Shown here piece by piece: positions 1 to 59,798 of a DNA stretch of 59,798 bases. The stretch lies in the NCBI GenBank assembly GCA_903940125.1, contig CAJAJL010000079.1:1-59798 (forward strand), read 5' to 3'. The position numbers were made by a program, and so were the translations under genes. Within the stretch, counting starts at the first letter, position 1; the number at the start of each line of letters is the position of its first letter. A model generated the notes under the pieces. The model made no database searches. It was not told the DNA's origin and was given only the letters and a program-made list of their open reading frames with translations. This stretch comes from an uncultured Chlorobiaceae bacterium. GTDB taxonomy: Bacteria > Bacteroidota > Chlorobiia > Chlorobiales > Chlorobiaceae.

Positions 1-287
1 ATCACGCTGCCGTAGATAATGGCAAGCGCACCGAAGCCGCCCGGGTGATCGGCTGGATACCAGTTCGTGCTGGTGAAGAATTCACTGAATCCCCGAAGCT
101 GAAAAAAAGGAACGGCATCGCGGGCGACAAAGTAAAAAATAAAGAGCACAACTATTGCTACAAACGAGCCTACAGCAAGGAGCATGCCTTCTCCGACTGT
201 TTTAGCGACTTTCTGCAAAGTGCGTTTGCGGGCGCTTATGACAAATGCTGTTGTGCGGTTGCTGCCTCCGACACTCTCGTCAGCCAT
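1..287 (-). CDS. pstC: Phosphate ABC transporter permease PstC (partial, N-terminus)
   Basis: The gene reads leftward and runs off the window edge, so only the first 95 codons are visible. The start is the ATG complementary to 285-287. The protein opens with a charged cytoplasmic segment, then one strongly hydrophobic helix at about residues 35-55, then the motif FFTSTNWYPADHPGGFGAL, which is typical of PstC, an inner-membrane permease subunit of the high-affinity phosphate importer. It lies on the same strand as pstS, phoB and phoR at 5.7-9.2 kb but is separated from them by an oppositely oriented gene block. Two 11-bp-spaced TGT/TGA motifs about 100 bp upstream could be a Pho box. The family call is fairly sure; the rest of the transporter lies outside the window. 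Confidence 0.85.
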   Translation of the reverse strand, partial: MADESVGGSNRTTAFVISARKRTLQKVAKTVGEGMLLAVGSFVAIVVLFIFYFVARDAVPFFQLRGFSEFFTSTNWYPADHPGGFGALAIIYGSV

Positions 288-378
288 GAAGTCCAGTGGT
301 TTATTAACAAATACCGATTATCCTGCTTTTTTGATGCACTAATCTATGGGCTTTTGCTTTAGCAAGCAATGGCCGCTT

Positions 379-396
379 TGTTACAAGTTTGAAACT
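379..396 (-). promoter_or_regulatory. Candidate PhoB site upstream of pstC
   Basis: On the plus strand TGTTACA (379-385) is followed 11 bp later by TGAAACT (390-396). The same 7-mer type at the same 11-bp spacing occurs four times before the porin gene at 10.6 kb. Two half-sites are weak alone; the shared spacing and the pst context give modest support. Confidence 0.35.
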
Positions 397-518
397 TTTA
401 TGGGATGAAGAGTTGTAAAAGGATTTTTAGGCGCTCTCAGTATGATAACAATCAATTTCACATGGACTTAAGGGAGCGAAAGCAGAATTCACGTGGAGTT
501 TACAATAGGGAGAGAAGT

Positions 519-1304
519 ATGGAGCTTATAATCAACTACTTTAACAGTGAATTTGACACCGGTTATAGTAACAGCGTTCAAAAAAATATAAATAGAGCTC
601 AGATGGAATGGTTGTACTGCGATTTTCATATTCATACCACTTGGAGTGATGGAATTTGTCCGCTGAACGATGTCATTAAGATGTATGGCGAGACAGGATT
701 TGATGTGATTGCCATTACAGACCATGTGCTCGATAATGAAAGTTTGTCACGAACAAAGCAAACATGCGGAATAAGCTGCAGTATTGAAAAAGAGCAGTTT
801 GCTCATTACCAGAGAGAACTATGGAGTGCAGCACGCTATGCCTGGGAAACCTATAATATGCTGGTAATTCCAGGTATAGAGCTTACTAATGATGCCTCAA
901 AATATCATATTCTTGCACTGGATAGTAAAGAGTACATCAGCCCTGATCTTGGTGTTGAAGATATACTGACTGAAATTAAAGCCCAGGGAGGAATATCGGT
1001 AGCCTGCCACCCATATATACGGAATCATACCGGTGATGAACCGTCTGAATATCTCTGGACTAATCAAGATCGGTTTGCATTGATGTTTGATGCCTGGGAA
1101 GTTGCAAACCGGGACGATCTTTTCAACGTTGTCGGGTTAAAAAAGTTTAATTACATCGCGAATTCAGACTTTCATGAAGAAAAGCACCTGAGGTCATGGA
1201 AAACGCTGTTGCGGTGCGCTAAAAATGTTGAGGCTGTTAAACAGGCCATAAGAACAAATGAAGCGGTTTCGTTATTTCTGTACCGTGGTGGCAACCTAAA
1301 ATAA
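519..1304 (+). CDS. PHP-domain metal-dependent phosphoesterase
   Basis: A 262-residue PHP-family protein. Metal-binding motifs are visible: DFHIHTTWSDG (His-x-His) near the N-terminus, ITDH soon after, a CHPY motif in the middle and SDFHEE near the C-terminus, as in stand-alone PHP phosphoesterases. The ATG at 519 was chosen because it follows a purine-rich ribosome site (AGGGAGAG) and removes a non-conserved 38-residue extension available from 405. Substrate is unknown; relatives act on nucleoside phosphates or small phosphoesters. It is followed within 10 bp by a second phosphoesterase, so the two may be co-transcribed. Confidence 0.8.
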   Translation: MELIINYFNSEFDTGYSNSVQKNINRAQMEWLYCDFHIHTTWSDGICPLNDVIKMYGETGFDVIAITDHVLDNESLSRTKQTCGISCSIEKEQFAHYQRELWSAARYAWETYNMLVIPGIELTNDASKYHILALDSKEYISPDLGVEDILTEIKAQGGISVACHPYIRNHTGDEPSEYLWTNQDRFALMFDAWEVANRDDLFNVVGLKKFNYIANSDFHEEKHLRSWKTLLRCAKNVEAVKQAIRTNEAVSLFLYRGGNLK

Positions 1305-1310
1305 CCGTTA

Positions 1311-2429
1311 ATGTTTGGACTGAGAACCCTGGGTATGTGCTATAATAAAAGCACGATGTGTTTTCTTGAAAAAAAACATGCTCATCTTGAAAACCTGCTT
1401 AGTAAAGCCAAGTCGGTTCATCTTGATCATACGTCGCGGATTCTTATTCTCAGTGACCTCCATATGGGCAATGGGGGACGACTTGATGAGTTTCGTCATA
1501 ACGCCGAATTGCTCAAAACCATCCTTGAACGTTATTATTTGCAGGAGAAATACAGCCTTGTTCTTAATGGCGATATTGAAGAACTGTTCAAGTTTCCGCT
1601 GAAAAGTATTGCTTCGACATGGAGTGAGTTTTATGAGCTTTTCATGAAGTTTCAACAGAATGGGTTTTTTTTGAAAACTTATGGAAATCATGATGCGGCA
1701 TTACTTGATGAAAAGGATTACAGGCTTGCTTCATCACTGGTTGAATCGATTACCTTTCATTATGGCAATGAAACCCTGCTGCTCTTTCACGGTCATCAGG
1801 CATCGGTACTTTTATGGGAAACTTATTCAATGCTCAGCAGAGCAGTTATTTTGTTTCTCCGCTATATTGCAAAGCCTATCGGGATAAGGAACTTCTCTGT
1901 TGCCTATAACAGCCGTAAAAGGTTTGCTATCGAAAAATCAATTTATGAGTTTTCGAATCATGCAAAAATTGTTTCCATTATAGGCCATACCCACCGACCA
2001 TTGTTTGAATCGCTTTCAAAAGTGGATTTCCTGAATTACCGCATTGAGGATCTCTGCAGAACTTATACATCTTCTGCTGATGAGCTTCGCCGGGAAATCG
2101 GGCAAAAAATAACTGCGCTGAAACATGAACTTGATGCCTGTTACCAAAAAGGTAAAGTAATCGGACTCCGAAGCGGACTGTACAATAACCTTCCTATTCC
2201 AAGCGTTTTCAATTCGGGGTGCACCATCGGAAAGCGTGCCATAACAGCTCTTGAAATTGAAGGCAGTACCATCAGACTTGTCTGCTGGTATAATGGCAAA
2301 CGGAGACCTACGTTTATTGATGATCGGGATCATAAACCAATGGAGCTTGGATCAACCGGGTTTTCAAGAATTGTGCTGAACGAAGATTCCCTCGATTATG
2401 TCTTTACCCGCCTCCACCTTCTGACTTGA
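1311..2429 (+). CDS. Calcineurin-like metallophosphoesterase
   Basis: A 372-residue protein with the full set of metallophosphoesterase motifs: LSDLHMGNGG, LNGDIEEL, YGNHDA, FHGHQA and IIGHTHRP, in the family order. A charged segment between the GHTH motif and the C-terminus (around residues 245-285) looks helical and may be an insertion. Three in-frame ATGs (1311, 1335, 1356) are possible and none has a good ribosome site, so the first is reported without certainty. It sits between the PHP protein and PlsC on the same strand, suggesting an operon. The substrate cannot be told from sequence; membrane phospholipid, nucleotide or protein substrates all remain possible. Confidence 0.75.
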   Translation: MFGLRTLGMCYNKSTMCFLEKKHAHLENLLSKAKSVHLDHTSRILILSDLHMGNGGRLDEFRHNAELLKTILERYYLQEKYSLVLNGDIEELFKFPLKSIASTWSEFYELFMKFQQNGFFLKTYGNHDAALLDEKDYRLASSLVESITFHYGNETLLLFHGHQASVLLWETYSMLSRAVILFLRYIAKPIGIRNFSVAYNSRKRFAIEKSIYEFSNHAKIVSIIGHTHRPLFESLSKVDFLNYRIEDLCRTYTSSADELRREIGQKITALKHELDACYQKGKVIGLRSGLYNNLPIPSVFNSGCTIGKRAITALEIEGSTIRLVCWYNGKRRPTFIDDRDHKPMELGSTGFSRIVLNEDSLDYVFTRLHLLT

Positions 2430-2453
2430 ACGTAGTCTGCAACGCGGGAAGAT

Positions 2454-3395
2454 TTGACAGAATTGTTGCACAGTCTTAACCATTCCCCAACACTATTTGA
2501 CGTTCTTACGATTGTGCAGCTCAGTGTTCTCGTCGGGATACCATTGGTAACGGATAGGAATATGATGAATCAATATTCGGAAAGGTTGTTAAAACCGCTT
2601 CCCTTCTTACCTCGAGGCAGAGCTTATCTGCTCAGATTACTCATGCTCCCCAATTTTTTGTTAACGAGAGTCGACGGTTTAGAAAATCTTGCCGGTGATG
2701 AAGGTGCGCGCATCTATGCATTTAACCACAACAATTCAATTGAGGTTCTGATGGTGCCGGTTCTGATCATCTACCATCTCGGTGGCCGAATGATCAGTTT
2801 TGTTATTGACTGGATGTATGGCAAGGTTCCTATCCTCGGTTTTTTGATGGACATGACCGATCCCGTTTACGTCTATCATAAACGTTCATCACTCCGCTGG
2901 ATAGAGGCAAAACGGATGACAAGACCTACTGACGATACTGTAGAGAGGTGCACCGAAAAACTTCTCTCAGGCAAGAGTATAGGGATTTTTCCTGAGGGAA
3001 CGCGCAACAGGAACCCTGAAAATCTGCTTAAAGGAAAACCGGGTATCGGTCATATAGCGTTGAAGAGCGCTGCCACTGTTGTGCCTGTCGGTATTGACTT
3101 TGAGTGCAGGAGAAAAAAAGGAAGAATACCTGCACTTGGGAGAACAATAGTGAGAATCGGCAAGCCGCTTCATTTCAGGCCTCAGTCTGATCATTATCGG
3201 GCACTCCTTGCCGGTACATCATGCAAAAGCAATAACAACTCAGAGCTTAATGAATTGGCAGCTGGAGTAACCCATACAATCATGTTCACTCTTGCAGAAC
3301 TATCCGGCAAACGATACAACGAACGCTGTCCTGTCATAAGAACAAGATTAACCGAAACAACCATCAAACCAAAGGAGCATGTATGTCATGTGTAA
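2454..3395 (+). CDS. PlsC-type 1-acylglycerol-3-phosphate acyltransferase
   Basis: A 313-residue lysophospholipid acyltransferase. The substrate-binding motif FPEGTRNRN is clear near residue 180, and the catalytic histidine lies in FNHNNSIEV near residue 93. The usual H-x4-D is here H-x4-E, a departure from the family consensus. Hydrophobic segments flank the catalytic region, consistent with a membrane-bound enzyme. The start is a TTG behind a GGGAAGA ribosome site. Its end overlaps the following GNAT-like gene by 13 bp, indicating translational coupling. It probably acylates a lysophospholipid or another acyl acceptor; whether it is the main phosphatidic acid enzyme cannot be said. Confidence 0.75.
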   Translation: MTELLHSLNHSPTLFDVLTIVQLSVLVGIPLVTDRNMMNQYSERLLKPLPFLPRGRAYLLRLLMLPNFLLTRVDGLENLAGDEGARIYAFNHNNSIEVLMVPVLIIYHLGGRMISFVIDWMYGKVPILGFLMDMTDPVYVYHKRSSLRWIEAKRMTRPTDDTVERCTEKLLSGKSIGIFPEGTRNRNPENLLKGKPGIGHIALKSAATVVPVGIDFECRRKKGRIPALGRTIVRIGKPLHFRPQSDHYRALLAGTSCKSNNNSELNELAAGVTHTIMFTLAELSGKRYNERCPVIRTRLTETTIKPKEHVCHV

Positions 3396-4084
3396 GCGTT
3401 AGCAAGGTTGAGAGTGCCGGCGATCGTGCGGCTGCTCTGGAAGTGATAAAAAGTGTCTTTTGTGTTGAAAAAAACTGGATCAGTACAGTGCAGAATCAGA
3501 TACCGGATGAGCTTTCCGGTAATACGGAGGTTTCGTGGTTTTTAGCAACAGTCAACGGTCGACCGGCAGGTGTACTTCGTCTCCTTTATGATCCATCTTT
3601 TGACATTCCTGTCGAGTATGATGTGAAGTTTATACCGGGTATAAGTGTTGAAGAGCTGAAAAATGCCGGGAAATATGTTGAAATCGGCAGGTTCATGATC
3701 CTTGAAGAGTTCCGCAAGAATCCAAGGGTAGCACTCCGTTTGATGCGCTCAGCCACTGCAGAGGTAATAGAGCGTGATTACACTCACTTTATTACCGATG
3801 TCTTTGAAGGTGAAAAGCATTCACCACTCAACTTTCATACCAGGGTGCTCGGCTTTGAAGTGATTGGTAAGCATTTGTTTGGAGATCTGAACTGCAGCTC
3901 GACAAGAATTATTCTGACCCTTGATATTTTGACGCTCTACATCCGGATCAAGGACAGCCGGAGTAGAATTTACCGTGAATTGACCGATGGATTCAAGGGG
4001 ATAATAGATCGTAAGGCAGCTATGACTCAAAGTGGAATTTCCAGAAGATTACGTGAGCTTGGCGGGCTGCAGCCAAAAGTTTAA
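3383..4084 (+). CDS. GNAT/autoinducer-synthase-fold acyltransferase-like protein
   Basis: A 233-residue protein whose central part (a beta strand ending in LRLLYDP, then EIGRFMILEEFRKNPRVALRL) resembles GNAT-fold acyltransferases of the FeeM / acyl-homoserine-lactone-synthase-like group. The ATG at 3383 has a strong AAAGGAGC ribosome site inside the end of plsC, so it is translationally coupled to that acyltransferase. A pairing of a GNAT-fold acyltransferase with a PlsC enzyme recalls aminolipid synthesis (OlsB/OlsA), but no specific OlsB signature was recognised. The fold call is moderate and the product speculative. Confidence 0.5.
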   Translation: MSCVSVSKVESAGDRAAALEVIKSVFCVEKNWISTVQNQIPDELSGNTEVSWFLATVNGRPAGVLRLLYDPSFDIPVEYDVKFIPGISVEELKNAGKYVEIGRFMILEEFRKNPRVALRLMRSATAEVIERDYTHFITDVFEGEKHSPLNFHTRVLGFEVIGKHLFGDLNCSSTRIILTLDILTLYIRIKDSRSRIYRELTDGFKGIIDRKAAMTQSGISRRLRELGGLQPKV

Positions 4085-4118
4085 TTGTTTGTCAAATAAT
4101 AATTTCTGGAGAGTTTTT

Positions 4119-4379
4119 ATGCTTCGACTGGATGAATTAAAGGCTGAAATTAAAGGCGAGTTTTATTTACAGGAGGAGCTGAATCAGCATAATGTAAAAA
4201 AAGTTGAGGCACAAGCTGATCTCATTATAAAGCCTGCCGGAAAAAAGGACCTTTTAAAAGCTCTGAGAATGCTTGAAAAATCCGGCTTTCCCCATCTCGT
4301 CATCAATTCCAAAGGGAGGGTTGTTTTTCCCGACAGACGGTTTCATGGCGTTGTTATTATTACAGATCTGAAACTATAG
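4119..4379 (+). CDS. Small protein resembling the N-terminal FAD-binding part of MurB
   Basis: The 86-residue product starts at an ATG behind TGGAGAG. Residues about 25-86 align by eye with the first FAD-binding subdomain of UDP-N-acetylenolpyruvoylglucosamine reductase: a pattern of ADLIIKP, a helix, then a degenerate form of the GxGSN loop (NSKGR) and RFHGVVI. Full MurB is about 300 residues, so this is either a fragment of a decayed gene or a stand-alone small protein. It follows the GNAT-like gene by 34 bp. No catalytic function is expected because the second FAD-binding part and substrate domain are missing. Confidence 0.4.
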   Translation: MLRLDELKAEIKGEFYLQEELNQHNVKKVEAQADLIIKPAGKKDLLKALRMLEKSGFPHLVINSKGRVVFPDRRFHGVVIITDLKL

Positions 4380-4416
4380 CGCATGGTGTTCAGCACTTTT
4401 CACCGACATGTAACAG

Positions 4417-4599
4417 TTGCTCAAAGGAGGATGTGGTACATTAGCTCACGACTCAGAACATCGTTTCAAGTTTATCCATGATGATGTTGAAGTTGATTTT
4501 GCTATTGAAAACACGGAGCATGGTTTACAGGCGATACATGTCTGCGATAATATTCTTTTTGACAAGAAAAAACATTTTGTACGGAAACAGAGTTATTAA
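4417..4599 (+). pseudogene. Possible remnant of an AAA_14/DUF4143-type ATPase C-terminus
   Basis: A 60-codon reading frame with no ATG (first possible start TTG). The stretch VEVDFAIENTEHGLQAIHVC resembles the 'EVDFVV...IQVC' strand near the C-terminus of DUF4143 ATPases. An AGGAGG sequence lies inside the frame but directs another frame of only 16 codons. It may be a gene fragment or chance; no promoter or intact gene is visible. Confidence 0.2.
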
Positions 4600-4701
4600 A
4601 AGAGACAACAAGAACAGGAGTAAGTAATATTTGGTACGTAAGGCTTATTGGGCTGATACTTCAACTCCTGGGGTCTTAAATTTATATTAACGAGTACTGT
4701 T

Positions 4702-5178
4702 ATGCCTCATAAAAAAATAGTCATGGTGCAGGATAAGAAGATTGCCCTGGTCGCACATGACAACAAAAAACGTGATCTCCTTGAGTGGGCCATGTTTAAC
4801 CGTGATTTGCTGGCTCATCATGAAGTTTTTGCTACAGGAACAACCGGAGAAACCCTTGGTCAACAGTTAGGGCTGAAGATCACGAAACTTCAAAGCGGTC
4901 CGTTAGGTGGCGATCAGCAGATTGGTTCCAAGATTGTCAGTAATGAAATAGATTTTCTCATTTTTTTCTGGGATCCGCTGGAACCTCAGCCGCATGACCC
5001 TGATGTGAAGGCACTTTTACGCATGGCGGTGGTATGGAACATTCCTATTGCCTGTAATCGTGCTTCCGCTGATTTTATGATTTCATCTCCGTTAATGGAA
5101 GGTGAGTATAATCGTCTTGTGCCTGATTATGAAGAGTACCGGACACGAAAAATTGATTGGGGAGCACAACCGAGTTAA
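4702..5178 (+). CDS. mgsA: Methylglyoxal synthase
   Basis: A 158-residue cytosolic enzyme that converts dihydroxyacetone phosphate to methylglyoxal and phosphate, a bypass that releases phosphate when triose phosphates build up. Family signatures are intact: ALVAHDNKK at the N-terminus, the phosphate-binding ATGTTG loop, [11 protein letters not shown] with the catalytic Asp, and [17 protein letters not shown] with the conserved His and Asp residues. An alternative ATG lies 21 bp further in. The role in phosphate release fits its position inside a phosphate-regulon neighbourhood, although this link is inference. It is followed 17 bp later by a NUDIX gene. Confidence 0.92.
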
Positions 5179-5195
5179 AATCTTTCACAAGAACT

Positions 5196-5702
5196 ATGAA
5201 ACCTTATTCCTTTTGCCCGATATGCGGTACAATGCTTGATCGGGCGATAATAGACGGGCGCGGTCGAAAGGTATGTCTTTCGTGTTCATGGGTACATTAT
5301 ATTAATCCACTTCCTGTAGCGATAGCCTATACTCTGAACAAAAATGACGAACTTCTTCTGGCACTTAGAGCTCATGAACCGGCATGTAATGAATGGTCTC
5401 TGCCCGGGGGATTTGTTGAAGCTGGTGAAAAAGCTGAAGATGGATGTTTGCGTGAGCTGAGAGAGGAGACCTCTCTCGAAGGAAAGATTGATTCGCTTAT
5501 CGGCATATATCACAGGGAGGTCGAGCCCTATGGTTCTTTACTTGTTCTTGCCTACAAAGTGGTGGTTGAAGATGATACCATAGCGATCAATCATGAGCTG
5601 TTTGAAGCTGGCTTTTATCCAGAACATCTTATGCCTGAAGTAAGAATTCCTCTTCATCAGGAAATTATGAAGGATGCTGCCCTGTACGAACCGGTTCAGT
5701 GA
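5196..5702 (+). CDS. NUDIX hydrolase with N-terminal zinc ribbon
   Basis: A 168-residue protein. Residues 1-30 hold a CPICG...CLSCS zinc ribbon of the type found in NudC-like and related NUDIX enzymes. The NUDIX box follows as GGFVEAGEKAEDG then LRELREETS, with the catalytic REhhEE core intact; the usual EETG is EETS. The ATG at 5196 is preferred over an upstream in-frame start because it begins exactly at the zinc ribbon. It probably hydrolyses a nucleoside diphosphate derivative such as NAD(H) or an oxidised nucleotide; substrate unknown. The gene converges on phoR with 27 bp between the stops. Confidence 0.85.
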   Translation: MKPYSFCPICGTMLDRAIIDGRGRKVCLSCSWVHYINPLPVAIAYTLNKNDELLLALRAHEPACNEWSLPGGFVEAGEKAEDGCLRELREETSLEGKIDSLIGIYHREVEPYGSLLVLAYKVVVEDDTIAINHELFEAGFYPEHLMPEVRIPLHQEIMKDAALYEPVQ

Positions 5703-5729
5703 AACTTCAACGGAGCAGAACAGATTCAT

Positions 5730-7520
5730 TCAGTTTCCTTTACCGACAGGGTCAGGTGCAGTGGGAAAAATAACACAAAATACAGAACCCCTGTTTACTC
5801 TTGATCGAACCTCAACATTTCCTTTATGAGCCAGAACAATATGCTTGACTATTGAGAGACCTAATCCTGTTCCACCAAGTTGACGGGAGCGGGCCTTGTC
5901 AACCCGGTAAAAGCGTTCAAAAATTCTGTTGAGATCCTCTTTTGCTATACCAATACCGTTATCTTCCACCTCCACATGAACAGTATCGTCTCTTTTGAAC
6001 GCTGAAATTCTGATTATTCCATTGTAATCGTCCACATATTTTATCGCGTTATCAAGGAGATTACGGATAACAATTTCCAGATATACTGCATCGGCATAAA
6101 CTGGTGGAAGATCTTCAGGGATATGAATATCGAGCTTGACATGCTTTTTGTCGAGAGAAAGTTTCAAAAGAGTAACAGACTTGTCAATGACACCTGCCAT
6201 GTCAACGGGCATGAACTGATAGACAATCTGACCTGACTCTATTCTTGACAGGTCGAGCACATCGTTGACAAGTGCTGTAAGCTGGTGACTTGCATCCAGA
6301 ATAATCGTAAGAAATTCAGCAGCATCTTGCGGATCCTGCATCGCTCCATCAAGCAGCGTTTCAGTATAGCCGCTGATGATTGAAAGAGGTGTCCGAAGTT
6401 CGTGGGAGACGCTGGAAACAAAATCTCTTCGTATTTTTTCCAGATTGCGAAGCTTGGTGATGTCGTTCAGTACAAAAACTGTTCCATCGAACTGGTCGTC
6501 TTTCATGACAGGCATAGAACTGATTTGCATAATGCGCTCTCCTTTTGAACTCTTGACTGACTGTTCCTCTTTAATAAGAGTTAAGCGGTTTTTGTGAACT
6601 TCAGCAAAAAGCTCCTGAAGTCTGGTGTCGGTAAGAAGCTTGAGAGACCGGGACTTGAACATGGCGCCTTCGATACGAAATATTCTTGATGCAGCAGGAT
6701 TGACCAATATTATATCTCCAGCCGTATCGGTAACTATGATCGCCTCTCGAATGCCTGCAAAAACAGCTTGATACCACTCTTCAACAAGCTTCATTCTTTT
6801 TATGTCATCGGACATAACATTGAATGCATGGGCGAGTATACCTATTTCATCCTTGCGATGGGCAGGCAGGTTGACTGAAAAGTCGCCATGAATTCTTTGT
6901 TGAGCAATTTTTTTAAAATTCTGAAAAGGACGGGTAAGAAAAAAAGCCGCCACAGAGCCTGTGATAAGGGAAAAAAGCAGTGTCAGGAAAAAATTTTGCT
7001 CAATGTTTTTACTCATTCCTATGTTGAAGAGGCCTATTTCGTATAGTGGTTTTGAAACGCGAAGAATGGCATAGGGCTTAGGAAAACCTACAGGAACTGC
7101 TATGTAAAGCATCTGCTCTTTTACAGTTTCACTGAGACGGGTATCTTCACCATAACCATTTGCTAATGCTGCCTTAACTTCCGGCCTGTCCCTATGATTT
7201 TCAATAAAAGAAAGCTTACCATGCGGGATATAGGAATCTCCGATTACCCGACCGTCAAGATCAATTACCGTGACTCTGATATCAAGCGCACTGCCTACAT
7301 GGTTTGCCCATGCATCTGCATTACCAGATTTCAGTAATTCCTGGAAATTCTGTTCAAGAATCTGCTTGTTGTACAGAAGATCTTTACGCAGTTCCTTTTT
7401 TATTTCGGAGGTTAAAACAAGGGTAAACTGACGACCAAGTGAGATATAGCAGATAGCGGAGGTGATAAAAACAATCAAACTGATAACAGCTGCAAGTTTA
7501 AAGAAGAGCTTACTCTGCAT
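5730..7520 (-). CDS. phoR: Phosphate-regulon-type sensor histidine kinase PhoR
   Basis: A 596-residue membrane histidine kinase. It has an N-terminal membrane helix, a periplasmic region of about 140 residues, a second helix followed by a HAMP-like linker, a PAS-like domain, a HisKA domain with phospho-acceptor His at about residue 373 in VSSVSHELRTPL, and an ATPase domain with N, G1 (DNGIGI) and G2 (GGTGLGLSI) boxes. The start ATG at 7520 overlaps the end of phoB by 11 bp, so the pair is translationally coupled. With pstS and a porin upstream this is most likely PhoR. The large extracytoplasmic domain is of the PnpS type rather than the minimal E. coli PhoR type. Confidence 0.88.
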   Translation of the reverse strand: MQSKLFFKLAAVISLIVFITSAICYISLGRQFTLVLTSEIKKELRKDLLYNKQILEQNFQELLKSGNADAWANHVGSALDIRVTVIDLDGRVIGDSYIPHGKLSFIENHRDRPEVKAALANGYGEDTRLSETVKEQMLYIAVPVGFPKPYAILRVSKPLYEIGLFNIGMSKNIEQNFFLTLLFSLITGSVAAFFLTRPFQNFKKIAQQRIHGDFSVNLPAHRKDEIGILAHAFNVMSDDIKRMKLVEEWYQAVFAGIREAIIVTDTAGDIILVNPAASRIFRIEGAMFKSRSLKLLTDTRLQELFAEVHKNRLTLIKEEQSVKSSKGERIMQISSMPVMKDDQFDGTVFVLNDITKLRNLEKIRRDFVSSVSHELRTPLSIISGYTETLLDGAMQDPQDAAEFLTIILDASHQLTALVNDVLDLSRIESGQIVYQFMPVDMAGVIDKSVTLLKLSLDKKHVKLDIHIPEDLPPVYADAVYLEIVIRNLLDNAIKYVDDYNGIIRISAFKRDDTVHVEVEDNGIGIAKEDLNRIFERFYRVDKARSRQLGGTGLGLSIVKHIVLAHKGNVEVRSRVNRGSVFCVIFPTAPDPVGKGN

Positions 7521-8220
7521 GGTCTGGCCCCTCTTTTTCCTCAAGCTTGTAACCAAGTCCACGTACTGTTTTAATCATACCCCCTATATCGCCGAGTTTT
7601 TCGCGAATTCGGGTGATATGGGTATCTATGGTTCTCGTATTGAGTGTTTTATCGACATTCCACACATCGCTGAGCAGCATCTCCCGTGATTGGGCTTCTC
7701 CTTTCCGCTTGATTAATGCAACAAGAAGTTTGAATTCCATGAGAGTCAGCACAAGTTCTTTGCCATCCAGCGTGACAATATGGCGCGTTAAATCAATTTC
7801 AAGACCAGCAACCTTGAGCACTTCCTGGAGTTTGCCCCCTGTACGACGCTCTCTATTGAAAATAGCCCGTATCCTGAGAGTCAACTCACGGGGACTGAAG
7901 GGCTTAACTACGTAGTCGTCCACACCAAGTTCAAAACCGAGAATCCTGTCTATTTCTTCTCCCTTGGCCGTGAGCATGATGATCGGGAGATCTTTGTGAC
8001 GCTGATTTTGCCTGATATTGCGGCACACTTCAAAACCGTCCATTCCCGGAAGCATGATGTCAAGCAGAACCAGATCAAAGCTTTTTCGGGAAAGTTGCTC
8101 AAGCCCCTCTTCACCGGAACTTGATAGGTAACATTTAAAACCAGCACGAGCGAGATTGTATTCGAGCAGTTTTGAAAGGTTCTGGTCGTCCTCTATAACA
8201 AGAAGCATTGGAGCCGACAT
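7510..8220 (-). CDS. phoB: OmpR/PhoB-family response regulator
   Basis: A 236-residue response regulator: receiver domain with the acidic pocket IEDD, phospho-acceptor Asp in LVLLDIMLPGMDGF and conserved Lys in LTAKG, then a winged-helix DNA-binding domain ending with TRTIDTHITRIREKLG. The ATG at 8220 places the receiver at the usual distance from the N-terminus; a longer frame begins with a TTG at 8280. Paired with phoR and downstream of pstS, it should activate phosphate-starvation genes, probably through the 11-bp-repeat array before the porin. A hairpin separates it from pstS. Confidence 0.9.
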   Translation of the reverse strand: MSAPMLLVIEDDQNLSKLLEYNLARAGFKCYLSSSGEEGLEQLSRKSFDLVLLDIMLPGMDGFEVCRNIRQNQRHKDLPIIMLTAKGEEIDRILGFELGVDDYVVKPFSPRELTLRIRAIFNRERRTGGKLQEVLKVAGLEIDLTRHIVTLDGKELVLTLMEFKLLVALIKRKGEAQSREMLLSDVWNVDKTLNTRTIDTHITRIREKLGDIGGMIKTVRGLGYKLEEKEGPDHAE

Positions 8221-8285
8221 AGTAGTGTGATTTTCAAAAGAGTCTGTGTCGATAACTTCATGATATGTAATTAACGACAAAATTG

Positions 8286-8327
8286 AACGACAAAAAGCTG
8301 CCTCTTGAGAGACGGCTTTTTGTCGTT
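8286..8327 (-). terminator. Strong hairpin between pstS and phoB
   Basis: A perfect 13-bp inverted repeat (AACGACAAAAAGC at 8286-8298 and its complement at 8315-8327) with a 16-nt loop that can pair further. Read on the minus strand the second arm contains a run of five T and is followed by a short T run, so it can act as a partial terminator that lowers phoB-phoR expression relative to pstS. Confidence 0.65.
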
Positions 8328-8368
8328 GGAAATTAATATGAAAGGTATGAAAAGCTTTTTACCAGCTC

Positions 8369-9187
8369 TTAATAATAGTTGACAAATCCGGTTTCGCTGA
8401 TGATGCGTTTACCATCTTCGGTTTTTGCCATGTCGATGAACTGCTTGACAGCACCGGCCGGCTGACCGTTGGTGTACATGAAGAGCGGACGATGTATAGG
8501 ATAGGTGCCATTCTTGACTGTCTTTACGTCAGGCTCTATACCATCAACCAGGATCGCTTTGACAGAATGGTCAACAAACCCAAGACCGATATAACCGATA
8601 GCACCGGGTGTGGTTGACACGCGGCTCTTGATTGCGCCGTTGCTTGACTGGGTTTCAGCTCTTTTTGAAATTGGATTGTCTTTTCCCATGACCAGCTCTT
8701 TGAACGAGTCAGCAGTACCGGAGTTGGATTCGCGCTGGATGACCACTATGCCTGCATTAGGTCCGCCCAGCTGGTTCCAGTTGGTGTACTTGCCCATGTA
8801 AATACCGCGGATCTGAACTTTTGAGAGCCCACTGATACGGTTGCTTGGATGCAGCACAATGGAAAGACCATCAAGGGCCACAACATGTTCGACAGGGGTT
8901 ACGCCTTTGCCTTTAGCTGCAGCGATTTCGTTGTCTTTCATTGGACGCGACATGGTTGCGATATCGCAGGTTTTGTTGATCAGGCTTTTTGCACCGTTGC
9001 CTGAACCGGACTCGCTTACTGTTACCTGAACGCCTGTGGTTTTTGTAAAGTGATCGGCAAATGCTTTGGCGATCGGGCCAACGGTAGTCGAACCGTCAAT
9101 AACTATCTTTCCTGCAGCCTGGGCCGCACCAGATGCCATAACGCCGAACATTGTGGCACTGAGAAGTATTTTCTTGAAAAGTTTCAT
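8369..9187 (-). CDS. pstS: Phosphate-binding periplasmic protein PstS
   Basis: A 272-residue substrate-binding protein of the phosphate ABC importer. The start MKLFKKILLSATM gives a normal signal peptide ending AAQA-AGK. Phosphate-ligand motifs are clear: DGSTTVGPI at the mature N-terminus, SESGSGNGAKSL, SRPM and QRESNSGTADSF. Longer in-frame starts exist, but only the ATG at 9187 puts the signal peptide at the N-terminus. It follows the porin gene with a hairpin between and precedes phoB-phoR. Its permease gene pstC lies 8 kb away at the window edge. Confidence 0.93.
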   Translation of the reverse strand: MKLFKKILLSATMFGVMASGAAQAAGKIVIDGSTTVGPIAKAFADHFTKTTGVQVTVSESGSGNGAKSLINKTCDIATMSRPMKDNEIAAAKGKGVTPVEHVVALDGLSIVLHPSNRISGLSKVQIRGIYMGKYTNWNQLGGPNAGIVVIQRESNSGTADSFKELVMGKDNPISKRAETQSSNGAIKSRVSTTPGAIGYIGLGFVDHSVKAILVDGIEPDVKTVKNGTYPIHRPLFMYTNGQPAGAVKQFIDMAKTEDGKRIISETGFVNYY

Positions 9188-9254
9188 GGTGATTGTCATC
9201 ATTAAGTTAATAAAATGTAAATAGTTTATTGTTTTGGTTTTCATAAACCGGTAA

Positions 9255-9291
9255 TACAAGGCTGTCCATCAGCATTTTAAACAGCCTTGTA
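9255..9291 (-). other. Hairpin between porin and pstS
   Basis: An 11-bp perfect stem, TACAAGGCTGT at 9255-9265 and its complement at 9281-9291, with a 15-nt loop. There is no T run on the minus strand, so it looks like a processing or stability hairpin, not a terminator. Confidence 0.5.
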
Positions 9292-9335
9292 CACCAGCCC
9301 ACACAACACAACAACGAAAGAACAACACACAACGT

Positions 9336-10496
9336 TTAGAACTTTACTGTAGCATCTACCCACAAGAGTTGAGTGGTAGGAAGAGTATCACCGATGATCC
9401 TCTTGAACCTGAAATAGTTCAAGCCAAGAGTCATGTTCTGCACAAGATGGTAAGCTGCACCGATTTTGATACCTTTAAGGTTTGTCTGGCTACCACGGTT
9501 ACGGTCTGAATCTGTGAAGCCGGTAACTGCATCTTGCTCGATATAGGCGTATTCAGCGGAAGTGAACCACTGTCCAACCTGCTTTGCATCACCTATTTTT
9601 GCCTCAACGAGGTAGCTTTTTCTGTTGTTTTCGTCGATATTGGTATAGCGAACACCATCATTTTTTGCCGTGTTGAAGGCATACTGACCATTGATCTGCC
9701 ATGGAAGCGTGTCAGTGATCTGGCCGCCAACCTTACCGAAAAGCTCAACTATATTAAAGTCTTTTCCGCTATAGTTCATAGCTCCTTTTAAGACCATGCC
9801 GTTATAATCGAAATTCACATAGTCATAATAGGCGGCACCTAGCTGATAGTTGATATCGCTAACTTCACCTTTATAGCTTGCCTGAGCAGCGAAGAGGTAG
9901 GCATCATCATATTTGTTTGGACTGCCAGGATTCGCGACACCATTCATCTCGTTCAGCGGGTAGTATCCTATAACGGCACTCAGCCCGTCTTTTTCTTTGC
10001 CCGCCGCATCCTTACCATACTGAAGGGTTGCTCCCTCAAATGTGAGGTCGCTGTCCCACACAAGATCGTTGACAACTATAAGAGTGCTTGCAACGGCTCT
10101 TTTTCCAAGGATAACGTTCACGTCGCCACCGAGCATCGCTGGATGGTAGTCGATAAAGTACTCATTCAAGAAGACGGGACTGGCATGGAACGTATTACCA
10201 AAGGTCTGGTTGCGGGAGGTTGTTTCATTAGTTGCCCAATATTGGGTTGATGACATGTCATCAGTTGCCAGCTGGACACCGGCTGACAGCTCTTCATTGA
10301 TCCAAGCGTTGGCGCCGAGACGAAGACGGCCACGGTGGCGATTACGGCTGATATCTGTAGTCGCAGGATTGCCATCATCGGTTTTCTCAGTTTGATAGCG
10401 GTAGCGAACATCGCCTGCCCAGTTCAGGTCAACAGCCTGCGCATTGTTAAACCCGAGGGAGGCTGCCAGACCGACTAGTAGTGCAATTTTTTTCAT
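9336..10496 (-). CDS. Outer-membrane porin, probably phosphate-regulated
   Basis: A 386-residue protein beginning MKKIALLVGLAASLGFNNAQA, a clean signal peptide, followed by alternating amphipathic beta strands (e.g. WAGDVRYRYQTE, YLVEAKIGD) and ending with an aromatic residue (DATVKF), as in outer-membrane beta-barrels assembled by BamA. No close family name was recognised; it resembles putative porins of Bacteroidetes/Chlorobi. The position directly upstream of pstS and behind a four-copy Pho-box-like array suggests uptake of phosphate or phosphate esters, an OprP/PhoE-like role by inference only. The start was chosen by the signal peptide; a longer frame from 10559 would bury it. Confidence 0.75.
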   Translation of the reverse strand: MKKIALLVGLAASLGFNNAQAVDLNWAGDVRYRYQTEKTDDGNPATTDISRNRHRGRLRLGANAWINEELSAGVQLATDDMSSTQYWATNETTSRNQTFGNTFHASPVFLNEYFIDYHPAMLGGDVNVILGKRAVASTLIVVNDLVWDSDLTFEGATLQYGKDAAGKEKDGLSAVIGYYPLNEMNGVANPGSPNKYDDAYLFAAQASYKGEVSDINYQLGAAYYDYVNFDYNGMVLKGAMNYSGKDFNIVELFGKVGGQITDTLPWQINGQYAFNTAKNDGVRYTNIDENNRKSYLVEAKIGDAKQVGQWFTSAEYAYIEQDAVTGFTDSDRNRGSQTNLKGIKIGAAYHLVQNMTLGLNYFRFKRIIGDTLPTTQLLWVDATVKF

Positions 10497-10592
10497 AATT
10501 AAATAAAGGTTGGTTTGTGTGTGTTCTCTTTTATGAAAAAATCCGAATTCATTTCGCATATCTTCATACGCAAAATAATGTACAGATCGTTG

Positions 10593-10632
10593 TGTTAAGG
10601 AATTGTTACGGAAGTGCTACAAGATTGTGAAC
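10593..10632 (-). promoter_or_regulatory. Four-copy 11-bp-period Pho-box-like array
   Basis: On the plus strand four 7-mers start exactly 11 bp apart: TGTTAAG (10593), TGTTACG (10604), TGCTACA (10615) and TGTGAAC (10626). Read toward the porin these are GTTCACA, TGTAGCA, CGTAACA and CTTAACA, close to the TTAACA-type direct repeats bound by PhoB/PhoP regulators, whose known sites also repeat every 11 bp. The array lies about 100-135 bp upstream of the porin ATG. Confidence 0.6.
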
Positions 10633-10731
10633 AATTATGCGATCAAAAACACACCGATAGCACTTCATTGAAAACAGTGCTAAGGAACAGAATATGCTCA
10701 TGAACAATTATGAGAATTTTCAAAATGATAT

Positions 10732-10753
10732 GGTTGATGGAAGGTTGATGGAA
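10732..10753 (+). repeat. 11-bp exact tandem duplication before trpB
   Basis: GGTTGATGGAA occurs twice head to tail (10732-10742 and 10743-10753), about 80 bp upstream of the trpB start. It could be a small slippage duplication or a pair of regulator half-sites one helical turn apart. Confidence 0.5.
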
Positions 10754-10831
10754 AACCTTATATTTGCAAGAAGAGTTGTTTTTTTACATGCAGTATCCCT
10801 TTTTCTAATAATGCTTTAATAGATTCACTCC

Positions 10832-12031
10832 ATGGTGCCGACAGTCTATTCAGCACCCGATGCCGCCGGACATTACGGCTGTTTCGGAGGCAAGTTCATT
10901 CCTGAAACCCTTGTAAAAAATGCTGCCGATCTTGAAGCGGAGTATCTCAAGGCAAAAAACGACCCAGCCTTTCAGTCGACACTGAACCACCTGCTCCGTG
11001 ATTATGTAGGCAGACCGACACCGCTCTATCATGCCGAACGCCTGAGCAGGACACTCAATGGAGCACAGATTTACCTCAAGCGTGAAGACCTCTGCCATAC
11101 AGGTGCCCATAAAATCAACAATGCACTCGGTCAGGTACTGCTTGCCCGACGCATGGGTAAAAAAAGAGTCATTGCCGAAACCGGTGCAGGACAGCATGGA
11201 GTAGCCACTGCGACGGTATGTGCTCTTTTCGATCTTGAATGCATCGTCTTCATGGGAGAGGAGGATATCAGGCGTCAAGCGCCCAACGTTGCAAGAATGA
11301 AACTCCTCGGCGCTGAAGTCCGTGCAGTCGGAAGCGGTTCAAAAACATTGAAAGACGCAACAAGCGAAGCTATCAGAGACTGGATGAATAATCCTGAAGA
11401 GACCTTTTACATTATCGGGTCCGTTGTCGGGATGCATCCCTACCCGATGATTGTACGCGATTTTCAGGCCATCATAGGTCGTGAAACCCGCTCTCAGATT
11501 ATTGAACAGGCAGGTAAACTTCCCGATGTCATAGCCGCATGCGTTGGAGGAGGCAGCAACGCTATCGGCATGTTTTATGAATTTTTAAACGATGCCGCTG
11601 AAATTGAACTGGTTGGTGTGGAAGCTGCCGGAGAAGGTCTTTTGGCTCGACATGCCGCATCCCTGACACTGGGAACAACCGGAGTACTTCACGGGGCCAT
11701 GACAAAACTTCTTCAAAATGAGGACGGACAGATACAGGAAGCGCACTCCATCTCTGCAGGCCTCGATTATCCAGGTGTGGGACCAGAACACTGTTATCTG
11801 CAGGAACTCGGTCTGGTAACCTACACATCCGTCACCGATATTGAAGCGCTTTCTGCCCTTAAGAGGCTTGCTGAAACCGAAGGCATTATCTGTGCACTTG
11901 AATCAGCCCATGCCATCCACTACGCCATCACAAGAGCACCCGAGATGGCAAAAGATGCAGTGCTTGTGGTTAATCTATCAGGCAGAGGCGACAAGGACAT
12001 GGAGACAATTATGAAGGAGCTGGCGCTATAA
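10832..12031 (+). CDS. trpB: Tryptophan synthase beta chain
   Basis: A 399-residue TrpB of the common TrpB1 type. It condenses indole with serine to make tryptophan, using PLP bound to Lys94 in [13 protein letters not shown]. Other signatures are [23 protein letters not shown] with the catalytic Glu, GGGSNAIG for the PLP phosphate and SGRGDKD at the C-terminus. The ATG at 10832 gives the usual family length. It stands alone here with no trpA next to it, which is common in green sulfur bacteria where trp genes are dispersed (recalled, not verified). A tRNA-Gly gene follows. Confidence 0.95.
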
Positions 12032-12138
12032 GCAGTGGGCAAAAATAGCGCTAACTGCTTCAAAGCACAAGATAGTGAAGAAAATCAATAGAGGGAGTTG
12101 CACAAAAAAAAAATATCCTTATATTAATGCCTCATAAC

Positions 12139-12212
<74 letters not shown>

Positions 12213-12233
12213 AGAAATAAAGTATACATTGGC

Positions 12234-12257
12234 AGCCTCCATCTCGGGGGCTTTTTT
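12234..12257 (+). terminator. Intrinsic terminator after tRNA-Gly
   Basis: A 7-bp stem, AGCCTCC with GGGGGCT (one G-U pair), a 5-nt loop and six T residues follow the tRNA by 22 bp. Confidence 0.85.
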
Positions 12258-12341
12258 GCTTTAATAAACATTTAGAGGAACCCTTTAAGCAAAAAAAACG
12301 ATATCGTATAGGTACAAAGCCCTTTTCAGACCCCATTCTGA

Positions 12342-13139
12342 ATGACCATCATGACAACTTATGTCCAAGAAGATCAGACGCTTTATGGAGAAGTCCAGTT
12401 TGTTGCCAAAATAAAGGAAAATTCCATCGTTATTCCTTCCTCGATTGAATTCAACCCCAACAAGTTGCTGGTAGAGAAAGTTGAAATTAAGTCGCATAAC
12501 AGCAACGAAATCAGCCTGATTGTTTTTCTTGCGTCGATCCAATCTGAAGATCAAGGGAGAGATATTGCCGAAAAAGTTACTCTTGAGGTTCTCAGCCACA
12601 TTGCTTTCCTTTTCAGCATAGCATTCGAAAAGCCTCAATTCTGTGGTGGTCATTTTTTTGCTGAACATTCAAACTTCGATGTCTTTTCGAAAAGTATTGT
12701 TGAACCCAAACTCTCTCCTCCAGACGATGCCGCTCATCATGTTTTACTGTTAACAACCGAACATGTTGAACAGCTTAAGACTCAGCTGGAAAAAGCCTCT
12801 TCGTTAGAACGATTATATTTTTTAATGTTTCGATCTGCTCTTCAACCCAAAAGTCCTGTTGAAAAATTTTTACACCTTTACAGTATTTTGCTGATGCTCA
12901 ACAATGACGATCAGGAGAGTATTGATGCATTTATTGTAAAAGAACAGCCTTCTGTCGTGAAAGTTCCCCCGGTGGCATCATGGAGGAAAGAAGAGGATGA
13001 AACTATCTACACCTGTTTGAGGAATTCAGTAATTCAATACCGTAAAGTCGTAAACAATGATTCTTTCATAGCAGAAATTGAGAATCATCTTCCCCGCTTG
13101 ATTGAGTTGACAAAAAAAGCCATCGAACTGAACACGTAG
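12342..13139 (+). CDS. Uncharacterised protein, MauJ-like C-terminal half
   Basis: A 265-residue soluble protein of unknown function. The second half shows the pattern of MauJ-type and related HEPN-like proteins: FLHLYSILLMLNNDDQESID, then an ET(I)YTCLRNSVIQYR stretch resembling the 'LRNxxxH.R' helix of those families, although the usual histidine is replaced here. The N-terminal half is beta-rich with no recognisable motif. Two closely spaced ATGs (12342 and 12351) are possible. It stands alone between tRNA-Gly and a Nif11-type gene on the other strand. The fold assignment is tentative. Confidence 0.5.
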   Translation: MTIMTTYVQEDQTLYGEVQFVAKIKENSIVIPSSIEFNPNKLLVEKVEIKSHNSNEISLIVFLASIQSEDQGRDIAEKVTLEVLSHIAFLFSIAFEKPQFCGGHFFAEHSNFDVFSKSIVEPKLSPPDDAAHHVLLLTTEHVEQLKTQLEKASSLERLYFLMFRSALQPKSPVEKFLHLYSILLMLNNDDQESIDAFIVKEQPSVVKVPPVASWRKEEDETIYTCLRNSVIQYRKVVNNDSFIAEIENHLPRLIELTKKAIELNT

Positions 13140-13185
13140 AAAAAGTGCCAAAAAAATTTTCTACTTACTGACACAACCGAAAGTG

Positions 13186-13374
13186 TCAGATAGCAGGTTT
13201 CTCTATCAGCATTGAAAACCACGCATTTTGAAGTTCATCGGATGTAAAAGAAAATCCTTGTTGTTGGATAAACTCTATTCTTTCCTTGACATTCACAATG
13301 TTTATCACAGAATCTTTAAACGCTTCATCGTTCATCATTTTCTCAACAAAATCTTCAGCCTTTTTCTTTGACAT
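13186..13374 (-). CDS. Nif11-type leader-peptide-family small protein
   Basis: A 62-residue protein starting MSKKKAEDFVEKMMNDEAF, followed by a second helix and GFSFTSDELQNAW, the typical pattern of the Nif11 domain that serves as a leader in nitrile-hydratase-like (NHLP/Nif11) peptide precursors. The product ends about ten residues after the domain, without a Gly-Gly cleavage site or Cys/Ser/Thr-rich core. It is therefore either a stand-alone Nif11 protein or a precursor with a degenerate core. No lanthionine synthetase or peptidase-transporter gene lies nearby. Confidence 0.7.
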   Translation of the reverse strand: MSKKKAEDFVEKMMNDEAFKDSVINIVNVKERIEFIQQQGFSFTSDELQNAWFSMLIEKPAI

Positions 13375-13552
13375 CTCACACCTGTCTTCTGATACTTATT
13401 TTATATACTTTTCATGCATTCGCCATTAATCATATTTATAAGATATATAATATGTATTTATGATGAAAACGATATTTCCCGCAAAAAGATCAACTTATTC
13501 TGAAGGATACTATTGGTGATGTATTATGAAAGTGGAAAAGGAAAGATCAAAT

Positions 13553-13585
13553 AAAAAAAAGGCCACTCATTGAGGAATGGCCTTT
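13553..13585 (-). terminator. Intrinsic terminator of the DUF2934 gene
   Basis: On the minus strand an 8-bp stem (AAAGGCCA with TGGCCTTT) plus partial inner pairing is followed by eight T residues (A8 at 13553-13560 on the plus strand). It lies 25 bp after the small gene at 13610-13765. Confidence 0.8.
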
Positions 13586-13609
13586 GCGTTGATACTGTGA
13601 AGAAATGTA

Positions 13610-13765
13610 TTAGTTATTCAAATATTTTTCGGCTTCAATCCAGTCCTCAACATCTGAACCATCGTTTGAACCTTTTTCTTCCCAAAGGGAATATGCTATT
13701 AGTTTAATCTCTTCTTCATGCTGTTCAAATGTCTTTACGTCGTTTGTTGTCGTCTTGCTTGTCAT
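13610..13765 (-). CDS. DUF2934-type small protein
   Basis: A 51-residue acidic protein. The core EIKLIAYSLWEEKGSNDGSD then DWIEAEKYL matches the DUF2934 pattern (I..AY.LWE..G...G.D..DWL.AE). Function is unknown for this family. The ATG is preceded by AAAGG, and a terminator follows the stop, so this is a complete single-gene unit. Confidence 0.75.
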   Translation of the reverse strand: MTSKTTTNDVKTFEQHEEEIKLIAYSLWEEKGSNDGSDVEDWIEAEKYLNN

Positions 13766-14298
13766 GGTTGCCTTTGGAAATTAACTTTTCTTATATGATA
13801 AATCGCGCGGTTAAAACACCACATTTTCTTTATTATCACTTCACTATATAACAAACAATCGATCTTCTTCCAAAGATTATTCGTTGTAATTATTTTAATA
13901 ATTTATAGTTATAGGTAAGTTCCTATATCATGAAACGATAGCGTCATTCCAGCAGTAAAAACAACAACCAAACGACAAGAGATGTTCCTTCATGAACACT
14001 GGTTTTGTTTATCAAGAGAATACTTTTTCAATCGGTAATATTTACATCAAGATTTCTTTGCTGATATAGGGTGTTCATTACACGGTCACCCACAACAGGA
14101 CTTGTAACTGGTTGTTAAGTCGGTACGAAAGAAACCTAAAAAAATACTCGTATCACGATTGTGTTTTTCATATATTTTGAACCTTACTCTCAAGATGAAA
14201 ACCGTTGATTTTCAGTGAAAAAAGTTCACAGAGATAGTAATCAACCACATAAAAGAAAAAGTTATATTAGCCACTCGCTTATTATTAAATAAGAAATT
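13766..14298. other. Non-coding AT-rich stretch before tRNA-Ser
   Basis: About 530 bp with no convincing reading frame, repeat or strong hairpin. It must hold the promoters for the leftward DUF2934 gene and the rightward tRNA-Ser, but no confident -35/-10 pair was identified. Confidence 0.4.
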
Positions 14299-14388
<90 letters not shown>

Positions 14389-14426
14389 AATGACAGTCCA
14401 GTCTCAGTAGTTAATTGGTATTTATC

Positions 14427-14464
14427 AGCCCGGAAGCCCGCACCATAAGGGCTTCCGGGCTTTA
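14427..14464 (+). terminator. Terminator after tRNA-Ser
   Basis: Perfect 13-bp stem AGCCCGGAAGCCC (14427-14439) with its complement (14449-14461), 9-nt loop, followed by a short T-rich tail (TTAT). Confidence 0.75.
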
Positions 14465-14705
14465 TGGTTTCACTGAGAATCTGTTCCCGTCGTTTTCTGG
14501 GGTACCTGCCACTGTCATTCTCAGCTGCCTATTCTCAACTTCAAATGTGTGACTCGCTGCTTAGCAGGGAGTTGAAGGTTTTCGGCTCACGTTCACCCCT
14601 GCCGAGTCGGGCTGTCAAAGCGGGAGCTTGAGAAGTATGACGATTGCTGAGTATTATCATGCCGAACATTCAGGCAACTTTGAGGAAAACACTCACAGAG
14701 TCATG

Positions 14706-14903
14706 TCAACAATGTACTTCTTTACGATGAGCCACTCGAATAACCAGAACACAAACATCTGCATCCTTAATATCACAAAGGACACGATAATCACCAATTC
14801 GGTAACGCCATAGGCCTGAAAGATCACCCTGTAAAGCCTTCCCACACTGCCGTGGACTCAATGCTACCCTTTTACGTAAATACGCGATAATCCGTTTTGC
14901 CAT
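14706..14903 (-). pseudogene. Truncated RelE-type toxin
   Basis: The frame encodes the C-terminal two thirds of a RelE-family mRNA interferase: [40 protein letters not shown] and [12 protein letters not shown], with the Arg and Tyr/His-position residues of the family. The N-terminal strand and first helix are missing; upstream in the same frame the sequence becomes unrelated. No RelB antitoxin is adjacent. The remnant lies 320 bp from tRNA-Ser, a typical insertion spot. Confidence 0.65.
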
Positions 14904-15130
14904 GTTATGTATGATGCTGTTCCTCCATGAACAGCCGGTCGGAAAATCATCTGCCACCCCTTTTTTATTCCCAAAGTTTTCGTACTTTTTCTGTAGAATC
15001 TTGGCATTCTTTTCATTGCTCTTGACTGAACTCCCTAATCTTACGACATTCGCCTTTTTGATGGAGGCATCCCATTCCCTACGACATGCTGGCGGTAATA
15101 ATAGTTTAACAAAAAAATGGAGACATAACC

Positions 15131-15490
15131 ATGGTACCGTTTCAAACACATGTGGAAGTAACTTTAGTGGTTGGCACTGAAGGGCAAAATGGAAGTTTTC
15201 AAGTGCCTAAAGATAAACGCCTGGTGATAGAATACATATCAGGAGAAGGATTTGTCCCCGCACCTCAAAAAATGATATTTGGTCTCATTTGTACGGCAAG
15301 CGGTAAACAGGTAAGACACTACCTTGGTTCGAACACTGTAGGGAATTTTGGCAGTCAAAGCTATTTTTGGAACAGTGGCATGGTTAAGTTCTATGCAGAT
15401 CCCGGAACGATGGTAACACTCAGAGTAGATAGAGATCATCCTGAAAAAGAAGCGATTGCCCGAATGAGCCTTTCTGGTTATCTGGAATAG
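15131..15490 (+). CDS. Hypothetical small beta-rich protein
   Basis: A 119-residue protein without a signal peptide or membrane helix. Its ATG follows a GGAG ribosome site by 8 bp. The segment [19 protein letters not shown] resembles a strand pattern common in small uncharacterised beta-sandwich proteins of many phyla. No catalytic motif and no named family was recognised. It stands alone between a RelE remnant and the radical SAM gene. Confidence 0.5.
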
Positions 15491-15807
15491 GTCGAAAACC
15501 TGTTTCAAATACGCCATCGTTACGGGTCTGCCTCTGACTATCGAACTGCTCCGGTTCAAGTTGCTTCAACTTGACTGGCGGTATCGTGCACCTACAGAAC
15601 CTCCTGAATACTCAAAATTCTCTTCTTAGATCCAAATCCGCTCTTCAACGATGCACCCCTTTCTTATTTCGATAATTTGACTGTACAGTTATTTTTACCT
15701 AAAATTTGTTAAAGAACGGTACAACCTGTTATTGGAATATTGCAATACTCAAATAATTGAGGTTCTGTTAGGTTTTTACGTTCATTCAGCTTAATGCTTC
15801 CTGTTTT
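15491..15807 (+). other. Intergenic region before the radical SAM gene, with a small palindrome
   Basis: About 317 bp without a gene. It contains a perfect 8-bp hairpin, TCAAGTTG-CTT-CAACTTGA at 15556-15574, lacking a T run. The AT-rich 15680-15800 part probably carries the promoter of the next gene. Confidence 0.4.
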
Positions 15808-17637
15808 ATGGCGTATTTCAAACATATTTGTTTTGTCGAGGCTCCGCAGGCTATTCTCACTCCTTTTCCCAGGTATGTTACCGACTGTATTGGTATTCTT
15901 TACCTTGCAGCAGCAGTAGAGGATATTGCAGAAAGCCTTGTTATTCCGGATAACTTTTTCAATGATCGGTTGTTCGAGAGCTTTCGCATGCTTCTGAAAA
16001 AACGAAGGTGTGATCTTGTTGCAATTTCTTCAATGACCGGGGGATTCAACAATGCAAAAAGACTTGCTGAAATTGCTAAAAGTCATGGCTCATTCGTTGT
16101 ACTTGGGGGCTTTCATCCGACTGCTCTTCCTGATGAAGTGCTGAAACTTGACTGTGTGGACCTTGTTGTGCTCGGGGAGGGGGAAGCAACATTTCGGGAA
16201 CTTGTACTGATGGGACCATCTCGTGATGTTCGGGGAATTGCATGGAAAGAAAATGGCAATATTGTTTATACCGAAAAGAGGCCTCTTATAGAAGATATCG
16301 ATTCCATTCGATTTCCTTTAAGAGGTCTGAGGCCCTTACGATATGGAGAAAAAGGAAATGATTACTCCATTGATACTATTTATACATCACGCGGGTGTCC
16401 CTGGTCGTGTTCGTTTTGCGCAAACAGCCGTATGCATCAACACTGGAGGAGCAGAAGCCCTGAAAACGTGGTAGAGGAAATAGCGCTTCTACACAATCCG
16501 AAAAAGAAAAAACTTCTCAAAATTTGGGATGCCAATTTTCTGACCAATATCAAACGGGTTGAAACTATTTGTGATCTGATGATTGAACGGGGGCTTACGA
16601 ATTTCAAAATTATGATGGAAACAAGGGTTAAAGATGTCGTCAGGGCAGAGCGAATCCTTGGAAAACTCAGAAAAATCGGCCTGAAAACAGTAGGTCTCGG
16701 CATTGAAAGCCCGAATCCCCGAACACTTGAACTGATGAACAAAGGTAATGCCATGGGCGATGTTTCCCGTGCAATTACCCTGATGGGTCAGCATACAATT
16801 GATCCCGAAGGATATTTTATCATTGGGCATCATTCGGAAAGTATGAAAGAGACAATGGCATATCCTGAATTTGCAAAAGCATTAGGCCTGCCCCTGGCTC
16901 TCTTTATGGTAATAACGCCTTATCCGGGCACAAAAATTTTCGATGAGTACCGCATTGATGGAAACATCACCTCTTTCGACTGGGATCTATACAATAATTT
17001 TTCGCCTGTCATTAAAACCGAGCATATGGATCCTGCTGCGCTCGTTAAGATGATGGCATACTGCACTGTGGCTTTTTGCAGTTACCAGTCAATGCTGAAC
17101 AAAGAAAATGAGCGGGGGGTACTTTTTTCTTTTCTTTACGAGCTTTTTCAGATCGTATTTCTCATGCGGGTGAATTTGAGTCTTGGTGAAAATGAGATCA
17201 GAGAAGCGGTTTTTGATGCTTATCTCAGTTACCTTGGCACAAATCCTGCAATAGATTGCAAAAATGCGGATTCTGCAAAAAAACTTAAACGGAGGATTGT
17301 TGTTCGTCTTCAACATTCACCATCACGGGCGATAGATTGTGTAATTGAACAGAAGGATGACAGGCGAACACTCTCCATACTCCCACGGTTTGATAAAAAA
17401 CCACCACTCGGTCCGACCATACGGCTGGACGAACTGGTTGCTGCCGTCTGTTCGGTATCGATGGATACCCTGATGCATTTACTGTGCCGAGTGGAGCTTT
17501 TCAGTAACAATCCTGTGAGGCTTACGGATCAGATTTTTCCTCTTATCGGCGACAGAGAAGTGCGTGGTATGGGCAAAAAGCTGGTTACACTGTATATACA
17601 TTGTCTCCGTGGAAAAGGTCAATTTATCAGCCAATAA
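15808..17637 (+). CDS. Cobalamin-binding radical SAM enzyme (BchE/BchQ/BchR-like)
   Basis: A 609-residue protein. Residues 1-145 form a B12-binding-like domain ending in LGGFHPTALPDEVL and LGEGEATFREL. The radical SAM cluster motif CPWSCSFC is near residue 198, followed by the TIM-barrel motifs METRVKDV and GLGIESPNPRTLELMNKG. The family includes the anaerobic Mg-protoporphyrin cyclase BchE and the bacteriochlorophyll C-8/C-12 methylases BchQ and BchR of green sulfur bacteria, but the gene stands alone and no specific member is assigned. Residues about 430-609 form an extra C-terminal domain of unknown type. Confidence 0.7.
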   Translation: MAYFKHICFVEAPQAILTPFPRYVTDCIGILYLAAAVEDIAESLVIPDNFFNDRLFESFRMLLKKRRCDLVAISSMTGGFNNAKRLAEIAKSHGSFVVLGGFHPTALPDEVLKLDCVDLVVLGEGEATFRELVLMGPSRDVRGIAWKENGNIVYTEKRPLIEDIDSIRFPLRGLRPLRYGEKGNDYSIDTIYTSRGCPWSCSFCANSRMHQHWRSRSPENVVEEIALLHNPKKKKLLKIWDANFLTNIKRVETICDLMIERGLTNFKIMMETRVKDVVRAERILGKLRKIGLKTVGLGIESPNPRTLELMNKGNAMGDVSRAITLMGQHTIDPEGYFIIGHHSESMKETMAYPEFAKALGLPLALFMVITPYPGTKIFDEYRIDGNITSFDWDLYNNFSPVIKTEHMDPAALVKMMAYCTVAFCSYQSMLNKENERGVLFSFLYELFQIVFLMRVNLSLGENEIREAVFDAYLSYLGTNPAIDCKNADSAKKLKRRIVVRLQHSPSRAIDCVIEQKDDRRTLSILPRFDKKPPLGPTIRLDELVAAVCSVSMDTLMHLLCRVELFSNNPVRLTDQIFPLIGDREVRGMGKKLVTLYIHCLRGKGQFISQ

Positions 17638-17840
17638 GCTCAGGCTTTCGGCTGGGGTCCACTTCAGATGCGCAGATCTTGTCGTTAATGATGACATTCA
17701 TGGTCTGAATGGTTTGATAGATTCGTTAGTGCTCCATTATTTTATTGTAACCTTTAATTTATAACTGGCATTGCCTCGTGTCCCACCGACTACGACCAAG
17801 ATATCGTAATGTATTACTCATATTCCGAATAATATGTAGC

Positions 17841-18845
17841 TTATTCTCCTAATAACATATTTGCAAAAGTCGTTAAGGAGGAATCTGAGTCATTCGCTAA
17901 TGTTTGTCCTGCTCTCTCCAGTGCACGCATATTTTTTTCAGAGGCATTATCCATCGCGCTATCTACATCATTAAATTTCTGTAAGTCGAGTTGAAGACGC
18001 AGGTATTGACCGGGGTATCCTGCGCTTGTGAACAGTTTACGCATTTGATAATCAACAGTCTCTGAAACTCCTGACATCATGATGTCCAACACTGGCCCAA
18101 CCCAACCAAGTTTTCCCCAGTTTCTGGCCTCAGAATAATGGAATGATTTGTCAACTTCTCCTGTCCCGAGAGAAAGAACTTTTAAGTCGCCTACCTTCAA
18201 TTCCGGGCTTGAATTAAAAGCTTCGACACAAGCACACATTGTCGGGTTGTTTGCAAAAACGCCGCCATCAACAAGGGGATAGACCTGTCGGTCGAATGAA
18301 GAAATATTTGCAGGCTCAAAATAGGTAGGTGCTGCAGAAGTAGCACGCGCAACGTCACGAAGATAAAAATCCCACCCTTTGCCTTTTGTTTTAACATCTG
18401 CACTGTTGAAAAACTGGGCTTGTCGGCGAGTAATATCGTATGCAGTAATCAAGCAAGGTTTGAGCATATCACTTAACCTGAGATCGCCCAAATAATCTTT
18501 TAATATTTTTTCAAGTGCATCTGCTGAGTATTTTTCATCAATCACGCCATCAACAGATTCTATACGTTTGAATATCGAAACATCGAAAATGTTGTCTCCG
18601 TTTTGAAGGTAAAGATCCACTGCTTCTTGCGCGGAAAACCTTGGTTTTCGAGTAGCACCTTCCGGACAAAGATACAAACAAGTCAGGATTCCGCCAGTGC
18701 TTGTTCCTGCGATCAGATCAAAAGCATCGGCAATCCGCATGTCTGGTTTTCCAGAGATTTTTTGCAGCTTCTGTTCAAGTGAAATCAGTACCTGACCAGG
18801 GATGATTCCCCGGATGCCGCCACCATCAATAGAAAGAATTCGCAT
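17841..18845 (-). CDS. Patatin-like phospholipase
   Basis: A 334-residue patatin. The oxyanion-hole motif GGGIRGIIPG is at the very N-terminus, the nucleophile elbow GTSTGG follows near residue 50, and the catalytic Asp is in DGGVFANNP near residue 195. The layout matches cytosolic bacterial patatins, including the CBASS effector CapV, but there is no nucleotide cyclase, E1/E2 or other defence gene nearby. It probably hydrolyses acyl lipids. The upstream sequence contains AAAGAGG close to the ATG, giving an acceptable ribosome site. Confidence 0.85.
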   Translation of the reverse strand: MRILSIDGGGIRGIIPGQVLISLEQKLQKISGKPDMRIADAFDLIAGTSTGGILTCLYLCPEGATRKPRFSAQEAVDLYLQNGDNIFDVSIFKRIESVDGVIDEKYSADALEKILKDYLGDLRLSDMLKPCLITAYDITRRQAQFFNSADVKTKGKGWDFYLRDVARATSAAPTYFEPANISSFDRQVYPLVDGGVFANNPTMCACVEAFNSSPELKVGDLKVLSLGTGEVDKSFHYSEARNWGKLGWVGPVLDIMMSGVSETVDYQMRKLFTSAGYPGQYLRLQLDLQKFNDVDSAMDNASEKNMRALERAGQTLANDSDSSLTTFANMLLGE

Positions 18846-19569
18846 GGTAACCTCTTTTTTTATGGGAGTTGGGTTATTTCAACCAGTATAAAACATACCG
18901 GAAAAACCAGTGAATCACTTCGTGTTTTAAGTGACTGCAAACATGAACATGCTAACAATGTAGTAAGGAAATACGGGGGTAGCGGAATAACTACCATATA
19001 TGACTGCTTTTTAAAGAGCAAATAGGAAGCAGAAAAAAACACTGGATAAGTAATTTCTATAGGCCTTTGAGTGATTAACCCCAGCCGGGATTTACAATCT
19101 CCAACCTTCTAATTATTTATCATTTATAACGGGAATTATAATAATATTTTAAGAAATATTAATTCAACTTCCAAATATCCTGTTAATACTTTGAGTTAAA
19201 AACAATCTGCCGTTACATAAATAGTGCTAACCTGCAACACACACACAACATTCTAACACAATCCGTAATCGGCAGAAAAAAAGTGTTTTAAGCAATCTCA
19301 ATTACTATAACACCAATAAGCGAAATAAGTAACAATTGTTTATTCAATCTGAAAGCAAACATTACTGCTCCCTATGCATTCCATTCTTGCGCGATATTTG
19401 CAATGCTACATAAAGTCAATGTAATTAAGAAGCAAAATATCGAAAAATAGCAGCAACGAGCATATAGAAACATATACTTCTTAAGGATACAGTATCTTTT
19501 CTTAAAAAAGAATTAAAAAAAGATTAAAAATCCCCTAAAAAACCATAATAACGAAACCAGCAGCAGGGT
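18846..19569. other. Long AT-rich intergenic region
   Basis: About 720 bp between the patatin start and the cqsA-like stop, both on the minus strand. No convincing gene, tRNA or repeat was seen. T-rich stretches just beyond the cqsA-like stop (minus strand, around 19495-19545) may end its transcript, and the right part should contain the patatin promoter. Confidence 0.4.
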
Positions 19570-20802
19570 TTATTGACTTTTATTTCTCCTGGTCGACTTC
19601 CAGTTCCACATGCCAATCTCATCCCTGATTTCTGCGCAAACGTCAAGAACGTACTGCAATTCTGACTTTTCAAGGCCGCTATGGATGGAAAAGCGCATAA
19701 GTGAACGGGTTTTTGGTGTTGCAGGTGCCATAAAAACCGATCCAAATACGCCTCTTTCCTCAAGCGCATCCCGTAAAAGTTCAGTATCTGACTCCAAGCC
19801 ACCTTCAATGGCAACAACCTGCGACTGGCTTGATATGTTATAACCGAGGTTACGCAATCCCTTGCGAAAGAATTCTGCATTTTCCTGAAGTTTTACCCTC
19901 CGATAATCATCTTTTTTGATTATTTCAAGCGTCTTTTGCAAACCGGCAATTTCGTAGGATAGCAAGGCTGAGCTGAAAATGGCCGGAAATGCCATGTAGG
20001 GATAGTATTTCGCAAATTGTTTTGAACATATAATAAGACCAGCCCTACCGGCAAAGGCTTTGGCAAGACTTGCCGTAATAAAATGCACCTTGCCGGTCAG
20101 GCCCAGCGAAGCCACCAGACCAGCCCCATGTAGACCATGAGTACCTAAAGAGTGTGATTCATCGACAACAGAAATACAATCATGCCGATTGGCAATGTCA
20201 ATGATATCAACCAGGGGAGCAATATCTCCGTTTGTGCTGTAGAGTGAGTCTACAAGAACAATACCCTGACCACTTTCATTGATCAGGCGTTCAAGATGAG
20301 CATAATCATTATGCCTGAATGCATGGGGGGTAGCTCCAGATATTTTCACTCCCTCCCACAACGACATGTGGGTAAAAAAATCAATGTAAACCGGTGTGGT
20401 CTGATCGGCAATGACCTGAATAAGACCTACATTTGCAGCCCATCCAGATTGGCATAAAATAGAACTTTCAAAACCGGTAAACTCAGCCATAGCCTGCTCA
20501 AAAACATACTTGTCACTACCTTCATGTAAAAAAACCGCTGACATAACAGGCTCATTGCCTGCTTTTTGAAGCACTTCAATCTGAGCTTCTCTGATAGATG
20601 GATGGCTGGCGATATTAAGGTAGTCGTTACTCTGGAGCATAATTGCTCCAACTTCAGGAGTTACACTGCCAATAACAAGAGGTTTACCGTTTTTTCGCGG
20701 TTTAAAAAGTTCATCGTCACAGAGCTGAAGTTTATTCTCAAGAAACTCTGTATACTTAAATTCGTTTTTTTTAGTGACTTCCTGGGTATGACTAACCGTC
20801 AA
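19570..20802 (-). CDS. cqsA: CqsA-like alpha-hydroxyketone autoinducer synthase
   Basis: A 410-residue fold-type I PLP enzyme of the alpha-oxoamine synthase family. Visible motifs are [35 protein letters not shown] and the PLP lysine (K248) in [15 protein letters not shown]; the last motif and length match CqsA, the CAI-1 synthase of Vibrio, better than Kbl, BioF or HemA. CqsA joins an acyl-CoA with an aminobutyrate/SAM-derived donor to give an aminoketone signal. The decisive context is the divergent CqsS-like receptor kinase next door. The only plausible start is a TTG at 20802. Without a tree, a general acyl-CoA:amino acid C-acyltransferase role cannot be excluded. Confidence 0.75.
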
Positions 20803-21322
20803 TTGATTTTGAGTTAAAGGTTTATACCCTTCATTCCTATAAAATAATTTATTTTTTTCCTCTTTTCTAAAACAAAGATAATCAAGAAAAAAACAATGAA
20901 GAAAAAACTAAAATGAGGATATCAATATGATTATATTAAAAGGCGAATAACCTGAAAAACATTCTAAAAGGTAGTTTTACAACACTTACGAATACCACTA
21001 CGTATTCATATTAGATTTAAAAATGCATATTATTATGCGATTCTTAAAGTATGAATGATGGATAAAAGATATAATATTCCGCATCACCCCTTTGATAGAA
21101 CAAAAAAAGCTCAGCTATTTTTACGATAACACGTAACGCATTATATTATTTATTCTTAGCAACCACCTGCATTCATTATAAAACAGCTGTCATGATCATA
21201 ATTCGCAATTATAAATATGGGTTTTGATTTTTTTCATTCTCTTGAAATTTTATAACAAATTGTATAACCGTATTATTTCCAAAAAATATAAAGAGGTTGC
21301 AAAGAAGCTTTTTGACAAAAAC
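20803..21322. promoter_or_regulatory. Divergent promoter region between cqsA-like and cqsS-like genes
   Basis: About 420-520 bp, very AT-rich, shared by the two divergent signalling genes. No clear palindromic operator was found. In-frame codons upstream of the chosen cqsS start (21224-21322) could instead be a 33-residue N-terminal extension. Confidence 0.4.
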
Positions 21323-23878
21323 ATGCTCAGCTACAAGCAAAAAGTTTTAGACATTGTAGAACAGGCAGAACCAAATCTGCCGATTATAGGATTGTTCGGT
21401 ACAGTAGGATATCCGCTGTTTTATATTGTTTGGAAATTTTGGTTGCCTCAACCTTATGAAAGTCTCTTATTTCGTTGTATTGAGGCAGTTATAAGCCTTC
21501 CATGGCTCTTTTATCCATTGCTCACCAAAAAATTGAAAGACCTTTTCCCTGTATACTTTGTTTTTTCCGTACCACTACTTCTCCCTTTCTTTTTCTATTT
21601 CATGCTGCTCAAAAACGAGTGGTCAACAGTTTGGGCAATGTCCTCAATGGGAGGCCTGCTCATGCTTATCCTTATCATTTATGATTGGCTGCTCATCTGC
21701 GTCATAACAACTGTCGGTTTTGCAATGGCGTATGGAGCTGTACTCTTCCTCGATGGACATGTTTCATATACACATTTTCAATGGGATTATATTCCAACCT
21801 ATTTTTTTGCACTTATCGGAGGTATTATTGGAAGTCATAGAAAACAAAGTGCCCACAAAACAAAAATCTCTCTACTGAAAAGCCTGAGCGGGAGTATCGC
21901 CCACGAAATGAGAAATCCGCTCAACGCCATCACAAATGCTATAGCTTCGGTACATTCCAAGCTTCCCGAAAAGCCCACTGGTACTATTGCTGCTGAAAAG
22001 TATACGTTAAGCCATTCCAGCCTGCTCAGTATTCATCATGTTATTGAAGAGAGTTCAACTACCCTGAACAGAGCCAATAAAATCATTGATTCAATCCTGA
22101 CCAGCATGCAGGGCGGAGAAATAGCTACCAAGGGGTTTATCCATATAAAAGCAGTCGATGCAATTAACGCGGCAGTCAACAGTTTTCCCTACACCGATCG
22201 AGACGAAAAAAAATTTATCCGTGTCAATAAAATTCAGAATTTTGATTTTTTTGGTGATCGAGACCTTTTTTTCTATGTGCTCTTTAATCTGTTGAAAAAC
22301 TCTCTCTACTACAAAAATCAACCCGGCTTTCGTATAGAAATAACGTCAGATACAATACCTTCTGCAAACATTATCCGAATCAGGGACACTGGCCCCGGAA
22401 TACCGAAAAGTAAAACAGAACAGATATTTGAAAATTTTTACACTTCAAACAAAAAAGAAGGCAACGGTCTTGGCCTTTCATTCTGCAGAAGGGTAATCGA
22501 ATCGTTCGGAGGAAAGATAGTCTGTGACTCTAAAGAGGGTGAATGGACGGAGTTCACCATCACACTTCCGAAATATGATTCCAAAAAGATACAGGAAATA
22601 AAAACTAAAATTCTCAGGGAAAAACGGGTACTTATAAGCGATGATCAAATCAACAACAGACTGATTCTTTCAAAATATTTATCAGAAATGGCCTGCCCGT
22701 ATGATTTTGCTGAAAACGGTAAGCAGGCTATAGCATTACTTTCAGAAAACCGGTATGACCTGATTTTTATGGATTTTGAAATGCCCTTGATGAATGGCGA
22801 CAAGGTTGTAAAATTTATCCGTTCAGCACAGGACATCGACCCCTCCCTGGCTTTTCATTATCTTCAGACACCGATTATCGGTATAACCTCCCTTCCGGAG
22901 GCTGAAGCAGCTGTAAGGGGAAAGAATTGCGGAATGAATGAAGTGCTTGCAAAGCCAATCAGAAGACCTGATATCAAAAAAATTATTGAAAAATACTTTT
23001 TTTCGGAATTGTCATTCATCAAAAACGACCAGGAAGAGATTATTGAGGGTACACGCATTCTCCTTGTTGACGACAACGAAACAAACCGCAAATTTATGAG
23101 CATGGTTCTTAAACATTACGGATGCACCGTTGAACAGGCCATACATGGTAAAGATGCCATAAATGCTCTTGAAAAGGAGGATTACGATCTGGTGCTGATG
23201 GATGTTGAAATGCCCGTCATGAACGGTATCGAAGCAACAAAAGCTATTCGTAGTGGTGAATATTTCAACCGTTTCAGTTTTTTCAATACTATTCCTATCA
23301 TCGGCCTGACAGGAAATACTGATGAGCAAAGCTCTCTAAAAATAAAAGAAGCAGGTATGAACTATCATCTCGGCAAACCTGTATTCAAAGATGAACTTAT
23401 ATCTGCCATTGCAGTGATGCTGAAAAACAATACCTACCGAAACAAAACCATGAAAAGTCAAAATTTACTTGACCCGGAACACAATAAAACAGTGTTCTGG
23501 GAATCCATCAGGAATGAAAAAGTTCTAGACCTCTCAACCATCAACAGCCTCAATGAGATAGGTGGAAAGGAATTGATGGAAAGCCTCTTCGAAACTTTCA
23601 TCGACGATTGTGACAAAATGATCGATGAACTTGCCGACGCGGTTGACAGAAATGATATGAAACAGTACGATCATATCATGCACACCCTCAAAGGCTCCTC
23701 GGGAAGTGTCGGGGCGAATAAAATGTTTGTGCTTTCCAGTTATATCAATCAGTATTCTCATAAGGGGATATGGCCTGAAAACGACACATGGATGATTACT
23801 TTTAAAGCTGTCTACACCGAAACCGTGCATGAAATGAAAATGTATCTCGACAGTGATGCACATCAGAGTAGCACCTGA
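21323..23878 (+). CDS. cqsS: CqsS-like sensor kinase with built-in phosphorelay
   Basis: From the ATG at 21323 the product is 851 residues. Residues 1-175 hold about six membrane helices after an AEPNLPIIGL segment and a WLPQPYESLLFR motif, as in the CAI-1 receptor CqsS. The phospho-acceptor His falls at residue 194 in SIAHEMRNPLN, the position I recall for Vibrio CqsS, which supports this start. An ATPase domain follows, then two receiver domains (Asp484 in FMDFEMPL, Asp627 in LMDVEMPV) and a C-terminal Hpt domain (His787 in HTLKGSSG). Vibrio CqsS has one receiver and uses separate LuxU/LuxO; here the whole relay is in one chain. A longer TTG start at 21224 is possible. Confidence 0.8.
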   Translation: MLSYKQKVLDIVEQAEPNLPIIGLFGTVGYPLFYIVWKFWLPQPYESLLFRCIEAVISLPWLFYPLLTKKLKDLFPVYFVFSVPLLLPFFFYFMLLKNEWSTVWAMSSMGGLLMLILIIYDWLLICVITTVGFAMAYGAVLFLDGHVSYTHFQWDYIPTYFFALIGGIIGSHRKQSAHKTKISLLKSLSGSIAHEMRNPLNAITNAIASVHSKLPEKPTGTIAAEKYTLSHSSLLSIHHVIEESSTTLNRANKIIDSILTSMQGGEIATKGFIHIKAVDAINAAVNSFPYTDRDEKKFIRVNKIQNFDFFGDRDLFFYVLFNLLKNSLYYKNQPGFRIEITSDTIPSANIIRIRDTGPGIPKSKTEQIFENFYTSNKKEGNGLGLSFCRRVIESFGGKIVCDSKEGEWTEFTITLPKYDSKKIQEIKTKILREKRVLISDDQINNRLILSKYLSEMACPYDFAENGKQAIALLSENRYDLIFMDFEMPLMNGDKVVKFIRSAQDIDPSLAFHYLQTPIIGITSLPEAEAAVRGKNCGMNEVLAKPIRRPDIKKIIEKYFFSELSFIKNDQEEIIEGTRILLVDDNETNRKFMSMVLKHYGCTVEQAIHGKDAINALEKEDYDLVLMDVEMPVMNGIEATKAIRSGEYFNRFSFFNTIPIIGLTGNTDEQSSLKIKEAGMNYHLGKPVFKDELISAIAVMLKNNTYRNKTMKSQNLLDPEHNKTVFWESIRNEKVLDLSTINSLNEIGGKELMESLFETFIDDCDKMIDELADAVDRNDMKQYDHIMHTLKGSSGSVGANKMFVLSSYINQYSHKGIWPENDTWMITFKAVYTETVHEMKMYLDSDAHQSST

Positions 23879-23924
23879 AAAAAACAATGGAAACCGAGAA
23901 ATACCTGTATCACCAAACAGTCTT

Positions 23925-24641
23925 ATGACAAAAAAACTGCTGATCGTAAAAAATATTACCCACGAAGGAGCTGGACTTCTTGAAACCACGCTTATTGAGC
24001 AAGGGATTGAGTGGTGTTCTGTTGACCTAGCTGCTGGAGAGCTATTCCCTGACCCTCGTCAGTTCAGTGCTGTCGTTGTCCTTGGAGGTCCGCAGAGTGC
24101 CAACGATGAAACCCCTTCCATGCGGTTTCAAATACAGCAAATAGAAAAAATATTGCATGAGGGAGTACCTTACCTCGGTATCTGCCTCGGTATGCAGTTA
24201 CTCGTGAAGGCCGGCGGAGGAAAAGTTGTGAAATGCCGGGTCAAGGAGACCGGTTTTGCTGACAGTGATGATAACACTTATCGTATAGAACTTACCCCTT
24301 CAGGAAAAGAAGATCCGCTTTTTGCCGGCCTGGACAACAGTTTCCCTGTTTTTCAGCTTCACGGAGAGACCGTTGAACTTGCATCATCGGGAATGGAGCT
24401 TCTTGGGACAGGAAAAGTCTGCAGAAATCAAGCAGTCAAAGTTGGAAAAAATGCTTATGGTCTCCAATGCCATTTTGAAATGACCGATGCCATGTTTTAT
24501 GATTGGATTACTCTCGACAGTGACCTGAAACGCATGAAGCGCAACACCCTTATAGAACAGTTTGAAGCTCTCCGGAATGATTACACAGCGACAGGCCTGA
24601 AACTTATGAACAATTTTTTGAGCATTGCCTGTCTTGCCTGA
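23925..24641 (+). CDS. Class I glutamine amidotransferase-like protein
   Basis: A 238-residue GATase1 domain protein similar to the GMP-synthase glutaminase domain. The nucleophile elbow GICLGMQLL carries the catalytic Cys, VLGGPQSAND provides the oxyanion loop, and LQCHFEMT near the end supplies the His and Glu of the triad. No synthetase domain is fused. The ATG at 23925 starts directly at the first beta strand. It follows the cqsS-like gene by 46 bp. Related stand-alone proteins are annotated as gamma-glutamyl hydrolases or glutamine amidotransferases; the acceptor is unknown. Confidence 0.8.
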   Translation: MTKKLLIVKNITHEGAGLLETTLIEQGIEWCSVDLAAGELFPDPRQFSAVVVLGGPQSANDETPSMRFQIQQIEKILHEGVPYLGICLGMQLLVKAGGGKVVKCRVKETGFADSDDNTYRIELTPSGKEDPLFAGLDNSFPVFQLHGETVELASSGMELLGTGKVCRNQAVKVGKNAYGLQCHFEMTDAMFYDWITLDSDLKRMKRNTLIEQFEALRNDYTATGLKLMNNFLSIACLA

Positions 24642-24651
24642 ACGACATCAT

Positions 24652-27036
24652 TTACTCCAGAACCAGATCTATTGTGCGGCGTTGAAGATCAACACTGTTC
24701 ACCTTGACCTTGACCCTTTGGCCAATCTGAAGACGTTTTTTTCGGCGTTTTCCAACAAGAGAATACGTTGCCTCATCATACTCATAATAGTCATCGGTGA
24801 GATTTCGCATGTGAACCATGCCCTCAATAGCAAAATCAACCATTCTTACATAGATTCCATAATCGGTAGCACCTGAAATAATACCGGGATAAACCTTACC
24901 TACATGTGAGTCCATATATTCAACCTGCTTGAGCTTGATTGATTCTCTCTCAGCCTCGACTGCACTTTTTTCCCGTTCGTTGGATATCTGGCAAACCGTC
25001 CGGATTTTTTCTGTTAATTCCGCCAGACGTGCAGCGGAAATTTTTTTTCGTTTTTTCCGAAGGCCCTCATATTCAAAGAGAAGCCTATGCACTATCAAGT
25101 CGGGGTAACGACGAATCGGAGAGGTAAAATGCGTATAGTGTTCAAACCCCAGACCATAATGCCCTACATTGTCGCCGGTATACACTGCTTTAGACATGGA
25201 ACGCAACACAAGTTCGTTGACCAGAAACTCGACATTGGTGCCCTTCACCTGTTGAAGCAACTGACGGAGTACCGGAGCTGAAACAACAGGACCTTCCTTC
25301 CCGCGGTTCAACTTAAGATCAAAACCAAGTTTTTTAACAAAATTGGCAAGAATCAGCACTTTTTCCTGCTGAGGGAAATCATGAACTCTATAGATAACCG
25401 GCTGGGGTTCTTTCTTGTTTTCTTTAAAAGTTTTGGTAAGGTATTTGGCCACCTTGCGATTGGCGAGCAGCATAAACTCTTCAATAAGACGATGGCTTCC
25501 GAGACGTTCTTTCTTAATGACTTCAAGTGGCTCACCTTTATTGCCCAGTTTGAAACGCACCTCTTCGGTTTCGAAATCGAGCCCGCCATGCTTAAATCGC
25601 TTTTCACGCAGAATCACACTGAGGCGGTCAAGTAATTGAAGCTCTGAGACGTAATCGCCTTTACCATGCTTCAGAATCTCTTCCACATCTTCGTAGGCAA
25701 AGCGACGTTTGGAATGAATGATCGTTTTATGAAACTCGTGCTTGCGAACATCACCGTCGGCAGTCATAGTAAAAAAGACGGAAAATGCCATTCGGTCAAC
25801 ACCGGGATTGAGACTGCACACCTGTTCGGACAGCCTTGCCGGCAACATTGGAATCACCCGGTCAACTAAATATACCGAGGTCGCTCTTTTCAATGCCTCA
25901 CGGTCAAGAGGAGAATTTTCGGGTACATAATGCGAGACATCGGCTATATGAACCCCTATAGAATAAAGACCGTCATCCAGAGATTCAATTGAAAGAGCGT
26001 CATCAAAATCTTTTGCATCGACAGGATCTATTGTAAACACTGTTTTCTCGCGAAGATCAAGCCGGTCTTCAAGATCTTCATCAGTAATGCCCTCACGGAT
26101 GGAGGCGGCGAAGTCAAGGAGTTTGGCGTCAAAGGTTTCGTCTATCCCGCGGCTTCGTGCAATAGCACTCACTTCGACCGCTGAGTCACCCGCTTGACCA
26201 AGTATTTCCAGAACTTTTGCCTGAATAACCCCTTCCTTGCTGAAATCAAGCTCTCCTACCAGCACTTTCTGCCCATCAACTGCCTTTGCGGAGTTTCGGA
26301 TCGGTACAATAATTTCGGGAAGAATTTTCCGGTTATCAGGTTTAAGCACGAACTTGCGGTTTGCTTTGGAAAGCGTACCGATAATGGTTGTAACAGCACG
26401 TGATATAACGCTCTTAACCACACCTTCGCAACGCTGATGAGGAGTAGATTTTGATGCATAGGTATCCGGAACATTTGATACAAGTACCTCAACTTCATCA
26501 CCGTGAATAGAATAATTCAAATCTCCTGCCTTAATGAAGATATCGTCATCGAAACCTTCGACATCAACAAAGCCATAACCGTTAGGATGTGTGGAGATAT
26601 GACCAGTATAAATTTTGGAAACCTTGTAATGCTCCTTGCCGGGAAGAGGAAATGGCTTGGCATGCACAAGATGATCTTCATAGGTAGTGGCCTCTATAAC
26701 CGACAGCCCGTAACAGCGATTGGAATCTTTGTCAACGGCACCTTCTTCCTGCAGCTTGTGAAGCACATACCAAAAACCAGGAAGCTGCCTTGATTCGGTA
26801 TAACCCAGTGCAATGGCCAAATCCAGAGACCTTAAACGAGCTCCTTCATGGTCAGAAAAAAAAGTCACAATTTCGGCAGCAAGAGAACTTTCGCCCCGCC
26901 TGAAAAGAAACTCGTTAATCAGAATATGATCATTAGGTTTCACCCGCTCACCAGTATGCGATACAGAAGGCTTTATGTTCTTTCTGGGCGGATTTTTTGA
27001 TTTTCTGTTAAAACGCTGTCTGGCCACTACATTCAA
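24652..27036 (-). CDS. rnr: Ribonuclease R
   Basis: A 794-residue 3'-5' exoribonuclease. An N-terminal winged-helix-like region and two cold-shock-type OB domains are followed by the RNB catalytic domain with the Mg-binding [25 protein letters not shown] and [22 protein letters not shown] motifs, and a C-terminal S1 domain ([13 protein letters not shown]). It ends soon after the S1 domain and lacks the Lys-rich tail of E. coli RNase R. The frame opens with a TTG at 27036, with a GTG three codons later as an alternative. It converges on the amidotransferase gene with 10 bp between stops. Confidence 0.93.
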
Positions 27037-27479
27037 TCATTTATTGTTAGGATTCCATTTGTTTCCTTTTATCCAACACCTGTCTCTTTTTAAAAGAAGT
27101 TAATAACATCGGAATGCTTCAGCAAAAAATAAGCAACACAAACTGTGCTAAAGCTGAAAACTCACAATGTTTAAAATGGCCGGATGAACAAACACTTCCT
27201 TGAGAAAAATAACTAATAAATTGGAAACGTTTTCTTTGTCCGGCTCAGGGCGGGTTCTGCGGACAACATAGTGATATTTTCCTTGTTTTTACTCTATTTC
27301 TTTTTTTTATGCACCCCAGAGATGTCAACTCCATACATCACAGCATAGAATTATTCATACTCCAGAGATTTGCATACATTATAAGTGCACCACTATTTAT
27401 TGCTGAGACAAGAGATGGAAGGCAAACTTTACCTGCAGGCTGAAAAGAGCTATTTACTCAATTGCAACCCTTTCCTTCT
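27037..27479 (+). other. Intergenic region between rnr and the deaminase gene
   Basis: About 440 bp. It contains an open frame of 44 codons starting with ATG at 27309 and ending at 27443 (begins MHPRDVNSIHHS), without a ribosome site; too weak to call a gene. Divergent promoters for rnr and the purine-salvage genes are expected here. Confidence 0.3.
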
Positions 27480-28499
27480 ATGAACTCGCTTGCCGATTTT
27501 ATTGCAGGAATTCCAAAAGCGGAAATACACCTCCATATTGAGGGGACGCTTGAACCGGAACTGATGGTTACATTAGGAAAACGAAACGGGGTTTCACTTC
27601 CTTTCCCAGATGCTGAAACCGCCCGAAAAGCTTATAACTTCAGTGACCTGCAATCATTCCTTGATATTTATTATCAGGCAACCGCTGTCCTTATAACCGA
27701 GGAGGATTTCTACGACCTGACTTTTGCCTACCTCAAAAAAGCCGCATCACAAAATGTCCGCCATGCTGAGATTTTTTTTGACCCCCAGAGCCATACGAAT
27801 CGCGGCATTACCTTTGAAACCGTTATCCGCGGCATTGAACGTGCAGTTGTTGAGGCACACAGCACTCTCAATATCTCGACAAAGCTCATTATGTGTGTTC
27901 TTCGCCACCTGAGCGAAAAGGAAGGGCTCAAAATATTTGATAAGGCCCTTGCATGGAAGCAATGGATTGCCGGCATTGGTCTTGACTCTTCCGAACGGGG
28001 CAATCCACCTGAAAAGTTCAGAAACCTTTTTGAAAGGGCACACGAGGAAGGATTTCTGACTGTTGCCCATGCCGGCGAAGAGGGCAGTGCCGCTTCTATC
28101 AGGAATACTCTCGATACTCTGCACGTCAACCGAATTGATCATGGTGTTCACTGTATGGAAGATGACACTCTGGTCGCTGAACTGGTTCAAAAACAAATTC
28201 CGCTCACCGTTTGTCCCCTGTCTAATGTCAGGCTGAAAGTTTTTGAAAGTATGAAACAGCACAACCTGAAAGCAATGCTCAAGAAAGGACTGTGCGTCAC
28301 CGTCAATTCGGACGATCCCGCCTATTTCGGAGGATATGTCAATGAAAACTATCTGGAGGCAGCAAACGCCCTTCACCTTAATCGCAACGATATTATCCAG
28401 CTGGCGCAAAACTCATTTACCGCATCATCGCTCAGCACCGTTCACAAACAACTCTACCTGGACGAAATTGACCGGTACGCAAGCAGCCGGAACGCTTAA
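27480..28499 (+). CDS. add: Adenosine/adenine deaminase family protein
   Basis: A 339-residue metal-dependent deaminase. Zinc ligands are in AEIHLHIEGTLEP, in VAHAGEEG, and in the NSDDPAYFGG motif; the general acid/base His is in RIDHGVHC. The wording IPKAEIHLHIEGTLEPELM and LQSFLDIYY is that of the adenine deaminase branch of the Add family, so adenine to hypoxanthine may be the main reaction. The ATG at 27480 is preferred over a TTG 18 bp upstream. The next gene, hpt, uses hypoxanthine, so the pair makes a two-step purine-salvage route. Confidence 0.85.
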   Translation: MNSLADFIAGIPKAEIHLHIEGTLEPELMVTLGKRNGVSLPFPDAETARKAYNFSDLQSFLDIYYQATAVLITEEDFYDLTFAYLKKAASQNVRHAEIFFDPQSHTNRGITFETVIRGIERAVVEAHSTLNISTKLIMCVLRHLSEKEGLKIFDKALAWKQWIAGIGLDSSERGNPPEKFRNLFERAHEEGFLTVAHAGEEGSAASIRNTLDTLHVNRIDHGVHCMEDDTLVAELVQKQIPLTVCPLSNVRLKVFESMKQHNLKAMLKKGLCVTVNSDDPAYFGGYVNENYLEAANALHLNRNDIIQLAQNSFTASSLSTVHKQLYLDEIDRYASSRNA

Positions 28500-28520
28500 C
28501 CATATACTTCTCCTGATCAG

Positions 28521-29063
28521 ATGAGCGAAAATAAGACAATCAATACCATAACGCCGCTCTTTTCGGTGGAGGTCATTGAAAAACGCATCAGTGAAATCGG
28601 CAAGGCAATATCGGATGATTTTGATATGGTTACACAAGATTGTCCACTCCTCCTTATCGTTGTTCTTAAGGGAGCCTTTATTTTTGCTGCTGATCTTCTG
28701 CGTACGATAACAATTCCCTGCGGCATCGATTTTATTCATGCTTCAAGCTACGGTTCAGAAAAAACTTCATCAGGCAGTGTCTCTATCAAACACAACCTTT
28801 CCATTACTGATCGACACGTTCTTCTTGTGGAAGATATTATAGACACAGGGTTGACCATACAACAGATCTCAGCAGAGCTTATCAGTATGAAACCCGCATC
28901 ACTCAGCATCTGCACCCTGCTCGATAAACCTAACGCACGGAAACATCCTGCAGATATAACATATACGGGATTTGTTGTACCCGATGCCTTCATTGTCGGT
29001 TACGGCATTGACTATAACGAACGCTTCCGTGCACTCCCCTCGTTGGGTATACTCAACTCCTGA
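28521..29063 (+). CDS. hpt: Hypoxanthine phosphoribosyltransferase
   Basis: A 180-residue enzyme that transfers phosphoribose from PRPP to hypoxanthine (and guanine) to give IMP (GMP). The PRPP loop VLLVEDIIDTGLT is intact, with LLIVVLKGAFIFAADL at the N-terminal beta strand and the C-terminal FIVGYGIDYNERFR motif typical of HPRT. It starts 21 bp after the deaminase stop, so both are probably on one mRNA. Confidence 0.95.
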   Translation: MSENKTINTITPLFSVEVIEKRISEIGKAISDDFDMVTQDCPLLLIVVLKGAFIFAADLLRTITIPCGIDFIHASSYGSEKTSSGSVSIKHNLSITDRHVLLVEDIIDTGLTIQQISAELISMKPASLSICTLLDKPNARKHPADITYTGFVVPDAFIVGYGIDYNERFRALPSLGILNS

Positions 29064-29308
29064 ACCTCGCAGTCAAAATCACCATCCCTCGTTTGAATAC
29101 GATTATTCCTGTTTCATGTGCGGCAAAACAACGGTGAAACCAATAATTTTATTTAAAAAAATAGAAATTTGTACAAAAATGTCTGAATTATTATTATTTT
29201 TCATTTATTTATCCTTATTTATTTAGGTATTAAATATTCATTGCTTAAATAAACGCAACCAATGAACGCCCTACAAGTGAATTTCAAATTGACAGAAACT
29301 GCATCCTT

Positions 29309-30466
29309 ATGTTCAAAGAAACCCCGACATCTTCCCTTTCGCGCATAAAGCCATGGATAATAGATACGACCCTGAGGGATGGAGAGCAGGCACCGGGTGT
29401 TGTGTTCAGCGCTGATGAAAAGACGCACATCGCCTGCCTTCTTGCTGAAGTCGGAGTAAACGAAATTGAAATCGGTTACCCTGCAATCAGTGATGAGGAG
29501 CGCAATACAATCCGGAAAATTGCCTCCCTCAATCTTCCGGTACGTTTGACCAGCTGGGCCAGAGCAAAATGGCAGGACATTGAGGATGCCCGTCTATGCG
29601 GTACAGAAGCGCTTCACATAAGCTTCCCTGTCTCCGCTCTCTACCTGCAGCTTATGGAAAGAGATTACATCTGGGTACAGCAACAATTGCAGGAACTCAT
29701 TCCGAAGGCAAAAAAATACTTCAATTTTGTCAGTGTCGGAGCTCAGGATGCTACAAGGGCAGAGCCTGATATGCTGAAAAGTTTTGTGCTTGATGCCGAA
29801 GCTTGCGGTGCGGATAGAATACGCATAGCCGATACTGTAGGCGTTGCGACACCGACATCCATACTAGCACTGATAGGACACTTGAAATCAGTAAGCTATG
29901 CTGCTCTTGAGTTTCATGCCCATAATGATCTTGGTATGGCAACGGCCAATGCATTTACCGCTCTTGAAGCAGGGTGCAAAGCAGTCAGCGTGTCAGTAAC
30001 CGGACTTGGTGAACGGGCAGGAAATGCTGCACTTGAAGAACTTGCCATAGCCTTGAAACTATCAGAACATTTCGATTCACGTCTTGATACAAGACAGCTT
30101 CTGCATCTCTGTGAAACTGTTAGCAACGCATCGGGAAGAGTTATCCAAGATCAGAAAGCTGTGGTTGGAAAATCGGTATTTCAGCATGAATCAGGTATCC
30201 ACTGTGCAGCTCTTTTAAAAAATCCACTCTCCTATCAACCGTTTCTTCCAGATCAGGTAGGTCGCAGCAAACAAGAGCTTATTATCGGAAAACACTCTGG
30301 CAGTGCCTCATTACAACATTTTTTTTCCAGCAGAGGAATTATACTGTCACGAAGCGAAGCTGGTCATCTCCTTGAGGTTGTCCGCCAAAGAGCTACTGAA
30401 AAGAAAGGAGCTCTGCAGCCGGAGGAACTTGAAGACATCTATAACACTCTTTTAGTCAAACAGTGA
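29309..30466 (+). CDS. nifV: Homocitrate synthase NifV
   Basis: A 385-residue enzyme of the DRE-TIM metallolyase family that makes homocitrate, the organic ligand of the nitrogenase FeMo-cofactor, from 2-oxoglutarate and acetyl-CoA. Signatures are IDTTLRDGEQAPGV, the metal-binding EFHAHNDLGMATAN and the GLGERAGNAALE turn. The call NifV over LeuA rests on overall NifV-like length and the overlapping nifA gene. The 245-bp upstream gap shows no clear sigma-54 site. The stop overlaps the nifA GTG start by 4 bp. Confidence 0.9.
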   Translation: MFKETPTSSLSRIKPWIIDTTLRDGEQAPGVVFSADEKTHIACLLAEVGVNEIEIGYPAISDEERNTIRKIASLNLPVRLTSWARAKWQDIEDARLCGTEALHISFPVSALYLQLMERDYIWVQQQLQELIPKAKKYFNFVSVGAQDATRAEPDMLKSFVLDAEACGADRIRIADTVGVATPTSILALIGHLKSVSYAALEFHAHNDLGMATANAFTALEAGCKAVSVSVTGLGERAGNAALEELAIALKLSEHFDSRLDTRQLLHLCETVSNASGRVIQDQKAVVGKSVFQHESGIHCAALLKNPLSYQPFLPDQVGRSKQELIIGKHSGSASLQHFFSSRGIILSRSEAGHLLEVVRQRATEKKGALQPEELEDIYNTLLVKQ

Positions 30467-32118
30467 TTAATCAGACCGCAAGTATCATGCTTATAGCCCA
30501 GGGAGAGGATCACAGCAGTATCAGCCTGCTTGCCGAAGTCAGCAGAACCATAACCAATGAGGATGATATCAACAAGGTATTAAGACTTGTTCTGTTCATC
30601 ATGTCCGAACACATGAACATGCTAAGGGGTATGATCACAATTCTTAACCGTGATACCCGGGAAATTGTCATCAACGAATCATTCGGCCTTACTGCAGAAG
30701 AGAAGGAAAGGGGCCGTTACCGTATAGGCGAAGGCATTATCGGACAGGTCGTTAAAACCGGGAAAACGGTTATTGTTCCGAGCATAAACAACGAACCGCT
30801 CTTTCTTGATCGAACGCGTTCACGGTCTAAATCAAAAAAAGAGGGGCTATGTTTTATCTGTATTCCAATCAAGGCAGGTACAGAAATTATAGGCACCCTC
30901 AGCGCCGACCGTCAGCTTGAACCGGTCACGGGAGATGAACATGGAAAAAAAAACAAAGCCGGCAACGGACAGAGAGATATGCTGCAGCACTATGTCGACC
31001 AGCTCTCCATTATAGCAGCCATGATTTCTCAGGCGGTTCGTCTCAGACAGCTTGCACACGAAGAAAGCGCTAAAACCCCTCCGGACAACAAAACCGTTGA
31101 AAAGCTGTCAAAGCAAAAGCATTATTCGGATGAACACAATGAAGAAACCATTTCAGAAGCCGAACGTCCGGCAAATATAATCGGTAATGCAAAACCGATG
31201 ATCTCGCTGTTTAAAATGATTGAAAAGATTGCAAAAACCAATGCAACAACGTTGATACTTGGAGAAAGCGGTGTTGGTAAAGAGTTGGTTGCCAGCGCTA
31301 TTCATTTTAAAAGCCACAGATCAGACAACACCTTTATTAAGTTCAACTGCGCGGCACTGCCGGAAAGCATTGTCGAAAGCGAGCTTTTCGGGCATGAAAA
31401 AGGTGCATTCACCGGTGCATCGGCTACCCGTCAAGGAAGATTTGAGCTTGCCCATAAGGGGACAATCTTTCTTGATGAAGTCGGCGAACTCAGCCTGCCA
31501 ATACAGGCAAAACTCCTCAGAATCATTCAGGAAAAGGAGTTTGAAAGAGTTGGAGGATCAAAAACCATTAAAGTTGACGTAAGGATCATTGCCGCAACCA
31601 ACCGCAATCTTGAAGAATTAATACGTGAAGGACTTTTCAGGGAAGATCTCTATTACCGGTTGAATATTTTTCCCATTACCGTCCCCCCCCTACGGGAGCG
31701 CAAGACGGATATTCTTCTGCTTGCAGACTATTTTGTAGAAAAATACAATGCTGCCAACCATAAAGGCATCAGACGAATCTCGACAACAACGATCGATATG
31801 CTCATGCGATATCACTGGCCGGGCAACGTCCGCGAACTTCAGAACTGTATGGAACGGGCGGTCATTCTGAGCGAAGATAACGTTATTCACGGTTATCACC
31901 TCCCGCCAACGCTGCAGACCGCTGAATCCAGCGGAACACCCTATACCGGGTCACTGCAACAGAAACTTGATGCCATTGAGAAAGAGATGATTATGGAAGC
32001 ACTTAAACGTACTAAAGGAAATATGTCGAGGGCTGCAATACAATTAGGTCTTTCAGACAGAATTATGGGGCTTCGGATAAAAAAATTCGATATCGACTAC
32101 CGAAAATTCCGTCCATAA
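30463..32118 (+). CDS. nifA: NifA-type sigma-54-dependent activator
   Basis: A 551-residue enhancer-binding protein. An N-terminal GAF domain (about residues 20-190) is followed by a charged linker, the AAA+ domain with GESGVGKE (Walker A), ESELFGHEKGAFTGA (the sigma-54-contacting loop) and GTIFLDEVGEL (Walker B), and a C-terminal Fis-type helix-turn-helix. It starts with GTG overlapping the nifV stop, or with an ATG at 30487. Context with nifV and the sigma-54 promoter before nifH supports NifA. There is no Cys-rich interdomain linker, so the oxygen-sensing Cys motif of rhizobial NifA is absent. Confidence 0.88.
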   Translation: MINQTASIMLIAQGEDHSSISLLAEVSRTITNEDDINKVLRLVLFIMSEHMNMLRGMITILNRDTREIVINESFGLTAEEKERGRYRIGEGIIGQVVKTGKTVIVPSINNEPLFLDRTRSRSKSKKEGLCFICIPIKAGTEIIGTLSADRQLEPVTGDEHGKKNKAGNGQRDMLQHYVDQLSIIAAMISQAVRLRQLAHEESAKTPPDNKTVEKLSKQKHYSDEHNEETISEAERPANIIGNAKPMISLFKMIEKIAKTNATTLILGESGVGKELVASAIHFKSHRSDNTFIKFNCAALPESIVESELFGHEKGAFTGASATRQGRFELAHKGTIFLDEVGELSLPIQAKLLRIIQEKEFERVGGSKTIKVDVRIIAATNRNLEELIREGLFREDLYYRLNIFPITVPPLRERKTDILLLADYFVEKYNAANHKGIRRISTTTIDMLMRYHWPGNVRELQNCMERAVILSEDNVIHGYHLPPTLQTAESSGTPYTGSLQQKLDAIEKEMIMEALKRTKGNMSRAAIQLGLSDRIMGLRIKKFDIDYRKFRP

Positions 32119-32291
32119 AGATCTGAACCATAGAACCAGATGAATTCATGACTTTCATGAAGTGCTGATTTTTTGCATTATATTAATAAGACATGTCTGT
32201 TTCATATTGAGTTCATGAACCCCCCCAATGTTAGTCGTAACACGATGTGATGCATAGTTGATTTGAATTCCAACTTCCGAAGCATAGTGCT

Positions 32292-34337
32292 ATGGGCGCC
32301 TTTAAAAAAAACAGAATAAACATCACTCCTGACAAGGATGGAAACAGAGAGTCTTTTACTCTTGAAATGGTTGAGTTCAAACCGGAATGGCAATTTGAAG
32401 ACAGAAAAACAGGGGTATTCTATAAAAACGGTATTATCCCACATAAACTGTTTATAACCTTTCTCGGAGGGAATATTCAACCTGAAAGTGCCAAAAAATC
32501 AATAGATATTCTTGAAAAGATGTTTCAAAGCGGTGTACTCACTAACTGCGAGTATATCAGAATTGCTGATTATAATGAGGTTATCAGCGCACCATTCAGC
32601 ACAAGAATCCTTTACGCCAATTCGCTGAATCGCCTTAACAGCACCTACAACTGCCGTCCGTTCATCACCTATATCTGTGGCGCATCCCTTCTTATAAAGA
32701 CAATGCTGCGCCTGTTCGCATCCTATGTAAGGCAACTTTTCATCTTTGTTCCGACTGTACAGGACGCCTTCAACCTTATAAACGCAGGACCGAACCTTGA
32801 CCGAGTTCAGCATGAACATCAGATTGTTATTTCACAACAGGAAATCGATCGATTTGCCACACTGTGCGGACACATTCTTTTCAATGAATCCTTTACGTTT
32901 GACGAAAAGCTGAATGGTGTATCTCCAGATAATCCTCTGCACGATCTTTATACCATTATCTCGCTCCTGAACACCGATCTCAGAGAACTTCAGAAAACAG
33001 AAAAAGCGCAGAAGAAACAAATAGAAGATGCGCTTGAAGATTTCCGAATGTTAAACAAACAACTTTTGGTAGAGAAAAAAAATGTTGAAGAAAAAGAACA
33101 GATTCAGCAAATCCTTATCAAAAACCTTACTCAGGCAAGACAAGAGGCTGAAGCAGCGAACAATGCAAAGAGCGAGTTCCTGGCCAATTTATCCCATGAA
33201 ATCATAACACCCCTGCACGCTGTAATGGGCATGACTGAGCTCCTTTGTACTACTGCACTCAACAGCGAACAAAAAAATTATGCAGATACCATACAAATAA
33301 GTACACGGCAGCTTCATCAGTTGCTCAACAACATTCTTGATTTCAGTAAAAATGTATCTGGCGAGCTCGACGGTGAACAATCTATCTTTGATTTCCGACG
33401 ACTTTTTGAAAATATTTCTTCTCTTCTGCTCGATGAAGCCCTGAAAAAAAGTCTGCTGTTAACCTTCAACATTCCGCACTCAATTCCGACAGCGCTTGTA
33501 GGTTATCCTGCCTATATCTTGAAGGTGCTCATCAACCTTGTGGAAAATGCGATCAAGTTTTCCAATAAAGGGGAAATTGTCGTCAGCATCGAGCCTCTCG
33601 CTGAAACCGCTGATGAAATCAACCTCCGTATTTCAGTCAAAGACAATGGAATAGGCATTCCTGAAGGTAAACAAGAACTTATTTTTCAGAAATTTACCCA
33701 GTTAGACGCTTCTGTCACACGTATAGCAGGAGGAACAGGACTCGGGCTGGCTATCGCCAAGCAGCTTATTGAGTTTATGGGGGGAAGACTCAATCTCTTT
33801 AGTGTTGAACATGAAGGAGCAGAGTTCTGGTTTAAGCTTGCATTCATTAAGCCACAAGAAACCAGAAGCACTCCGAAATCATACACCACCCGGCAAGAAA
33901 TTGTTTCACCATTAGGAACAGAATCTTCTGAATCTCAACCATCAGTCGAGAATGCGTTGCCAATAAATAACCGCATTCTGCTTGTTGAAGACAACAGCAT
34001 CAATCAACGTGTTGCTACGGCCATGCTTAACAAGCTAAAGTTCACGGTAGATATTGCAACCAATGGCTTCGAAGCACTTGAAGCCCTGAAAAAAAATATT
34101 TATACTTTGGTGATCATGGATTTGCAAATGCCTCTGATGGGAGGACTTGAAGCCACCAAGGAGATCAGAAAACAGGGAACAGGAATCTTAAACCCTAATA
34201 TCCCGATCATTGCAATGACTGCAAATGCAACGAAGGAAGACCATAACAACTGCCTTAGTGCCGGTATGAATGACTTTCTCTCAAAGCCTGTCATGATGAC
34301 GACCCTGCAGACGTTGCTGCAAAAATGGGCGCAGTAA
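32292..34337 (+). CDS. Hybrid sensor histidine kinase/response regulator
   Basis: A 681-residue soluble hybrid kinase with no membrane helices. Residues 1-230 are an unrecognised sensor region, 230-295 a coiled coil, then a HisKA domain with phospho-acceptor His near residue 301, an ATPase domain (DNGIGIPEG, GGTGLGLAI) and a C-terminal receiver with Asp in VIMDLQMPL. The His motif reads LSHEIITPLHAV, where nearly all relatives have HEIRTPL; the Arg to Ile change is unusual. It follows nifA by 173 bp on the same strand. The input signal is unknown. Confidence 0.85.
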   Translation: MGAFKKNRINITPDKDGNRESFTLEMVEFKPEWQFEDRKTGVFYKNGIIPHKLFITFLGGNIQPESAKKSIDILEKMFQSGVLTNCEYIRIADYNEVISAPFSTRILYANSLNRLNSTYNCRPFITYICGASLLIKTMLRLFASYVRQLFIFVPTVQDAFNLINAGPNLDRVQHEHQIVISQQEIDRFATLCGHILFNESFTFDEKLNGVSPDNPLHDLYTIISLLNTDLRELQKTEKAQKKQIEDALEDFRMLNKQLLVEKKNVEEKEQIQQILIKNLTQARQEAEAANNAKSEFLANLSHEIITPLHAVMGMTELLCTTALNSEQKNYADTIQISTRQLHQLLNNILDFSKNVSGELDGEQSIFDFRRLFENISSLLLDEALKKSLLLTFNIPHSIPTALVGYPAYILKVLINLVENAIKFSNKGEIVVSIEPLAETADEINLRISVKDNGIGIPEGKQELIFQKFTQLDASVTRIAGGTGLGLAIAKQLIEFMGGRLNLFSVEHEGAEFWFKLAFIKPQETRSTPKSYTTRQEIVSPLGTESSESQPSVENALPINNRILLVEDNSINQRVATAMLNKLKFTVDIATNGFEALEALKKNIYTLVIMDLQMPLMGGLEATKEIRKQGTGILNPNIPIIAMTANATKEDHNNCLSAGMNDFLSKPVMMTTLQTLLQKWAQ

Positions 34338-34386
34338 TTTACTGATAAATAGCGCAAGAATACCTCGAATTAAAAAATAAAAATCG

Positions 34387-34403
34387 GACCACCTGAGGTG
34401 GTC
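34387..34403 (-). terminator. Intrinsic terminator of the NACHT gene
   Basis: A 7-bp GC-rich stem (GACCACC with GGTGGTC, 3-nt loop) followed on the minus strand by a T-rich run. It lies about 125 bp beyond the stop of the large minus-strand gene. Confidence 0.7.
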
Positions 34404-34422
34404 GTTTCTGTTGTCGTTTGTT

Positions 34423-34480
34423 ACCAGAACATTTTGGCGTGCGGCGCTCGTCCCTCACTGCCGCTCACCAAAATGTTGGT
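34423..34480 (-). repeat. Nested palindrome downstream of the variable region
   Basis: A perfect 10-bp outer arm (AACATTTTGG at 34428-34437 with its complement at 34468-34477), extended by ACC/GGT past a 2-nt bulge, encloses an inner GCGGC/GCCGC stem. The element lies about 50 bp beyond the stop codon of the putative DGR target. DGR variable regions are known to be followed by hairpin/cruciform structures that aid retrohoming. Confidence 0.6.
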
Positions 34481-34527
34481 ACTGCACTCTCGCTCAAAAA
34501 GCAAAGCCGGAATGAGCTGCCAACTGA

Positions 34528-37500
34528 CTACGGGACGAAGACCGGGCGGAAGCCAATGAAGGAGTTACGGTTGCCGGGGGTGTAGTCGTAGCGAAAAGCC
34601 GACCGACAGTTCCCAGCATAGGTGAGCCAGCTACCACCACGAAGCACACGGGTCGAACAAGTATCATCATACCAACTATCAGTCCACTCCCACACGTTAC
34701 CGGCCATATCATAAAGCCCTTCCGGTGTTGCTCCTTCAGGATAGCGGCCTACCGGTGTTGTCACTCCTTCATTGTCATTATAGTTAGCGCGGGTTGGTGT
34801 CGGTTCTGGCTCTCCCCATGGATATGTTCTGCTCTCTTCTCCACCTGCGGCATACTCCCATTCGATTTCGGTTGGTAATCGATAGAGGTGATCATTCGCT
34901 CCACCGCTCTCGATCAATGATAGCCACAAGCAATAAGAGCGTGCGGCATACCAACTTATACCAACTACAGGCTGTTCATCCTTGTTGAATCGTTTGTCAT
35001 CAGCAGAATCTGAGCAAAAGCGGGTAGCTAACTCATTCATGTCCTTAAGATAATCGCTGAATCCCTGGATGCCCTTTGCAAGGCCAAGCAATTTTGTTTT
35101 ATAGGTTTCAATGGGAAGGATACCTGCAAATGCGGGTTCTTTTGATGCCAGGTAGTTTATAAACCTGCCATAGAGTTGATTTGTAACAGTGTATTTTGCT
35201 ACATAAAGATCTGGTAGTGTTTCAGGCTGCTTCGTAAGGGAATAGGTGAATCTTCCTCCCTTAATCAGGATATAATGAGCGCCAAGCTGGTCTGTATGAT
35301 AGTTGTTGAGGCCTTTTTCAACAAACTTCTTCACGGCCTCAAGTGCTTCCGGATTGCCTGTAGCTTTCAGGCATTCCTGCAAATATCGCTGCTGATTTTG
35401 CGTTGTACCAGGGTTATTTAACCTTACTTCTAAAGCCTCTATGTCTATCGTTTTGGCTTCTTCTATCAGGGTTACCAGAAGATCTTGCTGCTTTTGGTTC
35501 AAATTACCACTGATCGGTGAATCAAAGATCTCTTTTATAAAGGCATTAACGGTACATTCCTCACTCTGTCCAATAAAAAAGCGGAGCGGCTCTGACCACC
35601 AGTCGTCGACAAAATGAGTAACAAGTTTGGTAATCAGCTTTGGAGTGCAAGCCTTGCTGAGCTGAACTGCCGCCATGTATTCCCTGAATGATTTATGGCG
35701 GAATCCGTACATCCCATCATCCTTTTTGCCATACTCTATGAGTAACCCAGCATGGTAAATCATATCTTCGCAAAAGCCGTCGACTGAAGGAGGATTATCG
35801 AGCTTATCCAATTCAACCTGTATGTGTGACTTCATTGTTTTTTTACTTGCCTCGTCCTTTCGCACTTTCTGTTGCAACCAAAGTGAGACCGGAGCAAGTA
35901 CTCGCATCGCATCATCTAAAGGCAACTGCAAGCCATTTTGTTGTCGTTTTTTCTGATAACCGAGGAGATAATCCAAGACATTTTTGTATAAATCCGTACG
36001 ACTTTTCGGTAAACAATCTTTTTCTTTCCAGAGCATGGCCATAAACTGCAGTAACAAAGGGACACCGGCTAATGCCCACAGACTCTTGTTTTTGTCATGA
36101 CCACTTTTTTCTTTGTCTTGCTTCAGATAGGCTGAAATGGCGTCTGCTTTTACTTTAGCTTTTTGTAGCTGGCTAACTGCCCATAAAGTTTCGTCACCGA
36201 CAGGGAGTTCACTTGATAAGACGGAAGTGAACCATTTCTGTAAAAAAACGGCCTGTTGATCTTCTGTAAAATCCATTATATCAGCCCGTATTGAATTATT
36301 CAGACTGATACCATCGAGCTGCCTGTACCCTGTAGTCCGTGATGTAACCACAAAAAATGCATTGGTATACAGGGTAACAATACTATTAATCCACGCGCAC
36401 ACCTCCTTTCTGTCATTAACATCACTGATTTCATCAAGTCCATCGAGCAAGACAAGTGTTGTTCGGTTTGCAAGCCATCCAGAAAAAATAGCTTGAGGGA
36501 TAATCAGGTATTTTTCCTCATATATTTCCTGGATAAATGCAGGCAGAGAAAGATAGACACCATCTTTCTTTTTCAGTTCACGAAGCGAGAGAAAAAAAAC
36601 CATAACCGGTTCTGTAAACCCTAACGCTTTATAGCCATCATTTTCAAGACAGGATAATGCATAATGCTTGAGTAAAGTGGTTTTCCCTGAACCTGGATCC
36701 CCGACCACAAGCATCAGGTGTTTTTTTTGAAAAACCAGTTTCATGATATTTGCCGGAGTTCGGATGTGCCCATCTATCTGTTGATCAAGTCCTGAAACAA
36801 CATCAAAACGCATCTCGCTATGCCAAGTTTCTGAAAGACGTAATTCGATAAAGATGTTTGATAGCTTTACTGAAAACTCTTTAATTGCATTAGGCAGTTT
36901 TTGGTTAATATTTTCCAGTTCAGCTATAAGAAAGTTTTGGTAACGGGTAGCATATACATTATCAGTGGGGTTATATCCTTCTGGTGAAACTGAGGTGATA
37001 GATGATGGTGGATCCTTTTTGGTATAACCTTGAATGGGATAGCTTTTGATATGTGAGGTTTCGTCAGGAAAAACACTCGGATCAACCCTCCAGACACCAG
37101 GCGCGCTTTCTTCCTGATAGCAAATTGGAAACACATCAATCTTTGTGCCGTCAAAGCAACCATATAAGGCTCTTTTAGGGCCATTTTCCAGATAGGTTGC
37201 TCCTGCTGCCAGTTGTATGAAATCACCGCCAGGTTCCACCTCAGTTTGATGATAGTGCCCTTGCAGAAGAATATTGATATGAGTTTTTAGAGATTGCCTG
37301 ATTTTAACTCGTTCACAATTGGTATGGAGCCAATCAAACGGATGATGCACCAATGCAAATGCGAGATCAAGCTCATTTTTTTGCCGTTTCTTCTTTAACT
37401 GAGTAATACATTCGTTAATACATGAACGCCCGATGCAGAGCATGCCATGATCTGATTTAGCTTCTTTGCAAAACAGAGTGCTATTCATTAAGAGTAGTCC

Positions 37501-38004
37501 CAGCCGAATGTTCTTTATCTCGCAAGAAATCAGTTCACAGGTGGACTTATCTGGAAAAACCCGAGGTAGAGAGAGAGTATTGAAATAATCATTGTACCAT
37601 GAAGCATAGCAAGCAAGTTTACCGGTAAGGTGATACATCGGAGATTGCTGAAAATACTCATCAATATCTTTCTGGGTTTCAAGAGTTCTTAAAAGGCCAA
37701 TACCCTTTTTACGCTCCACATCATGATTGCCTGGAACAATAAACAAGTACTCCCGTGTTAGATCAGCTGCCTTAAGCAATGCATCAAAGAATGTCGTCGC
37801 TGGGGCATTTACCCCACCCTTAAAAACCCCAACATCACCTTTACCTGCAATGTCGCCTGTTGCAAAAATAAGATCAGGGTTCCAATTGCCTTGCTCACGA
37901 TACCATTGAACAGATTCAACTAGAGCCTTAAGTACAACATCAGATTCATAAGGATTTGATGTACTCAAATGAATATCCGAAACATGCAACCAGGTTACTG
38001 CCAT
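34528..38004 (-). CDS. Metallophosphoesterase-NACHT-FGE/C-type-lectin fusion; putative DGR target
   Basis: A 1158-residue multidomain protein. Residues 1-290 are a metallophosphoesterase (VSDIHLS, ATGDIAGKGD, VPGNHDVE, VHHPFDW, LQGHYHQTE). Residues about 425-650 are a NACHT NTPase with Walker A GDPGSGKTT (Lys441) and Walker B LVLLDGLDEI (Asp521), followed by a helical region. Residues about 905-1158 are a formylglycine-generating-enzyme (FGE)-type domain with the C-type lectin fold, ending in RVLRGGSW...NRNSFIGFRP. This last domain in this position is the standard target of diversity-generating retroelements. The likely mode is ligand sensing by the variable lectin, NTPase switching and phosphoesterase output, by inference from NACHT/STAND systems. 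The gene appears intact. Confidence 0.85.
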   Translation of the reverse strand: MAVTWLHVSDIHLSTSNPYESDVVLKALVESVQWYREQGNWNPDLIFATGDIAGKGDVGVFKGGVNAPATTFFDALLKAADLTREYLFIVPGNHDVERKKGIGLLRTLETQKDIDEYFQQSPMYHLTGKLACYASWYNDYFNTLSLPRVFPDKSTCELISCEIKNIRLGLLLMNSTLFCKEAKSDHGMLCIGRSCINECITQLKKKRQKNELDLAFALVHHPFDWLHTNCERVKIRQSLKTHINILLQGHYHQTEVEPGGDFIQLAAGATYLENGPKRALYGCFDGTKIDVFPICYQEESAPGVWRVDPSVFPDETSHIKSYPIQGYTKKDPPSSITSVSPEGYNPTDNVYATRYQNFLIAELENINQKLPNAIKEFSVKLSNIFIELRLSETWHSEMRFDVVSGLDQQIDGHIRTPANIMKLVFQKKHLMLVVGDPGSGKTTLLKHYALSCLENDGYKALGFTEPVMVFFLSLRELKKKDGVYLSLPAFIQEIYEEKYLIIPQAIFSGWLANRTTLVLLDGLDEISDVNDRKEVCAWINSIVTLYTNAFFVVTSRTTGYRQLDGISLNNSIRADIMDFTEDQQAVFLQKWFTSVLSSELPVGDETLWAVSQLQKAKVKADAISAYLKQDKEKSGHDKNKSLWALAGVPLLLQFMAMLWKEKDCLPKSRTDLYKNVLDYLLGYQKKRQQNGLQLPLDDAMRVLAPVSLWLQQKVRKDEASKKTMKSHIQVELDKLDNPPSVDGFCEDMIYHAGLLIEYGKKDDGMYGFRHKSFREYMAAVQLSKACTPKLITKLVTHFVDDWWSEPLRFFIGQSEECTVNAFIKEIFDSPISGNLNQKQQDLLVTLIEEAKTIDIEALEVRLNNPGTTQNQQRYLQECLKATGNPEALEAVKKFVEKGLNNYHTDQLGAHYILIKGGRFTYSLTKQPETLPDLYVAKYTVTNQLYGRFINYLASKEPAFAGILPIETYKTKLLGLAKGIQGFSDYLKDMNELATRFCSDSADDKRFNKDEQPVVGISWYAARSYCLWLSLIESGGANDHLYRLPTEIEWEYAAGGEESRTYPWGEPEPTPTRANYNDNEGVTTPVGRYPEGATPEGLYDMAGNVWEWTDSWYDDTCSTRVLRGGSWLTYAGNCRSAFRYDYTPGNRNSFIGFRPVFVP
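34531..34650 (-). other. Putative DGR variable region (VR)
   Basis: The last 40 codons encode the lectin-fold motif W1126-LTY-AGNCRSA-F-R-YDY-TPGNRN-SF-IGFR. The putative variable codons are CTC, ACC, TAT, TTT, TAC, GAC, TAC, TCC and TTC. All end in C or T and each can arise from AAC or AAT by changing adenines only, the signature of DGR mutagenesis. Invariant neighbours keep other codons. No template repeat or reverse transcriptase is seen in the window, so the assignment rests on this pattern and the domain type. Confidence 0.65.
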
Positions 38005-38657
38005 AATAAGGGAGTGAATGGATTAACAGGAATGGAACTGACGTGTTTACAATATAATACAAACCTGAAGATTGTGTATTGCATAACAAACAAGCCCGCC
38101 CCCCCGCTGCTGTCCGCTCAAGATCGCCACTGCCCCCCCTGCAATGCTCGCCAAGCAAAAGACAGAAGCCAAAGAGCACTGCACGCCGCCGCCAGATGCC
38201 AGATCGCACGCCACGCATGCAGGCAGCAGAAGCCAAAGCAAGCAAGCCGCCAATGCCAGCTCCCCCGCCAAAGCTCTTGGCAGCATTCGCCAATGCACCG
38301 TAGCGATCTTCGTATGCACTGGCGCGCTATTTGCCTCAGCTCTTACTGCAAATAGCGTGACAGTGCAGGCTTATCGCTGAGTTGATTGTGGCAAGGGTTT
38401 GGCGCCATATTTGCCCAAACTCCTGCTGGCAAATATTGTGACAAACCTGCTGGCAAGATGCAGGTACTCCTGCACGAAGGGCCACCCAGAAGTGCATACA
38501 GGGAGCTATAAAATTAATCACTTCTGTGGTGGCCCGCCCACATTAATGCGCGAAGCGCCATATTTAATTGTTGCCAATGCCCGGCTCTTCCGCCAAAGCT
38601 CTTCATGACAGCATTTGCCAATGTCAGTTACCAAGTCAGCAAGCGGAGCGCGCAGTG
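38005..38657. repeat. Non-coding, C-rich region with diverged internal repeats and hairpins
   Basis: About 650 bp without a convincing gene. Two diverged copies of a motif containing GCCAATGCC, CCGCCAAAGCTCTT and GCATTyGCCAATG occur at about 38250-38297 and 38574-38624. Between them lie two related hairpins, GCTATTTGC/GCAAATAGC (38327-38357) and ATATTTGCC/GGCAAATAT (38408-38437), whose stems differ by a paired change (C-G against A-T). A third partial copy (GCGCCATATTT) is at about 38556. Composition differs sharply from neighbouring genes: C-runs such as CCCGCCCCCCC. Confidence 0.5.
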
Positions 38658-39704
38658 TTAAAGTTCGTCGTTAGTCCTGGCCACTGGTCTCTGTGATGGA
38701 GCTGAAAGACCTGCTATACTTTTCAGATTTCGGTTCAGGTAAGCCAACAGTTTGCAGATTGCTTTGCGAAGAAGTTTGGCTGGCTTTCTGCGAAGTTTGG
38801 TTACCAGCAGAAAATTTTTGCGCGCTTTCTCTCGATAGGTGCGTGGTTTTTTCTGCCCTTCTGGCGCATGAGCATGGTGCTGATCAATAATCTGTTCGGT
38901 TTTCTCTCGGGCATCATTGAGCAAACCAAGATCTGTCGGATATCGAATGTCTGCAGGGGCACACGTTGCATCAAGAATCAGTTGCCCTTTGTTCGAAGGC
39001 TGCTCAACCAAGAGTGACCGTGTTGATGCTGGTTCATCCAGCAGAGGCTGATAAGCAGTTGTTTCGTCGCAAGTTGGCTCAACATTGAGCGGCTCTTGCA
39101 ACACAACCTGTTCTTGTGCTGGTTTATCACATACCGATGCATTGATCTCTTGCACCTGTGCTGCTGCGATTGGCTCATCAACAAGCAGTTTCACTTCCCT
39201 GACATCTCTGTCTCTTACCGCCCCTGGTGCAGCAGGCTTGTCTTGAGTACCCGAACCGTGATTATCTTTCTGCTGCTGCAAACGCTCTTGTCTCTCAAGC
39301 TGTTCACGATACTGTTGGTGAAGATGCTCATCCACATGAGCAATATCAAGCGAGGTGAAGCGTTTGCGAAAATGCGTCATCAACGACGGATTGAATGGCG
39401 GTTCAATACGAAAGCTCTCAAAGCCTATAAAGAATTGCAGATAGGGATTTTCCTGTATCTGAGCAACGGTTTCTTCATCACTCAGTCTGAGCGTTTCCTT
39501 GATAATCAATGAACCAAGTGCAATACGAACACTCAATGCAGGATTACCATTGGGTGCAGTAAAATATTTGGCATAAATCTGTTCTGCTGCAAACCATGGA
39601 ATGGTGTTGGACAACTTGAACCAACGATTTTCGGGATCGAGTCCCCCTGTAAATGGCAGTATAAAATCAGTAAACGATAGCTGCTTGAACTGTGGCTGAT
39701 ACAT
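38658..39704 (-). pseudogene. Truncated IS1182-type transposase
   Basis: The frame starts MYQPQFKQLSFTDFILPF, the normal N-terminus of IS1182-like transposases (an in-frame ATG 42 bp upstream is less likely). The DUF772-type N-terminal domain and the first DDE motif LILDATCAPADIRYPTDLG are present, then the match stops after RNLKSIAGL and ends in unrelated residues. The C-terminal part with the remaining catalytic acids, about 150-200 residues in intact relatives, is missing, so the element should be inactive. Between the two domains is an unusually long acidic insert with degenerate LLVDEP/VLQEPL/LLDEPAST/LLVEQP repeats. Insertion-sequence ends were not identified. Confidence 0.75.
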
Positions 39705-39959
39705 GCTTGATTTCGAGGTGCAAGGGTTTTTGACGATTTCTATCATTTACCTTGCACTAATATATCAAAAATATCAGCTTAATCTATATATAATATGAAG
39801 TTAACATTTGTTCAGTAAGCCCTAATATACCGTTTCCCGCAGGCAGGCTAAAGGAATTTTGGTTAAGATTTGTACATTAGGTGTAATAATGATCTCACAG
39901 AAGATTGCTGCAAGAAATTATATACTATGAGACAAGTTCAGAAAAGCGGAGATACTTAC

Positions 39960-40139
39960 ATGGAAAATTTGAAGCAAGAGGCTATCAGGGTAATATCCGA
40001 ATTGCCGGAGACAGCAAACATTGATGACATCATGTATGAACTCTATGTTGTTGATAAAATCAAGAAAGGTAGAGATGCGATTGACCATGGGGAGTCAATT
40101 TCAACCGAAGAGTTAAAAAAAGAGATGCAAGCGTGGTAA
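39960..40139 (+). CDS. Antitoxin of a ParE/RelE-type module
   Basis: A 59-residue acidic protein (MENLKQEAIRVISELPETAN, then IDDIMYELYVVDKIKKGRDAI) typical of small antitoxins placed before ParE/RelE toxins. The ATG follows CGGAG. A longer frame from 39870 exists but lacks a ribosome site. The stop overlaps the toxin GTG start by 7 bp, indicating translational coupling. The fold of this family is not certain. Confidence 0.7.
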   Translation: MENLKQEAIRVISELPETANIDDIMYELYVVDKIKKGRDAIDHGESISTEELKKEMQAW

Positions 40140-40435
40140 AATGGTCACAACCGGCAAAAAACGACTTAAGGCAAATTTATGATTTCATTGCAAGGGATTC
40201 CAGGTTTTACGCGCAGAAAGTCACTCTTGAAATCGTCAAAAAGTCAGAAAAACTAAACTCCTTTCCAGAAGCTGGCAGAATTGTTCCTGAGATGGGAGAT
40301 AACAATATTAGAGAGTTACTTATTTATTCCTATCGAATAATTTATGAAATCTCACCAAGCAAAGTTGAAGTTCTTGCATTGATTCATGCTAAGCGTAATT
40401 TCTTGAACGAGTTAATGAGTGAGCACCTGCAATAA
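40133..40435 (+). CDS. ParE/RelE-superfamily toxin
   Basis: A 100-residue protein with the family pattern: W(S)QPAKNDLRQIYDFIARDS at the N-terminal strand-helix, a FPEAGRIVPE loop, IRELLIYSYRIIYEI and a C-terminal VLALIHAKRNF strand. It starts with GTG inside the end of its antitoxin gene. Toxins of this type block gyrase (ParE) or cleave ribosome-bound mRNA (RelE); which one applies cannot be read from sequence. The module is intact and lies next to IS and antitoxin debris. Confidence 0.85.
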   Translation: MVKWSQPAKNDLRQIYDFIARDSRFYAQKVTLEIVKKSEKLNSFPEAGRIVPEMGDNNIRELLIYSYRIIYEISPSKVEVLALIHAKRNFLNELMSEHLQ

Positions 40436-40459
40436 ATTGCTACTGATTTGTCTGTGATT

Positions 40460-40679
40460 TCACAGGCGACCATGATCAAGCGGAGTTGTCTTACCCTTTC
40501 GCTTATCTTTCAATAGCCTCATCTGCAAGCTTCTCAAGTATGTCCTCCGATTCCGCAAATAATTTTTGCCATTTCGCCTCAGAATGGAGTTCTTCAAGCA
40601 CCCACTTCGCTAATACGTTCTGATCGACCTCTGGAAGGGTTGATGCCTGCTTAAAAGCCATTTCGAGCAATGTCGTCAT
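40460..40679 (-). pseudogene. Frameshifted orphan antitoxin of the small 'LPEVDQ...WVLEELHSE' family
   Basis: From the ATG at 40679 a 58-residue protein is read (MTTLLEMAFKQASTLPEVDQ, then AKWVLEELHSEAKWQKLF) and stops at 40503. Intact relatives continue with a short basic tail ending in a 'GKTTPLD' type motif. Exactly that tail, RKGKTTPLDHGRL followed by a stop, is encoded at 40460-40501 in another frame directly after the premature stop. A one-base gain or two-base loss near 40502 explains the break. No toxin gene follows it on this strand. Confidence 0.65.
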
Positions 40680-40786
40680 AGTATTATTCTCCTCTCTATT
40701 GTTGTTTGCGGTGTTTCTGTTTTACGTCAATACTTTAATACTGGGACTTATAGGACACAGTGGGCTTATGGGACAGATAACAAGGG

Positions 40787-41746
40787 TTATTTCGGCATGC
40801 CAGCAATAAACTGACCAATCCGACCGACCTCCTCTTCGCTGAGCCTGAATTCACCCGCGCCAATGATACCCTCAACCTGAACGGCATTTCGGCCACCGAC
40901 AATTGCTCCTGTAACCGCCGGATGGCGCAAGGTCCATGCAATGGCTACTTCACCGGCTGAACGGCCATGCGGTAATCCGATAGCTTTAAGAAGTTCGACC
41001 AGCTTAATATTTGCAGACAGGCGTGGCTCCTGAAACTCCTTGTTTCCTCTGCGCCAGTCATCCTTGGGAAAATTTGCAACACGTTCGATCGTCATCGCTC
41101 CGGTCAGCATACCCGACAGCATTGGGGAGTAGACAATGACACCGATGTTATGCTCCAGGCAGAAGGGAAGAATCTCCTTTTCAACTGCCGGCCGCAACAT
41201 TGAATAGGGAGGCTGCAGGGATGCAACAGGTGCTATAGGCATGATACGACGCAATTGTTCGACACTGAAATTCGACACTCCGATATGCCGCACAAGACCT
41301 TGCTCTTTCAGGCAGGCCATCTCCTGCCAGCCCTCTTCTATATCGTCGTCTGGATTCGGCCAGTGAATCTGGTATAGATCGATTGCATCAACCCCAAGCC
41401 TCTTCAGGCTCCCTTCACACTCCCGTCTGATAGAATCAGCCTTGAGAGAGTTGGAAATTTGTCTCTCTTCATTCCAAGCCAGTGCGCATTTTGTAAATAT
41501 AAAAGGTTTCTTTTTTAAGCCGGCCACAGCCTTGCCGACAAGTTCCTCCGAATGGCCAAGACCATAAACCGCTGCTGTATCAATCCAGTTTATACCAAGT
41601 TCAAGAGCCCGCTCAATGGCTCCGACAGCATCTCCATCATCCTGCGCACCCCAGCCGTACGCCCAGTTGCTGCCACCAATAGCCCAGCTGCCGAAGCCGA
41701 TGGAAGTAATGTGCATATCGGTATTTCCAAGCTTCCGTGTCTCCAT
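40787..41746 (-). CDS. Aldo/keto reductase
   Basis: A 319-residue NADPH-dependent oxidoreductase of the AKR family. The catalytic tetrad is visible as DTAAVYG (Asp, Tyr), a Lys in FIFTKCAL and a His in YQIHWP; the cofactor-binding GVSNFS and the C-terminal GAIVGGRNAVQVEG motifs follow. Similar proteins are often annotated as general stress protein 69 or pyridoxine 4-dehydrogenase-like; the substrate is unknown. A 17-bp perfect inverted repeat lies 33 bp upstream of its ATG and could be an operator or 5'-UTR hairpin. It is transcribed away from the nif operon. Confidence 0.87.
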   Translation of the reverse strand: METRKLGNTDMHITSIGFGSWAIGGSNWAYGWGAQDDGDAVGAIERALELGINWIDTAAVYGLGHSEELVGKAVAGLKKKPFIFTKCALAWNEERQISNSLKADSIRRECEGSLKRLGVDAIDLYQIHWPNPDDDIEEGWQEMACLKEQGLVRHIGVSNFSVEQLRRIMPIAPVASLQPPYSMLRPAVEKEILPFCLEHNIGVIVYSPMLSGMLTGAMTIERVANFPKDDWRRGNKEFQEPRLSANIKLVELLKAIGLPHGRSAGEVAIAWTLRHPAVTGAIVGGRNAVQVEGIIGAGEFRLSEEEVGRIGQFIAGMPK

Positions 41747-41779
41747 GATAGTATGTTTCAGGTTATTATGGTTGTCAAC

Positions 41780-41817
41780 CCAGCGCCAAACCTACATATC
41801 TGTAGGTTTGGCGCTGG
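41780..41817. promoter_or_regulatory. 17-bp perfect inverted repeat between the reductase and nifH
   Basis: CCAGCGCCAAACCTACA (41780-41796) is repeated as its exact complement at 41801-41817 with a 4-nt spacer TATC. No T run follows on either strand, so it is not a standard intrinsic terminator. It could be a regulator-binding site or a stable 5'-UTR hairpin of the aldo/keto reductase mRNA. Confidence 0.6.
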
Positions 41818-41980
41818 CAATATTATTCTTCCCACGTTGATAGAATACATTTTTTTGTCACAAAATAACGAATTACAAACACTCTTCGGTTGTGATATGC
41901 TTCAATATCAATGCGTAGTAACAGACGAGATCAGGAATGGCCTTTCCTCCTGTAGAAATCATGCCAAAAATATACATAAA

Positions 41981-42012
41981 TGTAACTTTCTGAAATATGT
42001 TACAATATTGTA
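41981..42012. promoter_or_regulatory. Palindromic sites in the nifH upstream region
   Basis: TGTAAC (41981-41986) and GTTACA (41999-42004) form an inverted pair 12 bp apart. Overlapping the second is the perfect 12-bp palindrome TACAATATTGTA (42001-42012). They lie about 165-190 bp upstream of the sigma-54 promoter, the usual distance range for an activator site, but do not match the NifA consensus TGT-N10-ACA. Confidence 0.4.
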
Positions 42013-42168
42013 GCATATTTCCTTACTGATAATCGACATCAAATAAAATAGTTACACCCGATATTAATAAAATATAACCACTTCGATGGGCTGAAACCCT
42101 TCAACTGTAAGGTTTTGCCGGGGACCTCTTTTTTTTATTACATCGCTAATTCATAAACAAGCTGACTT

Positions 42169-42184
42169 TGGCACGCATGTTGCA
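42169..42184 (+). promoter_or_regulatory. Sigma-54 (-24/-12) promoter of the nif operon
   Basis: TGGCACGCATGTTGCA matches the sigma-54 consensus with GG (-24) at 42170-42171 and GC (-12) at 42182-42183, correctly spaced. It lies 88 bp before the nifH ATG. NifA at 30463-32118 is the likely activator. Confidence 0.9.
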
Positions 42185-42259
42185 TATTATATACATAAAT
42201 ATTCAGGATAAAGTATAGTCAAACCTGAATATCTGATGATAAAGACATCGCAAACCTAA

Positions 42260-43096
<837 letters not shown>

Positions 43097-43116
43097 TAAA
43101 CACGGAGTACACACAC

Positions 43117-43473
43117 ATGTTAATGATCAGAACAATCGTCAGGCCGGAAAAGGTATACGAAGTAATGCAGGGACTGCTTGATGCTGGCTACCCCTCTATC
43201 ACAAAGATCCCTGTTGTCGGGCGCGGTAAACAGCGAGGACTTACCGTTGACGACGTTATCTATGACGAAATCCCCAAAGAGATGCTCTTTTTGGTGGTTG
43301 CTGACAGCGACAAGGATTTTGTGGTAAGGGCTATCCTTGATAATGCAAAGTCGGGTGCGGATGGAAAGTTCGGCGATGGCAAGATCTTTATTTCAGCTGT
43401 CGAAGAGGTTTATACTATCAGTTCGGGTGAAAAGGAGAGTGAACCATCACTCACCTCAGCAGAGGAGGCCTGA
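43117..43473 (+). CDS. nifI1: Nitrogen regulatory PII-like protein NifI1
   Basis: A 118-residue PII-family protein (GlnBA/NifI1 type) between nifH and nifD. It starts MLMIRTIVRPEKVYEVMQGL, has a T-loop region with GRGKQRGLTVDD and the FGDGKIFISAVEEVYTI C-terminal pattern. In methanogens NifI1 and NifI2 together bind NifDK and switch off nitrogenase on ammonium addition by blocking NifH docking; 2-oxoglutarate and ATP relieve this. The PII uridylylation Tyr context is not conserved. Confidence 0.93.
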   Translation: MLMIRTIVRPEKVYEVMQGLLDAGYPSITKIPVVGRGKQRGLTVDDVIYDEIPKEMLFLVVADSDKDFVVRAILDNAKSGADGKFGDGKIFISAVEEVYTISSGEKESEPSLTSAEEA

Positions 43474-43475
43474 GC

Positions 43476-43853
43476 ATGAAAGAGATTATTGCAGTCATCC
43501 GTATCAACAAGGTCAACGCAACCAAGAAGGCGCTTATTGAGGCAGGCATCCCTGCATTTACAGCAACCGGAGGGGTTATGGGCCGCGGTAAAGGGGTGGT
43601 TCACTCCGATATTCTCCAGGGCGCTGAAGCGGGACATCTCGAAGCAATCGCCCAGCTTGGCAAAGCGCCGAGGCTGGTAGCCAAAAGGATTGTCACTGTT
43701 GTCGTACCTGAAGAGTTATGCAAAACAGCAATTGACACCATCATCAAAGCAAACCAGACCGGTAAACATGGTGACGGAAAGATATTTGTAACGCCAATTC
43801 TGGAAACCATCAGGGTAAGAACCGGCGAAAAGGACCAGGCAGCGTTGAATTAA
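43476..43853 (+). CDS. nifI2: Nitrogen regulatory PII-like protein NifI2
   Basis: A 125-residue PII-family protein following nifI1 after 2 bp. The beginning MKEIIAVIRINKVNATKKAL and the T-loop stretch with GVMGRGKGVVHSDILQG, longer than in NifI1, are typical of NifI2; the HGDGKIFVTPILETIRVRTGE end closes the PII core. It acts with NifI1 in post-translational control of nitrogenase. Genes are tightly packed, so the nifI proteins are made together with the structural subunits. Confidence 0.93.
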   Translation: MKEIIAVIRINKVNATKKALIEAGIPAFTATGGVMGRGKGVVHSDILQGAEAGHLEAIAQLGKAPRLVAKRIVTVVVPEELCKTAIDTIIKANQTGKHGDGKIFVTPILETIRVRTGEKDQAALN

Positions 43854-43890
43854 GAAAATCAATTTTCAAGGTGTAAACGGAGAGAGTTAC

Positions 43891-45537
43891 ATGGAGGCGA
43901 ACAAAATTTATCCAGATCCTTCAAAGGTGAGGGAGGAGCTCATACAACGCTACCCGAGCAAGGTCGCAAAAAAGCGTGCCAAATCGATTATCGTTAATGA
44001 CCCTGAGATTATTCCTGAAGTACAGGCAAACGTGCGGACAGTTCCCGGCATCATCACACAGCGGGGATGTTCCTATGCTGGTTGCAAAGGTGTTGTGCTT
44101 GGACCGACACGTGATATCGTAAACATTGTACATGGTCCTATCGGCTGCAGTTTCTATGCATGGCTGACGCGCCGCAACCAGACAAGGACCGAGTCTTTGA
44201 TGGACGCAAACTATATCCCCTACTGTTTTTCAACTGACATGCAGGAGGAGAATGTTGTCTTTGGCGGTGAAAAGAAGCTTAAAGTAGCTATTCAGGAGGC
44301 TTATGACCTCTTTCATCCGAAGTCCATCGCTATTTTTTCGACCTGTCCAGTTGGTCTGATCGGTGATGACGTTCATGCTGCATCAAAAGAGATGCGTGAG
44401 AAGTTTGGTGATTGTAACGTGTTTGGATTCAGCTGTGAAGGGTACAGGGGTGTCAGTCAGTCTGCAGGCCACCACATTGCCAACAACGGTGTTTTCAAAC
44501 ACATGGTTGGCCGCAATAACACTCCGAGCGAAGGAAAGTTCAAGCTCAACCTTCTTGGCGAGTACAACATCGGTGGTGACGCTTTTGAGATTGAACGGAT
44601 TTTTGACAAGGTGGGCATTACTCTGGTCTCATCCTTCAGCGGCAACTCAACGGTCAGCCAGATTGAAAACTCACATACAGCCGATCTTAACGTGATACTT
44701 TGTCACCGGTCGATCAACTATATGGGTGACATGATGGAGACTAAATATGGTATTCCGTGGATGAAGGTGAACTTTGTGGGTGCTGAATCGACTGCAAAGT
44801 CCCTGCGCAAAATTGCTGAGTACTTTGGTGATGAGGGTCTGAAGGCAAAGGTTGAAGAGGTTATTGCCGAAGAGATGCCGAAAGTCAAGGCAATTATTGA
44901 GGAGATTCTGCCAAGAACAACAGGCAAAACGGCCATGCTCTTTGTTGGAGGCTCACGTGCCCACCACTACCAGGATCTCTTCAGTGAACTTGGCATGACA
45001 ACGGTAGCTGCAGGATATGAGTTTGCTCACCGCGATGACTATGAAGGTCGTGACGTGCTGCCAAAAATCAAGGTTGATGCTGACAGCAAGAACATTGAGG
45101 AGTTGAAAGTGCTGCCCGACCCGGAACTTTACAATCCAAGAAAAACCGAAGCTGAGCTTGAAGCACTGAAGGAGAAAGGACTTGAAATCAACGGCTACTC
45201 GGGAATGATGAAGCAGATGACAAAGAAGTCACTTGTTGTCGACGACCTCAGCCACTATGAGTCTGAAAAGCTGATTGAGATCTATAAACCGGATATTTTC
45301 TGTGCCGGCATCAAGGAGAAGTATGTGGTACAGAAGATGGGAATTCCTTTGAAACAGCTTCACAGCTACGACTACGGCGGCCCCTACACCGGTTTTGAGG
45401 GTGCAGTGAACTTCTACAAGGATATCGACCGCATGGTGAACAACCCGGTATGGAAACTGATCAAGGCACCATGGCAGAAAGCCGGAGCTACAAACGGAAA
45501 AAGTAAAGGACTCAAAGCCAGTTACGTTACACAGTAA
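43891..45537 (+). CDS. nifD: Nitrogenase MoFe protein alpha chain NifD
   Basis: A 548-residue subunit carrying the FeMo-cofactor. P-cluster ligands are in QRGCSYAGC, GPIGCSFYAW and the FSTCPVGLIGDD motif; the cofactor Cys is in VILCHRSINYM and the cofactor His in LHSYDYGGPYTGFEGA. Compared with Azotobacter NifD (about 490 residues) there is an insertion in the C-terminal half around residues 395-440 (LPDPELYNPRKTEAELEALK), the longer form shared by methanogens, clostridia and green sulfur bacteria. The ATG follows GGAGAGA. nifEN and nifB in the same operon support a Mo enzyme rather than V or Fe-only. Confidence 0.97.
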   Translation: MEANKIYPDPSKVREELIQRYPSKVAKKRAKSIIVNDPEIIPEVQANVRTVPGIITQRGCSYAGCKGVVLGPTRDIVNIVHGPIGCSFYAWLTRRNQTRTESLMDANYIPYCFSTDMQEENVVFGGEKKLKVAIQEAYDLFHPKSIAIFSTCPVGLIGDDVHAASKEMREKFGDCNVFGFSCEGYRGVSQSAGHHIANNGVFKHMVGRNNTPSEGKFKLNLLGEYNIGGDAFEIERIFDKVGITLVSSFSGNSTVSQIENSHTADLNVILCHRSINYMGDMMETKYGIPWMKVNFVGAESTAKSLRKIAEYFGDEGLKAKVEEVIAEEMPKVKAIIEEILPRTTGKTAMLFVGGSRAHHYQDLFSELGMTTVAAGYEFAHRDDYEGRDVLPKIKVDADSKNIEELKVLPDPELYNPRKTEAELEALKEKGLEINGYSGMMKQMTKKSLVVDDLSHYESEKLIEIYKPDIFCAGIKEKYVVQKMGIPLKQLHSYDYGGPYTGFEGAVNFYKDIDRMVNNPVWKLIKAPWQKAGATNGKSKGLKASYVTQ

Positions 45538-45564
45538 TGATAGGAAAACGGAGACTATTCAATT

Positions 45565-46947
45565 ATGCTATTAAGACATACATCAAAAGAGGTTAAAGAG
45601 CGTGAAGGGCTTACGATCAACCCGGCGAAAACCTGCCAGCCGATCGGGGCCATGTACGCAGCGCTCGGTATTCATGGCTGTCTTCCTCACAGCCATGGTT
45701 CTCAGGGATGCTGTTCATATCATCGCAGTACCCTGACCCGACACTATAAAGAGCCCGTAATGGCGGCAACCAGTTCATTTACCGAGGGAGCTTCGGTATT
45801 TGGCGGCCAGGCTAACCTGCTTGCGGCCATCGAGACCATCTTTTCGGTCTATGAGCCGGACATCATTGCCGTTCACTCCACATGCCTTTCGGAGACCATC
45901 GGTGATGACTTGCAGCAGATTACAAGAAAGGCAAGAGATGACGGGAAAATTCCTGAAGGCAAGCATGTTATTTTTGCCAGCACTCCAAGTTTTATTGGTT
46001 CACATGTGACCGGTTATTCCAATATGTTAACCGGTATAGCTGAACAGTTTGCTGTTTCAACTGGTGTAAAGAAAAACCAGATCAACATCGTTGCCGGATG
46101 GATGGAGCCTTCGGACATGCGCGAGATCAAGCTCCTTTCAAAAAAACTCTGTGTTAAGATTGTGCTCTTTCCTGACACATCGGATGTCCTTGATGCGCCT
46201 CAAAGCGGAAAGCATGTCTTTTATCCTAAGGGCGGCACAACGGTGGCAGAACTGCAGAGCACAGGCGACAGCATCTATTCGCTTGCCCTTGGGCCCATCA
46301 GTGCGGAACCTGCGGCTATAGCGCTGGAAAAAAAGTGCAAAGTCAGTTTTGAAACCCTTGACATCCCGATCGGCCTGACAGCAACTGACCGATTCATTAT
46401 GACGATGAGCGAGGTTGCAAACGTGAACGTACCTGATGAGATTACAGAGGAGAGAGGACGGCTTGTGGATGTGATGGCCGACATGGAGCAGTATCTCTAC
46501 GGGAAAAAGGTAGCGCTCTTCGGAGACCCTGACCAACTTCTCCCGCTCACGGAGTTTCTGCTTGATTTGAACATGAAACCGACCCATATCGTCAGCGGCA
46601 CGCCTGGTCAGCGTTTTGAAAAACAGATGCGTCAGCTTCTTGACGAGAGGTCACCTGAAACAAACTTCCGCAACGGACTGCAGGCTGATATGTTTTTGCT
46701 GCACCAGTGGATGAAAAATGATCCTGTTGACCTGCTTATCGGCAACACCTACGGCAAGTATATGGCACGCGACGAAGATGTCCCGTTTATCAGATTCGGT
46801 TTCCCGATTCTTGATCGCATCGGTCACAGCTACTTTCCGAATGTCGGCTACAGCGGCAGCTTGAGACTTGTTGAAAAAATTCTCAGTGCCATTATGGACC
46901 GTCAGGATCGCGATGCGCTTGAAGAGAAGTTTGAGCTGGTTATGTAA
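45565..46947 (+). CDS. nifK: Nitrogenase MoFe protein beta chain NifK
   Basis: A 460-residue subunit that completes the P-cluster and pairs with NifD. It starts directly with a short lead into TINPAKTCQPIGAMYAALGI, so it is the short NifK form lacking the roughly 50-residue N-terminal extension of Azotobacter NifK. P-cluster Cys motifs AKTCQPIGA, GSQGCCSYHRS and STCLSETIGDD are intact, with the conserved Ser in FTEGASVFGG. It starts 27 bp after nifD. Confidence 0.97.
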   Translation: MLLRHTSKEVKEREGLTINPAKTCQPIGAMYAALGIHGCLPHSHGSQGCCSYHRSTLTRHYKEPVMAATSSFTEGASVFGGQANLLAAIETIFSVYEPDIIAVHSTCLSETIGDDLQQITRKARDDGKIPEGKHVIFASTPSFIGSHVTGYSNMLTGIAEQFAVSTGVKKNQINIVAGWMEPSDMREIKLLSKKLCVKIVLFPDTSDVLDAPQSGKHVFYPKGGTTVAELQSTGDSIYSLALGPISAEPAAIALEKKCKVSFETLDIPIGLTATDRFIMTMSEVANVNVPDEITEERGRLVDVMADMEQYLYGKKVALFGDPDQLLPLTEFLLDLNMKPTHIVSGTPGQRFEKQMRQLLDERSPETNFRNGLQADMFLLHQWMKNDPVDLLIGNTYGKYMARDEDVPFIRFGFPILDRIGHSYFPNVGYSGSLRLVEKILSAIMDRQDRDALEEKFELVM

Positions 46948-46987
46948 CCGTAAGTGCAGTACAACAATTATTTAAGGGGTCGTAGCT

Positions 46988-48349
46988 ATGGAAAAGATCA
47001 CTATTCTCGAAGGAAGGCAGAAGCAGATCTTCGAAAAGAAAACAGGTGCAGAGCAGCTTGATATTTCCTGCGACACATCAAGCCTGTCAGGATCTGTCAG
47101 CCAGCGTGCATGCGTCTTCTGCGGATCCCGTGTGGTACTCTATCCAGTAGCTGATGCCCTTCATCTTGTCCATGGTCCTATCGGGTGTGCCGCTTATACG
47201 TGGGACATCCGGGGGGCTGTCTCTTCAGGCCCTGAGTTGCACCGGTTGAGTTTTTCCACCGACCTGCAGGAGATGGATGTGATTTACGGCGGCGAAAAAA
47301 AGCTCTACCATTCACTCATTGAACTGATTGAGCAATATAAACCGAAAGCTGCATTTATTTATTCGACCTGCATTGTCGGGCTTATCGGTGATGATATTGA
47401 AGCCGTCTGCAGAAAAGTTGCAAAAGAGACTGGGATTCCTGTCCTGCCGGTACATTCCGAAGGGTTTAAAGGCACCAAAAAGGATGGTTACAAAGCAGCA
47501 TGCCATGCCCTTATGAAACTTATCGGCACAGGATCAACTGAGGGTATCAGTAAATACAGCATCAATATCCTTGGTGAATTCAACCTTGCCGGCGAAGCCT
47601 GGATTATCAGGAAGTATTACGAAAAAATGGGTATCGAAGTTGTTTCGACCCTGACTGGTGACGGACGCATTGATGCTGTCCGACGCGCACACGGAGCATC
47701 GCTCAACGTTGTACAGTGCTCCGGTTCCATGACCTGGCTTGCCAAAGAGATGGAGCAGAAATACGGCATCCCCTATATCCGCGTCTCATACTTCGGTATC
47801 GAAGATATGTCAAAATCACTCTACGATGTTGCTAAACACTTCGCTGAGCGCCCGGACATTATGGAAGCCGCAAAACAGGTTGTAAGTGAAGAGGTAAAAG
47901 AGCTTTATCCTTCACTGCAGAAGTTCAAAAAAGCACTGACCGGAAAGAAAGCGGCAATTTATGTCGGCGGTGCATTTAAAACATTTTCACTTATCAAGGC
48001 ACTCCGTTCAATCGGCATGTCGGTAGTGCTTGCAGGATCACAGACCGGAAACAAGGATGATTATGCCAGGCTCAAGGAGATGTGCGACGAAGGAACCGTG
48101 ATTGTAGACGATTCAAACCCTGTTGAGCTTTCGAAATTCATTCTTGAAAAAGAGGCTGACCTGCTTATAGGGGGTGTGAAAGAACGGCCAATCGCCTTCA
48201 AGCTTGGTATTGGATTCTGCGATCATAACCATGAGAGGAAAATTCCTCTCGCCGGATTTGTCGGTATGTACAATTTTGCACTGGAGGTCTATCAATCGGT
48301 CATGAGTCCGGTATGGCAGTTCGCTCCAAGAAAAGGAGTCAAGATATGA
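46988..48349 (+). CDS. nifE: FeMo-cofactor assembly scaffold NifE
   Basis: A 453-residue NifD paralogue that with NifN forms the scaffold where the NifB cofactor is matured to FeMo-co. Cys motifs QRACVFCGSRVVLYPV, GPIGCAAYTWDIRGA and YSTCIVGLIGDD match NifE; the FeMo-co His ligand region of NifD is altered. The ATG follows AAGGGG. Its stop overlaps the nifN start (ATGA). Confidence 0.96.
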   Translation: MEKITILEGRQKQIFEKKTGAEQLDISCDTSSLSGSVSQRACVFCGSRVVLYPVADALHLVHGPIGCAAYTWDIRGAVSSGPELHRLSFSTDLQEMDVIYGGEKKLYHSLIELIEQYKPKAAFIYSTCIVGLIGDDIEAVCRKVAKETGIPVLPVHSEGFKGTKKDGYKAACHALMKLIGTGSTEGISKYSINILGEFNLAGEAWIIRKYYEKMGIEVVSTLTGDGRIDAVRRAHGASLNVVQCSGSMTWLAKEMEQKYGIPYIRVSYFGIEDMSKSLYDVAKHFAERPDIMEAAKQVVSEEVKELYPSLQKFKKALTGKKAAIYVGGAFKTFSLIKALRSIGMSVVLAGSQTGNKDDYARLKEMCDEGTVIVDDSNPVELSKFILEKEADLLIGGVKERPIAFKLGIGFCDHNHERKIPLAGFVGMYNFALEVYQSVMSPVWQFAPRKGVKI

Positions 48350-49698
48350 AGCACGCAAAAACAGCAACACAGAACGCCTGCAAGCTCTGCAACCCGCTCG
48401 GGGCCTGCCTTGCCTTCAGGGGAATAGAGAACTGCGTGCCGTTCCTGCACGGCTCTCAGGGATGCGCGACCTATATACGCCGCTACCTGATCAGCCATTA
48501 CAAGGAGCCAATCGATATTGCTTCATCAAATTTCCATGAAGAAACCGCAGTATTCGGCGGCAGTCATAACCTTAAAATTGGACTCAAAAACGTCAGCAAG
48601 CAATACAAGCCGGAGGTTATCGGCATAGCTACCACCTGCCTGAGCGAGACGATAGGTGATGATGTGCCTATGATCATCAGGGAGTATAAACAGGAGTTCA
48701 AAAACGGCTCACCGATGCCGATCATGATTCATGCTTCAACGCCAAGCTATATGGGGAGTCATATCGACGGTTTCCATGCTGCTGTACGGGCAACGGTGAA
48801 AACTCTCGCTGAGAAAGGTGCACGGGAAAACCTGATCAATATCTTCCCGAACATGGTATCACCGGCAGACATAAGATACCTCAAGGAGATTCTTGAAGAT
48901 TTCAAGGTACCCTATATGCTTCTGCCCGACTATTCACAGACAATGGACGGTGGACCGTGGGGCGAATATCATCGCATTCCACCTGGCGGTACTCCAGCGA
49001 GCGCAATTGCCATGGCAGGACGTGCAAGTGCAAGCATAGAATTCGGCTCTACACTTGAAACATCGAAATCAGCCGCAGGATATCTCGAAGAGGCATTCGG
49101 AGTACCGCGGTATCATCTTTCCCTTCCTATCGGCATCAAGGGGAGCGACACATTCTTTACCCTGCTTGAAACACTCACTCAACAGGAGAGGCCCGAAAAA
49201 TATGACGATGAACGTCGCCGTCTGATTGATGCTTACGCTGACGGACATAAATATGTGTTCGAGCAGAAGGTCATTATCTATGGCGAAGAGGATCTGGTAG
49301 TCGGCATGACAGCATTTCTCAGCGAAATCGGCATAACCCCCGTACTCTGTGCTTCTGGCGGAAAAAGCGGCCTTCTGAGAAAAAGCATTAAAGAGTTGAT
49401 CCCCAACATGGAGGAGCTGGGTATCAAGGTGCGGGAAGGCGTTGATTTTGTCGATATCGAAGATGAAGCAAAGCTACTGAAACCCGATTTTCTTATCGGC
49501 AACAGTAAAGGGTATACCATGTCAAGAAAAAACAATATTCCGCTGCTCAGGCTCGGCTTTCCGATACACGACCGCTTCGGAGGTCAGAGAATGCACCACC
49601 TGGGGTACAGAGGCACCCAGGAACTGTTTGACCGGATTGTCAATACCGTTATCGAACAGCGGCAGAATGCCTCATCAATCGGCTATACTTACATGTAA
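48346..49698 (+). CDS. nifN: FeMo-cofactor assembly scaffold NifN
   Basis: A 450-residue NifK paralogue and partner of NifE. The ATG at 48346 overlaps the nifE stop by 4 bp and has the ribosome site AAAAGGAG; an upstream in-frame start inside nifE is unlikely. Motifs QNACKLCNPLGACLAFRGIE, HGSQGCATYIRR and TTCLSETIGDD are typical of NifN. The nifB gene follows after 12 bp. Confidence 0.95.
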   Translation: MKHAKTATQNACKLCNPLGACLAFRGIENCVPFLHGSQGCATYIRRYLISHYKEPIDIASSNFHEETAVFGGSHNLKIGLKNVSKQYKPEVIGIATTCLSETIGDDVPMIIREYKQEFKNGSPMPIMIHASTPSYMGSHIDGFHAAVRATVKTLAEKGARENLINIFPNMVSPADIRYLKEILEDFKVPYMLLPDYSQTMDGGPWGEYHRIPPGGTPASAIAMAGRASASIEFGSTLETSKSAAGYLEEAFGVPRYHLSLPIGIKGSDTFFTLLETLTQQERPEKYDDERRRLIDAYADGHKYVFEQKVIIYGEEDLVVGMTAFLSEIGITPVLCASGGKSGLLRKSIKELIPNMEELGIKVREGVDFVDIEDEAKLLKPDFLIGNSKGYTMSRKNNIPLLRLGFPIHDRFGGQRMHHLGYRGTQELFDRIVNTVIEQRQNASSIGYTYM

Positions 49699-49710
49699 AG
49701 GGAGGAAACC

Positions 49711-50985
49711 ATGTCACTCAAAATAGAAAACCACCCCTGTTTCAACGATGCGTCCCGCCATAAATTCGGTCGTATCCACCTCCCTGTTGCACCGAAATGC
49801 AACATCCAGTGCAACTACTGCAACCGGAAGTTCGACTGCATGAACGAAAACCGTCCCGGTGTAACAAGCCGGATACTATCGCCTCTGCAGGCTTTGCACT
49901 ATCTGGAACAGGCCTTGGTGCTCTCACCGAACATTGCCGTCGTCGGGATTGCCGGCCCGGGAGACCCTTTTGCCAATCCGGATGAAACCATGGAAACGCT
50001 ACGGCTGGTAAGGGCAAAATATCCTGATATGCTGCTCTGCCTTGCAACAAACGGGCTGGAACTGCTGCCTTATATTGATGAACTTGCAGAACTGAAGGTG
50101 AGCCACGTCACCATTACCATTAACGCAATCGACCCGGTAATCGGTGCAGAGGTCTATGCCTGGGTCAGATATAAAAAGAAAATGTACCGTGAGGTTGAGG
50201 CTGCCAGGGTGCTTATCGCAAACCAGCTTGAGTCGCTTAAAAAGCTTAAGGAAGCGGGCATAACCGCTAAAGTTAACTCGATTATCATTCCAGGTGTCAA
50301 CGACACTCATGTGATTGCCGTTGCATCAAAAGTAGCTGAGCTTGGAGCAGATATTCTGAACTGTCTCCCTTATTACAGCACAACGGAAACAGTTTTTGAA
50401 AACATAGAGGAACCATCTCTGGAAATGGTAGCTGAAATTCAGATTGCCACGAGCGAGTACCTACCGCAAATGAAACACTGCGCAAGGTGCCGCGCCGATG
50501 CAGTCGGGATCATCGGTGAGATCAACAACGAAGAGATGATGAAGAAGCTCGCAGAGGCAGCCGCGTTACCGAAAAATCCATCTGAAAAGCGGCCATACAT
50601 TGCTGTAAGCAGTATGGAAGGGGTACTGATCAACCAGCATCTCGGTGAAGCAGAGCGCTTTCTGATTTATGGCTTCAACCATCAAAACGGTGATTGTATC
50701 CTTGTCGATTCCCGAACAGCACCGCCATCCGGCGGAGGTCAACAGCGGTGGGAAGCGCTTGCCGACACACTGCACGATTGCAGAGCTCTGCTCGTCAATG
50801 GTGCCGGAGACTCACCGACCAAAGTCATGAAAGCTAAAGGCATAGATGTCATGGTTCTTGAAGGCGTCATTGAAGAAGCTGTTCACGGTGTGTTTATCGG
50901 GCAGGACCTGAAACATCTCATGAAAAGCAGTCAAATCCATGCATGCGGAACAAGCTGTTCCGGCACCGGAGGCGGATGCGGCTGA
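49711..50985 (+). CDS. nifB: NifB, radical SAM FeMo-co precursor synthase with NifX-like tail
   Basis: A 424-residue fusion. Residues 1-290 are the radical SAM domain with the cluster motif CNIQCNYCNRKFDC and the GPGDPFANP motif; the enzyme fuses two [4Fe-4S] clusters and inserts carbide to make NifB-co. Residues about 300-405 are a NifX/NafY-like cofactor-binding domain (IAVSSMEGVLINQHLGEA). The protein ends in a Cys-rich tail, CGTSCSGTGGGCG. It is the last cofactor gene of the operon. Confidence 0.96.
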   Translation: MSLKIENHPCFNDASRHKFGRIHLPVAPKCNIQCNYCNRKFDCMNENRPGVTSRILSPLQALHYLEQALVLSPNIAVVGIAGPGDPFANPDETMETLRLVRAKYPDMLLCLATNGLELLPYIDELAELKVSHVTITINAIDPVIGAEVYAWVRYKKKMYREVEAARVLIANQLESLKKLKEAGITAKVNSIIIPGVNDTHVIAVASKVAELGADILNCLPYYSTTETVFENIEEPSLEMVAEIQIATSEYLPQMKHCARCRADAVGIIGEINNEEMMKKLAEAAALPKNPSEKRPYIAVSSMEGVLINQHLGEAERFLIYGFNHQNGDCILVDSRTAPPSGGGQQRWEALADTLHDCRALLVNGAGDSPTKVMKAKGIDVMVLEGVIEEAVHGVFIGQDLKHLMKSSQIHACGTSCSGTGGGCG

Positions 50986-51060
50986 TCGGAGGGAGGGATC
51001 TATTATTGCAAAACATTTATCAAAACCATTCGCTAATTATAATACATACGAAACACCATC

Positions 51061-51369
51061 ATGGACAAACCAAAACATCACATTTTCGTCTGCGCAAGTT
51101 TCCGCGCCCAGGGAACTCCCCAGGGCATCTGTCACAAAAAAGAGTCGCTCAGCCTTATTCCCTATCTCGAAAGCGAACTCTCTGACCGTGGCATGACTGA
51201 CGTAGCCGTCTCTGCAACAGGGTGCCTCAACATCTGCGAAAAAGGACCTGTCGTTGTAATTTATCCTGAAAATTTCTGGTATGGAGAGATAGATGGGGAA
51301 GAAAAAATTGACGAAATCCTTGATGCTCTTGAAAATGGTGAAGCCTGCGAAGCTCACCTGATAAGCTGA
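51061..51369 (+). CDS. Thioredoxin-fold [2Fe-2S] ferredoxin, nif-associated
   Basis: A 102-residue protein of the thioredoxin-like [2Fe-2S] ferredoxin family (Clostridium pasteurianum/Azotobacter FdI type). The four expected Cys ligands are in the segments FVCASFRAQGTPQGICHKK and SATGCLNICEKGP, followed by a VIYPENFWYG strand. It lies 75 bp after nifB, before the operon terminator, so it is probably part of the nif transcript and may serve electron transfer or cofactor assembly. Confidence 0.9.
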   Translation: MDKPKHHIFVCASFRAQGTPQGICHKKESLSLIPYLESELSDRGMTDVAVSATGCLNICEKGPVVVIYPENFWYGEIDGEEKIDEILDALENGEACEAHLIS

Positions 51370-51383
51370 AACGTTATTCGGTT

Positions 51384-51426
51384 AGTGCTGTCTTTTGCAA
51401 TGCAGAAGACAGCACTCATTTTTTTA
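51384..51426 (+). terminator. Terminator of the nif operon
   Basis: A perfect 11-bp stem, AGTGCTGTCTT with its complement, an 11-nt loop and a run of T residues (to 51426) start 15 bp after the ferredoxin stop. Confidence 0.92.
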
Positions 51427-51556
51427 GGTGCCGTTATAACCGAAAAAACATATCGAAAATTCCATTTTTTGCTGCAACACCTGTTCTTTCTTCATTACAC
51501 CTACCCGGTGCTCTCCGGCGCCGGGATTTTTTTCTGAATCAAATGGGTGAACGTTA

Positions 51557-51958
51557 TCACTTCTTTCTTTTCAGTAAAATTGAATGGTAGAGAGGAACAC
51601 ATCTTGAATCTTTCAGTGTGGTAATCGTAGCGGAGAATAAAAGATGATCGTTGACGCCTGTAAGGGTACCAAACCCCTCATTGCCGAATGAATCATCGAA
51701 GGTGAAATGACATTTTGTTGTCTCTTTATAACATTTACCGGAAAAATCGGGTGCTGCTGAGCGGCCTGAAGAGTATCCCGCTATGCCATCGAGTTCCAAT
51801 TCACCTTTGTTCTCGGTGATAGTGAGAGATAGAAAGCGTTGTTCGGGATCTTGATTTGTCGTCGTTGTTCCTTCAAACGAGCCAAGAATTGACCGAGAAG
51901 AAAAGCCGCACAACATGGTGACCAGAAAGCAAATGGTAAATGTTTGGAGTAAACGCAT
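51557..51958 (-). CDS. Small exported protein of unknown function
   Basis: A 133-residue protein with an N-terminal signal peptide (MRLLQTFTICFLVTMLCGFSS). The mature part is beta-rich with two Cys close together (GKCYKETTKCHF) and a third near the C-terminus. The position of the Cys in MLCGFSS does not make a good lipobox, so secretion is likelier than lipid anchoring. No family was recognised. It is transcribed toward the nif terminator and is probably monocistronic. Confidence 0.55.
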   Translation of the reverse strand: MRLLQTFTICFLVTMLCGFSSRSILGSFEGTTTTNQDPEQRFLSLTITENKGELELDGIAGYSSGRSAAPDFSGKCYKETTKCHFTFDDSFGNEGFGTLTGVNDHLLFSATITTLKDSRCVPLYHSILLKRKK

Positions 51959-52256
51959 TGTTTAAGGCAACCAGATGACTGAGGTTGAGAATATGCTTAT
52001 ATAAGTATACCGCCGCACTTGATGACGTATGTAATGAAGGTAAATTAAAGTTTTTTTGATATAGCGCATGAATGGTGCGCTGACCCAAAGCTTTTCGAAA
52101 AAACTTGTTGTATTTTATAATGCGTGTAAGGAAAAACCGGCAACTTGAGAAAAAGTTATAGAACAGTTTCGGGTTGTTCAGGAAGAGCATCGGAAGTTTC
52201 TCACGAATCTTGAAGGCCATCTCGGAGAGAGTAATAATCTTTATCAATTTCTAAGA

Positions 52257-52691
52257 ATGATATCAATGAAAATCAGTGCTCGCAATGTCTTTTCAGGAAC
52301 CATTGAAAAAATCACCAAAGGCTCAGTTAACGCAGAAGTTATTCTTCTGATCAGTGAAGGAACCCGCATTGTTTCAATTATCACCAATGGTGCAGTGGAC
52401 AACCTCAATTTGAGAGAGGGTATGCATGCATACGCCATTATCAAATCAAGCTCAATTATTATCGCCCGGGAACTGCTGGATGCTAAATTAAGTGCCCGCA
52501 ACGTCATCCCCGGCAAAATCAGTAAGCTTGTTGAAGGACCTGTCAACACAGAGGTTGATGTTGAAATAGGGGGAGGAAACGTCATTTCCGCTATTATTAC
52601 CCATGGCAGTTCTGAAAAGCTTGAACTGAAAGAGGGTGACACCGCCTGTGCAGTGTTCAAAGCATCAAGTGTGATCCTTGGTATAAACTAA
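52257..52691 (+). CDS. mop: Molbindin, two-Mop-domain molybdate-binding protein
   Basis: A 144-residue protein made of two Mop/TOBE domains in tandem: each begins KISARNVFSGTI or KLSARNVIPGKI and ends in a KSSSIIIA / KASSVILG strand. This is the di-Mop form of molbindin, a cytosolic oligomer that stores molybdate or tungstate. The ATG at 52257 or 52266 can serve as start. Its location just beyond the Mo-nitrogenase operon suggests supply of molybdate for FeMo-co. Confidence 0.92.
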   Translation: MISMKISARNVFSGTIEKITKGSVNAEVILLISEGTRIVSIITNGAVDNLNLREGMHAYAIIKSSSIIIARELLDAKLSARNVIPGKISKLVEGPVNTEVDVEIGGGNVISAIITHGSSEKLELKEGDTACAVFKASSVILGIN

Positions 52692-52912
52692 GTTGGGGAG
52701 ATTTCTCACGTTCGTTCGAAATGACAAGGGCTCACAAGGTGAAATGCCATAGTGCACAGGAGACAACGTGACAAGGGAATGCAAGAGGAAAGACAAAGAA
52801 GGGAAAAACAAGGGAAAAACGTAATTACAAGGGGTAAGATGGGGAAAAGGGTGCTTTTTTTCTTATTAAACTAAGAAAATTGGGCTTTTTTTTGGAAATT
52901 ACCGAAAATAGA
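52692..52912 (+). other. Intergenic region with a purine-rich tract
   Basis: This 220-bp part of the 460-bp gap between mop and DUF4395 holds no clear gene. A roughly 85-nt G/A-rich tract (about 52766-52852) is followed by T runs. Just after mop, a segment around TTCGTTCGAAATGACAA resembles palindromic intergenic repeats seen in many genomes; no second copy was noticed in this window. Confidence 0.35.
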
Positions 52913-52928
52913 GTTAACAATTGTTAAC
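52913..52928. promoter_or_regulatory. 16-bp perfect palindrome GTTAACAATTGTTAAC
   Basis: The sequence equals its own reverse complement over 16 bp and lies 16 bp upstream of the candidate leader-peptide ATG. A dimeric repressor or activator of the downstream sulfur cluster could bind here. Identity of the regulator is unknown. Confidence 0.5.
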
Positions 52929-52944
52929 CGAACGATAAACGACC

Positions 52945-53040
52945 ATGACATCAATGACCTCGACAATCTACATAATGTGCTGCTGCTGTTGCAGTTTGCA
53001 GATGCATTCTGACAAGAGGATATCGGGGAGTACGACGTAA
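52945..53040 (+). CDS. Candidate Cys-rich leader peptide (31 residues)
   Basis: The frame from ATG 52945 (or ATG 52954) reads MTSMTSTIYIM, then five consecutive Cys codons (TGC TGC TGC TGT TGC at 52978-52992), then SLQMHSDKRISGSTT and TAA at 53040. An intrinsic terminator starts 36 bp after the stop. This is the layout of a ribosome-mediated attenuator: shortage of charged tRNA-Cys would stall ribosomes at the Cys run. The genes that follow concern sulfur and cysteine. Caution: the run is also a TGC triplet repeat, there is no strong ribosome site, and no clear antiterminator was found. Confidence 0.35.
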   Translation: MTSMTSTIYIMCCCCCSLQMHSDKRISGSTT

Positions 53041-53075
53041 TTCACTCATGATTTCATGAAGTACGTAAAGTCTTT

Positions 53076-53110
53076 AAAGCCGGTTCTGAATGTCAGAGCT
53101 GGCTTTTTTT
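53076..53110 (+). terminator. Intrinsic terminator / possible attenuator before DUF4395-metY
   Basis: A 13-bp stem (53076-53088 with 53094-53106, two G-U pairs), a 5-nt loop and seven T residues lie between the Cys-rich frame and the DUF4395 gene. A second hairpin, ACGTA at 53035-53039 with TACGT at 53062-53066, overlaps the leader stop codon. The terminator itself is clear; its role as a regulated attenuator is inferred. Confidence 0.8.
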
Positions 53111-53151
53111 ATTTCGTCTATACTTAAACAATAACCAGAGGATAAATAATC

Positions 53152-53622
53152 ATGTCGACAACAAAAACTTCAACCACATGCGTGGGTATTCCATTACCGA
53201 TAGTCAAACTCAACAGATGGGTACTGCTCGTTGGCATCTCGATTGCCATAATCATTCAGCAGCCGATAATAACTACAGTACTGTTTTTTATCATTCTTTC
53301 AGCCGTAGTATTCGGCAAATCAGGGAGTCTTATTTACATCGTCGGATCACGCATTTTTGCAAAGCAGAATGAAAATGCGCCCACAGAAGATCCAAGACTT
53401 ATGCGATTCAATAACTCCATCGCAGCTATTCTGCTCGGGGGCGCCCAGATAGCCTTCCTTGCAGGAACGCCTCTGACAGGGTGGATCCTATCAGGATTTG
53501 TGGCTGTTGCTGCTACTGTAGCTCTCTCAGGATTCTGCTTCGGGTGCTTCCTGTTTTACCAGTTTAATCTGCAGCGTTTCAAGCTTTTCGGCAACCAGCA
53601 GGTCAAACAAGAGGGGAACTAA
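53152..53622 (+). CDS. DUF4395 family membrane protein
   Basis: A 156-residue membrane protein with an N-terminal hydrophobic pair (about residues 22-56) and a second pair (about 88-138). The DPRLMRFNNSIAAILL segment and the SGFCFGCFLF motif with a Cys-x-x-Cys pair are typical of DUF4395, a family often found beside sulfurtransferase and thioredoxin genes. Its role here may concern sulfur transport or membrane thiol chemistry; this is inferred from context only. It is the first gene after the putative attenuator, and the atypical tRNA-Cys begins 13 bp after its stop. Confidence 0.75.
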   Translation: MSTTKTSTTCVGIPLPIVKLNRWVLLVGISIAIIIQQPIITTVLFFIILSAVVFGKSGSLIYIVGSRIFAKQNENAPTEDPRLMRFNNSIAAILLGGAQIAFLAGTPLTGWILSGFVAVAATVALSGFCFGCFLFYQFNLQRFKLFGNQQVKQEGN

Positions 53623-53635
53623 GTAACATTTTCGG

Positions 53636-53711
53636 GGCGACGTGGGTGAGAGGTTCAAACCAGGGTCTGCAAAACCTAAATTAATCGCAAGTTCGAATCT
53701 TGCCGTCGCCG
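53636..53711 (+). tRNA. Atypical tRNA-Cys (GCA) inside the sulfur gene cluster
   Basis: A 7-bp acceptor stem (GGCGACG with CGTCGCC), a 3-bp D-stem (GGT/ACC), anticodon loop CTGCAAA giving GCA, and a perfect 5-bp T-stem (GCAAG/CTTGC) with loop TTCGAAT define a tRNA-Cys. It is unusual: the anticodon stem has only four pairs, the variable region is about 9 nt, the discriminator base is G where bacterial tRNA-Cys has U, and no CCA is encoded. It lies 13 bp after the DUF4395 stop and 60 bp before metY, all on one strand. It may be a divergent functional tRNA, a tRNA-like regulatory RNA or a decaying copy. Confidence 0.75.
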
Positions 53712-53771
53712 CAAGTTCAATCAATATCTTTTACAAAACGACAATAACCAATAAAACAAGGAGTATAACCA

Positions 53772-55103
53772 ATGAGTGAAAAAAACTACCGCTTTGAGAC
53801 CCTGGCCCTCCATGCAGGCCAAACTATTGATGCTACCCTGTCCCGTGGAGTACCGGTTTACCGTACAAGTTCCTATATCTTTAAGAACACGGAACATGCA
53901 GCTAACCTGTTTGCCCTGAAAGAACTCGGCAATATCTATACCAGGTTGATGAACCCGACGACCGACGTCCTTGAACAGCGGGTCACACAACTTGAAGGCG
54001 GTGCGGCATCCGTTGCCCTGGCATCAGGTACCGCAGCAATTTTTTATGCCATCATAACCCTGGCCGAAGCTGGAGATGAAATCGTTTCGGCAAACAACCT
54101 CTATGGCGGCACCTATACCCAGTTTGATGCCATTCTCCCGAAACTCGGCATAAATGTGAAGTTTGTCGACCCGAAAAACCCTGCAAATTTTGAAAAAGCA
54201 ATAACGGATAAAACAAAAGCCATCTTCATTGAAACCATAGGCAATCCAGTACTCGACTACACCGATGTCAAAGCCATTGCAGAGGTGGCTCACCGTAACG
54301 GCCTTCCGCTGATTGTCGATGCAACCTTCACCACTCCTTATCTGCTAAAAACGATCGAGCTGGGTGCTGACATTGTCATAAACTCTCTCACTAAATGGCT
54401 TGGTGGACATGGTTCCGGTATCGGCGGCATCATTACTGATTCAGGCCGTTTTAACTGGAAAGGGGGGCGTCACCCGCTCTTTACAGAACCAGACAAGAAC
54501 TATCACGGATTACGCTGGGCTATCGACCTTCCTGAACCGCTTGCGCCAATTGCATTTGCCCTCAGGGTTCGTACCGTCCCGCTCAGAAACCTTGGAGCAA
54601 GTATTTCACCTGACAACTCATGGATTTTTATTCAGGGTATTGAAACCCTGCCTCTCCGGGTTGCCCGTCATTCGGAAAACGCGCTTATAATCGCGGAACA
54701 TCTATCGCAACATCCAGAAGTTGCCTGGGTACGTTATCCGGGACTGAAAACAGATCCTTCATACCCTTTAGCTTCAAAAGATCTTAAAAACGGTTTTGGC
54801 GGTGTAGTGGTTTTTGGTGTTAAAGGCGGTTATGACGCAGCAGTAAAAATTATCGATAACATAAAGCTCTTCTCGCATCTGGCAAACGTGGGCGATGCCA
54901 AGAGCCTTATTCTCCACCCTGCAAGCACTTCACACAGCCAGCTCTCTGCAGAGCAGCAACTTGAGAGCGGTCTTTCACCCGACCTGATCCGCCTCTCCGT
55001 CGGACTGGAACATCCGGATGACCTGATCGAGGCACTCGATGATGCACTTCAGACAGAGGAAAAACAGAAAGCAAGCTGGTTATCAAAACTGATTAAAAAA
55101 TAG
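53772..55103 (+). CDS. metY: O-acetylhomoserine sulfhydrylase
   Basis: A 443-residue PLP enzyme of the Cys/Met metabolism family, MetY type by length (MetB/MetC are about 390). It makes homocysteine from O-acetylhomoserine and sulfide. Signatures are FETLALHAGQ, PVYRTSSYIF, YTRLMNPTTDVLEQR and the PLP Lys208 in INSLTKWLGGHG, with the SLILHPASTSHSQL motif near the end. The ATG has a good AAGGAG site. It is the first enzyme gene after the tRNA-Cys and fits direct use of sulfide, the electron donor of green sulfur bacteria. Confidence 0.93.
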   Translation: MSEKNYRFETLALHAGQTIDATLSRGVPVYRTSSYIFKNTEHAANLFALKELGNIYTRLMNPTTDVLEQRVTQLEGGAASVALASGTAAIFYAIITLAEAGDEIVSANNLYGGTYTQFDAILPKLGINVKFVDPKNPANFEKAITDKTKAIFIETIGNPVLDYTDVKAIAEVAHRNGLPLIVDATFTTPYLLKTIELGADIVINSLTKWLGGHGSGIGGIITDSGRFNWKGGRHPLFTEPDKNYHGLRWAIDLPEPLAPIAFALRVRTVPLRNLGASISPDNSWIFIQGIETLPLRVARHSENALIIAEHLSQHPEVAWVRYPGLKTDPSYPLASKDLKNGFGGVVVFGVKGGYDAAVKIIDNIKLFSHLANVGDAKSLILHPASTSHSQLSAEQQLESGLSPDLIRLSVGLEHPDDLIEALDDALQTEEKQKASWLSKLIKK

Positions 55104-55133
55104 CCTATTTTACTGTTATTTCACAACAACACA

Positions 55134-55400
55134 ATGATAAACAAGCATCTCACCGTTAAGGCGCCTGCAGGCCTGCATTTTCGTGCTCTTGGAAAGATCC
55201 TCAGGATTTCCCGCGAACAGCAATGCGCTGTTCTGTTTGAAAACGAAAACGGTGAAAAAGCCAATTCAGACTCTTATGTTGAGATGCTTGCCCTTTGTGC
55301 CATTCTCGGGACAACGCTTCAAGTAACGATTGATGGCCCCAACGAGACCAAAGCACTGGCAATGATTCAAGAAGTTTTTGAAAACGGAGCAGGTATCTGA
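55134..55400 (+). CDS. HPr-like phosphocarrier domain protein
   Basis: An 88-residue HPr-family protein. The active-site region is APAGLHFRALGKI, with the phospho-acceptor His conserved but the next residues differing from the usual GLHARPA. A Ser in the segment KANSDSYVEML is near the regulatory Ser46 position. No sugar-transport PTS genes are nearby, so it is more likely regulatory than a sugar phosphocarrier. It follows metY by 30 bp and precedes the response regulator by 2 bp. Confidence 0.75.
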   Translation: MINKHLTVKAPAGLHFRALGKILRISREQQCAVLFENENGEKANSDSYVEMLALCAILGTTLQVTIDGPNETKALAMIQEVFENGAGI

Positions 55401-55402
55401 TA

Positions 55403-56056
55403 ATGACTAAAAACCATCGTAACATCTCGGTTTTACTCGCCGATACGCAGTTTTTAACCAATGAGGCTCTGCGTTCTCTCTTGTCGCCGCATTACCAGAC
55501 GTTCTTCACCGTATCAACAAAAGCCGGATTGCAACAGTATCTGCAAAAGGAGACTATTTCACTCATCATCACGGATTATACGCTCTTCGATTTTGATTCT
55601 ATCAGTGATCTGGATGAACTTAGAAAAAAACATCCTGAAATAGGGATAGTTATTTTGACCAATTCGATAACCCACTTAAAAATAAAAGAGTTAAATAATG
55701 CCGGTATTAGAAATATTGTCCTGAAAACTGATGATCGGGAAGAGATTTTTCACGTAATCGATGCAGCCCTGAAGGGGAAAAAATACTATTCAGGCGATGT
55801 TCTGGATATCCTTCTGAAAAAAGATGGACCCCATGAAGATGCAAGCCTTCTGACCGCGTCAGAAATCGAAATAGTCCGCATGATTGCCGCCGGGTTGTCA
55901 ACAAAAGAAATCGCGACAAAAAAACATATCAGTTTTCATACCGTGATGACACACAGAAAAAACATCTTCCGGAAACTCGGGGTTTCAAGCAGTTCAGAAC
56001 TTTTAATTTACGCCATTAAAGCCGGATTGATCGACAACATCGAATACCATATCTGA
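55403..56056 (+). CDS. NarL/LuxR-family response regulator
   Basis: A 217-residue regulator. The receiver domain has the phospho-acceptor Asp in [13 protein letters not shown] and a Thr/Lys pair (VILTNS, VLKTDD); the C-terminal helix-turn-helix reads [20 protein letters not shown] and [16 protein letters not shown]. It is separated from the HPr-like gene by 2 bp, so the two are likely translated together. No cognate kinase lies next to it. Given its place between metY and cysK it may regulate the sulfur genes, but no target site is known. Confidence 0.88.
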
Positions 56057-56057
56057 C

Positions 56058-56075
56058 ATACCATATTTATGGTAT
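56058..56075 (+). promoter_or_regulatory. Small palindrome before cysK
   Basis: ATACCAT and ATGGTAT, 4 bp apart, form a perfect 7-bp inverted repeat right after the response-regulator stop and about 85 bp before the cysK start. It may be an operator or a weak hairpin. Confidence 0.35.
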
Positions 56076-56160
56076 AAAAGATAACTCTTTGAGGGGATTT
56101 CCAGTTATACGCTTATTGATGATCTTTAAGCTTTTTTCAAACGCAAAACAATCAACAGTT

Positions 56161-57114
56161 ATGGGACGCATTGCAAAAAAACTGACCGACCTTATCGGCA
56201 ACACTCCTTTACTTGAGCTTCAAAATTACGGTAAAGAGCATAACCTTCAGGCAACTATTATTGCCAAGCTCGAATACTTCAACCCGGGCGGAAGTGTCAA
56301 AGACCGTATTGGTTTTTCCATGATCGAGGATGCTGAGCAAAAGGGGTTGATCAATAAAGAGACCGTCATTATTGAGCCGACCAGCGGTAATACCGGTATC
56401 GCACTGGCATTTATTGCCGCCGCCAAAGGATATCGTCTTATACTTACCATGCCTGAAACCATGAGTATCGAGCGCAGAAACCTGCTCAAGGCACTTGGTG
56501 CTGAACTGGTGCTTACTCCCGGCCCCGAGGGAATGACCGGAGCAATCAAAAAAGCCGAAGCACTTCACGAGGAGTATGCAAATTCATTTGTTCCGCAGCA
56601 GTTTAAAAATCTTGCAAATCCTGAGATCCATCGTAAGACAACCGCCGAAGAGATTTGGAAAGATACCGATGGGGACGTTGACATTTTTGTCAGCGGCGTA
56701 GGTACCGGCGGAACCATTACCGGTGTTGGAGAGGTACTCAAACAGCGGAACCCGAATGTTAAAATTGTTGCGGTAGAACCTTTTGATTCTCCGGTTATTT
56801 CCGGAGGCAAGCCAGGCCCCCATAAAATACAGGGTATCGGTGCCGGCTTTATTCCTGCGATTCTGAACACCGGTATTATTGATGATATTGTCCTTGTTAA
56901 AAATGAGGACGCATTGCGCACCGGACGCATCCTGGCGCGCACCGAAGGCCTGATTGTCGGCATCTCATCAGGAGCAGCAGTTTTTGCAGCTTTACAGCTT
57001 GCAGAGCGTGAAGAGAACAAAGGAAAACGTATTGTCGTTATCCTGCCGGATACCGGTGAACGTTACCTCTCGACTCTTCTCTACCAGTTTGAGCCGGAGC
57101 AGGTTAACATCTGA
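56161..57114 (+). CDS. cysK: Cysteine synthase A (O-acetylserine sulfhydrylase)
   Basis: A 317-residue PLP enzyme that makes cysteine from O-acetylserine and sulfide. PLP Lys47 is in [11 protein letters not shown], the substrate loop [11 protein letters not shown] and the phosphate-binding GTGGTITG loop are intact, and [10 protein letters not shown] closes the protein. The C-terminal region and length match CysK/SrpG. The ATG at 56161 gives the canonical [16 protein letters not shown]-terminus; longer in-frame starts lack support. The next gene makes its substrate O-acetylserine. Confidence 0.95.
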
Positions 57115-57163
57115 ACCACCATTTCTCTGTACTGCAATATCAGACAGAGGGAGTCAAGAATAT

Positions 57164-57194
57164 CCGGCAGGAGAACGAATAACGCTCTTGCCGG
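57164..57194 (+). other. Hairpin between cysK and serine acetyltransferase
   Basis: CCGGCAGGAG (57164-57173) pairs with CTCTTGCCGG (57185-57194) over 10 bp with one G-U pair and an 11-nt loop. Few T residues follow, so it is a possible mRNA-processing or partial-termination structure within the cluster. Confidence 0.45.
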
Positions 57195-57270
57195 CTTATC
57201 TTGTCAGCAGTATTTTTAATAAGAATTGTTTAATAACCGGGAAATTATCCGGTTTGAGGAGATTTGAATA

Positions 57271-58182
57271 ATGAAACCCAAAACAGGCAACATCATTGAA
57301 GAGACAATACAGCTCTTATCCAGTTCAGGAGATTCGGAATGCGACTATTTACCGAATAATGAACACCTGTTGCCATCGATTGAAAAACTGAAAGAGATTG
57401 TTGAACTGATACGTTCCATCGTTTTCCCTGGCTATTTCGGCGGACCGGTTCTGCGACATCAATCGCTGTCACACCTGATTGGGGTCAGGATCGAAAGGCT
57501 TTATGGTTTGCTTTCAGAACAGATTCTAAGTGTTCACCAGTTCGATACGGTGAATAACGGCTCCGGAAACGCAGCTGAATATGCAGCTGAAACGTCCAGT
57601 CAATTTATCGAGATTCTTCCTGACATCAGAAAAAAACTATGCACAGACGTCCAAGCCATCTATGATGGTGATCCGGCAGCTAAAAACCATGGTGAGATCA
57701 TCTTCTGTTATCCCTCCATCAGGGCCATGATCAATTACCGCACTGCACATACCCTGTTATCGCTTGGCGTTCCGCTTATTCCGAGAATCATCTCTGAAAT
57801 GGCCCATTCGGAAACAGGCATAGACATTCATCCCGGTGCCCATATCGGTGACCATTTCTGCATCGATCACGGTACAGGGGTAGTCATTGGTGAAACATGC
57901 ATTATCGGCAACCATGTACGCCTCTACCAGGGGGTAACGCTTGGCGCGAAAAAATTTGCCCTCGACGAGGACGGCAATCCCGCTAAAAATGTTCCCCGTC
58001 ACCCGATCATTGAGGACAACGTCGTTATCTATTCGAACGCCAATATCCTTGGAAGAATTACCATCGGTCAGAACTCCGTTATCGGCGGCAATGTGTGGCA
58101 GACAAAAAGTGTTCCACCTGATTCAAGGGTTCTGCAACAGAAAGCCGTTGAAAGCAGCTTTACCGATGGACTGGGCATTTAA
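57271..58182 (+). CDS. cysE: Serine O-acetyltransferase (EpsC/SrpH type)
   Basis: A 303-residue enzyme that acetylates serine with acetyl-CoA, the first committed step to cysteine. Residues 1-170 form the helical N-terminal domain in its long form (as in SrpH and EpsC), and residues 180-285 are a left-handed beta helix of hexapeptide repeats, with the catalytic DHGTGVVIGET motif and the GNHVRLYQGVTLGAKKF strand. The ATG follows TGAGGAG. Together with cysK it gives serine plus sulfide to cysteine. The gene order cysteine synthase, serine acetyltransferase, encapsulin equals srpG-srpH-srpI of Synechococcus elongatus. Confidence 0.93.
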   Translation: MKPKTGNIIEETIQLLSSSGDSECDYLPNNEHLLPSIEKLKEIVELIRSIVFPGYFGGPVLRHQSLSHLIGVRIERLYGLLSEQILSVHQFDTVNNGSGNAAEYAAETSSQFIEILPDIRKKLCTDVQAIYDGDPAAKNHGEIIFCYPSIRAMINYRTAHTLLSLGVPLIPRIISEMAHSETGIDIHPGAHIGDHFCIDHGTGVVIGETCIIGNHVRLYQGVTLGAKKFALDEDGNPAKNVPRHPIIEDNVVIYSNANILGRITIGQNSVIGGNVWQTKSVPPDSRVLQQKAVESSFTDGLGI

Positions 58183-58224
58183 AACAACTTTTTCCCCGAA
58201 CACCTATAACCTTTTCGATCAGCC

Positions 58225-59715
58225 ATGTCAAACCCACAACAGGAACCCAACAGTCTGCTGCAGCGCAGTGTAACAACCACCGTCGCAAGAAATCTGGCGA
58301 ATACGACCAAGACTCCTCCCCAAATGATGTCCATAACCCCAAGATGGCTGTTGAAGCTTCTTCCGTGGGTTCATGTCTCATCCGGGACCTACCGTGTCAA
58401 CCGGACAAAAATCGAACTGCAGAAACCCGAACGAATCGGGATAGATTTTCATGAAGGTATCGCATCATTCCGGCCTGAAGCTCTGAAAAGCATTCCTCTT
58501 TTCGCATCATTTGATGATGCTATTATTGCGGGCATAGCCAAAAGGTTTGTGCTTGAAGAGGCCGAACTCGGTAATACCCTGATCCTTGAAGGGGAAGATC
58601 GTCATAAGATCTTTATTATTGCACACGGTCAGGTTGAGATTTTAAGCAAGGGGCTGCATGGTGAAGATCTTCGTCTGGCTCTGCTTTCTGAAGGAGAGTA
58701 CTTCGGTGATGAAGATCTGGTTTCTGAAAAGCCTTCATCGGTAACCATCCGCACCATTACGCCTGGTTCGTTCTTCTCGCTGTCGAGTGTCGATATTGAA
58801 AAGCTGTTCAAGGAATCACCTGCGTTGAAAGAGTCATTTCAGAAAGCAGTCGCCGAGTACCTGAAAATCCGTTCCACCGTCAACACACACGGAGAAAAAC
58901 ACATTGACCTTGTGGCTGGATTTGCTGAAAATGTCGAGATTCCTGAAACATACGTAGATTACTCGAACAAGCCGCGTGAGTACTCGCTTCAGGCTATACA
59001 GACTGTTGTCCGTGTTCACACCCGTGTTTCCGACCTCTACAATGAACCTTACAACCAGATAGAGCAGCAGATGCGCCTGACTATCGAGGGTATCAAAGAG
59101 CGTCAGGAGTGGGAGTTCATCAATAACCGTGAATTCGGTCTGCTTCACTCTGTCGACCCCGGCCAGCGCATCAGTACACGGTACGGCACACCGACACCTG
59201 ATGACCTTGATGATCTGCTCACGAAGGTGTGGAAAAAACCGGCATTCTTTATTGCTCATCCAAAAGCCATTGCTGCTTTCGAGCGTGAATGCACCTGGCG
59301 CGGGGTCCCTCCTGCCACCATCAACCTCTTCGGAACTCCTGTACTGACCTGGCGAGGTGTACCGCTTATTCCGAGCGACAAGATAGAAATCAACAAGAAC
59401 AACAAACTGGGTCACGGCACAACAAATATTATTCTGGTTCGTGTCGGTGAAAATGAGCAGGGCGTTGTGGGACTGCATCAGGCTGGAATTCCGGGTGAAA
59501 TCAGCCCGAGCCTTTCTGCAAGACTGATGGGACTCGACAAGCTTGGTGTTGCATCCTATCTTCTGACTCTCTATTCATCTCTTGCTGTTTTGACTGATGA
59601 TGCGCTGGCTGTCCTGGAGAATGTGGAAGTCGGCTACTATCACGATTACGAACATCGAAGTCAGGCGCCAAAACGAAATAATATTACCATTGTGACTTAT
59701 GCCGAGAGAATATGA
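58225..59715 (+). CDS. Family 2 encapsulin shell protein with cyclic-nucleotide-binding-like domain
   Basis: A 496-residue HK97-fold shell protein related to SrpI. Residues 1-85 form the extended N-arm region, 88-205 a cyclic-nucleotide-binding-like domain, and 220-496 the HK97 core (YSNKPREYSLQAIQTVV, EQQMRLTIEGIKERQEWEF, DLDDLLTKVWKKPAFFIAHP). The inserted domain marks the family 2B type. Its phosphate-binding cassette reads GEYFGDEDLVSEKPSSV and lacks the Glu/Arg arrangement of good cAMP binders, so nucleotide binding is doubtful. It assembles a compartment loaded with a cargo enzyme, probably the overlapping downstream gene. An interrupted version of this fold is not apparent; the gene is intact. 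Confidence 0.88.
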   Translation: MSNPQQEPNSLLQRSVTTTVARNLANTTKTPPQMMSITPRWLLKLLPWVHVSSGTYRVNRTKIELQKPERIGIDFHEGIASFRPEALKSIPLFASFDDAIIAGIAKRFVLEEAELGNTLILEGEDRHKIFIIAHGQVEILSKGLHGEDLRLALLSEGEYFGDEDLVSEKPSSVTIRTITPGSFFSLSSVDIEKLFKESPALKESFQKAVAEYLKIRSTVNTHGEKHIDLVAGFAENVEIPETYVDYSNKPREYSLQAIQTVVRVHTRVSDLYNEPYNQIEQQMRLTIEGIKERQEWEFINNREFGLLHSVDPGQRISTRYGTPTPDDLDDLLTKVWKKPAFFIAHPKAIAAFERECTWRGVPPATINLFGTPVLTWRGVPLIPSDKIEINKNNKLGHGTTNIILVRVGENEQGVVGLHQAGIPGEISPSLSARLMGLDKLGVASYLLTLYSSLAVLTDDALAVLENVEVGYYHDYEHRSQAPKRNNITIVTYAERI

Positions 59716-59798
59716 GCAACAGAACATCACGGGAATCGAAAGTGAAGCGTTGAACCCGGTGCTCATCGCACAGATTGCAAGCCGCCTGTTCAATGAAG
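59699..59798 (+). CDS. Start of a probable cysteine desulfurase, encapsulin cargo (partial)
   Basis: An ATG at 59699 overlaps the encapsulin stop by 17 bp and opens a frame that runs off the window after 33 codons. After a short polar lead (MPREYEQQNITGIES) it continues with LNPVLIAQIASRLFNE, which resembles the entry helix of SufS-type class V aminotransferases that are cargo of family 2 encapsulins. Only the beginning is visible, so the product is inferred from context and this short match. The overlap argues that shell and cargo are made together. Confidence 0.5.
   Translation, partial: MPREYEQQNITGIESEALNPVLIAQIASRLFNE

Follow-up and report, generated by a model that had tools for sequence, protein, structure and literature searches.

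The receptor gene and its variable repeat

We analysed a 59,798-nucleotide stretch of DNA (hereafter the window) from an uncultured Chlorobiaceae bacterium, together with the genome from which it derives (2.98 Mb, 129 contigs, completeness 98.6%). An earlier note, made from the sequence alone, had described a gene on the minus strand of the window as joining a metallophosphoesterase, a NACHT and an FGE-type C-lectin domain, and Pfam matches (Metallophos 6-253, NACHT 430-593, FGE-sulfatase 912-1155) confirmed the gene, its strand and this architecture. The gene and its domains are the following:

34528..38004, minus strand: target gene, encoding a 1158 aa metallophosphoesterase-NACHT-FGE receptor (open reading frame and Pfam matches)
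37246..37989, minus strand: calcineurin-like phosphoesterase domain, residues 6-253 (Pfam PF00149, motif scan, fold)
36226..36717, minus strand: NACHT domain, residues 430-593 (Pfam PF05729, motif scan, fold)
34540..35271, minus strand: FGE-type C-lectin domain (FGE-sulfatase), residues 912-1155 (Pfam PF03781, AlphaFold, Foldseek)

The motif scan of the protein recovered the complete phosphoesterase set (SDIH, ATGD, GNHD, VHHP and GHYH) and intact Walker A (GDPGSGKT) and Walker B (LLDGLDE) motifs in the NACHT domain. Comparison of the predicted model with known structures matched the N terminus to purple acid phosphatase and the NACHT core to NLRC4, NOD2 and NLRP3. The full-length AlphaFold model had a mean pLDDT of 73.6 and a pTM of 0.49, its FGE part being poor, and the FGE domain was therefore refolded alone (pLDDT 93). 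The isolated model matched formylglycine-generating enzyme and Treponema TvpA (2y3c), and the residues of the variable repeat (VR) fall within its C-lectin fold. Direct reading of the FGE domain showed a single cysteine (residue 1133, in RGGSWLTYAGNCRSAFR), at a site that we take to be equivalent to the active-site cysteine pair C336/C341 of human FGE; the position of the partner is a variable codon, and the catalytic pair, five residues apart, was not found in the domain. Because only one of the two active-site cysteines is present, the domain is probably a binder rather than an enzyme.

PADLOC matched the protein mainly to the candidate-system model PDC-S60, and its N terminus to an 'Effector' model. 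As one element of an explanation that we consider very probable as a whole, the gene product would be an NLR-like (STAND) receptor in which the phosphoesterase at the N terminus acts as effector, the NACHT domain in the middle as switch and the FGE/C-lectin domain at the C terminus as sensor. A nitrogen-fixation region (29309-50985 of the window) surrounds both the receptor gene and a DUF772 transposase gene (38658-39746), with homocitrate synthase, sigma-54 activator and histidine kinase genes on one side and nifH, PII, nitrogenase and nifB genes on the other.

We use type B for the lineage of diversity-generating retroelements (DGRs) in which an HRDC accessory gene is followed by the reverse transcriptase (RT) gene and then the template (TR), and type A for the Avd-bearing kind found on contig C78 of the same genome. 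Comparison of 65 VRs and 25 AAC-rich repeats from the genus (the latter including L166, which by its flank is probably an unmutated VR) showed that twelve codons (9, 10, 11, 14, 19, 21, 22, 23, 27, 29, 30 and 31) are AAY in the templates and hypervariable in the VRs, while RGG, CRSA, R, P and GFR are nearly fixed. The nine codons singled out in the earlier note (CTC ACC TAT, TTT, TAC GAC TAC and TCC TTC), which end in C or T and are set between RGGSW, AGNCRSA, TPGNRN and IGFR, all belong to this set; the other three are still AAC in the window. The VR and its variable codons, the latter drawn from the genus-wide VR comparison, are located as follows:

34528..34650, minus strand: DGR VR, type B, 41 codons including the stop (genus comparison, template fit)
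34618..34626, minus strand: variable codons 9-11 (CTC ACC TAT)
34609..34611, minus strand: variable codon 14 (AAC, unmutated in the window)
34594..34596, minus strand: variable codon 19 (TTT)
34582..34590, minus strand: variable codons 21-23 (TAC GAC TAC)
34570..34572, minus strand: variable codon 27 (AAC, unmutated in the window)
34558..34566, minus strand: variable codons 29-31 (AAC TCC TTC)

Comparison of the window VR with the template of a sister species, G082, which was the best fit among the 25 templates tried, showed changes at 14 of 29 adenines but at only 2 of the 94 remaining bases (Fisher p=7.3e-9), the two non-adenine differences being GCG to GCT and CTG to CCG. When the gene was compared with its nearest orthologue (L052, from another species and about 70% identical), all of the 12 AAY codons differed versus 6 of the 29 other VR codons (p=2.4e-6). 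Most other type-B VRs had 0-4 non-adenine mismatches to some TR in the genus. The adenine bias against the G082 template and the variability of the twelve AAY codons bear out the earlier proposal that the gene is a DGR target. These comparisons identify its last 41 codons as a VR of the type-B lineage and show, at the level of sequence, that it was written by error-prone copying of a type-B template close to that of G082. Given the two non-adenine differences, the template that did the writing is not itself among those compared.

The type-B lineage and its complementary 3' flanks

Type-B loci are ordered target, HRDC accessory, RT and TR, and no Avd was found in those examined. A receptor of the same architecture as that of the window is the target at loci L131, L132, L134 and G082. 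With a threshold of more than 60% identity across most of the query, a type-B RT was found in about 18 of the 61 genomes searched and target-type receptors in 41 of 65, and some genomes, such as G029 and the one analysed here, carry targets or templates without the RT. These searches show, from gene content, that the type-B lineage is widespread in this Chlorobiaceae genus. The metallophosphoesterase-NACHT-FGE architecture also occurs in Thermodesulfovibrionales, Poribacteria and Brocadiaceae (L060, L061, L107), with clear DGR TR-VR pairs in L061 and L107.

The features beyond the end of the VR, with the partner of its flank at a type-B locus on contig C77 of the same genome, are:

34493..34527, minus strand: VR 3' flank, complementary to the 3' flank of type-B TRs (TCAGTTGGCAGCTCATTCCGGCTTTGCTTTTTGAG; complementarity score, shuffles)
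L008 3070-3094: 3' flank of the C77 template, partner of the window flank (complementarity)
34420..34482, minus strand: long hairpin, about 47 nt after the VR, with a loop conserved in related copies (GAGGGACGA; flank comparison)
34387..34403, minus strand: terminator-like hairpin followed by a T run

The approximately 30 nt after the window VR are the reverse complement of the approximately 26 nt after type-B templates. The window flank scored 19 against the C77 template flank and against that of G082, a score reached by 0 of 2000 dinucleotide shuffles, and of the 55 VRs to which a credible template could be assigned, 52 scored at least 14, whereas shuffled flanks averaged about 6.4. Minor variants of the template flank (CTCAAAGTAAAG, CTCAAGAGTAAAG and CTCAAGGGGAAAG) were accompanied by matching changes in the VRs of the respective lineage; permutation of lineages over VRs gave P below 5e-5, a value to be read with the related sequences being non-independent and the minor lineages consisting of few loci. 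By sequence, the VR and TR 3' flanks of type-B DGRs are thus complementary and covary by lineage, which is new here: no description of such TR/VR flank pairing was found in the literature searched, mostly without subscription papers. Flank complementarity was not found in the type-A and other non-Chlorobium loci tested, including those of Photobacterium, Prosthecochloris, cyanobacteria, the phages VHML, BalMu-1, phiARM81mr and FP_Mushu, and Bacteroides p00, and in BPP-1 it was weak (p from 0.0035 to 0.32, depending on the stretch compared).

The complementarity suggests RNA-guided target recognition. A tentative model, to which we give somewhat less than even weight, is that type-B target choice occurs by base pairing, the TR flank RNA, or cDNA still joined to it, docking where the VR ends, either on the sense strand or on the mRNA of the target. 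If this is true, a single template could write to many receptors in trans, the window gene among them, and VR cassettes could move between receptor bodies; if the pairing proves functional, the type-B DGR would be a new variant. How mutated cDNA enters the VR is still incompletely understood according to a 2026 study (PMC12875486), and flank pairing with the template RNA that covaries by lineage makes target finding by the cDNA directly testable in a natural system. An origin of the complementary flanks from an inverted-repeat mobile cassette was rejected, as VRs without a cassette, such as that of the window, retain the flank.

The loop motif of the long hairpin was present in 45 of 60 VR flanks, with paired base changes, and in 0 of 24 TR flanks. 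A few copies lie without a VR nearby; a BPP-1-like cruciform was set aside for this reason, and the hairpin, which may be a MITE-like element, is left out of the argument.

DGR loci in the genome and the source of the window VR

A whole-genome search found reverse transcriptases on contigs C78 (a DGR) and C102. The C102 enzyme was rejected as a DGR RT on reading its sequence, GTPQGG...SPLL and a C-terminal maturase-like part being of group II intron type. The loci other than C78 that the comparisons below require are:

L019 4501-7515 and 7546-8937: C72 receptor pair, a NACHT-FGE gene written in trans by the C78 DGR and a second FGE gene
C77 3217-3096, minus strand: TR77, the template closest to the window VR within the genome (repeat comparison)

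Contig C78 ends in a DGR made up of a metallophosphoesterase-NACHT-FGE receptor (43% identical to the window protein), Avd (NF033474), a template and an RT that is cut by the contig end, the remainder of which was found nowhere else in the assembly; the YVDD and IGNLTSQ catalytic motifs of this RT are preserved. The C78 VR differed from its own template at 21 adenines and at 0 other bases up to the repeat end. The C72 receptor, a NACHT-FGE protein with a different N terminus, showed 15 differences within the C78 template and, because all of them are at adenines, is by this comparison a trans target of the C78 DGR. The second FGE gene on C72, directly upstream of this receptor, is older-looking, and its VR no longer fits the template. 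Comparison of the window VR with the C78 template gave 42 non-adenine mismatches.

The C77 locus aligned to the complete G082 locus in two blocks, with 18 nt between them on C77 versus about 1.2 kb in G082. The segment missing from C77 corresponds to the HRDC accessory gene and the greater part of the RT gene; still present are the C-terminal end of the RT (residues 364-432, 71% identity) and the N-terminal end of the accessory, and a decayed receptor end with a shortened VR adjoins the template. The alignment shows that the sole remaining type-B locus of the assembly lost its accessory and RT genes through an internal deletion of about 1.2 kb. A ParE-type toxin-antitoxin pair (L008 2309-2865) adjoins the deleted DGR on C77, and a toxin-antitoxin-like pair also lies next to the G082 DGR.

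The earlier note had proposed searching the genome for a DGR RT and for a template reading AAC/AAT at all nine of its codons. A DGR RT (C78) and AAC-rich templates do exist, but neither is matched to the window gene: the C78 RT uses another template, and TR77, beside which the RT is a remnant, reads AAC at only seven of the nine codons. Comparison of TR77 with the window VR showed mismatches at 14 of 27 adenines and at 13 of 96 other bases (p=8e-5). A cognate TR matching the window VR at non-adenine sites was not found in the 129-contig assembly, nor was an intact type-B RT, although the latter absence is weak evidence in an assembly of this many contigs in which the C78 RT is itself cut. The repeat comparisons thus show that the template that last wrote the window VR is absent from the assembly.

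Receptor bodies and VR types did not follow one another. Just upstream of the VR, the FGE body of the window receptor was 75-91% identical in DNA to that of the C72 receptor, yet their VRs are of different DGR types. The window VR region was up to 96% identical to that of G082, whereas the receptor bodies were mostly 50-70% identical, and the C78 and G082 receptors shared 84-99% identity across much of the NACHT region despite having VRs of types A and B, respectively. We infer that receptor bodies and VR types have recombined with each other.

A sub-case of our best explanation is that a complete type-B DGR, present in the cell but missing from the assembly, is diversifying the receptor in trans today. 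The fragmentation noted above, the window flank that is still complementary to type-B template flanks, and the precedent of C72 and C78 in the same genome are consistent with this, whereas the completeness of the genome, the single type-B template-flank motif found in it and the two non-adenine differences to the best template, which suggest that time has elapsed since the last write, argue against it; we regard it as less likely than not. Writing of the VR by the C77 template itself before the loss of its RT gene is very unlikely. TR77 is the best template-like match in the genome, is of the right family and has A-biased mismatches, but because 13 non-adenine bases differ (2 for G082) it was not the last writer; moreover, GGTGGTAGC is common to the window VR, the decayed C77 VR and the G082 template, while TR77 has GGCGGGAGC. 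Slightly less probable again is that the type-A RT of C78 serves the C77 template, and hence the window gene: it is the sole DGR RT in the assembly and its motifs are intact, but it has its own template, is about 40% identical to type-B RTs, which adjoin another accessory, and would be using a template that mismatches the window VR at non-adenine sites. Ordinary diversifying selection or paralogue recombination with no retroelement, for which the exchange of bodies and VR cassettes between receptors could be cited, is extremely improbable given the concentration of changes at template adenines.

Proposed mechanism and comparison with known systems

In the mechanism that we propose, an error-prone RT would copy the template RNA and the cDNA would replace the VR, with changes at as many as 12 AAY codons and at a few neighbouring ones; according to the VR comparison and the FGE model, these lie in the terminal, loop-and-strand part of the lectin domain. 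Ligand bound by the hypervariable lectin face would lead the NACHT domain to oligomerise and the phosphoesterase to be switched on. The phosphoesterase may then hydrolyse a nucleotide signal or pool, stopping phage growth, as mutational data on the anti-phage protein DS-8 suggest. Today the receptor would either be frozen or have a trans-acting writer, a type-B DGR that the assembly failed to capture. Taken together, the best explanation, which we hold to be highly likely, is an NLR-like receptor written by a type-B DGR, with its template missing from the assembly, the C77 locus deleted, a defence output, and a present state that is frozen or trans-written.

Immune sensing is favoured by the similarity to DS-8, which has been tested. 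Kin or self recognition instead of phage sensing, which Dore et al. (2024, PMC10907252) put forward as another possible role of DGR-NACHT receptors, is unlikely for the window receptor, the closest tested architecture being the anti-phage DS-8 and no link to cell-cell contact having appeared in this analysis. A defence receptor of the kind favoured here would extend the DGR-diversified sensors by an immune-type receptor whose effector is a phosphoesterase, and in this genome two different DGRs, of which one is broken, serve a single receptor family.

Like Treponema denticola TvpA (PDB 2y3c; Foldseek E 8e-13), the window protein has a DGR-variable FGE/C-lectin fold; TvpA, however, is a variable protein that is not known to have phosphoesterase or NACHT domains, and it is not an NLR-like receptor. 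The BPP-1 DGR likewise writes a C-lectin VR specifically at adenines. Efficient homing in BPP-1 depends on an element immediately 3' of the VR (Guo et al. 2011, PMC3240598), a short GC-rich hairpin with a GRNA loop, whereas in type B the flank is complementary to that of the template RNA. DGRs of Chlorobium phaeobacteroides and Pelodictyon phaeoclathratiforme with several VRs were listed in 2012 (DiGReF, PMC3521204) and resemble the present ones in belonging to green sulfur bacteria and having several VRs; in the accessible parts of that paper, NACHT is not mentioned, by text search, and neither two DGR types per genome nor flank complementarity is described.

The best NCBIfam models for the window phosphoesterase were those of the anti-phage proteins DS-8 and DS-9. 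DS-8 (DefensePredictor, PMC13092281; NCBIfam NF053861), according to the accessible parts of its description, joins a metallophosphoesterase and a NACHT domain in one anti-phage protein, as the window protein does, and needs both; unlike the window protein, it is not described there as bearing an FGE/CLec domain or as a DGR target. The cut-off of NF053861 (790 bits) was not reached by the window protein, which scored 85.7 bits over the phosphoesterase only (1-232 of 994).

DGR-diversified STAND/NACHT-CLec proteins have been described as putative antigen sensors of clade 5 DGRs, among them the targets of DGR 3, 6 and 7 of Thiohalocapsa PB-PSB1, of which that of DGR 7 carries a cAMP-phosphodiesterase domain (Dore et al. 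2024, PMC10907252). The same paper also reports, for Thiohalocapsa and others, trans targets and DGR loci degraded by transposons. The window protein is like the Thiohalocapsa sensors in having a NACHT switch fused to a C-terminal FGE/CLec domain with a VR. It differs from them in that no MoxR/vWA ternary partner was recognised beside the gene, in that its effector is N-terminal in a single 1158 aa protein, and in that its writer would be a type-B Chlorobium DGR with complementary VR and TR 3' flanks. DGR-diversified NACHT-lectin receptors and anti-phage phosphoesterase-NACHT proteins are both already described, and the window gene joins the DGR-diversified NACHT-CLec sensors.
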